From: Haemophilus parainfluenzae | GTDB taxonomy: Bacteria; Pseudomonadota; Gammaproteobacteria; Enterobacterales; Pasteurellaceae | Assembly: GCF_014931415.1 (NCBI RefSeq) | Contig: NZ_CP063121.1 | Span: forward strand, 124,001-188,000 | Reading direction: 5' to 3' | DNA length: 64,000 nucleotides | In this document: positions 1 through 64,000 of the stretch, piece by piece | Numbering within the stretch: position 1 is the first letter of the stretch | Layout: each line of letters begins with the position of its first letter | Position numbers and translations under genes: made by a program | The notes under the pieces: generated by a model | Databases searched by the model: none | Seen by the model: the letters and a program-made list of their open reading frames with translations, nothing else | Told to the model about the DNA's origin: nothing

Positions 1-1
1 A

Positions 2-2083
2 AAAGAAATGGCCGACTTATCTTATCGTCTTGCCACGATCAAAACCGATGTCGCCCTCGATATCACTCCGGAGCAACTTACCCTTGGTGCAAGCAATAAC
101 GATCAACTTACCGAATATTTCGGCCGTTATGAATTTAAACGTTGGCTCAATGAAGTGATGAATGGTGCTGATTCCATCACCAATAACAGCGAACAACCGA
201 CTAAAATTAATCATTATCAAGCCACACCTGCGCTTGCTCAAGACAATAGCGATGAATCATTGCCGGCAATTCAAATTGATCGCAGCCGTTATGAAACCTT
301 GCTCACTGAAGCAGATTTAAATCGTTGGGTGGAAAAACTCAATCAAGCCAAACTTTTTGCCTTGGATACAGAAACCGATAATTTAGATTATATGGCTGCC
401 AACTTGGTGGGTATTTCCTTTGCGTTAGAAAACGGTGAAGCCGCTTATTTACCGCTACAATTAGATTATTTAGGCGCACCAAAAACTCTCGAAAAAACAA
501 CCGCACTTACGTTGTTAAAACCGATTTTAGAAAATCCTACTATTCAAAAAGTCGGGCAAAACTTCAAATACGATCTCACCATCTTCGCCCGTAATGGCAT
601 CGATGTGCAAGGTGTGGCTTTCGACACTATGCTTGAATCCTATGTACTCAACAGCACAGGCCGTCATAATATGGACGATCTGGCGAAACGTTATTTAGGA
701 CATCAAACCATTAGTTTTGAAGAGATTGCAGGCAAAGGTAAAAATCAGCTGACCTTTAACCAAATTCAGTTGGAACAAGCCGCCGAGTACGCGGCGGAAG
801 ATGCTGATGTAACAATGAAACTGCAACAAGTGCTATGGGAAAAACTCTCTAAAGAACCCACTCTGGAAAAACTCTTTAAAGAAATGGAATTGCCGTTGTT
901 AGGCGTACTTTCCCGTATGGAACGTCGTGGTGTCTTAATTGATAGCGATGCGCTATTCCTACAATCTAACGAAATCGCTAACCGTTTAAATGAATTAGAA
1001 GAACAAGCCTATATCTTAGCGGGGCAGCCATTTAATTTGGCTTCCACCAAACAATTACAGGAAATTTTGTTTGATAAATTAGGTTTGCCGGTCATTCAAA
1101 AAACACCAAAAGGCGCGCCATCCACCAACGAGGAAGTATTGGAGGAACTTGCATTTAGCCATGAATTGCCGAAAGTGTTGGTAGAACATCGTGGTCTCAG
1201 CAAACTAAAATCGACCTACACTGATAAATTGCCGCAAATGGTGAATCCGCAAACGGGTCGAGTGCATACTTCCTATCATCAAGCGGTGACAGCCACCGGT
1301 CGTCTTTCATCAAGCGATCCGAATCTGCAAAACATTCCGATTCGTAATGAAGAAGGTCGCCGTATTCGTCAGGCATTTATTGCGCGCGAAGGCTTTACTG
1401 TTGTGGCAGCTGACTATTCGCAAATCGAGCTGCGCATTATGGCGCACCTATCACAGGATCAGGGGTTAATTAACGCCTTTACCCAAGGCAAAGATATTCA
1501 CCGCTCTACTGCAGCAGAAATCTTTGGTGTGGCACTGGACGAAGTGACTTCCGAACAACGCCGCAATGCTAAGGCAATTAACTTCGGTTTAATTTACGGT
1601 ATGTCAGCCTTTGGCTTATCGCGTCAACTCGGTATTGGCCGTGCCGATGCCCAGAGCTATATGGATTTGTATTTCAAACGCTATCCTGGCGTACAAACTT
1701 TTATGCACGATATTCGCGAAAAAGCCAAAGCCCAAGGCTATGTGGAAACCCTATTTGGCCGTCGTTTATATCTACCAGATATTAACTCTTCTAATGGTAT
1801 GCGCCGTAAAGCAGCCGAACGTGTCGCGATCAATGCGCCAATGCAAGGCACTGCCGCAGACATTATTAAACGCGCCATGATTCAATTGGATCAAAAACTA
1901 CAAAACGATCCCGATATTGCGATGATTATGCAGGTGCACGATGAATTGGTGTTTGAAGTGCGGTCAGAAAAAGTCGCGTTTTATAGCGAGCTCATCAAAA
2001 CACAAATGGAAAGTGCGGCTGATTTAGTGGTGCCATTGATTGTAGATGTGGGGCAAGGCACTAACTGGGATGAGGCTCACTAA
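2..2083 (+). CDS. polA: DNA polymerase I, C-terminal part (5' end outside window)
   Basis: Fills RNA-primer gaps and repairs DNA in the cytoplasm. The reading frame is open to the window edge, so the ATG at 8 is internal; about 240 residues, most of the 5' nuclease domain, lie off the left end. The visible part starts at the end of that domain. The 3'-5' exonuclease domain follows, with Exo [13 protein letters not shown] (near 357), Exo II GQNFKYD (near 555) and Exo [12 protein letters not shown] (near 790). The polymerase domain has motif [10 protein letters not shown] (near 1410), motif [15 protein letters not shown] (near 1560) and motif [10 protein letters not shown] (near 1930). The acidic residues of the proofreading site appear intact. 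The gene ends 11 bases before the cupin gene. Confidence 0.97.
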
Positions 2084-2094
2084 CAAATTTAGTC

Positions 2095-2409
2095 ATGAAT
2101 AAAGTTATTAGAAGTCACCTATTTACGGCTGAACGCGCTTGGGGAGCCCTTGATATTACCAATATGAATGGCATTTCCGTGCGTCTTCACTGGACAGATA
2201 AACCTTACAAATGGCATATCAATGACGGTGAAGAAGTCTTTGCTGTCATGGATGGTACGGTGGAAATGCGCTACAAAGAAGAGGGCCAAGAGAAAGCCGT
2301 ATTGCTCTATGCGGGTGATATTTTTTATGCGGGTATCGGTACCGAACATGTAGCTCATCCACAAGGCGAAGCGCGTATATTAGTTATAGAGAAAGAAGAC
2401 AGCATTTAA
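2095..2409 (+). CDS. small cupin-domain protein
   Basis: A 104-residue single-domain cupin. Both half-motifs of the beta-barrel are visible: WHINDGEEVF near residue 40 (His and Glu ligands) and GDIFYAGIGTEH near residue 75 (second His), so a bound metal is plausible. There is no signal peptide, so it is probably cytoplasmic. It starts 11 bases after the polA stop and ends 19 bases before the cysteine-desulfidase-like gene, which suggests cotranscription. The substrate cannot be read from the sequence; small cupins of this kind are often annotated only as cupin-domain proteins. Confidence 0.8.
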   Translation: MNKVIRSHLFTAERAWGALDITNMNGISVRLHWTDKPYKWHINDGEEVFAVMDGTVEMRYKEEGQEKAVLLYAGDIFYAGIGTEHVAHPQGEARILVIEKEDSI

Positions 2410-2428
2410 CAGACTTAAAAAGAATTTT

Positions 2429-3733
2429 ATGAATCAAGAAAGACTTAACGAAATCGAAAAACCATTACTTCATCTTGTAGAACGTGATGTTGTTCCTGCA
2501 CTTGGCTGTACTGAACCTATCTCTTTGGCGCTTGCCGCAGCAACTGCAGCTAAATATTTAGGCAAAACACCTGAACGTATTGAAGCTAAAGTATCACCAA
2601 ACTTAATGAAAAATGGATTGGGTGTTGCAGTACCTGGAACCGGCATGGTGGGCTTGCCAATCGCAGCCGCGATTGGTGCTTTAGGCGGTGACCCTGAGGG
2701 TGAGTTGGAAGTATTAAAACACATCACACCAGAGCAAGTTTCCCAAGCCAAAGCGATGCTTGATAAAAAACTCGTTAATGTCGATATTCATCAAACCGAT
2801 CATATTTTATATTCGGAAGCCGTGTTGTTTGCGGATAAGGACCGAGTGAAAGTAGCGATTCAAGATCAACACACCAACATCATTTTGATTGAAAAAAATG
2901 GCGAGGTCATTTTTGAGAAAGAACACGATGAATGTGCTGATTGCGACCCTTATGATATTTTCAAGCAGGTGAGCGCACGTGAAATCTTTGAATTTTCTTG
3001 TGAAGTTGAGCTCGATAAAATCCGCTTTATCGGACAAGCTGCCGCGCTCAACCGCGCGCTGTCTAACGAAGGATTGCGCGAAAATTATGGTTTACATATT
3101 GGCAGAACGTTACGCAAACAAGTTGGTAGTGGCTTAATGTCAGACGATTTACTCAGCAAAATTATGATCGAAACCACTGCAGCCTCCGATGCCCGTATGG
3201 GCGGGGCTACATTACCAGCAATGAGTAATTCAGGCTCTGGCAACCAAGGTATTGCCGCGACTATGCCTGTGGTTGTGGTCGCCGATTATTTAAACGTGAG
3301 TGAAGAAAAACGTCTCCGAGCGCTCTTCTTATCACACTTAATGGCTATTTATATCCACAGTAAATTACCCAAACTTTCTGCCCTTTGCGCAGTAACCACT
3401 GCCTCAATGGGAAGCTGTGCAGGTATCGCTTATTTACTTACGGGAAAATTCGAAACCGTGAGCATGGGGATTTGCAGCATGATTGGTGATATTAGCGGAA
3501 TCATCTGCGATGGCGCATCTAATAGCTGTGCGATGAAAGTGTCCACCAGTGTGGCTTCTGGCTATAAATCGGTACTCATGGCGATGGATGAAACCCATGT
3601 GACGGGTAATGAAGGTATCGTTGAACACGATCTCGATCGCACTATCGACAATCTATGTTCAATTGCCTCTAAGAGTATGCACCATATTGATCGCCAAGTG
3701 ATTGAAATTATGGTGAGTAAACCCTGCCCTTAA
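2429..3733 (+). CDS. cyuA: UPF0597/CyuA family protein (L-cysteine desulfidase-like)
   Basis: 434 residues, the usual length for the UPF0597 (YhaM/CyuA) family, related to the alpha subunit of iron-sulfur serine dehydratases. E. coli CyuA breaks L-cysteine into pyruvate, ammonia and sulfide. Conserved cysteines likely to hold an Fe-S cluster are visible in PALGCTEP (near residue 26), in TASMGSCAG, and in GICSMIGDISGIICDG near the C-terminus. I recall the H. influenzae homologue also lying next to polA. No cysteine transporter lies beside it, unlike E. coli cyuP, but a YedE/TusA pair follows about 165 bases on. Family assignment is firm; substrate is inferred. Confidence 0.85.
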   Translation: MNQERLNEIEKPLLHLVERDVVPALGCTEPISLALAAATAAKYLGKTPERIEAKVSPNLMKNGLGVAVPGTGMVGLPIAAAIGALGGDPEGELEVLKHITPEQVSQAKAMLDKKLVNVDIHQTDHILYSEAVLFADKDRVKVAIQDQHTNIILIEKNGEVIFEKEHDECADCDPYDIFKQVSAREIFEFSCEVELDKIRFIGQAAALNRALSNEGLRENYGLHIGRTLRKQVGSGLMSDDLLSKIMIETTAASDARMGGATLPAMSNSGSGNQGIAATMPVVVVADYLNVSEEKRLRALFLSHLMAIYIHSKLPKLSALCAVTTASMGSCAGIAYLLTGKFETVSMGICSMIGDISGIICDGASNSCAMKVSTSVASGYKSVLMAMDETHVTGNEGIVEHDLDRTIDNLCSIASKSMHHIDRQVIEIMVSKPCP

Positions 3734-3752
3734 CATCGAGATAGCTTACGAT

Positions 3753-3798
3753 AAAGTGCGGTCAGAAAAATATACAAATTTCTGACCGCACTTTTTTT
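3753..3798 (+). terminator. terminator made of two inverted uptake signals
   Basis: A 16-bp perfect arm (3753-3768, AAAGTGCGGTCAGAAA) pairs with 3779-3794 across a 10-base loop, followed by a T run to 3798. Each arm carries the 9-bp uptake signal. It lies just downstream of the cyuA-like gene. Confidence 0.9.
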
Positions 3799-3898
3799 AT
3801 ATCAAAAAAATATATTTTCTAGCAAAAAGTTATTGGCGTTACCTTCTTATTTTTTTAGAAAATACTGCCCTACTTAGTTCTAAAAGAAAGGAATATTT

Positions 3899-4939
3899 AT
3901 GCTTTTAACCGGATTACTTTGCGGAATTTTACTCGGATTTGTGATGCAGCGTGGACGCTTTTGTATTACTGGTGCATTTCGCGATATGTATGTCACCCAA
4001 AATAACAAAATGTTTGTAGCCCTTCTATTAGCGATTACCGTGCAATCCATCGGTTTCTTCCTCTTAAAAGAAATCGGTGTATTAAATGTCGATCCGGCTG
4101 AAAATTTTGCCTTTTTAGCGGTGATTATCGGTGCATTTGTATTTGGTATTGGTATTGTTCTTGCTGGCGGTTGTGCGACAGGTACATGGTACCGTGCTGC
4201 GGAAGGCTTAGTCGGCAGTTGGGTCGCGTTATTCACTTATATGTTGTTAAGTGCCATCATGCGTACTGGCCCATTAGGCGAATTCAATAAAACTTTACGT
4301 AGCATCAATATCGAACAACGCAATATTTATGATACATTCGGTATTTCACCTTGGTGGTTAGTCGCATTATTAACTTTAGTGACAGCTTTCTATATGTACA
4401 AACATCTCAGCAAACCAAGCGTAAAAGTCGCGGCATTAAAACCGAAGAAAACGGGTCTTGCTCACTTATTATTTGAAAAACGCTGGCACCCATTTTTCTC
4501 TGCCGTATTAATCGGATTAATCGCACTTGCAGCTTGGCCACTCAGTGTCGCTACTGGTCGTGAGTTTGGACTTGGGATCACTGGTCCATCAGCCAATATC
4601 ATGCAATTCCTCGTTACTGGCGACGGTAAATTTATTAACTGGGGCGTATTCTTAGTTTTAGGGATTTTTATTGGATCATTCATCGGCGCGAAAGCAAGCA
4701 ATGAATTCCGTGTCCGCGTACCGGATGCCACCACAATTCTACGCAGCGGACTCGGCGGTATTCTCATGGGTATCGGTGCAACCCTTGCAGGTGGCTGTTC
4801 TATCGGTAATGGCTTAGTCGAAACCGCCTTTTTCTCTTGGCAAGGTTGGGTCTCATTGCCATTGATGATTCTCGGTACTTGGGTAGCCGCCTACTTCACC
4901 ATTATTCGTCCACAACGTTTAAAATTATCAAAAGCATAG
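3899..4939 (+). CDS. YeeE/YedE family membrane transporter
   Basis: 346-residue polytopic inner-membrane protein of the YeeE/YedE family. Members include thiosulfate importers (TsuA) and the selenium-linked YedE. Hallmarks visible: QRGRFCITGAFRD near residue 20, LAGGCATGTWYRAAEG near residue 90, and LAGGCSIGNG near residue 295. The cysteines in these three motifs form the substrate path in TsuA. The start has a good Shine-Dalgarno (GAAAGGAA) upstream of ATG 3899. The stop is 8 bases before a TusA-like gene, the standard partner that takes sulfur from the channel. The cargo (thiosulfate or a selenium/sulfur species) cannot be decided from sequence. Confidence 0.88.
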   Translation: MLLTGLLCGILLGFVMQRGRFCITGAFRDMYVTQNNKMFVALLLAITVQSIGFFLLKEIGVLNVDPAENFAFLAVIIGAFVFGIGIVLAGGCATGTWYRAAEGLVGSWVALFTYMLLSAIMRTGPLGEFNKTLRSINIEQRNIYDTFGISPWWLVALLTLVTAFYMYKHLSKPSVKVAALKPKKTGLAHLLFEKRWHPFFSAVLIGLIALAAWPLSVATGREFGLGITGPSANIMQFLVTGDGKFINWGVFLVLGIFIGSFIGAKASNEFRVRVPDATTILRSGLGGILMGIGATLAGGCSIGNGLVETAFFSWQGWVSLPLMILGTWVAAYFTIIRPQRLKLSKA

Positions 4940-4947
4940 GAGCTTAT

Positions 4948-5169
4948 ATGATCGTTAAATTACCAACACTCGGCCTTGTTTGCCCATTTCCTCTCGTTGA
5001 AGCTAAGGAAGCCATGGCTAAGCTAAATAAAGGCGATGGCCTCGAAATTGAATTCGACTGTACCCAAGCCACTGAAGCTATCCCCGCTTGGGCGGCTGAA
5101 GAAGGTTATGAAGTGACTAACTTCGAGCAAATTGATGATGCCAAATGGTCAATTACAGTGATTAAATAA
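4948..5169 (+). CDS. TusA/SirA-family sulfur carrier protein
   Basis: 73-residue cytoplasmic protein of the TusA (SirA/YedF/YeeD) fold. The CPxP signature is present as VCPFPLVEAKEAM, with Cys12 as the persulfide carrier. The frame runs upstream into the transporter gene, but ATG 4948 follows AGGAGC at a normal distance and gives the family length, so it is taken as the start. Paired with the YeeE/YedE transporter, it most likely receives sulfur or selenium from it, as YeeD/TsuB does with YeeE. Confidence 0.9.
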   Translation: MIVKLPTLGLVCPFPLVEAKEAMAKLNKGDGLEIEFDCTQATEAIPAWAAEEGYEVTNFEQIDDAKWSITVIK

Positions 5170-5172
5170 TAA

Positions 5173-5216
5173 AAAAGAGCGGTCAGAAAAATATATAAAT
5201 TTCTGACCGCTCTTTT
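5173..5216. terminator. bidirectional hairpin of variant uptake signals (AAGAGCGGT)
   Basis: Arms 5173-5189 and 5200-5216 are perfectly complementary. Both carry AAGAGCGGT in place of AAGTGCGGT. It sits between the convergent TusA-like gene and the YhcH gene and can serve both. Confidence 0.85.
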
Positions 5217-5236
5217 GCTTTAATGAATCGAAATAA

Positions 5237-5713
<477 letters not shown>

Positions 5714-5767
5714 TTACGTATGTATTTGTATGAGAATATGATAACAAGTTGCTTATATTAAATAAAG

Positions 5768-5796
5768 TTACCAATAAATTTAAAACTCTGTATAAT
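5768..5796 (+). promoter_or_regulatory. predicted sigma-70 promoter of pnp
   Basis: TTACCA (5768-5773) and a consensus TATAAT (5791-5796) are separated by 17 bases. The predicted start near 5802 falls exactly at the first base of the long leader hairpin. Confidence 0.5.
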
Positions 5797-5801
5797 AAGC
5801 G

Positions 5802-5914
5802 AGCTTTATTTTCTGCATTAGCGTGCGGCTATCAAAAGAGATTTTTAAACGCCCAAAGTGCGGTCATTTTTTCGAAAGATTTCTTTTGCTAGTCGCAATC
5901 TGGAAAATAAAGCT
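5802..5914 (+). promoter_or_regulatory. long pnp leader hairpin, probable RNase III/PNPase autoregulation site
   Basis: Outer arms AGCTTTATTTTC (5802-5813) and GAAAATAAAGCT (5903-5914) are perfect complements. Inner arms 5825-5841 and 5880-5896 pair over about 17 positions with one mismatch and G-U pairs. The apex carries an uptake signal. In E. coli an RNase III-cut stem in the pnp leader is the site of PNPase autocontrol; the same job here is inferred from position and shape. Confidence 0.65.
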
Positions 5915-5946
5915 TTGTTTTAAATATTATTTTGAAGGAAAACATT

Positions 5947-8085
5947 GTGAATCCAATTGTTAAACAATTTAAATACGGTCAACATACCGTTACTCTAGAA
6001 ACCGGCGCAATTGCACGTCAAGCAACTGCTGCGGTTATGGCAAGCATGGACGATACCACGGTATTCGTGACTGTTGTTGCTAAGAAAGATGTGAAAGAAG
6101 GTCAAGACTTCTTCCCATTAACCGTAAACTATCAAGAGCGTACTTATGCGGCGGGTAAAATCCCTGGTGGTTTCTTTAAACGTGAAGGTCGTCCATCTGA
6201 AGGCGAAACCTTAATTGCACGCTTAATCGATCGTCCAATTCGCCCATTATTCCCAGAAGGTTTCTTCAACGAAATCCAAGTTGTGGCAACTGTAGTTTCT
6301 GTAAACCCACAAATCAGCCCTGACTTAGTGGCAATGATTGGTGCTTCTGCTGCATTAACCTTATCTGGTGTGCCTTTCAATGGTCCTATCGGTGCAGCAC
6401 GCGTTGGTTTTATCGACAACCAATTCGTATTAAACCCAACTATGGCCGAACAAAAACAAAGCCGTTTAGACTTAGTGGTTGCAGGTACTGACAAAGCCGT
6501 ATTAATGGTTGAATCTGAAGCTGACATCTTAACTGAAGAACAAATGTTAGCGGCAGTCGTATTCGGTCATCAACAACAACAAGTTGTAATCGAAGCGATC
6601 AAAGAATTTGCAAAAGAAGCAGGCAAACCACGTTGGGATTGGGTTGCACCACAACCAAACACAGATTTAATCAACAAAGTAAAAGCGATTGCTGAAACAC
6701 GTTTAGGCGATGCATACCGCATTACTGAAAAACAAGCTCGTTACGAACAAATTGATGCGATTAAAGCAGATGTGATTGCACAAATCACAGCTGAAGATGA
6801 AGAAATCAGCGAAGGTAAAATCGTGGATATTTTCACCGCACTTGAAAGCCAAATCGTTCGTGGCCGTATCATTGCAGGTGAACCACGTATTGATGGTCGT
6901 ACCGTTGATACCGTTCGTGCATTGGATATTTGTACTGGTGTATTACCACGTACTCACGGTTCTGCAATTTTCACCCGTGGTGAAACGCAAGCGTTAGCCG
7001 TAGCAACTTTAGGTACTGAACGTGATGCACAAATCATTGATGAATTAACAGGTGAACGTCAAGATCACTTCTTATTCCACTACAACTTCCCTCCATACTC
7101 TGTAGGTGAAACCGGTATGATCGGCTCACCAAAACGTCGTGAAATCGGTCACGGTCGTTTAGCAAAACGTGGTGTCGCTGCGGTTATGCCAAGTCTTGCA
7201 GAATTCCCGTATGTGGTGCGTGTTGTATCTGAAATCACTGAATCTAACGGTTCTTCTTCTATGGCATCTGTATGTGGTGCGTCTTTAGCATTAATGGATG
7301 CGGGTGTTCCAATCAAAGCCGCTGTTGCAGGTATCGCAATGGGCTTAGTAAAAGAAGAAGAAAAATTTGTGGTGCTTTCAGATATTTTAGGTGATGAGGA
7401 CCACTTAGGTGATATGGACTTTAAAGTGGCTGGTACACGTGAAGGTGTCACCGCACTTCAAATGGACATCAAAATTGAAGGTATCACCCCTGAAATTATG
7501 CAAATTGCATTAAACCAAGCAAAAGGTGCACGTATGCACATTCTTGGCGTAATGGAACAAGCAATCCCTGCACCACGTGCAGATATTTCTGACTACGCAC
7601 CGCGTATTCACACCATGAAAATTGATCCGAAGAAAATCAAAGATGTTATCGGTAAAGGTGGTGCAACTATCCGTGCATTAACTGAAGAAACTGGTACTTC
7701 TATCGATATCGATGATGATGGTACAGTGAAAATTGCTGCAGTAGATAGCAGTGCAGCGAAAAATGTGATGGCACGTATTGAAGAAATTGTTGCTGAAGTT
7801 GAAGCGGGCGCAATTTACAAAGGTAAAGTGACTCGTCTTGCTGACTTCGGTGCATTCGTCGCTATCGTTGGAAATAAAGAAGGTTTAGTTCATATTTCTC
7901 AAATCGCCGAAGAGCGTGTAGAGAAAGTGAGTGATTATCTTCAAGTGGGTCAAGAAGTGACTGTTAAAGTGGTTGAAATCGATCGCCAAGGTCGTATCCG
8001 CTTAACCATGAAAGATCTTGCACCAAAACAAGAAACTGAAGCAGAATCTGCACCAGCAGAAGAGACTTCTGTAGAACAAGAATAA
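5947..8085 (+). CDS. pnp: polynucleotide phosphorylase
   Basis: 712-residue PNPase, a 3'-5' phosphorolytic exoribonuclease and degradosome partner. Order of domains: first RNase PH domain (about 10-140), helical domain, second RNase PH domain (about 310-500, with [11 protein letters not shown] and [19 protein letters not shown]), KH domain ([12 protein letters not shown], near 560) and S1 domain ([13 protein letters not shown], near 630). The start is a GTG at 5947 with AAGGA seven bases before it; the frame also has a TTG at 5932, but [11 protein letters not shown] is the usual N-terminus. rpsO, its E. coli neighbour, is not upstream. It precedes nlpI and deaD, a common gammaproteobacterial arrangement. 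Confidence 0.97.
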
Positions 8086-8092
8086 TCTCACA

Positions 8093-8124
8093 GGGTGTGT
8101 AAAAAACCTTACACACCCGTTTTG
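8093..8124 (+). terminator. intrinsic terminator after pnp
   Basis: GGGTGTGTAA (8093-8102) pairs perfectly with TTACACACCC (8109-8118) across a 6-base loop, followed by GTTTTG. It lies between the pnp stop and the nlpI start, so some nlpI transcription probably reads through it. Confidence 0.65.
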
Positions 8125-8148
8125 ATTATCAAACTAACTTATAAAACA

Positions 8149-9090
8149 ATGCAATATTTTCGGTTATTCCGTTTTCTAGTTTCATTATCTAGCCTAAGTC
8201 TGACTTTATTTATTTCCGGTTGTGTGCAATCGGGAAACGTGTTTGTCGCACCAAATAAAGTCGTACTCGCAGATCAAACGCCGAATACGCACTTCGAACA
8301 AGAAGTGATGATTACCCGAATCGGGCAAGTTTTATTAGTTGGTAAAATGAGTAATGAAGAACGGGCGACGCTTCACTTTGAACGTGGCGTTTTATATGAT
8401 TCCCTCGGTTTATGGGGCCTCGCACGTTATGACTTTACACAAGCCCTTGCATTACAGCCAAAGATGGCTTCCGTTTATAATTACTTAGGGCTTTACTTAC
8501 TGCTTGAAGAAGATTACGACAGCGCATTAGAAACCTTTAATGTGGTGTTTGAGTTGGATCCAAGTTATGACTATACCCACCTTAATCGTGGTTTAAATTT
8601 TTATTACGTCGAACGCTATAATCTTGCTGAAGACGATTTGATGAAGTTTTACGAAGCCGATACCAAAGATCCCTATCGCGTACTCTGGCTCTATTTGAAC
8701 GAACAAAAATTAAAACCACAAGAAGCCCATGCCAACCTTGTTGAACGAGCTAAAGGGCTATCTAAGGACTTCTGGGGAACAAATATCGTTCAATACTATT
8801 TAGGTAATATTTCCGTGAGTGACTTGCAAGAACGGGCAACTAAATTTGCAGAAAACTCACAACAATATGCAGAAATATTAACCGAAACCTACTTTTATCT
8901 AGCAAAACAAAAACTCAATTTGGGGCAAATTGATGAAGCGGCGGCTTTATTCAAACTTGCTATTGCGAATCAGGTGTATAACTTTGTTGAGTATCGTTTT
9001 GCCGTGTTAGAGCTGATGAAATTGAAACCAGCTCAAACTGACGACGAAAAAGAAGAAAAAAGTGCGGTCACAAAAACTGCTGTTTTTTAG
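8149..9090 (+). CDS. nlpI: lipoprotein NlpI (TPR protein)
   Basis: 313-residue outer-membrane lipoprotein with tetratricopeptide repeats. In E. coli NlpI is the adaptor that brings the Prc protease to the endopeptidase MepS and so tunes peptidoglycan growth. The signal peptide ends in the lipobox LFISGC. The frame opens earlier at a GTG (8095) inside the pnp terminator stem; ATG 8149 is chosen because it gives a proper lipoprotein signal. TPR-like helices run through about residues 65-300. The last residues (KSAVTKTAVF) are encoded by an in-frame uptake signal, so this tail is probably a Pasteurellaceae add-on. The pnp-nlpI-deaD order is conserved. Confidence 0.93.
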   Translation: MQYFRLFRFLVSLSSLSLTLFISGCVQSGNVFVAPNKVVLADQTPNTHFEQEVMITRIGQVLLVGKMSNEERATLHFERGVLYDSLGLWGLARYDFTQALALQPKMASVYNYLGLYLLLEEDYDSALETFNVVFELDPSYDYTHLNRGLNFYYVERYNLAEDDLMKFYEADTKDPYRVLWLYLNEQKLKPQEAHANLVERAKGLSKDFWGTNIVQYYLGNISVSDLQERATKFAENSQQYAEILTETYFYLAKQKLNLGQIDEAAALFKLAIANQVYNFVEYRFAVLELMKLKPAQTDDEKEEKSAVTKTAVF

Positions 9091-9165
9091 ACTTGCCTCT
9101 TTCTTTTGTAACAAATAAACCTGAAAGCGAAATTGAGCTTTCCTTACTTACATTCGAGTATTTTA

Positions 9166-11004
9166 ATGACAGACAAAATCACTTTTAATGATTTAGGCTT
9201 GCCTGAATTCATTCTAAAAGCCGTTTCTGACCTTGGTTTTGAAACACCTTCGCCAATCCAACAAGCTTGTATTCCTGCTCTTTTAGAAGGCAGAGATGTA
9301 CTGGGTATGGCACAAACCGGTAGTGGTAAAACTGCCGCATTCTCTTTACCTATTTTGGCAAAAATTGATCCTGCCGCAAAACATCCACAATTATTGGTAA
9401 TGGCACCAACCCGTGAACTTGCAATTCAAGTTGCTGATGCTTGTGAACACTTCATGAAATATGCAAAAGGCATCAACATCGTGACCCTTTATGGTGGTCA
9501 ACGCTATGACATTCAATTACGAGCATTAAAACAAGGTGCACAAGTTGTTGTAGGTACACCGGGTCGTATTTTGGATCATATCCGTCGTAACACATTAGAT
9601 CTATCTGAATTAAAAGCTATCGTACTTGATGAAGCAGATGAAATGCTTCGCATGGGCTTTATTGATGATGTAGAAACCGTTATGGCTGAATTACCTGAAG
9701 AGCACCAAACTGCGCTTTTCTCTGCTACCATGCCTGAGCCAATTCGTCGTATCACAAAACGCTTCATGAACAACCCGCAAGAAGTAAAAATCAAAGTAAA
9801 TAACGATAATGCGCCAGACATTGAGCAAAATTGTTGGTATGTTCAAGGTTTCCGTAAAAATGACGCATTATTACGCTTCTTAGAAGTAGAAGATTTTGAT
9901 GCAGCCATCATTTTTACCCGTACTAAAACGGGCACACTTGATGTGACTGAATTATTAGAAAAACACGGTTTCCGTGCTGCGGCATTAAACGGTGATATGA
10001 CCCAACAATTACGTGAGCAAACCTTAGATCGCTTACGTAATGGTAGCCTTGATATCGTCGTTGCAACCGATGTGGCTGCGCGCGGTATCGATATTGAACG
10101 TATCAGCCTTGTAGTGAACTATGACATCCCACTTGATGCAGAGTCTTACGTTCACCGTATCGGTCGTACTGGTCGTGCAGGTCGTTCTGGTCGTGCATTG
10201 TTATTCGTTGAACCACGTGAACGCCGTTTACTTCGTAATATCGAACACTTGATGAAAAAACCAATCAATGAAGTTGAATTACCAAATCATGAAGTGTTGC
10301 AAGCCTGTCGTCGTAAAAAATTCCAAGACAAGATTACCAAACAATTGGAACATCATGATCTTGAAATGTATCGTAGCCTATTGGAAGATTTATTTACCGC
10401 GGATCAGGATCAAGAAGATATTGCTGCAGCCATGTTGATGTTGCTTCAAGGAAAACAAAAACTCATCCTTCCACCTGATCCACCAATGGATAAGCGTCGT
10501 CGTGAGCGTAATGATCGCGGTGATCGCCGTGAAAATCCACGTTCAGCTGAACGTCGTGGTGAACGTAAAGGCTACGGCACGCCACAACCGATGGATTTAT
10601 ATCGTATCGAAGTAGGTCGTGCAGATGGCATAGAAGTGCGTCATATCGTAGGTGCTATCGCAAATGAAGGTGATATTAACAGCCGCTATATTGGCCATAT
10701 CAAACTTTACGATGACTACTCTACTGTTGAATTACCACAAGGTATGCCAAAAGAATTGCTCCAACAATTCGGAAAAACTCGCGTTTTAAATAAACAAATG
10801 CAAATGAGCTTTATGGGCGCAGCACAGTCAGACAATAGACGTGGTGGCAATGACTTTGGTGGAAAAGGTCGCCGTAATGAACGTGGAGACCGAGGCCAAG
10901 ATCGTTTCCGTGGTGAACGTAATGGTGATCGTCGTCAGCGTAAATTTAACGATAAAAACGACCGCACTTTTAACGAACGTGGTCGCCGAGATCGCCAACG
11001 TTAA
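9166..11004 (+). CDS. deaD: ATP-dependent RNA helicase DeaD (CsdA)
   Basis: 612-residue DEAD-box helicase active in cold-shock RNA unwinding and large-subunit ribosome assembly. Motifs in order: Q motif SPIQQA, Walker [23 protein letters not shown] (VLDEADEML), SAT, RGID and [12 protein letters not shown] DbpA/CsdA-type RNA-binding domain follows ([20 protein letters not shown], near 480). The tail is rich in Arg, Gly and Asp. ATG 9166 is chosen over the in-frame TTG 9133 because [11 protein letters not shown] is the family N-terminus. It follows nlpI by 75 bases; a small hairpin (9123-9128 with 9137-9142) sits in that gap. Confidence 0.96.
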
Positions 11005-11016
11005 TCCTTATTTAAC

Positions 11017-11045
11017 AGCCCCTTGAAGTAAAAGGGGCTTTTTTA
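11017..11045 (+). terminator. intrinsic terminator of deaD
   Basis: AGCCCCTT (11017-11024) pairs with AAGGGGCT (11032-11039), followed by a T run. It is a standard intrinsic terminator 12 bases after the deaD stop. Confidence 0.9.
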
Positions 11046-11099
11046 TTGTCTTAATTCTCGTTACAATCGTCTCTTATCTCAATTTATAAGGTTTATCTA

Positions 11100-12494
11100 T
11101 TGAAAGGTCTATTTTTACGTATTATTGCTGCTTTTGCATTATTACTTTGGGCAATTGATATGGTCTTCCCTTGGCAAAAAATTATGCAATCGGAGCAAAA
11201 CCCTTACACCACGATCAAAAATCGTGGCAGCCTGATTGTCGGCACCATTAATAATCCCATTTACTATTTTATTGGGAATGAAGGCGAATCAGGCTTGGAA
11301 TACGAATTAGCAAAAAACTTTGCTGATTATTTAGGGGTTCGCTTACAAATTAAAACCTTAGAAAATAACGATCAACTTTTTAATGAATTGGAGAACAATA
11401 ATATTGATATCGCTGCTGCGAATCTTTTGTTCCAGCCTCAACGAGCAGAAAAATTTCAGTTAGGACCATCTTACACCTCTGCCTCTTGGCAGCTTGTATA
11501 TAAAAAAGGTGAAAATCGCCCGAAAGATTTAGCGCAAGTCCAGCAAGAAATTATTATTTCTGCGGGGGAAGACTTAGAAAAATTATTATCCCTTGCACAG
11601 AAAAAACTTCCTGCACTTAAATGGCAGAATAACAAGCAGTTAACCCAAGAAGAATTATTAATTCAAGTAGCGGAAGGCAAAATTCCTTATACAATTGCAA
11701 ATAGTATTGATGTGGCAGCAGCACAACAAATTCGCCCTAACTTAGCAATTGCATTTGACCTAACAGATGAAATGACTGTGCATTGGTATCTTTCTAATAA
11801 ATCCTATAATGAGCTACAAGCAGGCTTGTTGGATTTTATGAATAACGCCATTGAAACGGGATTAATTGATCGTATTGAGGAAAAATATTTCCGCCATATT
11901 ACCGCCTTTGACTATGTAGATACTCAGGCTTATTTAGAGGCGGTTGAAAAAATCCTTCCTCAATATCAACCGCTCTTTGAAAAATACAAAGGGAATTTAG
12001 ACTGGCGATTATTAGCTGCTGTAGCCTATCAAGAATCGCATTGGGACCCTTATGCTACCTCTCCAACAGGTGTACGCGGGATGATGATGCTTACCAAAGA
12101 TACGGCTATGCGGATGAATATTAATAATCGCACTGATGCCGAACAAAGTATAAAAGCGGGATCGGAGTATTTGCATTGGCTACTCGACCAAATGCCAGAC
12201 AGTATTCCAGAAGAAGATCGAATTTGGTATTCTTTAGCAGCGTATAACATGGGATTAGGACATATTTTAGACGCACGTCGCTTAACAAAAAAATTAGGCG
12301 GCAATCCTGATAACTGGTTAGATGTGAAAAATAATCTTCAACTATTATCGGAAAAGCGCCATTATTCAAACTTAAAATATGGCTATGCTCGCGGCTATGA
12401 AGCCTACCAATATGTCGAGAATATTCGCCGTTACATGAATAGTATTGTAAATTATCATCGCGTTCAAGAAAACCAAGCGACTGCAACAGAGTAA
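11100..12494 (+). CDS. mltF: membrane-bound lytic transglycosylase F
   Basis: 464 residues. MltF cuts the glycan strands of peptidoglycan to 1,6-anhydromuropeptides at the outer membrane. An N-terminal hydrophobic segment (about 4-22) is followed by a solute-binding-like regulatory domain (about 42-265) and a lysozyme-like SLT domain (about 285-440). The catalytic Glu312 lies in [15 protein letters not shown], and the motifs GVRGMMMLT and AAYNMG follow. The start is a TTG at 11100 with TAAGG eight bases upstream; no better ATG exists near the signal sequence. It stands alone between the deaD terminator and a small basic gene. An uptake signal overlaps the end of the gene. Confidence 0.93.
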
Positions 12495-12549
12495 GTGCGG
12501 TCAGAAAAAACAACGCTTTATTGAACTCAAAGAAAACAAGGAGAAAAAG

Positions 12550-12693
12550 ATGTTAAAAAGAAAAACTTTTTTAAAGAAAAAAGCATCAAGAGATATCTCT
12601 GCCTCACGCAACTTGCGTTTAAGACGCTTAAAACACCGCAAAGCAAAACAATTTCAACGTCATGCGTTACAATTAGTGATTCAAGATATCTAA
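12550..12693 (+). CDS. 47-residue highly basic protein, unknown
   Basis: Small gene with a strong Shine-Dalgarno (AAGGAG, nine bases before ATG 12550) and its own perfect terminator right after the stop. The product starts MLKRKTFLKKK and continues with SRNLRLRRLKHRKAKQF, so roughly two fifths of it is Lys, Arg or His, with few acidic residues. There is no signal peptide or membrane segment. This suggests RNA or ribosome binding, and the neighbour raiA/hpf is a ribosome factor, but I do not recognise a family. It lies 55 bases after mltF and could be cotranscribed with it. Confidence 0.7.
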   Translation: MLKRKTFLKKKASRDISASRNLRLRRLKHRKAKQFQRHALQLVIQDI

Positions 12694-12695
12694 AA

Positions 12696-12724
12696 AAGGG
12701 CGAACATCATGTTCGCCCTTTTTA
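12696..12724. terminator. strong terminator between the small basic gene and raiA
   Basis: The perfect stem AAGGGCGAACA (12696-12706) pairs with TGTTCGCCCTT (12710-12720) over a 3-base loop, with T runs in both directions. It serves the small basic gene and probably convergent raiA. Confidence 0.92.
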
Positions 12725-12739
12725 TTTATTCATTATCCT

Positions 12740-13063
12740 TTATTTTTCAAAAGAATCTTTCAAACGCTCATCTGCTCGGCGGGATTCGCCTTTATGTTGA
12801 AGTTTATTTAATTGACGTTCTAATTTTTCTTCAACTTCATTGATCGCTTTATACATATCATCAGCCGTTGCCGTGGCTAACAGATTACCTAATGGAGTTC
12901 CAATTGAAGCCTCTACAGAAAAGCCGTTTGGTACTTTACTTAAAACAAAGTGTGGGCTAATCAGTTGAGTGTGCCATTTCTCTAATTTTGCAAGTCTTCC
13001 CTCCACATGTTCACGAATTGCAGGGGTGATTTCCATTTGTTTACTTGTGATATTGAGTGTCAT
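12740..13063 (-). CDS. raiA: ribosome hibernation/inhibition factor (RaiA/HPF family)
   Basis: 107-residue short-form factor that binds the 30S decoding region in stationary phase or cold and blocks translation. The N-terminus [20 protein letters not shown] and [20 protein letters not shown] are family signatures. The C-terminal tail ([13 protein letters not shown]) is longer than in E. coli HPF and closer to YfiA/RaiA. ATG 13063 is preceded by AGAGGTAA. It is not linked to rpoN or ptsN as hpf is in E. coli, which supports the RaiA reading. The leader can fold a small hairpin, GAACC (13088-13092) with GGTTC. Confidence 0.9.
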
Positions 13064-13263
13064 AGCATTTACCTCTTTTGCTTAAATGAACCCTTCGGTT
13101 CCGTTCATCTTTAATAACAACATATCGACCTTGAACCACTTTTTCAAGTGCTTTTAGGTAAATAAAAAAACAAATGTTCAAAAATATGATCGGGATCTAA
13201 TTTCTGAAAAAATGTGATTTCATTTCCGTGTAAACTTGTTATGATGTAAAGCTGTAAACAACA

Positions 13264-13290
13264 AAGGGAAGCTCTCGGCTTCCCTTTTCT
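13264..13290. terminator. hairpin downstream of the Na+/alanine symporter gene
   Basis: AAGGGAAGC (13264-13272) pairs with GCTTCCCTT (13278-13286). The better T run is on the plus strand (TTTTCTTTTA), but the only adjacent 3' end is the minus-strand symporter gene, whose stop is 18 bases away, so its main role is probably there. Confidence 0.65.
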
Positions 13291-13303
13291 TTTATGAGAT
13301 AAA

Positions 13304-14674
13304 TTAGGCTAATTCATCTTGATCATGTTGCGTCGCTTTTAAACGTTCAAAGTAATCTTTGGTTTCTGAAATAATCTCTTTACGTAAACCAATTAATGCA
13401 ACTAAGTTTGGAAAGGCCATTAAACCATTCACGATATCCGCTAAGATCCAAATTAAATCTAAAGTCAGGAATGAGCCTGCCCCAACCAGAACAATAAACA
13501 CGAAGCGATACAATTTAATACCACGGATACCGACTAAGTAAAGGAAACAACGTTCACCGTAGTAGCACCACCCTAAAATAGTGGTGAAAGCAAAGAATAA
13601 TAATCCTACTGTTACAATCGTTGCACCAAATGATGTACCTAATCCCTGTGCAAAAGCATAGTTAGTCACACTTGCACCTGAAAGCTCAGGATTACTCCAT
13701 GCTCCTGTAATCACAAGCACTAAGCCTGTCATCGTACATACGATGATAGTATCTAAAAATGTCCCCGTCATCGAAATTAAACCTTGGCGAACGGGCTCTT
13801 TCGTTTGCGCTGCTGCGGCTGCGATCGGCGCACTCCCTAAACCTGATTCATTTGAGAAAATACCGCGCGCAACCCCCGATTGAATTGCTTTCATTACTGT
13901 AAAGCCAACTGCGCCACCTAAAGCTGCTTGTGGATCAAACGCACTGTGAATAATTAATGAAATTGCAGCAGGTAATTTATCGTAATTAACGATTAAGATG
14001 ATAATTGAGGTCATCACATAACCCAGCGCCATAAAAGGCACAATGACTGCAGAGGCTCTCGCAATACGTCTTACTCCACCAAGAATAATCATCGCGACCA
14101 ATATCGTCACCACTGTTGCAGTAATCACAACAGGCACGTTAAAGGTGTCTTGCATCGCATGCGTAATCGCATTCACTTGAGGGAAAGTACCGATACCGAA
14201 AAAGGCCACCAACACCCCAAATAACGCAAATAATTTCGCTAACCATTTGATACCAAGACCACGTTCGATGTAATACATTGGTCCACCAGCCATAAAACCG
14301 TATTTATCGCGCACACGATATTTCACTGCAAGCAAACATTCGGCATATTTGGTTGCCATGCCTAATAATGCAACTAGCCACATCCAAAAAATCGCGCCAG
14401 GTCCACCCGCTTGTACTGCGGTCGCTACACCCACGATATTCCCTGTACCAATGGTTGCCGCTAATGCGGTACAAAGTGCAGCAAAAGAAGACACGTCCCC
14501 TTTGCCTTTATTTGCACCACGAGCAAATAAATATCCCAAGGCACGAGGCAAATAACGAATTTGCAAAAAGCCTAAACGAAGGGTGAGATAAAGTCCGGTT
14601 CCGGACAATAGAATAAGTAGGGGCGGTCCCCATACAAAGTTGCTGATAGCAGATAAGGTTGTCTGTAATGACAT
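13304..14674 (-). CDS. Na+/alanine(glycine) symporter, AGCS family
   Basis: 456-residue inner-membrane transporter of the alanine or glycine:cation symporter family, with about 10-11 hydrophobic segments. Signatures: LSGTGLYLTLRLGFLQIRY near the N-terminus, GTGNIVGVATA, and the family motif GIFSNESGLGSAPIAAAAA. The open frame continues 56 codons upstream through the riboswitch; ATG 14674 is chosen because it follows GAGGAATCATCA and gives the family N-terminus. The upstream tandem glycine riboswitch makes glycine (and alanine) uptake the likely function, controlled by intracellular glycine. Confidence 0.93.
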   Translation of the reverse strand: MSLQTTLSAISNFVWGPPLLILLSGTGLYLTLRLGFLQIRYLPRALGYLFARGANKGKGDVSSFAALCTALAATIGTGNIVGVATAVQAGGPGAIFWMWLVALLGMATKYAECLLAVKYRVRDKYGFMAGGPMYYIERGLGIKWLAKLFALFGVLVAFFGIGTFPQVNAITHAMQDTFNVPVVITATVVTILVAMIILGGVRRIARASAVIVPFMALGYVMTSIIILIVNYDKLPAAISLIIHSAFDPQAALGGAVGFTVMKAIQSGVARGIFSNESGLGSAPIAAAAAQTKEPVRQGLISMTGTFLDTIIVCTMTGLVLVITGAWSNPELSGASVTNYAFAQGLGTSFGATIVTVGLLFFAFTTILGWCYYGERCFLYLVGIRGIKLYRFVFIVLVGAGSFLTLDLIWILADIVNGLMAFPNLVALIGLRKEIISETKDYFERLKATQHDQDELA

Positions 14675-14681
14675 TGATGAT

Positions 14682-14718
14682 TCCTCGTCGTTTAAAATAC
14701 AAATAAACTCGACAAGGA
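14682..14718 (-). promoter_or_regulatory. Shine-Dalgarno-sequestering hairpin of the glycine riboswitch
   Basis: On the minus strand TCCTTGTCG (14718-14710) can pair with CGACGAGGA (14690-14682) with one G-U, burying the GAGGA ribosome site of the symporter. The 19-base loop is AT-rich. This is a candidate expression platform acting on translation. Confidence 0.5.
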
Positions 14719-14766
14719 GACAAGAAGAATCCCGATAGAAATATTTTTGATAATACCGATTGTCTT

Positions 14767-14968
14767 TTGCCCCTGTCCTTTTGCCTGAGCGTTTGGAAAA
14801 CAATCGAAAAATCGACCGCTCTTTTGCGCCTTCGGCGTCCATTTACATCGATAAAATGCAATGGATCTCTCCAAGGGTTCGTCCAGTAACAGTCCCTGCA
14901 ATCTTGCGATTGCGCCTGAAAGATTTTACCTCGTCGGCGTAGGGGCAATTCCCTACTCTCCAGCTACC
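14767..14968 (-). ncRNA. tandem glycine riboswitch (two gcvT-type aptamers)
   Basis: On the minus strand the first aptamer begins GGTAGCTGGAGAG (from 14968), continues through GCCGACGAGG and ends with TTTCAGGCGCAA and GCAGGGAC. The second begins TTGGAGAGATCC, holds GACGCCGAAGGCGCAAA, and ends CTCAGGCAAAAGGACAGGGG. These are the conserved glycine-aptamer blocks, present twice in the right order, with a short linker. The second aptamer contains a degenerate uptake signal (AAGAGCGGTCG). The riboswitch lies directly upstream of the symporter gene, a known glycine-riboswitch target class. Confidence 0.92.
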
Positions 14969-15099
14969 TTCTTCCGAACTCACTTTTTACGTTTTATTTT
15001 TTATCGCAAAAAGTGTCGCGAATTTTAGCAAACTTGAAAGGCTAACTCAATGGATTGACGAAAAAAGGCTTAGATAACAAGGTGAAAGCAGATAAAAAC

Positions 15100-15143
15100 A
15101 AAGTGCGGTCAAAAATTTTCTTATTTTTTGACCGCACTTTTTT
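15100..15143. terminator. inverted uptake-signal hairpin
   Basis: Arms 15100-15115 and 15125-15140 are perfect complements, each with AAGTGCGGTCA, followed by T residues. It lies between the riboswitch promoter region and the end of tkt and can block transcription in both directions. Confidence 0.8.
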
Positions 15144-15149
15144 CAAATC

Positions 15150-15180
15150 AAAAAATAAAGGCAGGTCATTGCCTGCCTTT
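15150..15180 (-). terminator. terminator of tkt
   Basis: AAAGGCAGG (15157-15165) pairs with CCTGCCTTT (15172-15180). On the minus strand it is followed by a TTATTTTTTG tract, right after the tkt stop. Confidence 0.85.
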
Positions 15181-15194
15181 ATCTATTTTAATAA

Positions 15195-17192
15195 TTATAA
15201 AATCTCTTTTGCTTTTGCTACCACGTTATCCACGGTGAAACCAAAGAGTTTGAATAATTGATCCGCTGGTGCTGATTCGCCGAAGCTATTCATACCTACC
15301 ACGCGGCCTTCGAAGCCGACGTATTTATACCAGAAGTCTGCAATACCTGCTTCGATTGCAACACGTTTGGTTACGGCTGCAGGTAACACACTTTCACGGT
15401 ACGCTGCATCTTGTTTGTCGAAACGGTTAGTGCTTGGCATAGAGACGACACGTACTTTTTTACCTTCAGCAGTCAATACATCTGCTGCTTTCACCGCTAA
15501 TTCCACTTCAGAACCTGTCGCAATGAAGATTAACTCTGGTGTACCCTCACAGTCTTTTAACACATAAGCACCACGTTTAACTGCCTCTAATTGTGCAGAA
15601 GTGCGGTCCATTTGTGCTAAGTTTTGACGGGTAAAGATCAACGCACTTGGGCCATCTTGACGCTCAACCGCTTGTTGCCATGCGATGGCTGATTCCACTT
15701 GGTCACATGGACGCCATGTTTCAAGATTTGGAATTAAGCGTAATGATGTAGTTTGCTCAACCGGTTGGTGAGTTGGACCATCTTCGCCTAAACCGATCGA
15801 GTCATGAGTATAAACGAATAAAGTGCGTTGTTTCATTAATGCTGCCATACGCACTGCATTGTGTGCATATTCGTAGAACATTAAGAAGGTTGCGCCGTAA
15901 GGAATGAACCCGCCGTGTAAAGCAATACCATTCATGATCGCGGACATGCCAAACTCACGCACACCATAGTTGATATAGTTACCACCTACGTTTTCGTGTG
16001 CACGAATTGGTTTAGAACCGCTCCATAAGGTTAAGTTAGAGCTTGCTAAGTCTGCAGAGCCACCTAAGAATTCAGGTAATACATGTGCATAAGCTTCGAT
16101 TGCATTTTGTGATGCTTTACGGCTTGCAATGCTTGCAGGGTTAGCTTGTAATTTTTCAATGAACGCTTTAGATTCTGCCGCCCAATTTGCTGGTAATTCA
16201 CCGTTTACACGACGTGTAAATTCTGCTGCAAGTTCAGGGTATGCTTTCGCATAAGCGGCAAATTTTTCTTCCCAAGATTTTTCTGCTGCAGCGCCTTTTT
16301 CTTTCGCAGACCATTCAGCATAGTACTCAGCTGGAATTTCAAATGGATCATATTCCCAGCCTAGTGCTTTACGAGTTAATGCAATTTCTTCATCACCTAA
16401 TGGTGCACCGTGACAATCATGAGAACCTGATTTATTTGGTGAACCGAAGCCGATGATGGTTTTACAAATAATTAACGTTGGTTTTTCTTTTTCTGCTTGA
16501 GCAAGAATGGTTGCAGCACGAATTTGTTCTGCATCGTGACCATCTACATTACGGATTACTTGCCAGCCATAAGCTTCAAAACGTTCTGCCGTATCATCGC
16601 TGAACCAACCATCAACATGACCATCAATCGAAATATTGTTGTCATCGTAGAATGCGATTAATTTACCTAGGCCTAATGTTCCTGCTAAAGAGCAAGCTTC
16701 GTGAGAAATCCCTTCCATTAAACAGCCATCGCCTAAGAACACATAAGTGTGGTGATCAACAATTTCATGGCCTTCACGGTTAAATTGACCTGCTAATGTT
16801 TTCTCAGCAATCGCCATCCCTACTGCATTAGTGATACCTTGGCCTAACGGACCAGTTGTGGTTTCAACACCTGGTGCATAACCATATTCTGGGTGTCCTG
16901 GGGTTTTAGAATGTAATTGACGGAATTGTTTTAAATCTTCGATAGAAAGATCATAGCCTGTTAAATGTAATAAGCTATAGATCAACATTGAACCGTGGCC
17001 ATTAGAAAGTACAAAACGGTCGCGATCGGCCCATTTAGGATTGTTTGGGTTATGTTTTAAGAAATCGCGCCATAATACTTCAGCGATATCCGCCATTCCC
17101 ATCGGTGCACCTGGGTGGCCTGATTTCGCTTTTTGTACTGCATCCATTGATAGCGCACGAATTGCGTTGGCGAGTTGTCTACGAGTTGCCAT
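15195..17192 (-). CDS. tkt: transketolase
   Basis: 665 residues, full length. It moves two-carbon units between sugar phosphates in the pentose phosphate pathway using thiamine diphosphate. Visible: substrate-site [10 protein letters not shown] near residue 27, ThDP motif [13 protein letters not shown] near residue 155 continuing to DDNNISIDG, and the pyrimidine-domain [12 protein letters not shown] near residue 410. [19 protein letters not shown] carries the active-site His. The start [19 protein letters not shown] is the family N-terminus, preceded by AGGAGAA. It is monocistronic, with its own terminator. Confidence 0.97.
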
Positions 17193-17277
17193 GTTTTTCT
17201 CCTATCTAAATAATTCTCAGTATTCTACCCTATTTACTGATTGGCTTAACCAATATTTGCAATTTTATTTAACTTGA

Positions 17278-17979
17278 TCAAATTCTTCGACGACGTTGAT
17301 GGAAACGTTGGCTACTCGATTTACCTTGTAAATTGACTACCGTTTTAGTTTCCACTGGTTTTCGATATGTTCGACGATAATGACTTAAAAAATAATGAAT
17401 GGAACTGGCGAATAAAGCGCCTAATAAAAAGACCACGACAATTTCACCATATAAGCGGTGAAAAACTTGATTGATTTTGCTCTGCGTCGTTTGAGCATAT
17501 TGGGCGTCAAAGGTCACGCGCAAAAAGCCACGAACCGCATTATTGGAAGCCGAGTAAATCGGTTCAACAATTTGTTGTGTTGAAAACTCACCTTCATTTT
17601 TATGCTCAAGGCCAAGTTGCTCACGAAGATTACCGGTATTGGTACTTTGTGCCAATTCTTTGCCGTTATAATCATAAATGGTCGCATCGAGCACAAAGTC
17701 TTCTTTGACTAAATTATCTAAATTTTCGACGAGCTGATCGGATTTCGCATTATTGGTTAATAAAACTGAAAATAAATTGGCCTGCTGACGAACCAAAGTA
17801 TGCGATAAATTCGCTACTTGATTCACACTTGAAAGCTGTGAACCAATCTTAAATTGTTTCACGCCAAACAAAATCACCGCCATGGCCGCAATACAAAGCA
17901 GCACGATGAGCCCAAACATCAGTGATTTTTGAAGTTTTTCTTTAATTAATTGCACGTTGTTTTTCCATTTTTTCGCCAA
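17278..17979 (-). CDS. ytjB: SMP family membrane protein (YtjB-like)
   Basis: 233 residues. Hydrophobic segments at about 19-42 and 170-192 flank a periplasmic stretch, and a very basic tail ends SSQRFHQRRRRI. This matches the Smp/YtjB family (virulence factor, haemolysin-expression-modulating annotations), whose biochemical role is not established. The divergent position 44 bases from serB is the same as in E. coli and supports orthology. Confidence 0.8.
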   Translation of the reverse strand: MAKKWKNNVQLIKEKLQKSLMFGLIVLLCIAAMAVILFGVKQFKIGSQLSSVNQVANLSHTLVRQQANLFSVLLTNNAKSDQLVENLDNLVKEDFVLDATIYDYNGKELAQSTNTGNLREQLGLEHKNEGEFSTQQIVEPIYSASNNAVRGFLRVTFDAQYAQTTQSKINQVFHRLYGEIVVVFLLGALFASSIHYFLSHYRRTYRKPVETKTVVNLQGKSSSQRFHQRRRRI

Positions 17980-18023
17980 GATCGGCTAGAATAGATGAGT
18001 ATTCACAATTTACAGGATTTTCT

Positions 18024-19480
<1,457 letters not shown>

Positions 19481-19484
19481 TTTA

Positions 19485-19961
19485 ATGAAAAAATATCTGT
19501 GGGTATTTTTGGCTACCGTTCCACTATGTTCGCTCGCAAATGAGAATGCCATGAATCTCGGTGATAGCATCATTGATGTTGTAAAATGTGAAAGCACCAA
19601 AGGGGAAAAACTTTGGGTCGCGCTAAATAATCTTAAAACATTCACTTACATGAAAAACGATGTGAATGTGGCTGATCAAACGATAGATAATGCTTACTTA
19701 CAAGCTTATGCCACAGAAGCGACTCTTTTTCTTCCACCAACAGAAAATAATCAGTTGTGGACGATAATAAAAGAAAGAGCAGTAGATAAGACGAGCATCA
19801 GTCAAGTTACTATCGATTTGCGTAATAAGAAAGGTAAGCTAATTTCTCATGCTGCTTGCAAACGAAATGACGAGACTTTTTCATTATTAATGGGATCGAG
19901 TTTCGATATAAAAGAGCCTACCGATAAAATCCTTGAATTAATGGATCCACTTCCACAATAA
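19485..19961 (+). CDS. secreted protein of unknown function
   Basis: 158 residues. The first ~18 residues (KKYLWVFLATVPLCSLA) form a Sec signal peptide with probable cleavage before NEN. The mature part has two cysteines (VVKCES and HAACKRN) that could form a disulfide, and no domain I recognise. It begins 4 bases after yajQ, so translation is probably coupled, although a periplasmic product does not fit YajQ's cytoplasmic role. It ends at a variant uptake-signal terminator. Real gene; function unknown. Confidence 0.75.
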   Translation: MKKYLWVFLATVPLCSLANENAMNLGDSIIDVVKCESTKGEKLWVALNNLKTFTYMKNDVNVADQTIDNAYLQAYATEATLFLPPTENNQLWTIIKERAVDKTSISQVTIDLRNKKGKLISHAACKRNDETFSLLMGSSFDIKEPTDKILELMDPLPQ

Positions 19962-19965
19962 AACT

Positions 19966-20008
19966 AAAGAGCGGTCAAAAAGCACAATATTTTTTGACCG
20001 CTCTTTTT
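19966..20008. terminator. bidirectional hairpin of variant uptake signals (AAGAGCGGT)
   Basis: AAAGAGCGGTCAAAAA (19966-19981) pairs perfectly with 19991-20006 over a 9-base loop, with a T tract. It sits between the convergent secreted-protein gene and argH. Confidence 0.88.
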
Positions 20009-20019
20009 ATTTACGTTAA

Positions 20020-21393
20020 TTAAGCTAATCTCGCTTTTGCTTCTGCAATCGCTTCTGCCACTCGAAGTGGTGAAACCCCACCTTTCGCACAACGTTTATC
20101 TAAACAAGATTGTAGTGAAAGAATGTCATATACATCATCCCCTACCACATCACTGAATTGACGGAATTCAGGAATGGTTAAGTCTTCCAAGGCTTTGCCT
20201 TTTTCAATGGCATAAACCACGGTTTCACCGACAATATGGTGAGAATCACGGAATGGTACACCTTTTGCTACAAGATAATCTGCTAGCTCTGTTGCATTTG
20301 AGTAACCTTTTAAAGCAGCTTCACGAGTACGATCGGTATTCACTTTTAATTCATCTAGTACAAAAGTCGCCATATCTACGCAATCTTGCCAGGTATCTAA
20401 CGCATCAAAGATCCCTTCTTTGTCTTCTTGCATATCTTTGTTATACGCTAACGGTAAACCTTTTAAGGTCATCAACATACCGGTTAATGCGCCCATTACA
20501 CGGCCCGCTTTACCACGAATCAATTCACAAGCATCTGGATTTTTCTTTTGTGGCATTAAAGAGGAACCTGAAGTTACACGATCTGACAATTCGACAAAAT
20601 TCGCTTCACCACTGTTAAAAATGATCATATCTTCTGCGAAACGAGAAAGGTGCGCCATACTTAAAGACGCCGTTGAAAGTAATTCCACAATATGGTCACG
20701 ATCAGAGACGCTATCCAAGCTATTACGCGTCGCAAAAGCAAAACCTAAATCTGATGCTAATTGTTCACGATCAACTGCATAGGCTGTTCCTGCAAGTGCA
20801 CCACTGCCTAATGGACAGCTATTCATGCGTTTATAAGCATCAGCGAGACGTGAATAATCACGCTCAAACATTTCCACATAAGCCATACACCAATGGGCAA
20901 AAGTAATTGGTTGAGCACGTTGTAAATGAGTATACCCCGGCATCACCGCATCTTGCGTCTTTTCCGCTGTTTGCACCAAATGACGTTGAAGATTACGAAT
21001 AGATGCTTGCAACTCCGTTACACGTTGTTTGCACCACATTTTGATATCGAGTGCAACTTGGTCATTACGGCTACGACCCGTGTGTAATTTTTTACCTAAA
21101 TTACCCACTTTATCGATAAGCTTACTTTCTACCCAGCTATGAATATCTTCTGCATCATCTTGTAAAATCGCTTGTGGATTTGACCGCACTTCGATTAATA
21201 ATTCATTTAAGGCAACTTCTAGCTGTTGTTGCTCTTCAGCACTTAATACACCAACATTGACTAAAGCTTTAGACCAGCCAATGGAGCCTTCGATATCTTG
21301 CTCTGCCAAGCGATAATCAAAACGCAGGCTATCATTAAAATCTTTAAAACGTTTATCTGCCGCTTGTGTAAAACGACCACCCCAGAGAGCCAT
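20020..21393 (-). CDS. argH: argininosuccinate lyase
   Basis: 457 residues; splits argininosuccinate into arginine and fumarate, the last step of arginine synthesis. Family motifs: [13 protein letters not shown] at the start, [13 protein letters not shown] near residue 105, [16 protein letters not shown] near residue 155, and the fumarase-superfamily signature [19 protein letters not shown] near residue 280. The catalytic serine loop appears intact. A pair of ArgR-box-like sites lies 26-64 bases upstream of the start, so arginine repression is likely. No other arg genes are adjacent. Confidence 0.97.
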
Positions 21394-21418
21394 AGGTTAT
21401 CCTTCTCTTAATACCAAA

Positions 21419-21457
21419 ATTGATTAATTATTCAATTATTACGCATAATTAATCAAT
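21419..21457 (-). promoter_or_regulatory. candidate ArgR operator (two ARG boxes)
   Basis: TGATTAATTATTCA (21421-21434) differs from the ARG consensus TGAATwwwwATTCA at one defined base. CGCATAATTAATCA (21442-21455) differs at three. Their centres are 21 bp apart, so two 18-bp boxes have the 3-bp gap expected of hexameric ArgR. Position and spacing fit control of argH. rho diverges from the same gap. Confidence 0.6.
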
Positions 21458-21623
21458 ATGCAATAATAATCTCTTCATAGTTTGCTATTTTACCCTGTTT
21501 TTTCTAACAAAAACTAGACAGTATTAAATTTTAGTGGTAATTTACGCACCATTCTTAAGGGCATTGCCCACCATTCAAACATTTCAGTATTATCAACTCT
21601 TATTCGTTCCAACATTATTAATT

Positions 21624-22886
21624 ATGCATCTTACAGAACTTAAAAATACGCCTGTTTCTGATCTTGTGAAACTTGGTGAAGAACAAATGGGTTTGGAAAA
21701 TCTTGCCCGTTTACGTAAACAAGATATTGTTTTTGCTATTTTGAAACAACACGCCAAGAGCGGTGAAGATATTTTTGGCGGCGGCGTGTTGGAGATTTTA
21801 CCCGATGGTTTCGGTTTCTTACGCTCCGCAGACAGTTCCTACCTTGCTGGTCCTGATGACATCTACGTTTCTCCAAGTCAAATTCGTCGCTTCAATCTTC
21901 AAACTGGTGATAAAATCGAAGGTAAAATCCGTCCACCAAAAGAAGGCGAACGCTATTTTGCACTTTTAAAAGTCGACCAAGTCAACGATGACAAACCTGA
22001 AGTCTCTCGCAGCAAAATTCTTTTCGAAAACTTAACCCCATTACACGCAAATTCTCGTTTAAGAATGGAACGTGGTAATGGTTCAACCGAAGACTTAACT
22101 GCGCGTATTTTGGATTTAGCCTCTCCGATTGGTAAAGGTCAGCGTGGTCTTATCGTGGCTCCACCAAAAGCTGGTAAAACCATGTTGCTACAAAATATTG
22201 CACAAAGCATCACGCACAACTACCCAGAATGTGAACTTATTGTACTTTTAATCGATGAGCGTCCAGAAGAAGTAACGGAAATGCAACGTTCAGTAAAAGG
22301 TGAAGTGATTGCTTCAACCTTTGATGAACCAGCTGCTCGTCACGTTCAAGTGGCTGAAATGGTTATAGAGAAAGCAAAACGTTCTGTTGAGCATAAAAAA
22401 GACGTAGTGATTTTACTCGACTCTATTACACGTTTGGCACGTGCTTACAATACCGTTACACCAGCGTCTGGTAAAATTCTTTCTGGGGGTGTGGATGCAA
22501 ATGCTTTACATCGACCAAAACGTTTCTTTGGTGCTGCACGTAACGTAGAAGAAGGCGGGAGTTTAACCATTATTGCAACCGCACTTGTAGATACCGGCTC
22601 AAAAATGGATGAGGTTATCTTTGAAGAATTTAAAGGTACCGGTAACATGGAATTACATCTTTCTCGTAAAATTGCAGAAAAACGTGTGTTCCCAGCGATT
22701 GACTTCAACCGTTCTGGTACGCGTAAAGAAGACTTACTTACCACACCAGATGAATTACAAAAAATGTGGATTCTTCGCAAAATCCTTAACCCAATGGGTG
22801 AAGTGGAAGCGATGGAATTCCTCATCGACAAACTTATGGTGGCGAAAACCAACGATGAGTTTTTTGAAATTATGAAGCGGTCTTAA
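21624..22886 (+). CDS. rho: transcription termination factor Rho
   Basis: 420-residue hexameric RNA translocase that ends transcription. N-terminal [14 protein letters not shown] and the RNA-binding fold ([12 protein letters not shown], near 62) precede Walker [11 protein letters not shown] (near 178), Walker [17 protein letters not shown] (near 260) and the R-loop. The frame extends to 21534, but ATG 21624 gives the family start. The 230-base gap to argH presumably holds the autoregulated leader. The last codons (MKRS, stop) lie in a GCGGTC/GACCGC hairpin made of partial uptake signals. Confidence 0.97.
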
Positions 22887-22906
22887 TTCTGACCGCACTT
22901 AAAAAC

Positions 22907-22936
22907 AAAAAAGGCTTGGAAAACCAAGCCTTTTTT
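22907..22936. terminator. bidirectional terminator between rho and rplS
   Basis: AAAAAAGGCTTGG (22907-22919) pairs with CCAAGCCTTTTTT (22924-22936) over a 4-base loop. A/T tracts on both sides serve both convergent genes. Confidence 0.92.
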
Positions 22937-22946
22937 ATTTTGCGAA

Positions 22947-23333
<387 letters not shown>

Positions 23334-24074
23334 CTAACTGTTATGTTCGGCTTTCGCCTCTTTTAACAGCTTACGTTGTTCGTCAGTCAGAGCTAGGCCT
23401 TCTAAGAGCTCAGGGCGTCGGAGCCACGTTCTTTGTAGCGATTGTTTTAATCGCCATTTCCGAATTTCTTCGTGATGTCCCGACATCAGCACGGGTGGTA
23501 CAGTTAATCCTTCTAACACTTCCGGTCTGGTGTAATGAGGACAATCTAATAAACCATCTGCGAAAGAATCTTCTTCTGCAGAGGCTTGCTTGCCTAATAC
23601 ACCGGGAATAAAACGCGCAACAGCATCAATTAATGTCATTGCCGGCAATTCTCCACCGGTCAGAACATAATCCCCGATTGACCATTCTTCATCGATTTCA
23701 GTTTGAATCAATCGCTCATCAATACCTTCGTAACGTCCACATACCAAAATCAATTTCTGATTTTGAGCAAGCTCCGTTACGCCGCCTTGATCGAGTTTAC
23801 GTCCTTGTGGCGAAAGGTAAATCACCTTTGCGCCTTCTCCTGCAGCAACTTTCGCAGCATGAATCGCATCCCGTAAAGGTTGCACCATCATCAGCATTCC
23901 AGGACCACCACCATAAGGACGGTCATCCACAGTTTTATGCTTATCGAATGTAAAATCTCTTGGATTCCAACATTCCACTTGCAGAAGATTGTGTTTTACG
24001 GCTCTACCTGTAACCCCAAATTCCGTAATCGCTTTAAACATTTCAGGGAATAATGAAATCACCCCTATCCACAT
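23334..24074 (-). CDS. trmD: tRNA (guanine-N1)-methyltransferase
   Basis: 246 residues, SPOUT (trefoil-knot) enzyme that makes m1G37 in tRNAs and prevents frameshifting. [20 protein letters not shown] is the family start. [17 protein letters not shown] and [14 protein letters not shown], followed by [14 protein letters not shown], form the AdoMet-binding knot. Third gene of the ribosomal operon. Confidence 0.97.
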
Positions 24075-24111
24075 AAAAAGCCTACTACATTACGTTTGTG
24101 CATACTTGAGA

Positions 24112-24639
24112 TTAGAAACCAGCGTCCCAATCCACTTCAATTGTTTTCGTGGTGAGATCGACTCTTTTAACTACTTGTTCATACAAAAACGGAATTAACC
24201 GCTCTTGTTTTCCAAAAGCATCTTTGGCATTGGCTTTAACTACTAACACATCATTAGAACCGGTTTCCATCATCTCTGTTACCGTTCCCATTGTATAACC
24301 TTCTAGGTTGACGACTGAACAACCGATTAAATCGTGCCAGTAATAATCGCCCTCTTCCAGTTCAGGGAAAACAGATAAATCCACACCAATTTCAACATTC
24401 GCTAAAGTTTGTGCAGCTTCCCGATCATCAACGCCTTTTAATTTAACGATGATTTCGTGATTATGATGACGCCAGTTTTCTAATTCAGTTGGCTGCCATT
24501 CACCTTTGATTTTTAAAAACCAAGGTTGATAATCAAAAATGCTTTCAGCTTGTTCTGTTGATGAATAAATACGTAACCACCCACGGATACCGTAGGTTGA
24601 GCCTAATTTGCCCACAACTTCAATGCGTTGTTGTTCCAT
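24112..24639 (-). CDS. rimM: 16S rRNA processing protein RimM
   Basis: 175 residues; assists maturation of the 30S head with S19. Family N-terminus [18 protein letters not shown]-terminal PRC-barrel with DVLVVKAN and [12 protein letters not shown]. The frame opens three codons earlier at a GTG (24648), but ATG 24639 has AGG eight bases before it and matches the usual start. Between rpsP and trmD as in E. coli. Confidence 0.95.
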
Positions 24640-24683
24640 ATTTTTCACCTATCTTAGTTTAAGAACTAAATCAAAAAGCGAGA

Positions 24684-24929
24684 TTATGCTTTTTGAGCTT
24701 CTTTTACCAACGTTGCAACACGATCTGAAAGTGATGCACCTTGAGCAACCCAGTGGTTTACACGCTCAAGATCAACACGAAGACGCTCTGCGTTACCTTG
24801 TGCGATTGGGTTGAAGAAACCTACACGCTCAATGAAACGACCGTCACGTGGTGAACGACTGTCAGCTACTACAATTTGATAAAATGGGCGTTTTTTAGCT
24901 CCGCCACGAGATAAACGAATGGTTACCAT
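24684..24929 (-). CDS. rpsP: 30S ribosomal protein S16
   Basis: 81 residues. [20 protein letters not shown] and the [19 protein letters not shown] block are unmistakable. First gene of the rpsP-rimM-trmD-rplS operon; its promoter must lie in the 226-base gap up to the gdhA end, which I could not place with confidence. AGAGGAAGG precedes the ATG. Confidence 0.97.
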
Positions 24930-25100
24930 AACCTTCCTCTAAATGTTTAATTACTAAAAGAATATTCTCAAACTCGAAAGTGATTTAAGAATATAGCTTA
25001 CTTTTTTCTCTGTATATATAGACAAAAAGCCTGAAGATTTTACACTTTTTGAGCAAAAAAGCAAGCCAATAGCCTATTTCTACTTGAGAAATTCACCATA

Positions 25101-25134
25101 AAAAATGACCGCACTTCATCACAAAGTGCGGTCA
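25101..25134 (-). terminator. inverted uptake-signal terminator of gdhA
   Basis: TGACCGCACTT (25106-25116) pairs with AAGTGCGGTCA (25124-25134), loop CATCACA. On the minus strand a run of T follows. The 29-base element recurs identically at 37955-37983. Confidence 0.85.
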
Positions 25135-25155
25135 AGTTTTCACTCATTTATTGGA

Positions 25156-26505
25156 TTAATAAACCCCTTGTGCCAACATTGCATCGGCTACTTTTACAAA
25201 GCCAGCTACGTTTGCGCCCACTACATAGTTAATGTTTGCTTGGCCTTCTGCTGAACCGTATTTTTTACAGTTTGCATGAATATCTAACATGATGCGATGA
25301 AGCTGTCTATCCACCTCTTCAGCTGTCCAGTATAAACGTTGTGAACTTTGCGCCATTTCTAAGCCGGATGTCGCAACACCACCAGCATTAGCCGCTTTAC
25401 CTGGGCCAAATAATACACCAGCTTCTAAGAATGCTTCTGTCGCTTCGATAGTGGTTGGCATGTTTGCCCCCTCAGCGACTAATTTCACACCATTTGCAAT
25501 TAAGGCTTTTGCATCAGAGATCTCTAATTCATTTTGGGTTGCGCAAGGAAGTGCAATATCTGCTTTCACTTCCCAAGGGCGTTTACCTGCAAAATATTGA
25601 AGACCAAATTGTTTTGCAAACTCTTCTACTCGACCACGTTTTACATTTTTAAGCTCTAATAACGCTTCTAATTTTTCACGATCGAATCCTTCTGGTAAAT
25701 ACACGTAACCTGCAGAGTCAGAACAGGTTACAACTTTCGCACCTAGCGCCATCGCTTTTTCAATGGCATATTGCGCCACGTTACCCGAACCGGACACTAA
25801 AACCGTTTTACCTTGGAAACTATCCCCTTTCTCTGCAAGCATTGCTTGGGCAAAATAAACCAATCCATACCCCGTTGCTTCTGGGCGAATTAAGCTTCCA
25901 CCAAATGAAAGACCACGACCAGTAAAGACACAAGCAGCTTGGTTTGATAATTTTTTCATATAGCCTGCAAGATAACCGACTTCGCGACCACCTACACCAA
26001 TATCACCGGCGGGCACATCGGTATCTGGGCCAACATGACGATACAATTCAGCCATTAATGCTTGGCAGAAACGCATCACTTCAGCATCTGATTTGCCTTT
26101 AGGATCAAAGTCTGAGCCGCCTTTCGCACCGCCCATTGGCAATGTGGTTAAGGCATTTTTAAAGATCTGTTCAAAACCTAAGAATTTTAAGATTGATAAG
26201 TTAACGGATGGATGGAAACGCATGCCACCTTTAAAAGGGCCAATTGCACTGTTGAATTGCACGCGGAAAGCACGGTTTACTTGAACTTGGCCTTTATCAT
26301 CAGTCCATGCCACACGGAATTGGATTGCGCGCTCTGGCTCAACTAAACGCTCTAATAAAGCTTCTGAACGGTATTTAGGGTTTGCTTCCAAGAAAGGCCA
26401 GATTGACGTGAAGACTTCACGAACGGCTTGTAAAAATTCAGGTTGGTGGCCGTCACGTTGAGCCACTTTTTCAAGAAATGCGTCTAATGATGCTACTGCT
26501 GACAT
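25156..26505 (-). CDS. gdhA: NADP-specific glutamate dehydrogenase
   Basis: 449 residues, hexameric assimilatory GDH; makes glutamate from 2-oxoglutarate and ammonia. Substrate-domain motifs GPFKGGMRFHPSVN and LPMGGAKGGSDFDPKGKSD carry the catalytic lysines; DVPAGDIGVGGREVGYLAG follows. The Rossmann motif VSGSGNVAQYAIEKA begins near residue 240, and PGKAANAGGVATSGLEMAQ near residue 370. Strong AAGGAAA Shine-Dalgarno. Monocistronic, with its own promoter and terminator. Confidence 0.97.
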   Translation of the reverse strand: MSAVASLDAFLEKVAQRDGHQPEFLQAVREVFTSIWPFLEANPKYRSEALLERLVEPERAIQFRVAWTDDKGQVQVNRAFRVQFNSAIGPFKGGMRFHPSVNLSILKFLGFEQIFKNALTTLPMGGAKGGSDFDPKGKSDAEVMRFCQALMAELYRHVGPDTDVPAGDIGVGGREVGYLAGYMKKLSNQAACVFTGRGLSFGGSLIRPEATGYGLVYFAQAMLAEKGDSFQGKTVLVSGSGNVAQYAIEKAMALGAKVVTCSDSAGYVYLPEGFDREKLEALLELKNVKRGRVEEFAKQFGLQYFAGKRPWEVKADIALPCATQNELEISDAKALIANGVKLVAEGANMPTTIEATEAFLEAGVLFGPGKAANAGGVATSGLEMAQSSQRLYWTAEEVDRQLHRIMLDIHANCKKYGSAEGQANINYVVGANVAGFVKVADAMLAQGVY

Positions 26506-26586
26506 AGGATTTTCCTTCTAGTAGTGAGTTAATATGATGTGTGTAACGTTATTTTATTTATCACCGTCTTGTTGCGGCGTGTCATC

Positions 26587-26616
26587 AATATAACAATAGA
26601 AAAATCAACTAGGCAA
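26587..26616 (-). promoter_or_regulatory. predicted promoter of gdhA
   Basis: On the minus strand TTGCCT (26616-26611) and TATATT (26592-26587) are separated by 18 bases, about 80 bases upstream of the gdhA start. Confidence 0.35.
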
Positions 26617-26640
26617 TAGTTTTTTTATAGAAAAAATGAA

Positions 26641-26681
26641 GAAAAAATAAAAAACGAGAAAACATTTAATATTTTCTCGTT
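26641..26681 (-). terminator. terminator of the tat-hemB operon
   Basis: AACGAGAAAA (26653-26662) pairs with TTTTCTCGTT (26672-26681). On the minus strand a long T-rich tract follows. It lies 57 bases past the hemB stop. Confidence 0.85.
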
Positions 26682-26738
26682 TTTATTAGACGGTATCTAA
26701 AATTAGCACCTGGATTAGCACTTCAAGTTAAAAAGTGC

Positions 26739-27803
<1,065 letters not shown>

Positions 27804-27817
27804 CTACGCCCATTTTC

Positions 27818-28612
27818 TTAATCTTTGTGATTTAAATCAGCCTGATTTTCTACCGCACTTTCTTCATCCGTTGTCTCTTCTTCATCCTCTTTCGGTTGAT
27901 AGAAACGTGCAACTAACAAGCCTAACTCAAAGAGAAGGCACATTGGCACAGCTAGTAAAGTTTGTGAGAAAACATCGGGTGGCGTTAAGATCATGCCAAC
28001 AAAGAACGCACCCACAATAATATAAGGACGTTTTGAAGCCAATGCTTTCGTCGTAGTTACACCAGTCCAACAAAGCAAAATAATAGCAACAGGTACTTCA
28101 AAACACACACCGAATGCCAAGAATAACGCTAAGGCAAAATCAAGGTAACTGCTAATATCTGTGGCGATAGCCACCCCTTCTGGTGCAGTTTGGGTAAAGA
28201 AACTAAACACAAAAGGGAAAACAATATAATAAGCAAATGCTACACCGCAATAGAATAAAACTGTACTGGAAAATAATAACGGATAAATTAAACGTTTTTC
28301 ATGTTGATATAGTGCCGGTGCAACAAACGCCCAAATTTGATAAAGCAAATAAGGCACCGAAATAAACACCGAGACAATCGCGGTTAATTTAATTGGCGTA
28401 AAGAAAGGTGTTTGGATATTGGTTGCAATCATCGTTGCACCTTTTGGCATCACAGCTGTTAAAGGTGCGGCAACAAAATGATAAATATCATTAGAAAAAT
28501 AAACCAACGCCACAAAAACCACTAAAATACAAATTACACAACGTAATAAACGGTTTCTGAGTTCAACAAGATGGGTAATTAACGGTTGGGAATCGTCCGT
28601 CGTATTGCTCAT
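27818..28612 (-). CDS. tatC: Sec-independent protein translocase TatC
   Basis: 264 residues with six predicted membrane helices; receptor for twin-arginine signal peptides. Start [19 protein letters not shown] and the conserved [10 protein letters not shown] and [13 protein letters not shown] regions are present. The tail is extended by an acidic cytoplasmic stretch ([16 protein letters not shown]), part of which is encoded by an uptake signal. It starts 9 bases after tatB. Confidence 0.96.
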
Positions 28613-28621
28613 AATTATTCT

Positions 28622-29227
28622 CTAGGACTTAGCTTCAGATTTAGGTGCAGGTTGCAGTTCCACATCATCCGGCGAATAGTAATCAGATAAACGCTCGGTT
28701 AATTCAGCTTGTTCATGGGCTTCAAGTGCGGTTAAATCTACTTCTGTTTTTTCAGGTTCTGAAACTTCAGCAAGTTCATTCTCTACATGCTCTATCGATG
28801 CTGTTTCAGCCGGTTTTTCTGTAGTTTCTTGTGAATTCACCACGAGTTTTTCAGCAGAATCAGCCGAATTTTCAGCCGCACTTTTAATTTCTTTAATTTG
28901 CTCTTCTACCGTTGTGCCCGCTGCAGCCGCTTTTTCTTCTAGCTCTGCACGCATTTTTTGAGCCTGCTCTTTCAGCTCTTCAACGGTTTTACTTAAGTCT
29001 GGGGAAAGCTGTTTCAGATTAAGTTGTTCCGCTTTCTTAATGCTATCTTGCAATTCTTGCAATTTAAGCTCTTGTTTTAATTCATTTTGAACATTAGCTG
29101 CCAACCCGCGGATCGTTTTCACCCAGCCCATTACCGTGCGAATAGCCACAGGTAAACGCTTAGGGCCTAGTACGACTAAGCCCACAAGCATCAATAAAAC
29201 AAGTTCGGAAAAACCAATATCAAACAC
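28622..29227 (-). CDS. tatB: Sec-independent protein translocase TatB
   Basis: 201 residues. N-terminal [20 protein letters not shown] membrane helix with Glu8, then [21 protein letters not shown] amphipathic helix. A long, Glu- and Ala-rich, probably coiled and disordered tail (about 90-201) is typical of TatB but variable. It works with TatC as the substrate receptor. Two bases after tatA. Confidence 0.95.
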
Positions 29228-29229
29228 GG

Positions 29230-29460
29230 TTATGCCTGTTCTTTATCTTTTACAGTTTCAGTTTTTTCAGCGGTGCTTGTACCGTCTTTAATTTGAGTAA
29301 ATTCCGCATCTTTTTTCGGCTCGTCATCAGACATCGCTTTTTTAAAGCCTTTTACTGCTGCGCCAAGATCAGATCCCGCATTGCGTAATTTTTTTGTACC
29401 GAATACTAATAAAATCACGACTAATAAAATAATCATTTGTGCTGGGGATAAACCAAACAT
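29230..29460 (-). CDS. tatA: Sec-independent protein translocase TatA
   Basis: 76 residues. A short membrane helix ([20 protein letters not shown]) is followed by the amphipathic [19 protein letters not shown] that lines the translocation pore. The Gln in the helix (SPAQ) sits where TatB has Glu, the normal TatA/TatB distinction. First gene of tatABC-hemB. Confidence 0.95.
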
Positions 29461-29541
29461 AGAAAAACTCCGTTAGAATTAAATTGAAAATTTGGGCTTG
29501 AATATACTCTTTTTATGCATTTGTCTCAAGAGGTAATTTTA

Positions 29542-29582
29542 AAAGTGCGGTCAAAAAATAATGTTATTTTCAACCGCACTTT
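29542..29582. terminator. inverted uptake-signal hairpin after BCCT copy 1
   Basis: AAAGTGCGGT (29542-29551) pairs with ACCGCACTTT (29573-29582). Sequence and flanks match the hairpin at 31562-31602, evidence that the terminator was duplicated together with the gene. Confidence 0.8.
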
Positions 29583-29589
29583 ATTCTTA

Positions 29590-29625
29590 TTATTCAGCCA
29601 GTTCTGTTTGCTCATGAGACAGGAA
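29590..29625 (-). pseudogene. untranslated C-terminal remnant of BCCT copy 1
   Basis: Directly after the TAA of the 639-residue gene, and in the same frame, 11 codons followed by a stop read FLSHEQTELAE. The longer paralogue ends LMAHEQTELAE. The TAA at 29626-29628 occupies the position of a Glu (GAA) codon in the paralogue, so one G-to-T change explains the truncation. Confidence 0.85.
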
Positions 29626-31545
29626 TTATGAAATAACAAAATCCAGCTCTCTCATGTATCGCTCATAACATTGCAAGATGTCCACGATCAAATCCTCTTC
29701 CTTCGTGATATTCAAAGGATAACCTTCCAATTGAATATTGGTTGAAACCATTAATGCATGATGAACTTGTGCTGTTTCAGATACAGGCTTCTCAAACAAG
29801 GTAATTTGGTAAAAAAAATCTTCTGCTAATCCATTTTCAATAGAAAGGACCAGTTGATTATTATCGACGTCAAAACGTTGCTGTAATGTCACATTTAGAC
29901 CATAGGTACCAATGAGTAACTGCCGTAACTCTCTCATTGCTAAAAGTGCCGTTGTTTTTAAATGGGAAATAGCGTCATCTCGCTTAGGTTCAATCACTAA
30001 CTGTCTTAAACGGCTACGCCAGTTTGCACCTGTCCACAAATCTGAAACCTCTGTGGAATAATATTGACGTTCAAATCGTAAACCTTTTAACAAACTCCAT
30101 GCCATCACTGACATCAACAGAGCAAAAGGTAAAGAGAAAAACAACATCGTTGATTGTAGTATTTCAATACCGCCAAAAAGATAAAGAACAAATGTAACAG
30201 CTGACAATAAACCACCCCAAAACATAGATTGCCAACGAGGTGAAACCTGGCTTTTGTCTTCAATTGCGATATTATTAAGCGTATAAATACCAAAGTTAAT
30301 GGTTACAATAAAAAAGAGTGTGATAATAAATAAAGCTAACGTTTTAGTTAAACCGGAATAGGGTAAATAACTCAAAAAATCAAAAAGAAGTGATCCCACA
30401 TCATTTACAGCTCGACCTAATGCCCCCTTAGCAAGATGCTCATTCACCCAAATTGCTCCATTACCAAATACCGTGAACCACAAAACGAAGAATAAACTTG
30501 GCACCATCAATACGCCGAAAATAAACTCCCGCAAAGTTCGTCCGCGAGAAATCCGTGCGATAAAAATCCCAAAGCCTGGCGCCCATGAAAACCACCATGC
30601 CCAGTAAAAAACCGTCCAATCCATAAACCAATCTAGATGTTCTACATCATAGGCATAAGCCTTGAAGCCGACTCTAATTAAACCGCTTAAATAGGTACCA
30701 ATATTTTCCGTAAAAGCAGAAATTAAATATATTGTCGGACCGAATAGCAAAACCAATAGCATAAAGAGAAAGGTAATGCCTAGATTAAGCTCACTAAGAA
30801 TTCGGAACCCGTTGGCGATACCCTGCAGTGAAATTAAGATAGCAATGATAAAAACACTCACTAAAATAAGGGGAACCAAATAGGGTGAGTTATCCAATAA
30901 ATGCATTGAGTGGAATGCTGCAGCCAACCGAATCGCACTGTAACCTAAGGTTGCGACTACGCCAAATAAGGTGGTACAAATCCCGAGAATATCAATGACA
31001 TCCCCTACTTTTCCATTAATCTTTTCTTTCAGTAAGGGATAAAAACAAGAGCGTAAAGAAAAGGGTAATTTATAGCGAAATCCGAAGTAAGCTATCGTAA
31101 GTGCAATTAATCCATAAATAGCCCAAGCACTGATACTCCAATGAAAAATACTAAAAAATAATGCTGTTCGAACTTTCTCATATTCACCTATTGGTGAAAG
31201 AAAATGTGAAAGCGGTTCAGCAACACCAAGAAAAACAATACCAATACCAATTCCAGAGGTAAAGAGTAATGCAATCCAAGAGCCTAATTTAAACTCTGGT
31301 TCTTCCTCATCACTCCCAAGTTTAATATCGCCGTATCGTCCTAACGCCAAGAAAAGTAAAAAGAACAGAAAAAATGCACTCAGTAAAATATAAAACCAGC
31401 TAAATTGAGAGAAAATAAAGGCTTTCGCCGCAGCAAGATAAGATATCGTTTGCTGCGTATCAAATAAAAGGGCTGCAATAATCGCTAAACTAAAACCTAA
31501 ACTGCCCCAAATAACATTTGCTTTGAAAGTATTTTGTATCTTCAT
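29626..31545 (-). CDS. BCCT family transporter, copy 1 (C-terminally shortened)
   Basis: 639-residue betaine/carnitine/choline transporter of the BetT type: 12 membrane helices followed by a long cytoplasmic C-terminal domain. Family motifs: GIGIGIVFLGVAEPLSHF near residue 100 and the Trp-rich TVFYWAWWFSWAPGFGIFIA near residue 315, followed by RISRGRTLREFIFG. It is a tandem paralogue of the next gene and collinear over its whole length, but a nonsense codon removes the last 12 residues. The BetT C-terminal domain senses osmotic state, so the loss may change regulation. Substrate (choline, betaine or carnitine) cannot be told from sequence. Confidence 0.93.
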   Translation of the reverse strand: MKIQNTFKANVIWGSLGFSLAIIAALLFDTQQTISYLAAAKAFIFSQFSWFYILLSAFFLFFLLFLALGRYGDIKLGSDEEEPEFKLGSWIALLFTSGIGIGIVFLGVAEPLSHFLSPIGEYEKVRTALFFSIFHWSISAWAIYGLIALTIAYFGFRYKLPFSLRSCFYPLLKEKINGKVGDVIDILGICTTLFGVVATLGYSAIRLAAAFHSMHLLDNSPYLVPLILVSVFIIAILISLQGIANGFRILSELNLGITFLFMLLVLLFGPTIYLISAFTENIGTYLSGLIRVGFKAYAYDVEHLDWFMDWTVFYWAWWFSWAPGFGIFIARISRGRTLREFIFGVLMVPSLFFVLWFTVFGNGAIWVNEHLAKGALGRAVNDVGSLLFDFLSYLPYSGLTKTLALFIITLFFIVTINFGIYTLNNIAIEDKSQVSPRWQSMFWGGLLSAVTFVLYLFGGIEILQSTMLFFSLPFALLMSVMAWSLLKGLRFERQYYSTEVSDLWTGANWRSRLRQLVIEPKRDDAISHLKTTALLAMRELRQLLIGTYGLNVTLQQRFDVDNNQLVLSIENGLAEDFFYQITLFEKPVSETAQVHHALMVSTNIQLEGYPLNITKEEDLIVDILQCYERYMRELDFVIS

Positions 31546-31561
31546 ATTTGTTTTAAGATAA

Positions 31562-31602
31562 AAAGTGCGGTTAAAAACTTAGAGGATTTTCAACCGCACT
31601 TT
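31562..31602. terminator. inverted uptake-signal hairpin after BCCT copy 2
   Basis: AAAGTGCGGTT (31562-31572) pairs with AACCGCACTTT (31592-31602). It ends 8 bases from the stop of copy 2 and lies between the two transporter genes. Confidence 0.8.
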
Positions 31603-31609
31603 AGTCTTA

Positions 31610-33637
31610 TTATTCAGCCAATTCTGTTTGCTCGTGTGCCATCAATTCTTGACCAACATCGTCTAGCAAACTTAAATAACGTTCATAATGTTTCAACATA
31701 TCAGCAATTAATTCATCTTGATCCATATATTGCACATCATAACCCACTCGACCATCAAAGAAATAAGTGTATGGCTCATAAGTCATACTATGCTGGATAT
31801 GTGGCAAGTTATCGTCATTAATTAATTGCTCTGACACCTCACGACCGATAGATTTCACCCCGTACATAAAGTCTCTCATCAAATCTTTCTGAATGACTAA
31901 CTCGACTGCAGGTTCATCTTGATCAAATAACGTGTTAATTTGCACACTCAATTCATATTTACCAATCAATTCTTGGCGTAGCTCACGCATTGCCGGCAAT
32001 ACCGTATGTTTAAGGAAACGTAAAATATCTTTTTCTTGCGTTTGGTTCATCATTTGTTCCAAACGTTCTTTCCATTTATCCCCCGTCCAGAAAATACTGG
32101 TTGGATTAACTTTGGTATCAAAATATTTTTTATCCGCATTCAAACCTTTCCATAAACTAAAACACATCAATAACATCAACATCGCGAAAGGTAATGCCAC
32201 TAATAGCGTCATTGTCTGTAGATTAGCCAAGCCGCCTGATTGCATCAAAACAATGGCGACAGTTGACATTAATACGCCCCACATCACCGCTTGCCAACGT
32301 GGTGCAGCAAGACTTTTATCGCGTGATGCAATGTTATTTAATACATAAATGCCCGAATCCGCAGAAGTGATAAAAAATAAAGAAATCACCACCAAACTCA
32401 CTAAACCCGTCACACCAGAAAGCGGTAAATAATCTAAGAACTTAAAGAGCAACGTTTCAGGCGAAGAAATCATTTGTCCTAACGCACCTGCAGCTTCACC
32501 ATCATTCAACCAAATGGCTGTATTACCAAATACGGTAAACCACAAGATACCGAACATGCTAGGAATCACCAACACGCCGAAAATAAATTCGCGAATGGTA
32601 CGCCCTTTCGAAATACGAGCAATAAATAAACCGACAAATGGCGCCCAAGAACACCACCATGCCCAATACAGAATTGTCCAACCGCTAAACCAACTAGTAT
32701 GTTCTTGTTCATAAACATAGGTTTTGAAACTTAATTTTACTAAGTTGCTGAGATAAGTTCCGATATTGTCGCTAAAAGCGGATAATAAATAAAGTGTTGG
32801 CCCCGCCACTAAGACGAAAATCAACAAACAGAAAGCTAATGTTAAATTCAGCTCACTTAAGATTTTTACCCCTTTCCCTACACCGGAAATCGCGGAAAAT
32901 ATCGCTAAACTCATTACCACGGCAATTACGACAACTTGCAAGCTGAAGCTATTTTCGCTAATCCAGCCTAATTGATGTAAGCCTGCACCCAATTGTGATG
33001 CACCAAAACCTAATGTTGTGATAACACCAAATAAGGTGGCAAGTAACGCCATAATGTCGATAAGATCGCCTAACTTGCCATTAATACGCTCTTTCAATAA
33101 CGGATAGAAACAAGAACGTAATGCCAAAGGTAATTTGTAACGGAATCCAAAGTAAGCCAATGCCAACGCAATCGTGCCATACACCGCCCAGGCATGAATT
33201 CCCCAGTGGAATAAGGTGTGTAACAAGGCTTCTTGTTGCTTATGCTCTGCGCTGCCTGTGGTAATATCAGATAAGTAATGCGTCAATGGCTCTGCGACAC
33301 CAAAGAACATCAACCCTACCCCCATACCGGCAGCAAATAACATCGCCAACCAAGACAGAAAACCAAATTCAGGCTCTTCTTCATCATTGCCTAATTTGAT
33401 ATTACCTAGGCTACTGACTGATAAAATGACTAAAAAGCCCAAAAATACTGAGAATGCTAATACGTAAAACCAACTAAAGTTGGCAAAAATGCCCGATTTA
33501 GCAGCATTTAATAAAGTTTGTGTTTGTTCAGGTGCGATTAAAATCATCGCGACAAGCAACACCACAAAAAATAACGTTGCACCAATCACTAAAGGATTGA
33601 ACGACGTTTGCTTTTCCATAAATTTAGATAAAGACAA
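31610..33637 (-). CDS. BCCT family transporter, copy 2
   Basis: 675-residue BetT-type transporter, full length. Motifs: AAGMGVGLMFFGVAEPLTHY, ILYWAWWCSWAPFVGLFIARI and GRTIREFIFGVLVIPSMF. The C-terminal ~140-residue cytoplasmic domain ends HEQTELAE. Compared with copy 1 it has about 25 extra N-terminal residues (MSLSKFMEKQTSFNPL) and an insert near the periplasmic TGSAEHKQQEA. H. influenzae has, as far as I recall, a single gene of this type. Likely import of choline or betaine for osmoprotection. Confidence 0.94.
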   Translation of the reverse strand: MSLSKFMEKQTSFNPLVIGATLFFVVLLVAMILIAPEQTQTLLNAAKSGIFANFSWFYVLAFSVFLGFLVILSVSSLGNIKLGNDEEEPEFGFLSWLAMLFAAGMGVGLMFFGVAEPLTHYLSDITTGSAEHKQQEALLHTLFHWGIHAWAVYGTIALALAYFGFRYKLPLALRSCFYPLLKERINGKLGDLIDIMALLATLFGVITTLGFGASQLGAGLHQLGWISENSFSLQVVVIAVVMSLAIFSAISGVGKGVKILSELNLTLAFCLLIFVLVAGPTLYLLSAFSDNIGTYLSNLVKLSFKTYVYEQEHTSWFSGWTILYWAWWCSWAPFVGLFIARISKGRTIREFIFGVLVIPSMFGILWFTVFGNTAIWLNDGEAAGALGQMISSPETLLFKFLDYLPLSGVTGLVSLVVISLFFITSADSGIYVLNNIASRDKSLAAPRWQAVMWGVLMSTVAIVLMQSGGLANLQTMTLLVALPFAMLMLLMCFSLWKGLNADKKYFDTKVNPTSIFWTGDKWKERLEQMMNQTQEKDILRFLKHTVLPAMRELRQELIGKYELSVQINTLFDQDEPAVELVIQKDLMRDFMYGVKSIGREVSEQLINDDNLPHIQHSMTYEPYTYFFDGRVGYDVQYMDQDELIADMLKHYERYLSLLDDVGQELMAHEQTELAE

Positions 33638-33866
33638 CGCTTCCCCCTTAAAAATTAAGTGAATAAAAATAAAATCAGATTAAATAAAATAAGGCTTTAA
33701 GCCCTAAATGGTGAGATGGAACCATCGCAAATGATAGCACGGAGAAGTGCGATTTTGAAGGAAACGCTCAGTAGGATTTGAGTGGATTGTTTCCAAATAC
33801 GAAATATATATTATCAAAATATCAATATTTTTTCAAATTGCCTAAAATTGAAAAATTATGAAAGAA

Positions 33867-33907
33867 AAAGTGCGGTCAGAAAATCTCTAAATTTCTGACC
33901 GCACTTT
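33867..33907. terminator. inverted uptake-signal hairpin
   Basis: AAAGTGCGGTCAGAAA (33867-33882) pairs perfectly with 33892-33907. It stands just past the stop of the YD-motif protein gene (minus strand). The 270-base gap beyond it presumably carries the promoter of BCCT copy 2. Confidence 0.85.
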
Positions 33908-33910
33908 AAC

Positions 33911-34732
33911 TTAATAATACTCATATGAATGTTCAACAATAGTGCTGCTAGGTTCATTAGCCTCATCAAACTCTTCATCCTTCAACACGTTGCCATAGTT
34001 ATCAACAGTCTTTTTCCAACGTTTTACAGAAGATTTTGAACCATCTCCAAATCCCAAAGGTGGGAATTCTTCAAATTGAATTTGATGTCCATTAGCATCA
34101 AAAGTCCTCACCTCTTTTCCACCATAACTGAATTCTGTCTGTTCAATTAGTTTTCCATCAGAGTATTTATTGGTATATTTTACAGGCTCAACAGCAAAAA
34201 GCTCATTCTTAAATTCTACAACATTGCCATGTTCATCATAATGGTAGCTATATTTGTTCATGCCATTTTCAAGTTTCTCGCACTCATTCTCACAAGAGTC
34301 ATCTGTTTCTTTTTTAATGATTAATAATCCATTTTCATCATAAGTATTTTCAGATATAACTCGAGATTCGCTATCTTTAAATTTCTGTTTCTCTATAACC
34401 GTCAAAGTACCATCTGAATTAGTACGATAGCTATATTCGAGAACAGCGTCATCATCACTCCAAAAAATTTTAATCAATCGCCCTTGTTCGTCATACACAA
34501 AGTTTTTTGTTTGAGCAGAAGAATCTAATGTTTCTTCTTTGATTTTAAATCCCTTTGGATTAAAGTGAGTAATCTTATGTTCCAAAACAGAAGAATTACG
34601 TAGATCTGTTATTTTCATTTCCCATTTTTTTACTGGTCCTTTCAAATTTAATAAGGCTAAATCTGTTTTTAAGTGGGCAAAAAGTGTAGTGGAAAACAAA
34701 GTTAACAGACATCCCAATACGATGTGACGCAT
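33911..34732 (-). CDS. secreted protein with YD-like repeats, unknown
   Basis: 273 residues. Signal peptide MRHIVLGCLLTLFSTTLFA, cleaved before HLKTD. The mature part repeats a YDExGxL/V pattern: VYDEQGRLIKIFW, NTYDENGLLIIKK, HYDEHGNVVEFKN and VDNYGNVLKDEEF, spaced roughly 30-55 residues. This resembles RHS/YD-type or YwqK-type beta repeats, which often bind carbohydrate or form shells, but there is no toxin domain. ATG 34732 is preceded by GGAG; an ATG four codons upstream (34744) is less well placed. It sits between uptake-signal hairpins. Function unknown. Confidence 0.8.
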   Translation of the reverse strand: MRHIVLGCLLTLFSTTLFAHLKTDLALLNLKGPVKKWEMKITDLRNSSVLEHKITHFNPKGFKIKEETLDSSAQTKNFVYDEQGRLIKIFWSDDDAVLEYSYRTNSDGTLTVIEKQKFKDSESRVISENTYDENGLLIIKKETDDSCENECEKLENGMNKYSYHYDEHGNVVEFKNELFAVEPVKYTNKYSDGKLIEQTEFSYGGKEVRTFDANGHQIQFEEFPPLGFGDGSKSSVKRWKKTVDNYGNVLKDEEFDEANEPSSTIVEHSYEYY

Positions 34733-34759
34733 AAAAAGCTCCATTAGGTAAATAATTAA

Positions 34760-34801
34760 AAAGTGCGGTCAGAAAAATCGTTAAATTTCTGACCGCACTT
34801 T
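34760..34801. terminator. inverted uptake-signal terminator of mnmA
   Basis: AAAGTGCGGTCAGAAA (34760-34775) pairs with 34786-34801. It lies 12 bases beyond the mnmA stop on the minus strand. Confidence 0.85.
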
Positions 34802-34813
34802 ATTGAATGTTGA

Positions 34814-35965
34814 TTAAATTCGTTCTTCGATAATTCCGCCACCTAAGCAGACTTCATCTAGGTAAAACACGGCTGATTGACCTGGTGTGACCGCGGCTTG
34901 TGGTTCGTCAAAAATCACTCGGATGCAATCGTCATCAATCGGCTCTACCAAACAAGCAATATCCGTTTGGCGATAACGAGTTTTTACCGTACAACGGAAC
35001 GCTTCACGCACAGGTTCGCGACTCACCCAATGTAGCTGCTTGGCAATTAAGCCTTTGGAGAACAAACGTGGATGATCATGGCCTTGTGCCACAATCAATT
35101 CATTATTTTCCACATCTTTATCTACTACATACCAGGCTTCATCTCCGGCATTTCTTAATCCACCGATACCTAGTCCTTTACGCTGTCCGAGAGTGTGATA
35201 CATCAAGCCTTCATGGCGACCAATAATCTCGCCATCCACGGTACGGATGTCACCTGGTTGAGCCGGCAAATAACGCGCTAAGAAATCTTTAAATTTACGC
35301 TCACCGATAAAGCAAATCCCAGTAGAGTCTTTTTTCTTCGCGGTAATTAAACCTAAATCTTCTGCAATAGCACGCACGATTGGCTTTTCGATTTCACCTA
35401 CAGGGAAAAGGCTTTGACCTACCTGATTTTTACTCAAGGTGTAAAGAAAATAACTTTGATCTTTGTTGCTATCTAAACCCCGCAATAGTTCAGCCTGATC
35501 ATCTGCCCCGCGACGACGCACATAATGGCCGGTAGCAATATAATTAGCACCTAAATCTTCTGCCGCATATTCTAAGAAAGCTTTAAATTTAATTTCTTTA
35601 TTGCACAGAATATCGGGGTTTGGCGTACGACCGGCTTTGTATTCTGTTAAGAAATGTTCAAACACGTTATCCCAATATTCCGCGGCAAAATTAATTTTAT
35701 GCAGTTTAATGCCTAGTTTGTCGCATACTGCCTGCGCATCAGCTAAATCCGCTGCTGCCGTACAATAATCGGTATCGTCATCCTCTTCCCAGTTTTTCAT
35801 AAACAAGCCTTCCACTTGGTAGCCTTGTTGTTGAAGAATAAACGCAGAAACGGAGGAGTCTACCCCACCAGACATACCACAAATGACTTTTTTAGTGGCA
35901 TTTTCGGCAAGTTGTTCTGCACTCAAAGGTGTGAAATGTTGATTATAAGTATTTGAAGTTAACAT
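34814..35965 (-). CDS. mnmA: tRNA-specific 2-thiouridylase MnmA
   Basis: 383 residues. It thiolates U34 of Glu, Gln and Lys tRNAs, receiving sulfur from the Tus relay. PP-loop ATP site [13 protein letters not shown] near residue 35; catalytic cysteine pair in [12 protein letters not shown] and [14 protein letters not shown]-terminal beta-barrel [17 protein letters not shown] 35965 is chosen because [11 protein letters not shown] matches the Haemophilus N-terminus; the frame opens at 35998. It is cotranscribed with, or closely follows, the small secreted-protein gene. Confidence 0.96.
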
Positions 35966-36025
35966 AAGTCTCCCGTAACTTCGGTTAAGGCGAAGCACAT
36001 TGGTTGTTGATAAATAATAGCTACT

Positions 36026-36571
36026 TTATTGCTGAATAATTGATGTATCTTCTTTTAAAATATAAGAAGGCTCATCATTAAAAGAAATTTTATAAAACGT
36101 TTTACCCGATTCGCCTACAATCTCCTTGAAAGTTTGGCAAGGAATATCGGTTGCTTTTAATGTAAATAAAGTCGGCATATTTTCAATTTCAGCCGCTGTT
36201 TTACTCAATACCGATTTACTATAAATAGGTGTATCTTTTTGGATAAGTACATCAGGATAAGAATTAGAGGTATCGGGTTCCTCATCATCAAAAATACCTT
36301 TTTCAAGCACTAATGATTTTTTATCACCTAATTTTATTTGATCCTGTTCAGTCATATAAACTGAGCCTGTTCCATAACGAATCTCGGTAGCAGAAAACAT
36401 CGGCATTGTATTTAACCATGCTCCTGCTTTTACAAGAATAACGGGTTTATTAAATTCAGAATCTGCATATAAATTAAGATCTGCATTTACCTTTGCGGGG
36501 TAATATCCTGCAAAGGCAAAAGATGAAACCGTCAATAAAATTAATGTATAAACAAATTTTAATAATTTCAT
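36026..36571 (-). CDS. secreted SH3-like protein, unknown
   Basis: 181 residues with signal peptide LKFVYTLILLTVSSFAFAG. The mature N-terminus (VNADLNLYADSEFNKPVIL) resembles a bacterial SH3 motif (x-LNLYxxxSxxxxVI), and a second related unit appears around VLIQKDTPIYSKSVLSKTA. One cysteine (IPCQTF). It begins 4 bases after nqrM, so it may belong to the apbE-nqrM transcript, but nothing ties it to the Na+ pump. Function unknown. Confidence 0.75.
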   Translation of the reverse strand: MKLLKFVYTLILLTVSSFAFAGYYPAKVNADLNLYADSEFNKPVILVKAGAWLNTMPMFSATEIRYGTGSVYMTEQDQIKLGDKKSLVLEKGIFDDEEPDTSNSYPDVLIQKDTPIYSKSVLSKTAAEIENMPTLFTLKATDIPCQTFKEIVGESGKTFYKISFNDEPSYILKEDTSIIQQ

Positions 36572-36575
36572 CTAT

Positions 36576-36836
36576 TTATTTCACTTCATAAAATTGCGAA
36601 TCATCGTCTTTCTTCGCAAATTTTTGTTCGTATTCAGCTTTGGCATTTTCATCGCCAGCATCTAATTTTTCTTGTAAAGTGTCGCAAGGTTTATCGCAGT
36701 CACAGGCTTTGGCGATACCGAGTGATGAAAGTCCGCCACAGCTGCCCTTTAAGCTTTGTTTTTTAAAGATAAAGCCCACAGACATTAATACAATAATGGC
36801 CACAAAAGCGATTAGGGTAAAAAATAACGTTTGCAT
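36576..36836 (-). CDS. nqrM: Na+-NQR maturation protein NqrM
   Basis: 86 residues. One N-terminal membrane helix, then the conserved cysteine block KGSCGGLSSLGIAKACDCDKPC (split here only by numbering). NqrM (DUF539) is required for assembly of the NQR pump, most likely delivery of the iron bound by NqrD and NqrE. It lies 2 bases after apbE, directly downstream of the nqr operon, the classical place. Confidence 0.93.
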   Translation of the reverse strand: MQTLFFTLIAFVAIIVLMSVGFIFKKQSLKGSCGGLSSLGIAKACDCDKPCDTLQEKLDAGDENAKAEYEQKFAKKDDDSQFYEVK

Positions 36837-36838
36837 GA

Positions 36839-37879
36839 TTATTCCTTATTTGCGAGTAATTTTTGGAAGGCTGAGGACATTTTCGTTTCAAAGCCTTGTT
36901 CCGTTTTCATGATTAAATAAACCGGAATATTTTCTTTCTCAGCCACTTCCAAAGCTTTATCTTCACCAAGTACAAATAGGCCTGTAGATAAGCCATCAGC
37001 AGTCATTGAGCTTGGTGCGAGCACGGTAATTGAGGCTAAATGATGCTGAATTGGATAGCCAGTTTTCGGATCAATTTCATGTGCAAAACGTTGGCCATTT
37101 TCCTCGAAATAAATACGGTAATCACCTGAAGTTGCCATCGCCATATTATTTAAACCAATCACTTCTTGAACTGATCTTTCACCCGTATTATTCGGTTTTT
37201 CAATAGCGATTTGCCAAGCTTTATTTTCGGCATTTTTACCTTTTGCACGGATTTCTCCGCCAATTTCCACCATATAGTTCTGTACGTGATTTTGCTCTAA
37301 GACATCTGCGACTTGATCCACACCAAAACCTTTAGCGATAGATGATAAATCAATATAAACCTGTGGCAAGGCTTTACTTAATGTTGGGGTTTTACCGCTC
37401 ATATCAAGGTGAATCTTATCAATCCCCACCCAACTTTGACGTTCAGCAAGTTGCTCTGGGGTTGGCTTACGTTCTGGGCGTTTTTCTGGCCCAAAGCCCC
37501 ATAAATTTACTACAGGACCGACTGTCACATCCAATGAACCTTCAGTAACCTTATTTAAACGGATCGCTTCTTGTAATACTTTGGCAAAGTCCGCAGAGAT
37601 TTCAATTGGCGTATTCACTTGTGTATTTTGATTAAAGCGACTTAATTCGGAATCTTTAATGTAAGTGGACATTTTCTGATTCACGTCTTTTAAAACCACT
37701 TCAATTTGTTCATGTGTTTTTTGTGCGTTTTCGCTAACAGAATCATCCTCAATATAACGGATATGGTAAGTGGTGCCCATAGTTTTACCGCTAAGTGAAA
37801 TAATTTCGGGATCTTTCTTACATGCACTTAATGAACAAGCTAGGACGACAGCAATCAATCCGCTTAATACTTTTTTCAT
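36839..37879 (-). CDS. apbE: FAD:protein FMN transferase (ApbE)
   Basis: 346-residue periplasmic lipoprotein, lipobox LSAC after the signal LIAVVLACS. It attaches FMN by a phosphoester bond to threonines in NqrB and NqrC. Family motifs: GKTMGTTYHIRY near residue 33, SAFSRF-like DSELSRFNQ, DLSSIAKGFGVDQVADVL, NYMVEIGGEIRAKG, and HEIDPKTGYPIQ near the metal site. Follows nqrF by 132 bases containing two hairpins; its target subunits are encoded just upstream. Confidence 0.95.
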   Translation of the reverse strand: MKKVLSGLIAVVLACSLSACKKDPEIISLSGKTMGTTYHIRYIEDDSVSENAQKTHEQIEVVLKDVNQKMSTYIKDSELSRFNQNTQVNTPIEISADFAKVLQEAIRLNKVTEGSLDVTVGPVVNLWGFGPEKRPERKPTPEQLAERQSWVGIDKIHLDMSGKTPTLSKALPQVYIDLSSIAKGFGVDQVADVLEQNHVQNYMVEIGGEIRAKGKNAENKAWQIAIEKPNNTGERSVQEVIGLNNMAMATSGDYRIYFEENGQRFAHEIDPKTGYPIQHHLASITVLAPSSMTADGLSTGLFVLGEDKALEVAEKENIPVYLIMKTEQGFETKMSSAFQKLLANKE

Positions 37880-37902
37880 CTATTCCTTCCTAAATATATG
37901 AA

Positions 37903-37940
37903 TTACAGGCAAACCGACTCTTCCATCAGCTTGCCTGTAA
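37903..37940 (-). promoter_or_regulatory. hairpin in the leader of apbE
   Basis: TTACAGGCAA (37903-37912) pairs perfectly with TTGCCTGTAA (37931-37940) over an 18-base loop, 23 bases before the apbE start. No T run follows, so it may act as an mRNA stabiliser or attenuator between the nqr operon and apbE. Confidence 0.5.
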
Positions 37941-37954
37941 TCCATCTTAAATAT

Positions 37955-37983
37955 TGACCGCACTTCATCACAAAGTGCGGTCA
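37955..37983 (-). terminator. inverted uptake-signal hairpin after nqrF
   Basis: TGACCGCACTT (37955-37965) pairs with AAGTGCGGTCA (37973-37983), loop CATCACA, identical to the element at 25106-25134. The T run on the minus strand is weak (AATATTT), so readthrough into apbE is likely. Confidence 0.65.
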
Positions 37984-38011
37984 GTTTTAATGATGTTTTG
38001 ATTAACTAAAA

Positions 38012-39247
38012 TCAACCACCGAAGTCATCTAATAAGATGTTTTCATCTTCAACACCGAGGTCTTTCAACATTTTGATTACCGCAGCGTTCATGACTGGAG
38101 GTCCACACATGTAGTATTCACAATCTTCTGGTGCTTCATGATTTTTCAAGTAGTTTTCATAAAGTACGTTGTGAATAAAGCCAGTATAACCTGTCCAGTT
38201 ATCTTCTGGTAACGGATCAGATAATGCCACGTGCCATGTAAAGTTTGGATTTTCTGCTTGAAGCTGATCAAAATCTTCTACATAGAACATTTCACGTTTA
38301 GAACGTGCACCATACCAGAACGACATTTTACGTTTAGAGTGTAAACGTTTTAACTGATCAAAGATATGAGAACGCATTGGCGCCATACCTGCACCACCAC
38401 CGATGAAGACCATTTCATTATCGGTTTCTTTTGCGAAGAATTCACCGAACGGACCAGAAATTGTCACTTTATCACCTGGTTTTAATGACCAAATGTAAGA
38501 AGACATTTGACCTGGAGGCGCATCAGGTTGACGTGGTGGTGGCGTTGCAATACGCACGTTAAGCATAATGATGCCTTTCTCTTCTGGGTATGAAGCCATT
38601 GAGTAAGCACGGATAATATGCTCATCCACTTTAGACACATAACGCCATAAATCGTATTTGTCCCAATCTTCGTGGTATTCTTCTGGAATATCAAAATCTT
38701 TATAGTAAACCGTATGTGGATCAGCTTCGATTTGGATATAACCACCTGCGCGGAAAGGGACTTCTTCGCCTTCAGGAATCGCTAATTTAAGCTCTTTAAT
38801 GAAGGTTGCTTTGTTATCATTAGAAATAACGGTACATTCCCATTTTTTCACGCCGAAGATTTCTTCTGGAAGTTCAACGTCCATATTGCCTTTTACATTC
38901 ACTTGGCAAGCTAAACGATAACCTTCTTTTGCTTCACGTTTATTAATGTGAGAAAGTTCGGTTGGTAGAATTTCACCACCTCCACTTTTCACTTTCACCA
39001 CACATTGACCACAAGAGCCACCGCCACCACAAGCAGAAGAAACGAAGATACCTTTACTTGCTAACGCACCAAGTAATTTACCGCCAGCAGGTAAGGTGAT
39101 CGCTTTTTCAGGATCGTCATTAATAGAAATGGTGATATCACCAGAATCCACTAATTTTGATTTAGCGAATAAAATAATCGCAACGAGCACTAAAAGGATA
39201 ACCGTAAATGCCGCAACACCTAATAATAAAATTGAAGATTCGCTCAT
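38012..39247 (-). CDS. nqrF: Na+-translocating NADH:quinone reductase subunit F
   Basis: 411 residues; the NADH entry subunit. One N-terminal membrane helix, then a 2Fe-2S ferredoxin domain ([15 protein letters not shown] and the later LACQ give the four Cys ligands near residues 70-111). The FAD domain has RAYSMASYP, and the NADH domain has [12 protein letters not shown] and a conserved C-terminal ILLDDFGG. Last gene of nqrABCDEF. Confidence 0.97.
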
Positions 39248-39257
39248 TTATGCCTCC

Positions 39258-39854
39258 TTATAACTGAATTCCAGAGAATGACATAAAGCCAAGCGCCATC
39301 AAGCCTGCAGTAATAAAGGTAATCCCTAATCCTTTTAAGCCTGCCGGTACATCGGCATATTTCATTTTTTCGGTTAAGCCTGCAAGCGCAACGATTGCTA
39401 ACATCCAACCAAGCCCCGCACCTACACCATAAACTGCAGATTCTGCAAAAGTGTATTCACGTTGTACCGCAAAAGATACACCACCAAAGATCGCACAGTT
39501 TACGGCGATAAGTGGAAGGAAGATACCTAATGCGTTATAAAGTGCTGGGAAGAATTTATCTAAAGTCATTTCAAGTAATTGAACAAGACCCGCAATAATC
39601 CCGATAAAGGTAATGAAGTTTAAAAACTCAAGGCTTACACCTTCTACCAATGCGCCATCTTTTAATACATGTTCATACACAAATTGGTTCGCAGGTACCG
39701 CAATACCAAGTACTACTGTTACCGCAACACCAAGGCCAAATGCCGTAGAAACTTTCTTAGAAACCGCAAGGAAAGTACACATCCCTAAGAAGAAAGAGAG
39801 CGCCATGTTTTCAATGAAGATCGCCTTCACGAATAGGCTAATATAATGTTCCAT
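39258..39854 (-). CDS. nqrE: Na+-NQR subunit E
   Basis: 198-residue integral membrane subunit. Cysteines in [12 protein letters not shown] and [10 protein letters not shown] are the ones that, with those of NqrD, hold the iron centre in the Vibrio structure. Six predicted helices. 3 bases after nqrD. Confidence 0.96.
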
Positions 39855-39857
39855 TGA

Positions 39858-40487
39858 TTATTTCTCCTGTTGCTCAGGTTTCCACGTTCTTAAGCCCCAA
39901 ATAACGAAGCCGATAATAAAGAACGCACTTGGTGCAAGAAGGAATAAACCGTTTGGTTGATACCAACCACCGTCTTGAATTGTTTGGAATACAGGGAAAC
40001 CAAATAAACGACCAGAACCGATTAGTTCACGTAATGTTGCAACAATTAATAAGATCGCACCATAGCCTAAACCATTACCGATACCATCAACAAAGCTTTC
40101 TAACGGAGGTGATTTCATCGCAAACGCTTCTGCACGGCCCATTACGATACAGTTTGTAATGATAAGACCAACGAATACAGAAAGTTGTTTAGATAAACCA
40201 TAAGCATAAGCTTTTAGTACTTGGTCAACCAAGATTACTAAAGATGCGATAATCGCCAGTTGCACAATGATACGGATACTATTTGGAATATAGTTACGAA
40301 TCAATGAAATGAACAAACTGGAGAAACCGGTTACCAAACTTACCGCAATCGCCATAACAATCGCGGTTTGTAATTGGGTCGTTACCGCTAATGCAGAACA
40401 GATACCCAAAATTTGCAAGGCAATCGGGTTATTTTTAACAATAGGATCGAATAAAAGACCTTTTAAGTTTACTTTTGCATCAGCCAT
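39858..40487 (-). CDS. nqrD: Na+-NQR subunit D
   Basis: 209-residue integral membrane subunit, pseudo-symmetric partner of NqrE. Visible: [14 protein letters not shown] and [19 protein letters not shown] with the iron-ligand cysteines. Its ATG overlaps the nqrC stop by one base (TAATG), suggesting coupled translation. Confidence 0.96.
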
Positions 40488-41278
40488 TATTTGATTTCTC
40501 CTGCTTTAAATTTCGCTAAGAATGGACCAAAGCCATTTTGGCTGAACCAATAATCAAATGAACCTTGAACACCGTTACTGGTTAACGTTGCACCTGATAA
40601 ACCATCTACACCGTGCTCTTTATCTGCAGCAGAGCTACCTTTGTAGATTTTGAATTTTTGGTTACCTTGTTCATCGAATAATTTTTTATCAACGAACTGT
40701 GCTTGCCAACGTGGGTTCGCAATTTCGCCCCCAAGACCAGCTGTTTCACCTTGATCATAGTAAGTAATACCTTTGATGGTATTTGCATCTGGTGCAACAG
40801 AAACAAAACCATACATGGTTGACCATAAACCACGGCCATACATTGGTAATACCACTTGGGTTACATTGCCTTGTTCATCTTTTACAAGATAAACACGCGC
40901 TTGGTTTGCACGAACCTTAATTCCTGCTTTATCAGACTCAGCTGGGATAGCTTGGCTTTTAGCTGGATCTTTAACGGCATCTTTAGGTTCAAATTTATTA
41001 ATTTCTTCTGCTGAAGCTTGAACGTAATCACCACTTTGCAAATCCACTAAACGTGGTTCAATAAATTTGCTGTAAGTGTCTTTAATTACTGATGCATTAT
41101 CTTCTTTCATTAAGCCAGCAACAGTTAAAATGTTACGTTGAACGTCGAGTGCTTTTTGTTCATCTTGTTTGGATTTTAATGCTACTGCAGCACCAGAAAC
41201 CACGATAGAACACACTAAACTTAGCAACACAACAACGGTAACTGTACCGCTAACGCTATCTTTATTAAATTTAGCCAT
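40487..41278 (-). CDS. nqrC: Na+-NQR subunit C
   Basis: 263 residues: one membrane helix and a periplasmic domain carrying covalent FMN. The flavinylation motif is [13 protein letters not shown] near residue 225, with the Thr of SGAT as target of ApbE. The frame opens earlier (41353) but ATG 41278, [12 protein letters not shown], is the family start and overlaps the end of nqrB by 8 bases. Confidence 0.96.
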
Positions 41279-42506
41279 TTGTTCTTGCTCTCCGACGTTT
41301 GATATTTGCTTGAACCACGATGTAGTCGAAAATTGGTGCAAATAAGTTTGCAAATAAAATCGCTAACATCATCCCTTCTGGATAAGCTGGGTTCACTGTA
41401 CGAATTAATACCGCCATCACGCCAATTAACGCACCGTACCACCATTTACCCGTGTTGGTAAATGAAGCGGATACAGGGTCTGTAGCCATGAAGATCATAC
41501 CAAGTGCAAAACCACCTAATACAAAGTGCCAATGCCAAGGCATTGAGAACATTTGGTTAGAATCAGAACCGATTAAGTTGAATAAGGTTGCTGTACCAAT
41601 CATACCGATCATGACACCAGCCATAATGCGCCAAGAAGCAATTCGAGTGAATACAATCACTGCACCACCGATTAATAACGCAAGCGTTGAAACCTCACCC
41701 ATTGAACCTGGGATATTACCAATGAATGCATCCATCCAAGTAATTGGTTGACCAGTTACGGTGTGTTGTAATGCCGCTTGACCACCTTGAGACCATTGTG
41801 AAAGTGCGGTTGCACCTGAGAAACCATCTGCTGCAGTCCATACTAAGTCACCGGAAATTTGAGCCGGATAAGCAAAGAATAAGAATGCACGACCCGCAAG
41901 TGCAGGGTTCATAAAGTTACGACCTACACCACCAAAGATTTCTTTCGCAACCACGATACCAAAGGTGATACCTAGTGCGGCTTGCCATAATGGCAATGTT
42001 GGTGGAACGATTAACGCAAATAAAATGGTTGAAACGAACATCCCTTCATTAACTTCATGACCACGTACTACTGAGAACAATAATTCCCAAATTGTACAAA
42101 CGGTAAATACCACTAAGTAAATTGGTAAGAAGAAGATCGCCCCTAACGCCATTTTTGAGCTCCAAGTTGCATTATTGGTTAAATCTAAACCTAATGAACT
42201 TGCAAGCGCATAGTGCCAATCGTTAGCAATTAATTGATCTAAATTGCCTAATTGATTTAAGGCAGGGATCGCTTGGTTACCCACATTGTACATCCCGTAG
42301 AAAATCGCTGGGAACAACGCAAGGAAAACCGTAATCATCATACGTTTTGAGTCTAACGCATCACGAACGTGTGTGTTTTTGTGCGTTACCGTACCTGGTG
42401 TATAAAGCAAGGTATAAATCGATTCAAAGATCGGATAAAACTTGCTGTATTTACCGCCTGGTAAAAACGCGGGTTCCATTTTTTCAAAAAGATTTTTTAA
42501 ACCCAT
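41271..42506 (-). CDS. nqrB: Na+-NQR subunit B
   Basis: 411-residue integral subunit with about ten helices; carries covalent FMN and riboflavin and forms the Na+ path. Flavinylation motif [12 protein letters not shown] near residue 228. The codons after it contain a perfect uptake signal (near 41800). [16 protein letters not shown] and [17 protein letters not shown] are conserved blocks. 2 bases after nqrA. Confidence 0.96.
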
Positions 42507-42508
42507 TT

Positions 42509-43852
42509 TTAACCTTCCTTCTCAATCTTATCTAAAACTTGACGCAAGATTGAACCGTATTCATATTTGCCCGGGCAAACGAAAGAACATAACGCTAAGT
42601 CTTCTTCATCTAATTCAAGACAACCTAACGCTTGTGCGCCATCGGTATCGCCCACGATTAAATCACGCAATAATAATGTCGGTAAAATATCCAACGGCAT
42701 TACGCGCTCGTAGCTACCAATTGGTACCATTGCACGCTCACCACCATTTTCTGCAGTAGTAAAGTTGAATAATTTCTTACCAAAGTGACCTAATACGGTA
42801 CGGGTAATCGAATATTTGTTCGATTGTGGTGTGATCCAACCTAAGAACTCTTTCTCATTACCTTCTGCAATCACAGAAACTTGTAATGCATAACGACCTA
42901 AATAGTCGTGAGCATCTTTTGCAGTTTGACCACAAAGCACAGAACCAGAAATCACACGGTTATTACCGTCTTTTAACTCACCTGCCGTTAATTGAGAAAG
43001 GTTAGCACCGATTACGGTACGAACTAAACGAGGCTCTTTCACTTGCGGACCGGCAAGAGAAATAATGCGTTCGACATAAAGTTCGCCCGTGGTGAATAAT
43101 TTACCGACAGCAATCACATCTTGATAATTGATGTGCCATACGGTTTTATTTACACCAACCGGATCGATAAAGTGAATATGAGTACCTACTAAACCAGCTG
43201 GATGGACTCCGCCAAAATCATGTACTTTAAGGTTAGGTAAATCCACGGTTGGGATATTGCTATCACCCGCTTTACATAGATTTAATGGTTTATTTGGGAA
43301 TAGACGACTTAATACCGTTAAACCGTCAATAAAATCTTGCCAATGCTCTTTTAATACCACCTCTGGATTTGCCGCCAAAGGATTGGTATCCATCGCATTT
43401 ACAAACAGAGAAGAAGGTTCTGCATCTAAGGCAGGCACTTTGCTGAACGGACGGGTGCGGAACGCTGTCCACAAACCGGATTCAACGAGGTTTTGTTTAA
43501 CTTGTTCAGAAGAAAGCGTATTGAGCTCACCTGCGTTATATTTAGCGAAAGTAACTTGATCGTTACCTTGCACATCAATGACCACAGATTGTAATACACG
43601 TTTTTCGCCACGATTAATTACAGTGATAGTACCACTCGCAGGGGCTGTAAAAACCACTCCAGGGTTTTTCTTGTCTTCAAAAAGCACTTGGCCTTTTTTA
43701 ACAACATTGCCTTCGCGTACCTTCATAGAAGGACGCATACCCACATACTCTTCACCAAGAATCGCAACCTGATTCACAGCTTTACCGCTATGGATTACTT
43801 GTGCTGGCTTTCCTGCAATAGGAAGATCCAAGCCTTTTTTGATTGTAATCAT
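42509..43852 (-). CDS. nqrA: Na+-NQR subunit A
   Basis: 447-residue cytoplasmic subunit, first gene of nqrABCDEF. Family N-terminus [18 protein letters not shown], lipoyl-like GDVVKKGQ-type stretch [15 protein letters not shown], and C-terminal [14 protein letters not shown]. No classical Shine-Dalgarno is visible before ATG 43852 (upstream AAAGTAGTGCAAACAGT), which is unusual for a highly expressed operon head. A perfect 10+10 palindrome lies about 90 bases upstream. Confidence 0.96.
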
Positions 43853-44183
43853 ACTGTTTGCACTACTTTTCTAGGTTAAAAACACGATTGCAATCAAAGC
43901 ATATGCCTTAAAAGCAATCTCGCGATTGAGCGTGACAGAAAATACTTTGAGATCAAAGTATTATTAACTGACACATAAATTTAAAAACTCAAATCTGTTT
44001 AATTTCTCGACGAGTAAGGAGTTGCTCACTTATCCAGAAATTGAAATTCGAAAATTAAAAGCGCCTTATTCTATCGGAAAATGGGCTTTTATTCCACTTT
44101 ACGCCCTCATTTTTTGTGAAATATTTGTGGACGTTTTAGACGGATATTTATCTGGAGTAAAAATAAATCTCCATCAAAATAAA
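43853..44183 (-). promoter_or_regulatory. nqr operon upstream region with a perfect palindrome
   Basis: 330 bases without a credible gene. AATACTTTGA (43941-43950) and TCAAAGTATT (43953-43962) are perfect inverted repeats with a 2-base centre, a shape typical of a dimeric regulator site. Two smaller dyads lie nearer the gene: CAATCTCGCGATTG (43916-43929) and GATTGCAATC (43886-43895). No promoter stands out clearly. Confidence 0.45.
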
Positions 44184-44216
44184 AAGAGAGAACGCTTATC
44201 GCATTCTCTCTTCTCA
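44184..44216 (-). terminator. terminator of bolA
   Basis: AGAGAGAA (44186-44193) pairs with TTCTCTCT (44205-44212). On the minus strand TTTTTATTTT follows. Confidence 0.8.
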
Positions 44217-44249
44217 TGAAAATCGAATATAGGGAACGTAAGGGAATAC

Positions 44250-44561
44250 TTACTGTCCAACACCAAGACAATTTGGTGATTTTGGAAATGCTTTACCTAG
44301 GCTCTCCCATTCGCTTTTTGTATAAAGATGAAGAGCTAATGCGTGAATGCCATTTTTTAAATCATCGGAAAAAAGTTGGTAAAGTTTTTGGTGACGTTGC
44401 ACTTTTCGCATGCCTTCAAAAGCATCGCTAACAATCACTAATTTAAAATGAGAATCGGCTCCTCGACCTGAACTGTGCATATGGCTTTCATTTTCTACAG
44501 TAACAAAGTGCGGTTGAAATTCGGCTTGAATTCTCTCTAATAATTCTTGTTGTTTTGACAT
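44250..44561 (-). CDS. bolA: BolA family protein
   Basis: 103 residues. ESHMHSSGRGADSHFKLVIV and the helix-turn-helix-like FEGMRKVQRHQKLYQL, then GIHALALHLYT, are BolA hallmarks. BolA proteins work with monothiol glutaredoxins in iron-sulfur trafficking and, in E. coli, in stress morphology. ATG 44561 (MSKQQELLERI) is preferred over 44591. Divergent from yajG by 84 bases, the same pairing as in E. coli. Confidence 0.94.
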   Translation of the reverse strand: MSKQQELLERIQAEFQPHFVTVENESHMHSSGRGADSHFKLVIVSDAFEGMRKVQRHQKLYQLFSDDLKNGIHALALHLYTKSEWESLGKAFPKSPNCLGVGQ

Positions 44562-44645
44562 AAATAAACTCCCTAACTTTTTGCTATACATTCAGCGTTA
44601 AGTTTGTAAGAATAACACAAATTAACCTAATTCAATGAGGAAATT

Positions 44646-45245
44646 ATGAAAGTAACAAACAAAATCAAAGCATTATCAACAATGACGTTGGCGGCTGCGA
44701 CATTATTTTTAGCAGGTTGCCAAGCGCAATCTAATACCTTAACTTTTGCGCCTCAATCACCGACTGCATCAATGAATATTAACCAATCAGCAGTGGTAAC
44801 AGTTAATACTCGCGATTCTCGTCCACAACAAGAAATTGCAACTTATACTAAATCAGGCGAACTAATTAAATTAAATGCATCACCAAGCGTCACTCAACTT
44901 TTCCAACAAGTGATGCAACAAAATTTGGTTAGTAAAGGTTTTCGTATTGGACAAGCGAATAATGCGAATGCCGGCGTAACTGTTGATGTAAAAGAATTCA
45001 ACGCTAAAGTGGAGCAAGGTAATTTACGTTATACCTTGAACAGCAAAATTCAAGCGGTGGTTTACGTACAAGGTCCACGAGGACAATACAACAAAACCTT
45101 CAATGCAACCCGTTCACAGTCTGGCGCATTTAATGCGAGTAATGATGAAATTCAAAAAGTGTTAGGCGAAACCTTCAAAGATATTGTTAATAATATTTAT
45201 CAAGATCAAGAAGTTACTAACGCAATTAATCAATATACCAATTAA
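44646..45245 (+). CDS. yajG: YajG family lipoprotein
   Basis: 199 residues. Signal peptide with lipobox FLAGCQ; the mature part contains [21 protein letters not shown], typical of YajG (DUF799/YajG lipoproteins). No biochemical role is established. AGGAAATT precedes the ATG. Adjacent to bolA as in E. coli. Confidence 0.9.
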
Positions 45246-45558
45246 TTAAAAAGTGCCGTGTCCTTTTCAATAATCACTTGACGAATACGCCTTTCAAGCG
45301 TAACATTCGACCGATTTTTTAACGAGAAGGACACACACTTTGGACAGTCATAGTCGATACCGAATATCGCTCTAGACTCTCGCCTCTTATCAGCGAGAGC
45401 TCGCTGGTAATCAATTTACCTTTCTTCGGCATCTTTTATCGAACGAAACCCATTTTAAAACATTCAAAAATTTGACCGCACTTTTCTCTAGTGCCAATTT
45501 CGTTTGATCTTTTTTTGTTCACAGTTGGATCTTCATAATCCCAAAAGGAGTATGACCA
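45246..45558 (+). promoter_or_regulatory. structured leader of corA (candidate cis-regulatory RNA)
   Basis: 313 bases without a credible gene but rich in pairing. An 11-bp long-range stem joins GTGTCCTTTTC (45258-45268) and GAGAAGGACAC (45324-45334) with one G-U. It encloses a hairpin TACGC/GCGTA (45286-45302) with outer CGAA/TTCG. A second hairpin CTCTCGC/GCGAGAG (45377-45399) competes with CAGCG/CGCTG (45391-45406). T runs occur at 45315-45320 and 45509-45517. Mutually exclusive stems upstream of a Mg2+ transporter suggest a metal-sensing leader; no known riboswitch class is recognised. Confidence 0.45.
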
Positions 45559-46506
45559 ATGATTAACGCTTTTGCCATTAACGATTCCCGCTTGCTTCGT
45601 ATTGATGACGAACCAGCCGATCTCAGCTCTGCCATTTGGTTAGATTTGCTAGAGCCGACAGGGGAAGAACGTGAAATGTTGCAAGAAGGCTTAGGACAAA
45701 GTCTCGCCTCATTCCTCGAATTAGAAGACATCGAAGCATCCGCGCGTTTCTTTGAAGACGAAGACGGCTTGCACTTGCACTCATTCTTCTATTGTGAAGA
45801 CGAAGAAAACTACGCCGATCTCGCAAGCGTAGCGTTTACTATTCGTGATGGCCGCCTATTTACCCTGCGTGATCGTGAATTGCCGGCATTCCGTTTATAT
45901 CGTATGCGTTCTCGTAGCCAGCGCTTATTTGAATGTAATGCATATGAAGTCTTACTCGACTTATTTGAAACCAAAATTGAGCAATTAGCCGATGTTATCG
46001 AAAACGTTTATGCGGATTTGGAAAAATTAAGTCGCGTAATTTTAAACGGTACGCAAGATGAAGCTTTCGATGAAGCCTTAAATACCCTAACAGAACAAGA
46101 AGATACCAGTTCTAAAGTGCGTTTGTGTTTGATGGATACACAACGCGCATTGGGTTTCTTGGTACGTAAAACGCGCTTGCCACCAAACCAGTTAGAACAA
46201 GCACGAGAAATCTTACGAGATATTGAATCCTTGCAACCGCATAATGAGTCTTTGTTCCAAAAAGTAAACTTTTTAATGCAGGCCGCGATGGGTTACATTA
46301 ATATTGAGCAGAATAAAATCATGAAATTCTTCTCAGTGGTATCGGTTATGTTCCTACCGGCAACACTTGTCGCATCTACTTACGGGATGAACTTTGAATT
46401 TATGCCGGAACTCCATTTTAAATATGGTTACCCAATGGCTATTGGATTAATGATTGGTGCGGCGCTTACGCCTTATATCTATTTTAAACGGAAAGGTTGG
46501 TTATAA
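45559..46506 (+). CDS. corA: magnesium/cobalt transporter CorA
   Basis: 315 residues. Large cytoplasmic funnel domain, then two membrane helices at the C-terminus. The pore signature is in [13 protein letters not shown] (GMN, followed by the MPEL loop) near residue 277, and the tail ends [19 protein letters not shown] precedes ATG 45559. yggT overlaps its stop by one base, so the two are cotranslated. Confidence 0.95.
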
Positions 46507-47051
46507 TGGAAATTTCCCAAACTGCATTATTTTTAGGATCGATTATCGATCTGTATTGTTTAGTGTTAATTTTACGCGTATGGCTCCCCTTAGCGAACGT
46601 GGATTATTACAATCCTATTTCTCAATTTACGCTGAAATTTACCCAACCGGTTATTGCACCATTACGTAAAGTTTTTCCTGTGGTGAAAAAAGTGGAAACG
46701 GCGGCACTGTTTTTAGTCTTCTTGCTTTGCGGACTAAAATCGATTCTCTTTGGCGGATTAAATCTCAGTTTCTTCTTACTATTGGGCATATTAGGACTAA
46801 TTAAAAATATCGGTGTGGCAATTTTCTATGTGTTAATCGCCGGTGCAATTTTAAGTTGGTTTAATCGTGGCAATAATCCTGCATTCTATGCGTTATATCA
46901 ACTTACCGAACCCTTATTGAAACCAATTAAACGCATTTTACCAACTGTGGGCGTGATTGATTTTTCACCGATGGTTATTGCTATTATCCTGTTATTTTTG
47001 AATAATCTCTTTTACGATTACTTTAACCTTTTATGGGCAATTGCTGCGTAA
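46506..47051 (+). CDS. yggT: YggT family membrane protein
   Basis: 181 residues with two YggT units of two helices each. The repeated signature is LILRVWLPLANVDYYNPISQ and, in the second half, AGAILSWFNRGNNPAFYAL; both are followed by the FTQPVIAPLRK / LTEPLLKPIKRILP motif. Family members are linked to osmotic or cell-division functions, without a defined activity. TAATG overlap with corA is unusual; in E. coli yggT is next to yggS. Confidence 0.9.
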   Translation: MEISQTALFLGSIIDLYCLVLILRVWLPLANVDYYNPISQFTLKFTQPVIAPLRKVFPVVKKVETAALFLVFLLCGLKSILFGGLNLSFFLLLGILGLIKNIGVAIFYVLIAGAILSWFNRGNNPAFYALYQLTEPLLKPIKRILPTVGVIDFSPMVIAIILLFLNNLFYDYFNLLWAIAA

Positions 47052-47080
47052 AGTGCGGTTAAAAATAATATTATTTTTTC

Positions 47081-47102
47081 GGGCTGGATTTTCCAGCCCT
47101 TA
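47081..47102 (+). terminator. hairpin after yggT
   Basis: GGGCTGGA (47081-47088) pairs with TCCAGCCC (47092-47099) over a 3-base loop. The following TTATTG is a poor T tract, so termination may be incomplete and yggU partly cotranscribed. Confidence 0.6.
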
Positions 47103-47129
47103 TTGTAAATGTGGTGAGTAAATTTAGTT

Positions 47130-47417
47130 ATGTCAGCAATCGAACAAACACCTGAAGGACTACGTCTTAAAATCATTCTGCAACCTAAAGCCAGTAAAGA
47201 TCAAATTGTGGGATTACATGATGATGAACTCAAAATCACGATCACCGCACCACCTGTTGATGGTCAAGCCAATGCTCACTTGATGAAATTTTTGAGTAAA
47301 GCATTCAAAGTACCTAAAAGTGCAATCATACTTGAAAAAGGTGAATTAAACCGACATAAACAAGTTTGGATTCCTTCGCCTAAATTAATTCCATCTGAAA
47401 TTCAAAATCTCTTATAA
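47130..47417 (+). CDS. yggU: YggU family protein (DUF167)
   Basis: 95 residues. [21 protein letters not shown] and [20 protein letters not shown] are the DUF167 signature. Small alpha/beta protein of unknown activity, almost always downstream of yggT, as here. Confidence 0.9.
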
Positions 47418-47535
47418 AATCAGTAAAAAAATCACCGCACTTTCTACCAATTTTCCCCGTTTTACGCTATCCTATATCACATTTTACAAAGCAAAATATG
47501 CCGCAAAGTGCGGTCAAAATTTAAGGTGATTTTCT

Positions 47536-50124
47536 ATGCAACAACATTACCGTCCTGATTTGATTGAACCTGCCGTTCAACAATATTGGGCTGAAAATAA
47601 AGTCTTCAAAGCAATCAAAGATACGTCTAAAGAAAAATATTACTGTCTTTCAATGTTCCCTTACCCATCAGGTCGTTTACACATGGGCCATGTGCGTAAC
47701 TACACCATCGGTGATGTAGTTTCACGTTACCAACGTATGAACGGCAAAAACGTATTACAACCGATTGGTTGGGATGCTTTCGGTTTGCCAGCTGAAGGTG
47801 CTGCGATTAAAAATAAAACTGCGCCCGCAAAATGGACTTACGAAAACATTGAATACATGAAAAACCAGCTCAAAATGTTGGGCTTTGGTTATGACTGGGA
47901 TCGCGAAATTGCGACTTGCCGTCCGGAATACTACAAATGGGAACAATGGTTCTTCACCGAGCTTTATAAAAAAGGCTTAGTTTACAAAAAAACCTCAACT
48001 GTGAACTGGTGTCCGAACGATGAAACCGTATTGGCTAACGAACAGGTGCATGAAGGTTGTTGCTGGCGTTGTGACACTCCGGTCGAGCAAAAAGAAATCC
48101 CACAATGGTTTATTAAAATCACTGATTACGCTGAACAATTACTAGGTGGATTAGACCAACTGCCACAATGGCCAGATATGGTAAAAACCATGCAACGTAA
48201 CTGGATTGGCCGTTCTGAAGGGGTGGAAATTACGTTTGATGTGGCAGATACCGCAGAAAAAGTCGCGGTTTATACGACCCGTCCTGATACCTTCTATGGT
48301 GTGAGCTATTTAGGTATCGCGGCAGCGCACCCATTAGCAGAATTAGCGGCAGAAAAAAATCCTCAATTGGCTGAATTCATCCGTGAAGCAAAAAATGCCA
48401 AAGTGGCCGAAGCAGACCTAGCCACAATGGAGAAAAAAGGGATGGCAACCGGCTTATTCGCTATTCATCCATTAACCGGTGAAAAATTACCAATTTGGGT
48501 CGCTAACTTCGTGTTAATGCACTACGGTACTGGTGCAGTAATGGCGGTTCCAGCACATGACCAACGTGACTTTGAATTTGCTCAAAAATACAGTTTGCCA
48601 ATTAAACAGGTAATCGCACCACTTGCAGATGAAGAAATTGATTTAACCAAACAAGCTTTTGTTGAACACGGTAAATTAGTGAACTCTGCTGAGTTTGATG
48701 GTTTGGATTTTGATGCGGCATTCAACGGTATTGCGGACAAATTAGAAAAATTAGGCGTGGGTAAACGCCAAGTGAATTATCGTTTACGTGACTGGGGCGT
48801 TTCTCGTCAACGTTATTGGGGTGCACCAATTCCAATGCTGACCTTGCCAAACGGTGAAACCGTACCAGCCCCAATCGAAGATTTACCGATTATTCTACCG
48901 GAAGATGTGGTCATGGATGGCGTGAAAAGCCCAATTAAAGCCGATCCAAACTGGGCTAAAACCACCTTCAACGGTGAACCTGCATTAAAAGAAACCGATA
49001 CCTTTGATACCTTTATGGAATCGTCTTGGTACTATGCACGCTATACTTCACCAAGCTATGCTGAAGGCATGTTGGATAAAGATGAAGCCAACTACTGGTT
49101 GCCGGTGGATCAATATATCGGCGGTATCGAGCACGCGACCATGCACTTGCTCTACTTCCGTTTCTTCCACAAATTATTGCGTGATGCAGGTTTCGTAACG
49201 AGCGATGAGCCGGCACAAAAATTATTATGCCAAGGCATGGTATTAGCCGATGCGTTCTATTACACCAGTCCGACCAACGAGCGTATTTGGGTAAGCCCAA
49301 CGCAAGTGACCCTTGAGCGTGATGAAAAAGGCCGTATCATCAAAGCGACTGATCCAGAAGGCCGTGAATTGGTGCATACCGGTATGACCAAAATGTCGAA
49401 ATCCAAAAACAACGGTATCGACCCACAAGAGATGGTGGAAAAATACGGTGCAGATACTGTGCGTCTCTTCATGATGTTCGCTTCTCCTGCAGAAATGACG
49501 CTTGAATGGCAAGAATCTGGCGTAGAAGGGGCAAAACGTTTCTTAGGTCGTGTATGGAATTTGGTGTATGAATACAGTCAAAATCCTGCAAAAACTGCTT
49601 TAGATGTGACCGCACTTTCTGCAGACCAAAAAGCACTTCGCCGTGATGTGCATAAAACGATCGCCAAAGTGAGCGATGATATTGGTCGTCGTCAAACGTT
49701 CAATACCGCTATCGCAGCAGTAATGGAGTTAATGAATAAATTAACCCGTGCGCCATTAGAAAGCGAGCAAGATCGTGCTGTGATGGCAGAAGCATTAAGC
49801 GCAGTCGTGCGTATGCTTTACCCAATCACACCACATATCTGCTTTGAGTTATGGAAAGCTTTAGGTAACGAAAGCAACATCGACCATGCAGAATGGGTGA
49901 AAGCTGATGAAGCGGCGATGGTAGAAGATGAAAAACTTATCGTGGTTCAAGTCAACGGTAAAGTACGTGGTAAAGTGACTGTCGCAGCTGATGCGGATGA
50001 AGAAACCGTGAAAACGGTTGCATTTGCAGATGAAAATGTGAAGAAATTTACTGACAATACACAAATCGTGAAAGTGATTTATGTACCTGGTAAATTGTTA
50101 AATGTGGTGGTTAAACCGCAATAA
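47536..50124 (+). CDS. leuS: leucyl-tRNA synthetase
   Basis: 862 residues, class I synthetase. HIGH-type motif [12 protein letters not shown] near residue 40, CP1 editing domain ([16 protein letters not shown] near residue 245), and KMSKS in [14 protein letters not shown] near residue 620. Zinc-ligand cysteines NWCPNDET and CCWRCDTP near residue 155. The gap upstream has uptake signals of opposite orientation 60 bases apart. Followed by lptE and holA, as in E. coli. Confidence 0.97.
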
Positions 50125-50211
50125 TCCATAAAATAACCGCATTTTATTCCAAGAGTTGCATAAACGACTCTTAAACAAAATAAAGTGCGGTGAATTTTAC
50201 AGGTAATTTTT

Positions 50212-50715
50212 ATGATGAAATCAATCAAAACGATCTGCTTTGTTGGGGCTACTGCCTTTTTAACTGCTTGTGGTTGGCACTTCGATAATGGTGCGGCTGT
50301 TCCTGCAGAATTAAAAACAATGGCTCTTGAAAGTAGCGACCCATACAGTGAAATGTCAATGGCAATGCGTAAGCAACTGCTTAGCAACAACGTAAACCTT
50401 GTTCCTGCAAAACAAGGTGTGCCAGTGTTGCGTTTAAATAAACAGACTTCAAGCGATAAAGTCGCATCTGTCTTTAAACAAGGCCGTGAAGCAGAAAAAG
50501 TACTGACTCTTGATGTTGAAGCAAGTGTACGTTTGGCAAACGGAGAAACCTATCCAATCTCTGCAAAAATCAACCGTACTTTCTTTGATAACTCACGTGC
50601 TGCATTAGCAAAATCAGCTGAGCGCGATGTGATTTGGAATGATATGCGAGAACAAGCGGCTCGCCAATTAATTAATAAAATGGCCGCCTTGCAACATCAA
50701 GTTCAAGGAAAATAA
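50212..50715 (+). CDS. lptE: LPS-assembly lipoprotein LptE
   Basis: 167 residues. Lipobox LTAC in [14 protein letters not shown]; the GWHF after the lipidated Cys is the LptE signature. It plugs the LptD barrel and helps deliver lipooligosaccharide to the outer membrane. ATG 50212 follows AGG by 8 bases; the next codon is also ATG. The last base of its stop overlaps the ATG of holA. Confidence 0.92.
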
Positions 50716-51752
50716 TGAACCGCATTTTTTCTGAGCAACTGGCCTCTAACCTGAACAGCCATTTAGCGAAAGTCTATTTTTTGGTTGGGACAGATCCCCT
50801 GTTGCTCAGTGAAAGTGAAGACCTCATTCACCAAGCCGCCCTTCTTCAAGGTTTTGATGAAAAAAATCAAATTACCATAGATACTAATACTGACTGGCCT
50901 ACATTAATTGAGGCTAGTCAATCTATGGGGCTCTTCTTTAATAAGCAAATTTTCATTCTCAATTTACCCGAAAATTTGACCGCGCTTTTGCAGAAAAACC
51001 TTCAGCAATTTATTAGTGGATTAAATGAAGATAGCTTGCTTGTTCTCACCTTGCCTAAATTGTCTAAAGCAGCCGAAAAACAAGAGTGGTTTATTCAGGC
51101 AAATCAACTTGAGCCACAAGCTGTTATTGTTAACTGCCAAACACCAAATTCAGAACAGCTTTCTCGCTGGGTGAAGCATCGTACAAAAAACATGGGATTA
51201 TCAGCTGATGAGGAAGCCATTCAACTACTTTGTTACAGCTATGAAAATAATCTACTGGCATTGAAACAAGCATTACAGCTTTTAGATTTGCTTTATCCTG
51301 ATCACAAACTCACGTATAACCGCGTAAAATCCGTCGTAGAGCAATCTTCTGTCTTTACCCCTTTCCAATGGATTGATGCATTGCTATCAGGCAAAGCAAA
51401 CCGCTCAAAGCGAATTTTACGTGGTTTACAAGCTGAAGATGTGCAACCTGTCATTTTATTGCGTACTTTACAGCGTGAACTACTCACGTTGTTAGAATTA
51501 ACAAAACCACAGCTACGCAATCCATCTCTTCAAACGAGTTTGCCAACACAGACACTCAAAGCAGATTTTGACCGCCTCAAAATTTGGCAGAATCGTCGTC
51601 ATCTTTATACTGCAGCGATACAACGACTCACCTATCAAAAGCTCTTTGAAATATTGCAAGAATTGGCCGATATTGAGCGCACAACCAAGCAAGAATATGA
51701 TCAAGACGTGTGGGTAAAATTGGCCGACTTATCGGTTAAAATTTGTTTATAA
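50715..51752 (+). CDS. holA: DNA polymerase III delta subunit
   Basis: 345 residues; the wrench that opens the sliding clamp in the clamp-loader. Start RIFSEQLASNLNSHLAKVYF, with LVGTDPLLLSESEDL typical of delta domain I, and SVFTPFQWIDALLSGKANRS near residue 215. TAATG overlap with lptE implies coupled translation. nadD, next in E. coli, is not here. Confidence 0.94.
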   Translation: MNRIFSEQLASNLNSHLAKVYFLVGTDPLLLSESEDLIHQAALLQGFDEKNQITIDTNTDWPTLIEASQSMGLFFNKQIFILNLPENLTALLQKNLQQFISGLNEDSLLVLTLPKLSKAAEKQEWFIQANQLEPQAVIVNCQTPNSEQLSRWVKHRTKNMGLSADEEAIQLLCYSYENNLLALKQALQLLDLLYPDHKLTYNRVKSVVEQSSVFTPFQWIDALLSGKANRSKRILRGLQAEDVQPVILLRTLQRELLTLLELTKPQLRNPSLQTSLPTQTLKADFDRLKIWQNRRHLYTAAIQRLTYQKLFEILQELADIERTTKQEYDQDVWVKLADLSVKICL

Positions 51753-51783
51753 AAAAATCTCGGCGTTAACCGAGATTTTTTAT
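51752..51783. terminator. bidirectional terminator between holA and the sulfatase-fold gene
   Basis: AAATCTCGG (51755-51763) pairs with CCGAGATTT (51770-51778) over 6 bases, with A and T runs on both sides. Confidence 0.9.
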
Positions 51784-53447
51784 TATTGCGCAATTTTTAA
51801 ATCTTGATACAGATAATTTCGATAGCTATTCACTAAATCCATATCCTCTGCATCTTCGAGCTTACCTTGGCTTAGCTGACGCATCGCGATATTCGCTCGC
51901 ATAAAGTCATCTTTCGGTGATAAACCTGCCACATCAAGTAATACGCCACCAACAAAGGCTAAATCTAAGAAATCTTGCTGTTGAACAAAGTCAGTCTTAC
52001 GATTAGTTCTAACTACAAATTGAGTCACATAATCCGGGTTCGCAAAGTTACCTTTTTTCGGTGGAAGCTGATTATCAAAAGCGACTTGGTGATCACCAAA
52101 ATAACCGAATACATAAGGCGTTTCACGTGATTTTAAATAATCATTTAAACCTTCGATTGCCTCATTAAGGCTAGCAATGCGATCAATATAATCGTTCAAG
52201 CAAGAAATCGCTTTTCCCCCTAAACGCTTACTTGCCAAATTAAAATGGTTTGGCATGTTCGTGTTGTAAGGGCCATGCTCTTTCATGGTGAGAACATAAA
52301 CAAACATTGGCTGCTGTACATTTTCCAATGATGGATGTTGTTTCTGTAAAATAAGCTTGGTGTAGTACATCATCTCTTCACTGCTAATATGCCAGAGATT
52401 TTTGCTGATTGATGCTGGATAGCCTAAATCTTGTGGTTGCAACATCAAATCAAAACCAAAGTGGTCATAAGCAGGTTTTGCATTGTAGTTACCTTTCGTA
52501 AAAGGCGATAACGCCACACAAAAATAGCCTTGCTCACGAAGATTTTTAATAAAACCCGTCTGTAAGTGTGGCACAACCGAATAAAACACCCCACTTGCCA
52601 AAGCACCAAAATCGGTTGAAGGCACCCCTGCAAGAAAAGCAAATTCAGATTTCCACGTTGCACCGCCCACCGTATGTACACGCAATGGACTTACAAATGC
52701 GGTATCTTCTTGCTTATTAAACATTGAAAATGGCGGGATGGTTTCTGCATCAAAATCAAATTGATGGGGATTCAAGGTTGATTCTTGTAAACAAACCACA
52801 ATATCAGGCTTTTCTGCACTTTCAGTTTTGCTCTCAGACTTTTCATTTAAAAGTGCGGTCAGTTTTTCTTTAAATTTTTGACTATTACCTTCAAATTCTG
52901 GCACTTTAAAGAATACACCACGACAAGACATTGGCAGGTTTAAGAAAACATCTCGACCATCATCCGGCAATGAATCTAGCCAGACTTTTGTCGCATCCGG
53001 ATCTTTAGAATAATGCCACATTAAACCAAAGCTTGTTGCTGCGAGTATTGCTGCAAATACACGAAATCCAGTTGAGGCAGTTTCAACATCTGACCAGCCA
53101 AAGATAGCATACCCCAACAGACCTAATAGCCCCAACACGCCGAAAATGGCCCCTTTATAATGTAAAAGGGTTTCCCAATTTCGCCAGTCTGTTACGAGCC
53201 AAAAATCTGAAATGAGTAAAGGTTGTTTGTAGTAATGAATTTTCATTCGATGGAATAGCATCAACACCACAAAAAGTACGGACGCAAAATTCAATCCGCG
53301 TTGCCATTGACCTGTTATCGCAAACATTGAACTAAACAATAAGACGAATAATGCAATCGCAAAAAAATATGTCCAACGATAATGCGAATTGACGATAAAA
53401 ATCACCGTCGCAATAAAAAATAAACTCAGAAAAATACTTGGAATCAT
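51783..53447 (-). CDS. membrane sulfatase-fold phospho-transferase (LTA synthase-like)
   Basis: 554 residues. Five N-terminal membrane helices (to about residue 155) and a large periplasmic alkaline-phosphatase/sulfatase domain. Active-site features: VVCLQESTLNPHQF (metal Glu), HTVGGATWKSEFAF with the probable nucleophile Thr near residue 264, and GYFGDHQVAFD with Asp-His metal ligands near residue 455. Such enzymes move phosphoglycerol or phosphoethanolamine onto envelope glycans. The acceptor, possibly lipooligosaccharide, is inferred. It lies next to mutT and convergent with holA. An uptake signal within codes KLTAL. Confidence 0.8.
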   Translation of the reverse strand: MIPSIFLSLFFIATVIFIVNSHYRWTYFFAIALFVLLFSSMFAITGQWQRGLNFASVLFVVLMLFHRMKIHYYKQPLLISDFWLVTDWRNWETLLHYKGAIFGVLGLLGLLGYAIFGWSDVETASTGFRVFAAILAATSFGLMWHYSKDPDATKVWLDSLPDDGRDVFLNLPMSCRGVFFKVPEFEGNSQKFKEKLTALLNEKSESKTESAEKPDIVVCLQESTLNPHQFDFDAETIPPFSMFNKQEDTAFVSPLRVHTVGGATWKSEFAFLAGVPSTDFGALASGVFYSVVPHLQTGFIKNLREQGYFCVALSPFTKGNYNAKPAYDHFGFDLMLQPQDLGYPASISKNLWHISSEEMMYYTKLILQKQHPSLENVQQPMFVYVLTMKEHGPYNTNMPNHFNLASKRLGGKAISCLNDYIDRIASLNEAIEGLNDYLKSRETPYVFGYFGDHQVAFDNQLPPKKGNFANPDYVTQFVVRTNRKTDFVQQQDFLDLAFVGGVLLDVAGLSPKDDFMRANIAMRQLSQGKLEDAEDMDLVNSYRNYLYQDLKIAQ

Positions 53448-53469
53448 AATAAATAAATTTGATTAAATG

Positions 53470-53874
53470 TTATTTGACACTTTCAGCCACTAAACGCTGA
53501 ATCAGCTTTAAATTGGCTGGTGGGAATTGCCCAGCATCAAGCTCACTTTGTTCAAGCCAAAAACCTTCTTGTCCTTCTCGACCAAACGGCTCACCAATCC
53601 ATTCTGTGACCAGATAAAAACTAAAATCTAAAATTTTGGTTGGATATTCAAATTGAAAACGTTCATACAGTTCAGCATTTAAAATATGAATGCCAATCTC
53701 TTCTTCCAACTCTCTTTTTAAGGCTTCTTCAGGGGTTTCACCTGCATCAACTTTGCCACCAGGAAATTCTAATGCTTGTGCAAAATCTTGCCCTTCTAAG
53801 CGTTGGGTCAAATATAGCTGCCCAAATTCATTACGAATAATTCCTGCCGCAACTTGAATGATAGGCTTACTCAT
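53470..53874 (-). CDS. mutT: 8-oxo-dGTP diphosphatase MutT
   Basis: 134 residues. Nudix box FPGGKVDAGETPEEALKREL followed by EEEIGI is complete. Removes mutagenic 8-oxo-dGTP. Start KPIIQVAAGIIRNEFGQLYL resembles E. coli MutT. Located after secA as in E. coli, with a hairpin between. Confidence 0.93.
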   Translation of the reverse strand: MSKPIIQVAAGIIRNEFGQLYLTQRLEGQDFAQALEFPGGKVDAGETPEEALKRELEEEIGIHILNAELYERFQFEYPTKILDFSFYLVTEWIGEPFGREGQEGFWLEQSELDAGQFPPANLKLIQRLVAESVK

Positions 53875-53898
53875 CGTCTTTCCTTATCTCAAAAGTAG

Positions 53899-53953
53899 AA
53901 AGAGCGGTCATTTTTAGCGGTGTTTTAAACACGCAAAAATTTAACCGCTCTTT
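53899..53953 (-). terminator. hairpin of variant uptake signals after secA
   Basis: AAAGAGCGGT (53899-53908) pairs with ACCGCTCTTT (53944-53953), with a 35-base spacer that can itself fold (GCGTGTTT/AAACACCGC). It carries the AAGAGCGGT variant in both arms. It probably ends secM-secA transcription before mutT. Confidence 0.7.
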
Positions 53954-53960
53954 TCCTTAA

Positions 53961-56657
53961 CTAAGCATATCGGGCTTTACTGCCGTGACAATGCTTGTAT
54001 TTTTTACCTGACCCACAAGGACAAGGTTCATTACGTCCAATATGACGATCAGAATAGTCCTCGCTTTGAGTTTGCTCTGTATTTTCATCTACAGGTTGAT
54101 GTGTTAATGCTTCACGTTCAGCCATTTCCTGACGTGCTCGTTCCGCTTCTTCAATCTCTTCCTGTGTACGGACTTTCACTCGAGTAAGTGTCGTAATCAC
54201 ATGATGTTTTAAAGAATCCAACATTTCAGTAAACATACGGAAAGATTCTTTTTTGTACTCTTGTTTTGGATCTTTTTGCGCATAACCACGCAAATGGATA
54301 CCTTGACGTAAGTAATCCATCGCCGCCAAGTGCTCTTTCCAAAGCTCATCAAGAGTTTGTAACATCACACCTTTTTCGAAATGACGCATGGTTTCTTCAC
54401 CCGCAAGCGCTTCTTTCGCTTTGTATTCATCTTCGGCTTCTTGAATAATGCGCTCACGCAAGTTTTCTTCGTGAAGATTATTATTTTCTTCTAACCAACG
54501 TTCAATTGGTAACTCAAGACCAAACTCTTGCGCTAAACGGTCTTCTAAGCCTTTAATATCCCATTGTTCTTCCAACGATTGTGGTGGAATATATTGGTCA
54601 ATCACATCATTAAATACATCGCTGCGGATAGCTTTGATAGTCTCTGAAATATCATCGTTATCGAGCAAGTAATTACGTTGTTCGTAAATCGCATGACGTT
54701 GGTCATTAGCCACATCATCATATTCAAGCAAGTTTTTACGACCATCAAAATGGAAGGCTTCTACTTTCGCTTGCGCCGATGCGATCACTTTAGCAAGCAG
54801 CTTAGATTCCATGGCTTCACCTGGTTGAGTGAAGGCTTTACGCATCATATTTAATTTACCTTCATTCAGATAAATACGCATTAAGCCATCTTCTAAAGAA
54901 AGGTAGAAACGTGAAGAACCTGGGTCACCTTGACGACCTGAACGACCACGCAACTGGTTATCAATACGACGGGATTCATGACGCTCTGTCCCGATAATGT
55001 GTAAACCACCAGCTTTCATCACGATTTCGTGATTTTTCTCCCACTCAGCTTTGATTGCTTCAATTTGCTCTGGTGTTGGATTATCCAATTTTGCCACTTG
55101 AGCTTTCCAGTTACCACCCAGGATAATATCGGTACCACGACCTGCCATATTGGTTGCAATAGTCACTGCACCTGGTGCCCCCGCTTCCGCAACGATTTCT
55201 GCTTCTTGTGCGTGGAATTTTGCATTCAATACGTTGTGCTTAATCCCTGCTTTGTCTAACGCTTGAGAAAGCATTTCAGATTTTTCAACTGACACGGTAC
55301 CCACAAGAACTGGTTGATTACGTGCTACACAGTCTTTGATATCTTCAATAATTGCATTGAATTTGTATTCTTCATTCTCAAACATGACGTCCGTACGATC
55401 ATCACGAATCATTGGGCGGTTTGTTGGGATAACGACAGTTTCTAAACCATAAATTTGTTGGAATTCAAAGGCTTCGGTATCTGCTGTACCGGTCATACCC
55501 GCTAATTTGTCATAAAGACGGAAGTAGTTTTGGTAAGAAATCGACGCAACAGTTTGGTTTTCACTCTTAATTTCTACGCCTTCTTTCGCTTCGATTGCTT
55601 GGTGTAAACCATCAGACCAACGACGACCTGCCATTGTACGACCTGTGTGCTCATCGACGATCACAATCTCGCCATCTTTCACGATATAGTCTACATCGCG
55701 CTCAAATAAGGTGTTTGCACGTAATGCAGCCATGACATGGTGTAACAACACAATACGCGCTGGTGAATAAAGTGAATCGCCTTCTGGCATTAAACCTTGT
55801 TCAATTAACCAATTCTCTACTTTTTCTTGACCACGTTCAGTCAAATACGCCTGTTTGGTTTTAAGATCTAAGGTGTAATCGCCTTCACCGGTATATTCTT
55901 CCGTATCTTCTTTTTCTTGCTTAATCAAATTCGGAATTAATTTATTTACCGCAATATAAAGCTCAGAACTGTCCTCTGCTTGACCTGAAATAATCAACGG
56001 CGTACGTGCTTCATCAATTAAGATAGAGTCCACTTCATCCACTAAGGCATAGCCTAAATGACGTTGGAAACGTTCTTCTTTGGAATGCGCTAAGTTATCA
56101 CGAAGGTAATCAAAACCTAGTTCGCTGTTTGTTGCATATGTAATATCTGCCGCATAAGCTTCACGTTTTGCTTCAGGCGGTAAACCAGGGATATTCACCC
56201 CAACAGTCATACCTAAGAATTCAAATAATGGGCGGTTGGTTTCTGCGTCACGACGTGCTAAGTAATCATTCACGGTCACAACGTGTACACCTTTACCTTC
56301 CAATGCCATCAAATAACAAGGCAAGGTTGCGGTTAAAGTTTTACCTTCACCCGTACGCATCTCTGCGATACAACGATTGGTGAGCACCATACCACCGATT
56401 AATTGCACATCGAAATGGCGCATACCGAGTACACGTTTACCCGCTTCACGCACGGTAGCAAACGCTTCAGGTAAAAGTTGTTGTAAAGTTTCACCATTAG
56501 CTAAACGACTACGGAATTCTTCTGTTTTTGCTCTTAATTCATCATCACTTAATGCTTCAAAAGCTGGCTCCATTTTGTTGATTTTCGCAACTTGTTTTCT
56601 TAATCTGCGTAAAATACGTTCGTTACGGCTGCCAAAAATTTTTGTTAAAAAACTCAT
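53961..56657 (-). CDS. secA: preprotein translocase ATPase SecA
   Basis: 898 residues, full length. Motor of the Sec pathway. Walker [10 protein letters not shown] near residue 103, [19 protein letters not shown], and helicase motif [20 protein letters not shown]-terminal zinc-binding [14 protein letters not shown] for SecB and lipid contact. Start [19 protein letters not shown]. Preceded by secM with a hairpin CCGATT/AATCGG (56693-56708) in the spacer. Confidence 0.97.
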
Positions 56658-56692
56658 AATTTCTCTTTCAAATAAAAAATAAAAAGGATCAT

Positions 56693-56708
56693 CCGATTAA
56701 AAAATCGG
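56693..56708 (-). promoter_or_regulatory. hairpin in the secM-secA spacer
   Basis: CCGATT and AATCGG pair over 4 bases, 35 bases before the secA start. In E. coli a secM-secA stem hides the secA ribosome site until SecM stalls; this smaller stem does not itself cover GAGAAA near the start, so its role is uncertain. Confidence 0.35.
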
Positions 56709-56730
56709 TTCGTTTAAAGATAAAAGAAAA

Positions 56731-57048
56731 TTAAATAATAGCAGGACCGGCCCGAATAGGGGCAAAAACAGGAAACTCTGCCGCGATAAAGTGCGGTTGA
56801 ATTTTTTCGTATTTTTGATTGGAATGGGTTTTGTGATTTGTTGGTTGAGGTTGAACCTGCAATGCTTGACGAATTTCACGCACCGCAATCAACATATGTT
56901 GTTCAGATGATGTTTGGTAATTTTCGCCACTCATATTTGATGAAGGCGGCGCCTCCAATCCCTGAGCAACAGGTAAAGCAAAAATCGCAATCATGCTTAA
57001 TAGCAACTGCGACCAGAAATTTGTTTTACCTTTGTTTGATTTCATCAT
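56731..57048 (-). CDS. secM: SecM secretion monitor with divergent arrest motif
   Basis: 105 residues, shorter than E. coli SecM (170). Signal peptide WSQLLLSMIAIFALPVAQG. The C-terminus reads FPVFAPIRAGPAII, then stop. IRAGP equals the core of the E. coli arrest motif (FxxxxWIxxxxGIRAGP), but the Gly before it is Pro, and the Trp and upstream Phe are not at the E. coli spacing. Position directly before secA supports the assignment. Two ATGs in a row (57048 and 57045) with a weak TAAG upstream. Confidence 0.85.
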   Translation of the reverse strand: MMKSNKGKTNFWSQLLLSMIAIFALPVAQGLEAPPSSNMSGENYQTSSEQHMLIAVREIRQALQVQPQPTNHKTHSNQKYEKIQPHFIAAEFPVFAPIRAGPAII

Positions 57049-57120
57049 CTTATTGTCTCTGACAAAATTTGTGTGTATTGTATCGGAAATTCAACGTAAA
57101 GTCATTATTGGGGTATTTTT

Positions 57121-57441
57121 GTGGAAAACAAGCATGAGCGTTATCAAAAAGCCATGAATATTATTGATGTGCTGGAAGGATCTCAATTTGCCAAAATCAT
57201 GCAGAAAGGGTTAATGTTGAATGAACTGAACCAAAACATCAGCCGTCTTTTTCCTCAAGAATTTAAAGGACTTTTTCGTTTAGGCTCTATCACTGATGGG
57301 AAACTCTTTATCGAAGTCAAAAGTGCGGTCGTTCGCCAAGGGATTTTATTTCGACAAAGCGAATTACTCACTGCAATTCAACCGACTTATCCCGAAGTAA
57401 AAGGCTTTGAGATTAAAGTCAATCCAGAATTAACCTGCTAA
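57121..57441 (+). CDS. dciA: DciA-like protein (DUF721)
   Basis: 106 residues, starting with GTG 57121. Small DUF721 protein; members of this family (DciA) load the replicative helicase DnaB in bacteria without DnaC. The KH-like core LFRLGSITDGKLFIEVKSAVVRQ and LLTAIQPTYPEVKGFEIKVNP is present. Divergent from secM, the usual gammaproteobacterial location. Codons for KSAVV are an uptake signal. Confidence 0.8.
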   Translation: MENKHERYQKAMNIIDVLEGSQFAKIMQKGLMLNELNQNISRLFPQEFKGLFRLGSITDGKLFIEVKSAVVRQGILFRQSELLTAIQPTYPEVKGFEIKVNPELTC

Positions 57442-57442
57442 A

Positions 57443-58297
57443 CTAACCTTTAAAGATAGCGATTAATTCTTTTACTTTAACTCGTTTTTCTGAAGATTGG
57501 CTAATTGAGCGCTGTACTTTAACGCGTTTAAATTTTGCCCCTTTATAAATCTCACGCGTAAATTTCGTATCGTGGTTAGAAATCACCACGGAAATTTGCT
57601 TTTCTTTTTGTGCTTTTTTGGCGCATTCTGCTAAATTCTTTTGATGTTCAAGACCAAAAGCATTCCCTGCATATCCAGTAAAATTGGTATCTTGCGGAAG
57701 CGGTGCATAAGGCGGATCACAATAGATCACACTGTGTTTATCCGCTAATTCAAAGGTCTGTTGAAAATCAGCGCATAAAAAGACCGCACTTTGCGCTTTA
57801 TGGGCGAAATAGCGTAATTCATCTTCAGGGAAATAATGGGTTTTATAAGCGCCAAATGGCACATTGAATTCATTTTTACTGTTATAACGGCACAATCCAT
57901 TAAATCCAAAACGGTTCAAATAAAGGAACAACACCGAACGCTCGAAAGGATCGCTTGATTGATTAAAGGCATCACGCTGGGCGTAATAATAGTCGGCTGT
58001 ATTGGCATTCTCCGCAAAGAAAATTGGCTTACAAGCCTCAATATAGGCATCTACATTTTCCTTGACGATATTAAACAAGTTAATCAAATCAGGATTAATA
58101 TCTGCCAAGATATAACGCTCAAAATGAGAATTAAGAAAAACAGCACCCGCACCCACAAAAGGTTCAATCAAACACTGTTTTCTTTTAGGAAAGACTCGGT
58201 TGAGATCGTCCGTTAAACGGAATTTACCGCCCGCCCATTTTAAAAACGGGCGGTGTTTAATTCGAGGTTTCGTTTTATTATTTTTCGGACGCAACAT
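57443..58297 (-). CDS. dam: DNA adenine methylase
   Basis: 284 residues. AdoMet motif FLKWAGGKFRLTDDL near residue 20, catalytic DPPYAPL near residue 193, and FVGAGAVFLN near residue 48. Methylates GATC, guiding mismatch repair. Third gene of aroK-aroB-dam, 14 bases after aroB; its stop is one base from the dciA stop (convergent, no terminator between). Confidence 0.96.
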   Translation of the reverse strand: MLRPKNNKTKPRIKHRPFLKWAGGKFRLTDDLNRVFPKRKQCLIEPFVGAGAVFLNSHFERYILADINPDLINLFNIVKENVDAYIEACKPIFFAENANTADYYYAQRDAFNQSSDPFERSVLFLYLNRFGFNGLCRYNSKNEFNVPFGAYKTHYFPEDELRYFAHKAQSAVFLCADFQQTFELADKHSVIYCDPPYAPLPQDTNFTGYAGNAFGLEHQKNLAECAKKAQKEKQISVVISNHDTKFTREIYKGAKFKRVKVQRSISQSSEKRVKVKELIAIFKG

Positions 58298-58311
58298 GAG
58301 AGCAATGACAG

Positions 58312-59400
58312 TTAGTCATGTTGTGTGCAACGCTCAATCGCATTTAGCACAAGAGATTTGTCAGTATCAGTCGCCACGTAGGCTTGACCAAGGGCTTTTA
58401 GCAACACAAGACGCAACTTGCCTGCCAACACTTTTTTATCACGCATCATGTGCGGTAAATAATCGTCTGGTTGCATGGTATCAGGCGAAACGGTCGGCAA
58501 ATTAGCACGTGCTAAAAGCTTTTCTAAACGTGCAACATCTTCAAAAGAAAGATCGCCTAATTGTTCAGATAACACCGCAGCCATCATGGTTCCAGCTGCA
58601 ACAGCTTCACCATGTAACCAGTTTCCGTAGCCTAAATGTGTTTCGATCGCATGCCCAAAAGTATGACCGAGATTTAATAATGCACGATCACCTTTTTCAG
58701 TTTCATCGCGCGCAACAACATCCGCTTTGATTTGGCAACAACGCGCAATGCAATGCTGCAGTGAATGTTGATTTAACGCGACTAATTCATCAATATGTGC
58801 TTCAAGCCATTCAAAAAAGGCATAATCTAAAATCGCCCCATATTTAATGACTTCCGCAAGTCCCGCATTCACTTCACGTTTTGGCAAGGTATTGAGTGTA
58901 AGGGTGTCAATGATCACCGTAGAAGGTTGATAAAACGCCCCAATCATATTTTTGCCTAACTCATGATTAACGGCTGTTTTGCCACCAACAGAAGAATCCA
59001 CTTGGGCTAATAATGTGGTAGGAATTTGAATAAAACGCACACCACGCTGATAACTTGCTGCAGCAAAACCTGCCACATCACCAATCACACCACCACCTAA
59101 TGCAATAATGGTGGTATCTCGCCCATGATTATGTTTTAAAAGTGCGGTAAAAATGAGGTTTAAAGAATCGAGCGTTTTGTATTTTTCGCCATCAGGCAAT
59201 AATACCGACTCAACCTGACAGCCGATTTTTTCTAAGGTTTGTGTAACGGTTTCAAGATAATATTGTGCGACAGTTGGATTAGTCACAATCATCACTTTAT
59301 CCCCTTTCTTCAGCGGATAACAGGTTTCATCTTTAAGTAAACCTTCGCCAATATAAATAGGATAACGACGTTCTTTTAATTCAACATTTACGCACAACAT
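58312..59400 (-). CDS. aroB: 3-dehydroquinate synthase
   Basis: 362 residues. Second step of the shikimate pathway. [13 protein letters not shown] near residue 70, [21 protein letters not shown] near residue 100, [13 protein letters not shown] near residue 180, and metal His in [16 protein letters not shown]. 9 bases after aroK. Confidence 0.96.
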
Positions 59401-59409
59401 TTTAAATCC

Positions 59410-59952
59410 TTAGAGTGAACCGTTTAAGCCGTTTAGATTGTCAATTAAATCAACAATTTGATTAACCATTACTTTGGCATTTTGCTCATCTGTTGGTAAG
59501 GTGATATCAGCAATTTCTTCGTATAACGGATTGCGTACTTTGGCTAAATCTTCCAACACTTGGCGCGGGTTATCTGTTCCTTGTAATAAAGGACGTTTTT
59601 TATCACGTTGCGTACGTTGATATTGTTTATCTACTGAAGTTTCTAAATAAATCACAATACCACGAGCAGAAAGATAATTACGATTTTCTTTTGACATCAC
59701 TGCTCCGCCACCAGTGGAAAGCACAACGCCTTGTAATTGGGTTAATTCATTGATAATGCGCTCTTCACGCTTACGAAAGCCTTCTTCGCCTTCTAAATCA
59801 AAAATCCAGCTAATGTCTGCTCCCGCACGTTCCTCAATTACTGCATCTGAATCGACAAAGTCCATATTCAATTGTTGCGCAAGCTGACGGCCAATGGTGC
59901 TTTTACCTGCGCCCATCGGTCCTACTAAAAAAATATTACGTTTTTCAGCCAT
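59410..59952 (-). CDS. aroK: shikimate kinase I
   Basis: 180 residues. P-loop [15 protein letters not shown] at the start, shikimate-binding [18 protein letters not shown] and [14 protein letters not shown], and lid with [10 protein letters not shown]. First gene of aroK-aroB-dam. Confidence 0.96.
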
Positions 59953-60316
59953 TGTTATTCTTCTAACTTAAATAATGTTCAAATTAATCTTTCCTAATAA
60001 AAACTGGCCACCTGAAAAAATGGTAGCCCGAAAGATCACCCAAAAAATAATGGGAATTATCGCAATAAATCCCCCTACGTTTCAACCTTTAGCAGGAATT
60101 TATTTTAAGAAACGCAAAAGTGCGGTCAGTTTTGGGGGATTTTTATGTTCAGACTAAATCTCATTTTCTAAAATGATAGAAAGACCACACTTAAAGAGTG
60201 AGTTTAATGCCTCGTTTTTCAGCTAAAATATCGCTTAGATCGAGCCTTTGAATAGGCTATAAATCAAACATTAAATAATATATAATACCACGTTAAATTA
60301 CATTCTACGTTTAATT
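59953..60316. other. gap between aroK and the DarA-like gene
   Basis: 364 bases. It holds an uptake signal near 60119, a possible coding remnant on the minus strand (59968-60115; see findings), a small dyad AGCC/GGCT near 60250, and a consensus -10 TATAAT at 60281-60286 for the downstream operon. No clear -35 precedes it. No intact gene is credible here. Confidence 0.5.
60281..60286 (+). promoter_or_regulatory. predicted -10 of the DarA/DarB-like operon
   Basis: TATAAT 31 bases before the ATG. The -35 region is poor, so an activator may be needed. Confidence 0.3.
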
Positions 60317-61237
60317 ATGTCTCAATCGAAAAAGCACATTTTAGTTATTTCTTATTCACAAACAGGTCAGTTAAATGAACTGACGCAACATTTTCTTAAA
60401 CTGTTAAAGCAACAAGAAAATATTGTCATTGAAGAATGTCAAATTAAACCAATTCAGCCCTATTCTTTTCCTTGGAAATTTATTCCCTTTTTTAATCAGT
60501 TTCCAGAATCGGTTCATCTCAAACCTGCACCAATTGAAACACCATTATTACAACGTGAAAAATATGATTTAGTCGTCATCGCTTACAGCGTGTGGTTTCT
60601 ATCACCTTCACAACCTATCACTGCATTTTTGCAATCTGAACAAGCTAAAATCTTAAAAAACACGCCTGTCATTACCCTGATTGGCTGCCGTAATATGTGG
60701 TTGATGGCACAAGAAAAAATGAAAAAAATGCTGACCGCACTTGATGCTAATTTAATTGGCAATGTGGTTAAAACGGATCAATCCAATGCTTGGGCAAGCT
60801 TTATTACGACTCCAGCATGGATGTTCAGTGGAAAAAAACGTTATTTTTCATGGCTACCGAGCGCAGGAATTAGTGATGCAGATATGCAAGATATGCAACG
60901 TTTTGGATGTCGTTTAGTTGAAGTTCTGAACGAAAATCGACCTTTAGATAAATCACTTTTCCAAAACATGGGGGCTGTCAAAATTGATGAAAAATTAATG
61001 ATGAGCGAAAAGGTCGGTCACCGCAGTTTTTATATCTGGGGAAAATTGCTGTTAAAGTGTGGTCAAATTTCGCCTGTTTTTCGTCAAGCCGTGCTCTATT
61101 TTTATATCGTATTTTTGATTATACTAATTCTCACTGTTGTACCACTTTCAGCCGTGGTAAAACGCTTATTAAAACCATTATTAAAAGAAAAACTGGCGCG
61201 CCAAAAGCGCTATTTTGCTGAACCGTCAGGGGAATAA
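60317..61237 (+). CDS. DarA-like flavodoxin-fold protein with C-terminal membrane helix
   Basis: 306 residues. Flavodoxin fold with FMN-binding loop VISYSQTGQLNEL near residue 11, VVIAYSVWFLSPSQPITAFL near residue 87 and LIGCRNMWLMAQEKM near residue 121. One membrane helix at about 258-281. This pattern matches proteins annotated as dialkylresorcinol condensing enzyme/aromatase DarA, which act on the product of the DarB ketosynthase. First gene of a tight operon; DarB-like gene starts 2 bases later. Uptake signals are inside the gene, so it is not a recent arrival from outside the family. Function inferred. Confidence 0.75.
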   Translation: MSQSKKHILVISYSQTGQLNELTQHFLKLLKQQENIVIEECQIKPIQPYSFPWKFIPFFNQFPESVHLKPAPIETPLLQREKYDLVVIAYSVWFLSPSQPITAFLQSEQAKILKNTPVITLIGCRNMWLMAQEKMKKMLTALDANLIGNVVKTDQSNAWASFITTPAWMFSGKKRYFSWLPSAGISDADMQDMQRFGCRLVEVLNENRPLDKSLFQNMGAVKIDEKLMMSEKVGHRSFYIWGKLLLKCGQISPVFRQAVLYFYIVFLIILILTVVPLSAVVKRLLKPLLKEKLARQKRYFAEPSGE

Positions 61238-61239
61238 TT

Positions 61240-62400
61240 TTGACTTCACTACATGATGTTTATATTAATCGAGTTGCTGCATTTTTACCAAATGAACCCA
61301 TAACAAATGATCAAATGGAACAAGTACTCGGTATGATTGGTAATACACCATCCCGTGTACGTAAAATGATCTTACGTTCGAATGCGATAAAAACGCGTCA
61401 TTATGCAATTAATCCGGAAACCCGAGAAACGACACATACTAGCACTGAGCTTGCAGTAGAAGCCATTAATGATTTAATTCGCCAAGGGATGAATGTCAAT
61501 GAGGTGAGTTGCTTAGCATGCGGTACCTCTTATCCCGATCAAATTATGCCTGGGCAAGGTGTCATGGTACATGGTTTGATTCCTAATGCCCCACCTTATG
61601 AAGTGCTGACAACCGCGGGAGTTTGTGTAGCAGGTATGGCTGCAATGAAGCATGCTTATAATGCCGTTCGAACTGGTGAACATCAAAGTTCAATTGCCGT
61701 GGCATCTGAAGCGGCATCTGCCATCATGCGTGGTGAACATTTTCAAGCCGAAATTGAACAAAGACTGTTAGATGAAGCTAAACCGGAAATTGGTTTTGAA
61801 AAAGATTTCCTACGCTGGATGCTTTCTGACGGCGCTGGCGCTGTACAATTAAGTCATCAACCCAACAAACATGGTCTCAGCTTAAAGATCCACTGGATTG
61901 ATCTCATTTCTTACGCCAACGAAATGCCTGTTTGTATGTATGCGGGTGCAGAGATTCGTGATGAACAATTTGTGAGTTGGAAAAACGTCACTAAAGAAGA
62001 GCGTGAAGCGCGCAGCCTGATGGCCGTCAAACAAGATGTCAAATTACTCAATGAAAATATTGTGCGTTGCACGGTTGAAAATGCGCTATTACGCTTAATT
62101 GATAAATATGATTTAAAAGCGGATGAAATTGATTATTTCTTACCTCATTATTCTTCAGGCTTTTTCCGAGATAAATTATTAGATGGTCTGAAAAATATTA
62201 ATTTCGAGATTCCACAAGAAAAATGGTTTACTAATCTTGAAAGCAAAGGTAATACAGGCTCAGCATCGATTTATATCATTTTACAAGAGTTTCTAGAGAC
62301 ATTCCCACTCAAAAATGGGCAAAAAGTATTGTGCTATATTCCAGAGAGCGGTCGTTTCTCCTCTTGTTTTATGCTACTAGAGGTCGTGAATGGACATTAA
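61240..62400 (+). CDS. DarB-like beta-ketoacyl-ACP synthase III
   Basis: 386 residues of the thiolase fold. The Cys-His-Asn triad is complete: Cys129 in TTAGVCVAGM, His303 in YFLPHYSSG, Asn338 in SKGNTGSASIY. Longer than FabH (about 317) and closer to DarB/StlD enzymes that join a beta-ketoacyl unit to a second acyl chain. The start is TTG 61240 with AGGGGA upstream; the in-register ATGs nearby are out of frame. It overlaps the next gene by 11 bases. FabH-like housekeeping is unlikely given the context. Confidence 0.8.
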   Translation: MTSLHDVYINRVAAFLPNEPITNDQMEQVLGMIGNTPSRVRKMILRSNAIKTRHYAINPETRETTHTSTELAVEAINDLIRQGMNVNEVSCLACGTSYPDQIMPGQGVMVHGLIPNAPPYEVLTTAGVCVAGMAAMKHAYNAVRTGEHQSSIAVASEAASAIMRGEHFQAEIEQRLLDEAKPEIGFEKDFLRWMLSDGAGAVQLSHQPNKHGLSLKIHWIDLISYANEMPVCMYAGAEIRDEQFVSWKNVTKEEREARSLMAVKQDVKLLNENIVRCTVENALLRLIDKYDLKADEIDYFLPHYSSGFFRDKLLDGLKNINFEIPQEKWFTNLESKGNTGSASIYIILQEFLETFPLKNGQKVLCYIPESGRFSSCFMLLEVVNGH

Positions 62401-62779
62401 TGAAATCCCACAAGATGACAGTAAAATTTTCCGTGGGCAAAAGAAAGTCATTTATGCCACTCAAAATGGTCATTATAAAACTGGCACCACGACAGGTTGG
62501 GATACGGAAGCATTTGTTACAGAACAAGCGGTTGAAGAATTTAACCAACTAACCAATGAAGCCTTAGATGCGGTAAAACGCGGTGAAAAATCACCGCTCT
62601 TTTATTATATGTACCGTTATCGTTTCGATCTTCAAACGCTCGCTCAAACCACAGGGTTTTGGCAGTGGCAAATTAAGCGACATTTTAAACCAAGCATCTT
62701 TGATAAACTCTCGGATAATGTATTAGCTAAATATGCAGAAGCATTTGGTGTATCAACTTCAACATTAAAAACGATCTAA
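62390..62779 (+). CDS. 129-residue protein of unknown function
   Basis: Starts 11 bases inside the end of the ketosynthase gene. N-terminal half is hydrophilic (SKIFRGQKKVIYATQNGHYK); the C-terminal half, DLQTLAQTTGFWQWQIKRHF and LSDNVLAKYAEAFGVSTSTL, has the look of a helix-turn-helix or four-helix fold. No signal peptide. I do not recognise a family. Its position between a ketosynthase and an acyltransferase suggests a carrier, chaperone or regulator. Confidence 0.7.
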   Translation: MDINEIPQDDSKIFRGQKKVIYATQNGHYKTGTTTGWDTEAFVTEQAVEEFNQLTNEALDAVKRGEKSPLFYYMYRYRFDLQTLAQTTGFWQWQIKRHFKPSIFDKLSDNVLAKYAEAFGVSTSTLKTI

Positions 62780-62805
62780 AAAATAACAGTGATATATTAA
62801 TTTTT

Positions 62806-63795
62806 ATGAACAATTTCCAGCATCAGCACACGGCTCACTGCGAAAGTGGTGTCATGTCCACTATGTTGAAAGCACAAGGTGTCGATTTTAACGAAGCGAT
62901 GGTTTTCGGCTTAGCCTCAGCGTTGACTCTTGTTTATATTCCATTAGTCAAAGTCAATGGAATGCCACTTATATCCTACCGCATGCCACCAAAATCTATC
63001 ATTAAAAATGTGGCAAAACGTTTAAAAGTGCGGTTAAAAATACAAAAGTTTCGTGCACCACAAGCTGGACAAGAAGCACTCGATCTCGCATTGGCCGAAA
63101 ATAAATTAGTTGGTTTACAAACTTCTGTTTTCTGGTTGCCTTATTTCCCACCAGAGATGCGTTTCCATTTTAATGCACATAATCTGATCGTATACGGCAA
63201 AGAGCAAAATGACTACTTAATTAGCGATCCTGTCTTTGAAACCGTACAGCGTTGTGCGGCTGAAGATTTACAACGTGCGCGTTTTGTGAAAGGCGTACTA
63301 GCGCCAAAAGGGTTGATGTATTACTTTGAAAGCCAACCTGACTTAACGAAGATTGATTTACCAAGTATTACCCGTAAAGCGATTCGAAAAAATGCGAAGC
63401 AAATGTTAGCACCACTCTTTTTCGTCGGTGTAAAAGGCATTCATACCGTTGCAAAACAAATTGAAAAGCTAGCAAATCACCCTTCAGACAAATACAAACG
63501 CTTATATCTGGGTCACATCGTGCGTATGCAAGAAGAAATCGGCACTGGCGGTGCAGGTTTCCGCTATTTATACGCCTATTTCCTTGAACAAGCCGCTGAT
63601 ATCTGCCAAGAGCCAAAATACAAACAGGCTTCTGAACACATGACGGAAATCGGTGACATGTGGCGTCAATTTGCGGGATTATGTGTGAAACAATGTAAGA
63701 AGCCTACAATCGAAGGGTATCATACCGTAGCGGAATATTTGCGTGACATTGCAAATAAAGAACAACAAATTTGGCAGACATTACGTAATTTATGA
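62806..63795 (+). CDS. BtrH-like acyltransferase (BtrH_N plus DUF4872)
   Basis: 329 residues. N-terminal HQHTAHCESGVMSTML (Cys12) matches the BtrH_N papain-like acyltransferase motif HCxSG. FHFNAHNLIVYG and DYLISDPVFE supply the likely His and Asp. The C-terminal part fits DUF4872. BtrH moves an acyl chain from an acyl carrier protein to an antibiotic core in butirosin synthesis. Here it may release the ketosynthase product from a carrier. It overlaps the ABC gene (ATGA). A coding uptake signal gives KVRLKI. Confidence 0.75.
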   Translation: MNNFQHQHTAHCESGVMSTMLKAQGVDFNEAMVFGLASALTLVYIPLVKVNGMPLISYRMPPKSIIKNVAKRLKVRLKIQKFRAPQAGQEALDLALAENKLVGLQTSVFWLPYFPPEMRFHFNAHNLIVYGKEQNDYLISDPVFETVQRCAAEDLQRARFVKGVLAPKGLMYYFESQPDLTKIDLPSITRKAIRKNAKQMLAPLFFVGVKGIHTVAKQIEKLANHPSDKYKRLYLGHIVRMQEEIGTGGAGFRYLYAYFLEQAADICQEPKYKQASEHMTEIGDMWRQFAGLCVKQCKKPTIEGYHTVAEYLRDIANKEQQIWQTLRNL

Positions 63796-64000
63796 TTCAA
63801 ATAAATAATCTTAGCCATCTCTACCCTAACGCAGAAAAAAATGCATTAAGTGCGGTCAATTTTGATATTGAATCAGCTTCCACGGTTGGACTTTTAGGTC
63901 CGAATGGTGCAGGTAAAACGACCTTGATGTCTCTACTTGCTGGGTTGCAATCTGTGCAACAAGGAGAAATTTATTTTGACGGTGTACCTTTTGCAAAATT
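63792..64000 (+). CDS. ABC transporter ATP-binding protein (3' end outside window)
   Basis: Starts at ATG 63792, overlapping the previous stop by 4 bases. The first 69 residues read MIQINNLSHLYPNAEKNAL and then Walker A GLLGPNGAGKTTLMSLLAG. Contains an uptake signal in frame (SAVNF). Probable exporter ATPase for the lipid or acylated product of this operon; a permease gene should follow beyond 64000. Confidence 0.9.
   Translation, partial: MIQINNLSHLYPNAEKNALSAVNFDIESASTVGLLGPNGAGKTTLMSLLAGLQSVQQGEIYFDGVPFAK

What the first reader, a model, noticed from the sequence alone, without database searches (positions are those of the whole stretch)
60317..64000. Compact DarA/DarB/BtrH/ABC operon: candidate undescribed acyl or resorcinol lipid pathway in a Haemophilus
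Seen: five genes with gaps or overlaps of +2, -11, +26 and -4 bases. They encode a membrane-anchored flavodoxin, a full-triad KAS III, an unknown, a BtrH-type acyltransferase and an ABC ATPase. Known: DarB condenses acyl units and DarA aromatises the ring in dialkylresorcinol synthesis; BtrH transfers acyl groups from a carrier. Inference: the operon builds a ketone or alkyl-aromatic lipid, transfers it to an acceptor or membrane, and exports it. Haemophilus lipids of this kind are not known to me. Uptake signals in every gene except the 129-residue one suggest long residence in Pasteurellaceae.
Basis: partly seen in the sequence, partly recalled or inferred. Interest (0 to 1): 0.8.

Follow-up and report, generated by a model that had tools for sequence, protein, structure and literature searches.

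The report
Pigment-lipid operon in a Haemophilus
The five genes are the start of a known kind of gene cluster that probably makes a yellow membrane pigment (an aryl polyene joined to a dialkylresorcinol), here in a Haemophilus parainfluenzae-like bacterium; less expected is that relatives often carry extra genes, several of them phage-defence-like, inside this operon.

Summary
The operon is real and was read well: five co-directional genes, 60317-64000, gaps +2, -11, +26, -4. It is not an undescribed pathway. Its order, DarA-DarB-(129 aa)-BtrH-ABC ATPase, is that of the dialkylresorcinol (dar) operon of Azoarcus BH72, whose pigment arcuflavin is proposed to be a resorcinol esterified to an aryl polyene; NCBIfam has models for genes 2, 3 and 4. 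In a congener (G073), at the same site, the operon runs on into permease, carrier protein and ketosynthase and then an aryl-polyene cluster. All 35 of 140 Pasteurellaceae genomes with DarB also have the polyene dehydratase ApeP. The nearest genome, G001, lacks the ~24.5 kb block. The window thus most likely holds the resorcinol half of an arcuflavin/flexirubin-type cluster: a new member of a known kind. Added here: DarH (BtrH-type) tracks DarB (34 of 35 in the family, 12 of 12 in a phylum sample); the 129-aa protein may end in a helix-turn-helix fold; and the dar operon is an insertion hot spot (29 of 35 genomes), with cargo matching Shedu, DRT8, RhuM-type and toxin-antitoxin families. The window shows an empty version. 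Chemistry and cargo function are untested.

The parts
60118..60126 (+). Uptake signal core AAGTGCGGT near the left border of the cluster; homology to the cluster-less genome G001 ends shortly after it (window 60147)
60317..61237 (+). darA: flavodoxin-fold protein with a long hydrophobic C-terminal helix, dialkylresorcinol condensing enzyme/aromatase
   Evidence: 98% identical P0010 named 'dialkylresorcinol condensing enzyme [Haemophilus parainfluenzae]'; profile match to flavodoxin-type proteins; AlphaFold model pLDDT 91 with flavodoxin matches
61240..62400 (+). darB: StlD/DarB family ketosynthase, intact Cys-His-Asn triad
62390..62779 (+). darD in the Azoarcus naming (NCBIfam: DarG family), 129 aa; modelled with a disordered start and a helical C-terminal domain like Cro/CI-type helix-turn-helix proteins (about residues 63-129)
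62806..63795 (+). darE in the Azoarcus naming (NCBIfam: DarH), BtrH-related acyltransferase, BtrH_N + DUF4872, conserved His11-Cys12-Glu13
63792..64000 (+). darF: ABC transporter ATP-binding protein, first 69 codons; gene runs off the window

Best explanation
The five genes are the first part of a dialkylresorcinol (dar) operon that belongs to a hybrid aryl polyene-dialkylresorcinol pigment cluster of the arcuflavin/flexirubin type. DarB condenses two acyl chains to a cyclohexanedione and DarA, held at the inner membrane by its C-terminal helix, aromatises it to the resorcinol. The polyene half, started from a hydroxybenzoate, is built by aryl polyene genes that should follow beyond 64000. The BtrH-type protein (NCBIfam DarH) most likely moves the finished polyene acyl group from its carrier protein onto a hydroxyl of the resorcinol, making the ester. 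The ABC transporter and the RND/Lol-type proteins carry the pigment lipid towards the outer membrane. Shown here: families, gene order, site, co-occurrence. From literature or recall: DarA/DarB chemistry and the ester proposed for arcuflavin. Inferred: the BtrH step, membrane anchoring, export, and that this strain carries the rest of the cluster.
For: NCBIfam: gene 2 StlD/DarB subfamily, gene 3 DarG family, gene 4 DarH equivalog, all over cut-off. Azoarcus order darA-darB-darD-darE(BtrH-like)-darF(ABC ATPase)-[2 genes]-darI(permease)-darC(ACP)-darJ(KS)-darK equals, inserts apart, the order in G073 and, as far as it goes, the window. In G073 a polyene set follows, much like apeA-apeR of E. coli CFT073 without apeB. 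Same site: window 57443-60316 is 95% identical to G073; G001 is 96% identical up to window 60147 and its match to G073 resumes at the stop codon of the last polyene gene. ApeP is in 35 of 35 Pasteurellaceae genomes with DarB over cut-off, and in 51 of 140 overall. DarB and DarH over cut-off occur in the same 12 of 398 Pseudomonadota genomes; 7 further genomes with weaker DarB-like proteins (E <= 1e-80) lack DarH. Two genomes with polyene genes but no DarB or DarH (G015, G016) keep both AMP-ligases, so the second ligase is not tied to the resorcinol half, while DarH is.
Against: The window ends in the fifth gene and its own assembly is not held, so the polyene half is not seen in this strain. 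DarB scores below NCBIfam's narrower 'resorcinol_DarB' cut-off (459 against 550). Three of the 12 DarB+DarH genomes of the phylum sample have neither ApeP nor ApeI over cut-off; one of them, G500, has other polyene-like genes next to dar, and G420 and G515 show none in the 20 kb taken. In Pasteurellaceae G033 has DarH without DarB and G094 DarB without DarH. G015 and G016 may have lost the dar half later. No chemistry for Haemophilus turned up in the searches made.
Confidence: 0.86

Rival explanations
1. The window holds a free dialkylresorcinol pathway (signal or antioxidant) with no polyene partner; the BtrH protein acylates something else.
For: darB and darA of Chitinophaga pinensis alone gave a dialkylresorcinol on heterologous expression (PMC3992019, passages). 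Two DarB+DarH genomes (G420, G515) show no polyene genes within the 20 kb taken and no ApeP.
Against: All 35 Pasteurellaceae genomes with DarB have ApeP; the congener with the operon at the same site has the polyene set downstream.
Confidence: 0.07
2. It is the hybrid cluster, but an AMP-ligase-like enzyme (as proposed for FlxW of Chitinophaga) joins polyene and resorcinol, and the BtrH-type protein has another task, for example handing the resorcinol to the ABC transporter.
For: FlxW was suggested as the joining enzyme (PMC3992019, passages). The BtrH gene overlaps the ABC ATPase gene.
Against: G015 and G016, with polyene genes but no DarB or DarH, hold both AMP-ligases; G014 holds one; the stretch taken from G140 showed none of these genes (4 of the 16 ApeP genomes without DarB were fetched). 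G015 and G016 may have lost the dar half, so this is weak.
Confidence: 0.25
3. Housekeeping fatty acid genes: a FabH-like synthase beside an NAD(P)H quinone reductase.
For: KAS III family match and flavodoxin/WrbA-type fold matches.
Against: Far below the FabH cut-offs; closest solved structure is StlD; G001 lacks the operon; G073 has a separate FabH-looking gene by eye.
Confidence: 0.01

Closest known systems
dar operon of Azoarcus sp. BH72 (arcuflavin; PMC3949708, sections 18 and 22 read, other passages)
   Same: Order darA, darB, small conserved protein, BtrH-like, ABC ATPase, then permease, ACP, ketosynthase, darK (the later genes compared through G073).
   Different: Azoarcus has two polyene loci that are not linked to each other, one of them about twenty genes from dar by locus number, and a XanB2-type enzyme for the starter; in G073 dar and an E. 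coli-like polyene set form one block and no XanB2-type enzyme was recognised. Azoarcus has Phd and PilT/PIN genes between ATPase and permease; G073 has a HEPN-like gene before the ATPase; the window has no insert at the four junctions it shows.
Flexirubin clusters of Bacteroidota (Chitinophaga pinensis, Flavobacterium johnsoniae; PMC3992019, abstract and passages)
   Same: Polyene acid esterified with a dialkylresorcinol; the Chitinophagaceae locus L063 keeps DarA-DarB-DarD-BtrH-ABC-permease.
   Different: The Chitinophaga pathway starts with a tyrosine ammonia-lyase; none was recognised in G073.
Aryl polyene cluster of E. coli CFT073 (PMC8253772, passages with Table 1)
   Same: By family and position G073 has counterparts of apeA and apeC to apeR in nearly the same order.
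   Different: No apeB methyltransferase recognised; glycosyltransferase and acyltransferase (apeJ) are separate genes; an AMP-ligase fused to an ApeI-type dehydratase stands besides a second AMP-ligase; a whole dar operon in front.
Ketosynthase StlD (PDB 5gk0)
   Same: Same ketosynthase subfamily and catalytic triad.
   Different: The gene surroundings of StlD were not examined here.

Membership tests
dialkylresorcinol (dar) operon | DarB: StlD/DarB family ketosynthase with Cys-His-Asn | tested here: met
   (582 bits, cut-off 450), for the triad
dialkylresorcinol (dar) operon | DarB over NCBIfam's narrower resorcinol_DarB exception model (a sub-group, not needed for the operon as a whole) | tested here: not met
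   459 bits, cut-off 550; the broader subfamily model is met
dialkylresorcinol (dar) operon | DarA flavodoxin-like aromatase next to DarB | tested here: met
   by neighbour's name and fold, no curated model hit
dialkylresorcinol (dar) operon | DarG_fam (DarD) and DarH (DarE) following | tested here: met
   185 bits (cut-off 70) and 510 bits (cut-off 300)
dialkylresorcinol (dar) operon | makes a 2,5-dialkylresorcinol | not testable with these tools
   needs LC-MS
aryl polyene-dialkylresorcinol hybrid (arcuflavin/flexirubin type) | aryl polyene genes in the same genome | tested here: inconclusive
   own assembly not held; present in G073 where dar lies at the same site and ApeP in 35 of 35 DarB-bearing family members
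aryl polyene-dialkylresorcinol hybrid (arcuflavin/flexirubin type) | ester between polyene acid and resorcinol | not testable with these tools
   needs MS of the pigment
housekeeping FabH | FabH model over cut-off | tested here: not met
   62.7 bits, cut-off 292.1
Cro/CI-type helix-turn-helix protein (gene 3) | HTH fold of the C-terminal domain | tested here: inconclusive

The most novel reading that the evidence does not exclude
In Pasteurellaceae the dar operon is a docking site for small anti-phage and addiction genes: defence-like cargo slots in, mostly co-directionally, between the small HTH-like gene, the BtrH gene and the ABC genes, is expressed with the pigment operon, and travels with it between strains by transformation. 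The window is the empty allele, G073 an occupied one.
Probability: 0.42. Interest if true: 0.62.

Novelty: new member of a known kind. Interest (0 to 1): 0.45.

Why it matters
It places an arcuflavin/flexirubin-type pigment pathway in a Haemophilus, where such lipids could bear on oxidative stress and colonisation, and points to one gene (BtrH-type DarH) to test for the ester-forming step. The insertion hot spot inside the operon, if its cargo is defence, would show a biosynthetic operon used again and again as a landing and expression site for phage-defence genes.

Tried and rejected
Housekeeping FabH and quinone reductase reading: rejected by family scores and the StlD match. The uptake-signal argument for long residence: weak, the 9-mer is absent from gene 2. 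PDB sequence searches for gene 3 and gene 4 found nothing convincing. Co-occurrence of DarB/DarH with polyene genes outside Pasteurellaceae is 9 of 12 by ApeP and 9 of 12 by ApeI, not complete (one of the 12 is itself a Pasteurellaceae genome, G120). PADLOC hits are not all specific: of 10 random window proteins one (the Dam-type methylase at 57446) scored over 100 bits and a helicase 92. In the polyene half, used as control, 23 of 39 genomes also have a gap over 300 bases; 15 of its 27 such gaps hold one constant FAD-dependent gene, 4 hold genes of the cluster itself, and 8 look like cargo (by eye), so cargo is not confined to the dar half. Gaps over 5000 bases were not scored.
Full report
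What is there. The five genes stand as described: 60317-61237, 61240-62400, 62390-62779, 62806-63795 and an ATPase gene from 63792 that the window cuts off. Against NCBIfam, gene 2 is a StlD/DarB-family ketosynthase (582 bits, cut-off 450; the narrower resorcinol_DarB model is missed, 459 against 550), gene 3 a DarG-family protein (185, cut-off 70), gene 4 the BtrH-related acyltransferase DarH (510, cut-off 300). Pfam gives BtrH_N and DUF4872 for gene 4. Gene 1 has no model hit at 1e-3 in Pfam or NCBIfam, but the 98% identical P0010 is named dialkylresorcinol condensing enzyme of Haemophilus parainfluenzae, its family profile finds flavodoxin-type proteins in the PDB (best E 1e-4), and its AlphaFold model (mean pLDDT 91) matches flavodoxins and WrbA (best Foldseek E 2e-6), with a 49-residue terminal helix. 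Gene 2's Cys129, His303 and Asn338 align with StlD.

Match to a described operon. In Azoarcus BH72 the order is darA, darB, darD, darE (BtrH-like), darF (ABC ATPase), two genes annotated prevent-host-death and PilT domain, darI (permease), darC (ACP), darJ (ketosynthase), darK (PMC3949708, section 18). The congener G073 has DarA, DarB, the 129-aa protein, BtrH, one extra gene, ATPase, permease, ACP, a ketosynthase-like protein and a 195-aa protein in the place of darK (ATPase by its match in the locus comparison; the 195-aa protein by position only). Names clash: Azoarcus darD and darE are NCBIfam's DarG and DarH. For arcuflavin the authors propose, from MS data, a polyene acid joined by an ester to a resorcinol hydroxyl (section 22).

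The rest of the cluster. In G073 there follow a small lipoprotein, a ketosynthase N-domain protein, an acyltransferase, two ACPs, an AMP-ligase/ApeI fusion, a membrane protein, a second AMP-ligase, glycosyltransferase, LpxL-type acyltransferase, thioesterase, LolA, an exporter, a lipoprotein, ketosynthase, ApeP, ketoreductase and ketosynthase. Lipoproteins, membrane protein, exporter and second ACP are named by eye; the exporter and second ACP were not scanned. E. coli CFT073 apeA-apeR reads much the same (PMC8253772 Table 1, passages). I recognised no ammonia-lyase, XanB2-type enzyme or apeB-type methyltransferase. 4-Hydroxybenzoate is the start unit proposed for E. coli and my inference here.

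Site. Window 57443-60316 is 95% identical to G073. G001, nearest by shared words and 96% identical there, matches up to window 60147; against G073 its match stops about 160 bases before darA and resumes at the stop codon of the last polyene gene, with 60 unmatched bases between. So a block of about 24.5 kb is present or absent at one place. An uptake signal at 60118 sits near the left border, and G001 has a facing pair of uptake signals there. Spread by transformation is an inference from this.

Co-occurrence. Of 140 Pasteurellaceae genomes, 35 have DarB over cut-off, 35 have a DarH match, 34 have both (G033 only DarH, G094 only DarB); 51 have ApeP, including all 35 with DarB. Of the 16 with ApeP but no DarB, 15 lack DarH. 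Of 398 Pseudomonadota genomes, the 12 with DarB over cut-off are the 12 with DarH over cut-off; 7 more have DarB-like proteins (E <= 1e-80) under the cut-off and none of these 7 has DarH. ApeP is over cut-off in 9 of the 12 and 3 of the 7, ApeI likewise. Of the three without, G500 has other polyene-like genes beside dar; G420 and G515 show none in 20 kb. Genomes are related, so these are not independent events.

The joining step. DarH goes with DarB, not with the polyene genes alone; its His11-Cys12-Glu13 is found in 65 of the 66 loci with a DarH match, at most one lacking or not covering it (the set holds some genomes twice, as G genome and as named record). Two genomes with polyene genes and no dar (G015, G016) keep both AMP-ligases and G014 keeps one (4 of 16 such genomes fetched, the stretch from G140 showed none of these genes). 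I therefore favour DarH over a ligase for the ester, at about 0.6; this remains inference.

A hot spot. Gaps between neighbouring dar genes in the 35 DarH genomes: 55 of 252 scored junctions exceed 300 bases, against 27 of 445 in the polyene half of 39 genomes (the 35 plus 4 without dar) (Fisher p 1.5e-9, not corrected for relatedness). Of the 27, 15 hold one constant FAD-dependent gene, 4 genes of the cluster itself and 8 cargo-like genes, all by eye. Twenty-nine of 35 genomes have at least one dar insert; of the six without, G020 and G081 had only part of the operon in the stretch. Most inserts lie at DarD|BtrH (24 of 33) and BtrH|ATPase (20 of 35); none at three other junctions. Of 79 insert ORFs of 85 aa or more (gaps over 150 bases), 68 run with the operon. 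PADLOC on 30 of 49 cluster representatives gave 9 over 100 bits: RhuM-type PDC-S05 (11 genomes, one a fragment), Shedu SduA (2), HEC-01A and HEC-01B (the same 2), DRT8 (1, in G033, whose stretch shows no DarA or DarB), PDC-S02 (1), and in one genome a PtuA-like ATPase, a ThsB-like TIR protein and PDC-M50A (membership by blastp clusters): 15 of 35 genomes. I take PDC and HEC names as candidates only, and ThsB was seen without a partner. The other 21 representatives gave no hit or weaker ones, G073's insert among them. The control of 10 window proteins gave 1 over 100 bits (Dam methylase). Further cargo: a Y1 transposase-like gene (8 genomes), Phd/PIN pairs (2), a TacA/GNAT pair (1). G073's insert is a 398-aa protein just under the HEPN_Swt1 cut-off. 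The window shows no insert at its four junctions. Two paper searches (12 of 80 titles listed, 4 listed) showed hot-spot papers on other taxa and none that the listing ties to dar; I read none of them.

What is in print for Haemophilus. Searches with Haemophilus or H. parainfluenzae plus dialkylresorcinol, resorcinol or aryl polyene showed no listed title on such a lipid in Haemophilus; one search returned none. Aggregatibacter aryl polyene clusters are reported (36 in A. actinomycetemcomitans, PMC8549736, passages; also PMC11278768, passages). Only open-licence papers are held, and not every hit was opened.

Verdict. A real, well-read operon of a known kind, extended to a Haemophilus; moderate interest, mostly for the testable DarH step and the insertion hot spot.

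Noticed in passing
L075-L109 (dar operons of 35 Pasteurellaceae genomes): Variable extra genes inside the dar operon, mostly between the 129-aa gene, BtrH and the ABC ATPase; several match phage-defence or toxin-antitoxin families.
   Followed up: partly
L067:14700-15893 (minus strand), G073: 398-aa HEPN_Swt1-like gene (26.9 bits, cut-off 27.5; no PADLOC hit) between BtrH and the ABC ATPase, where the window has a 4-base overlap.
   Followed up: partly
window 60118-60147 and L118:3520-3760: The ~24.5 kb cluster is present or absent at one site beside aroK; an uptake signal lies near the left border.
   Followed up: yes
G081:C1:578049 and G081:C1:617967; G020:C39 and G020:C6: The dar operon looks split: DarB and BtrH lie about 39 kb apart in G081 and on different contigs in G020.
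   Followed up: no
polyene half, junction exporter|lipoprotein (loci): A FAD-dependent gene of about 411 aa (halogenase-like by eye, not tested) sits in 15 of 27 scored genomes, but not in G073.
   Followed up: no
   Followed up: no
window 62390-63795: NCBIfam's DarG and DarH are not the darG and darH of the Azoarcus paper (there the prevent-host-death and PilT-domain genes); the names clash.
   Followed up: yes
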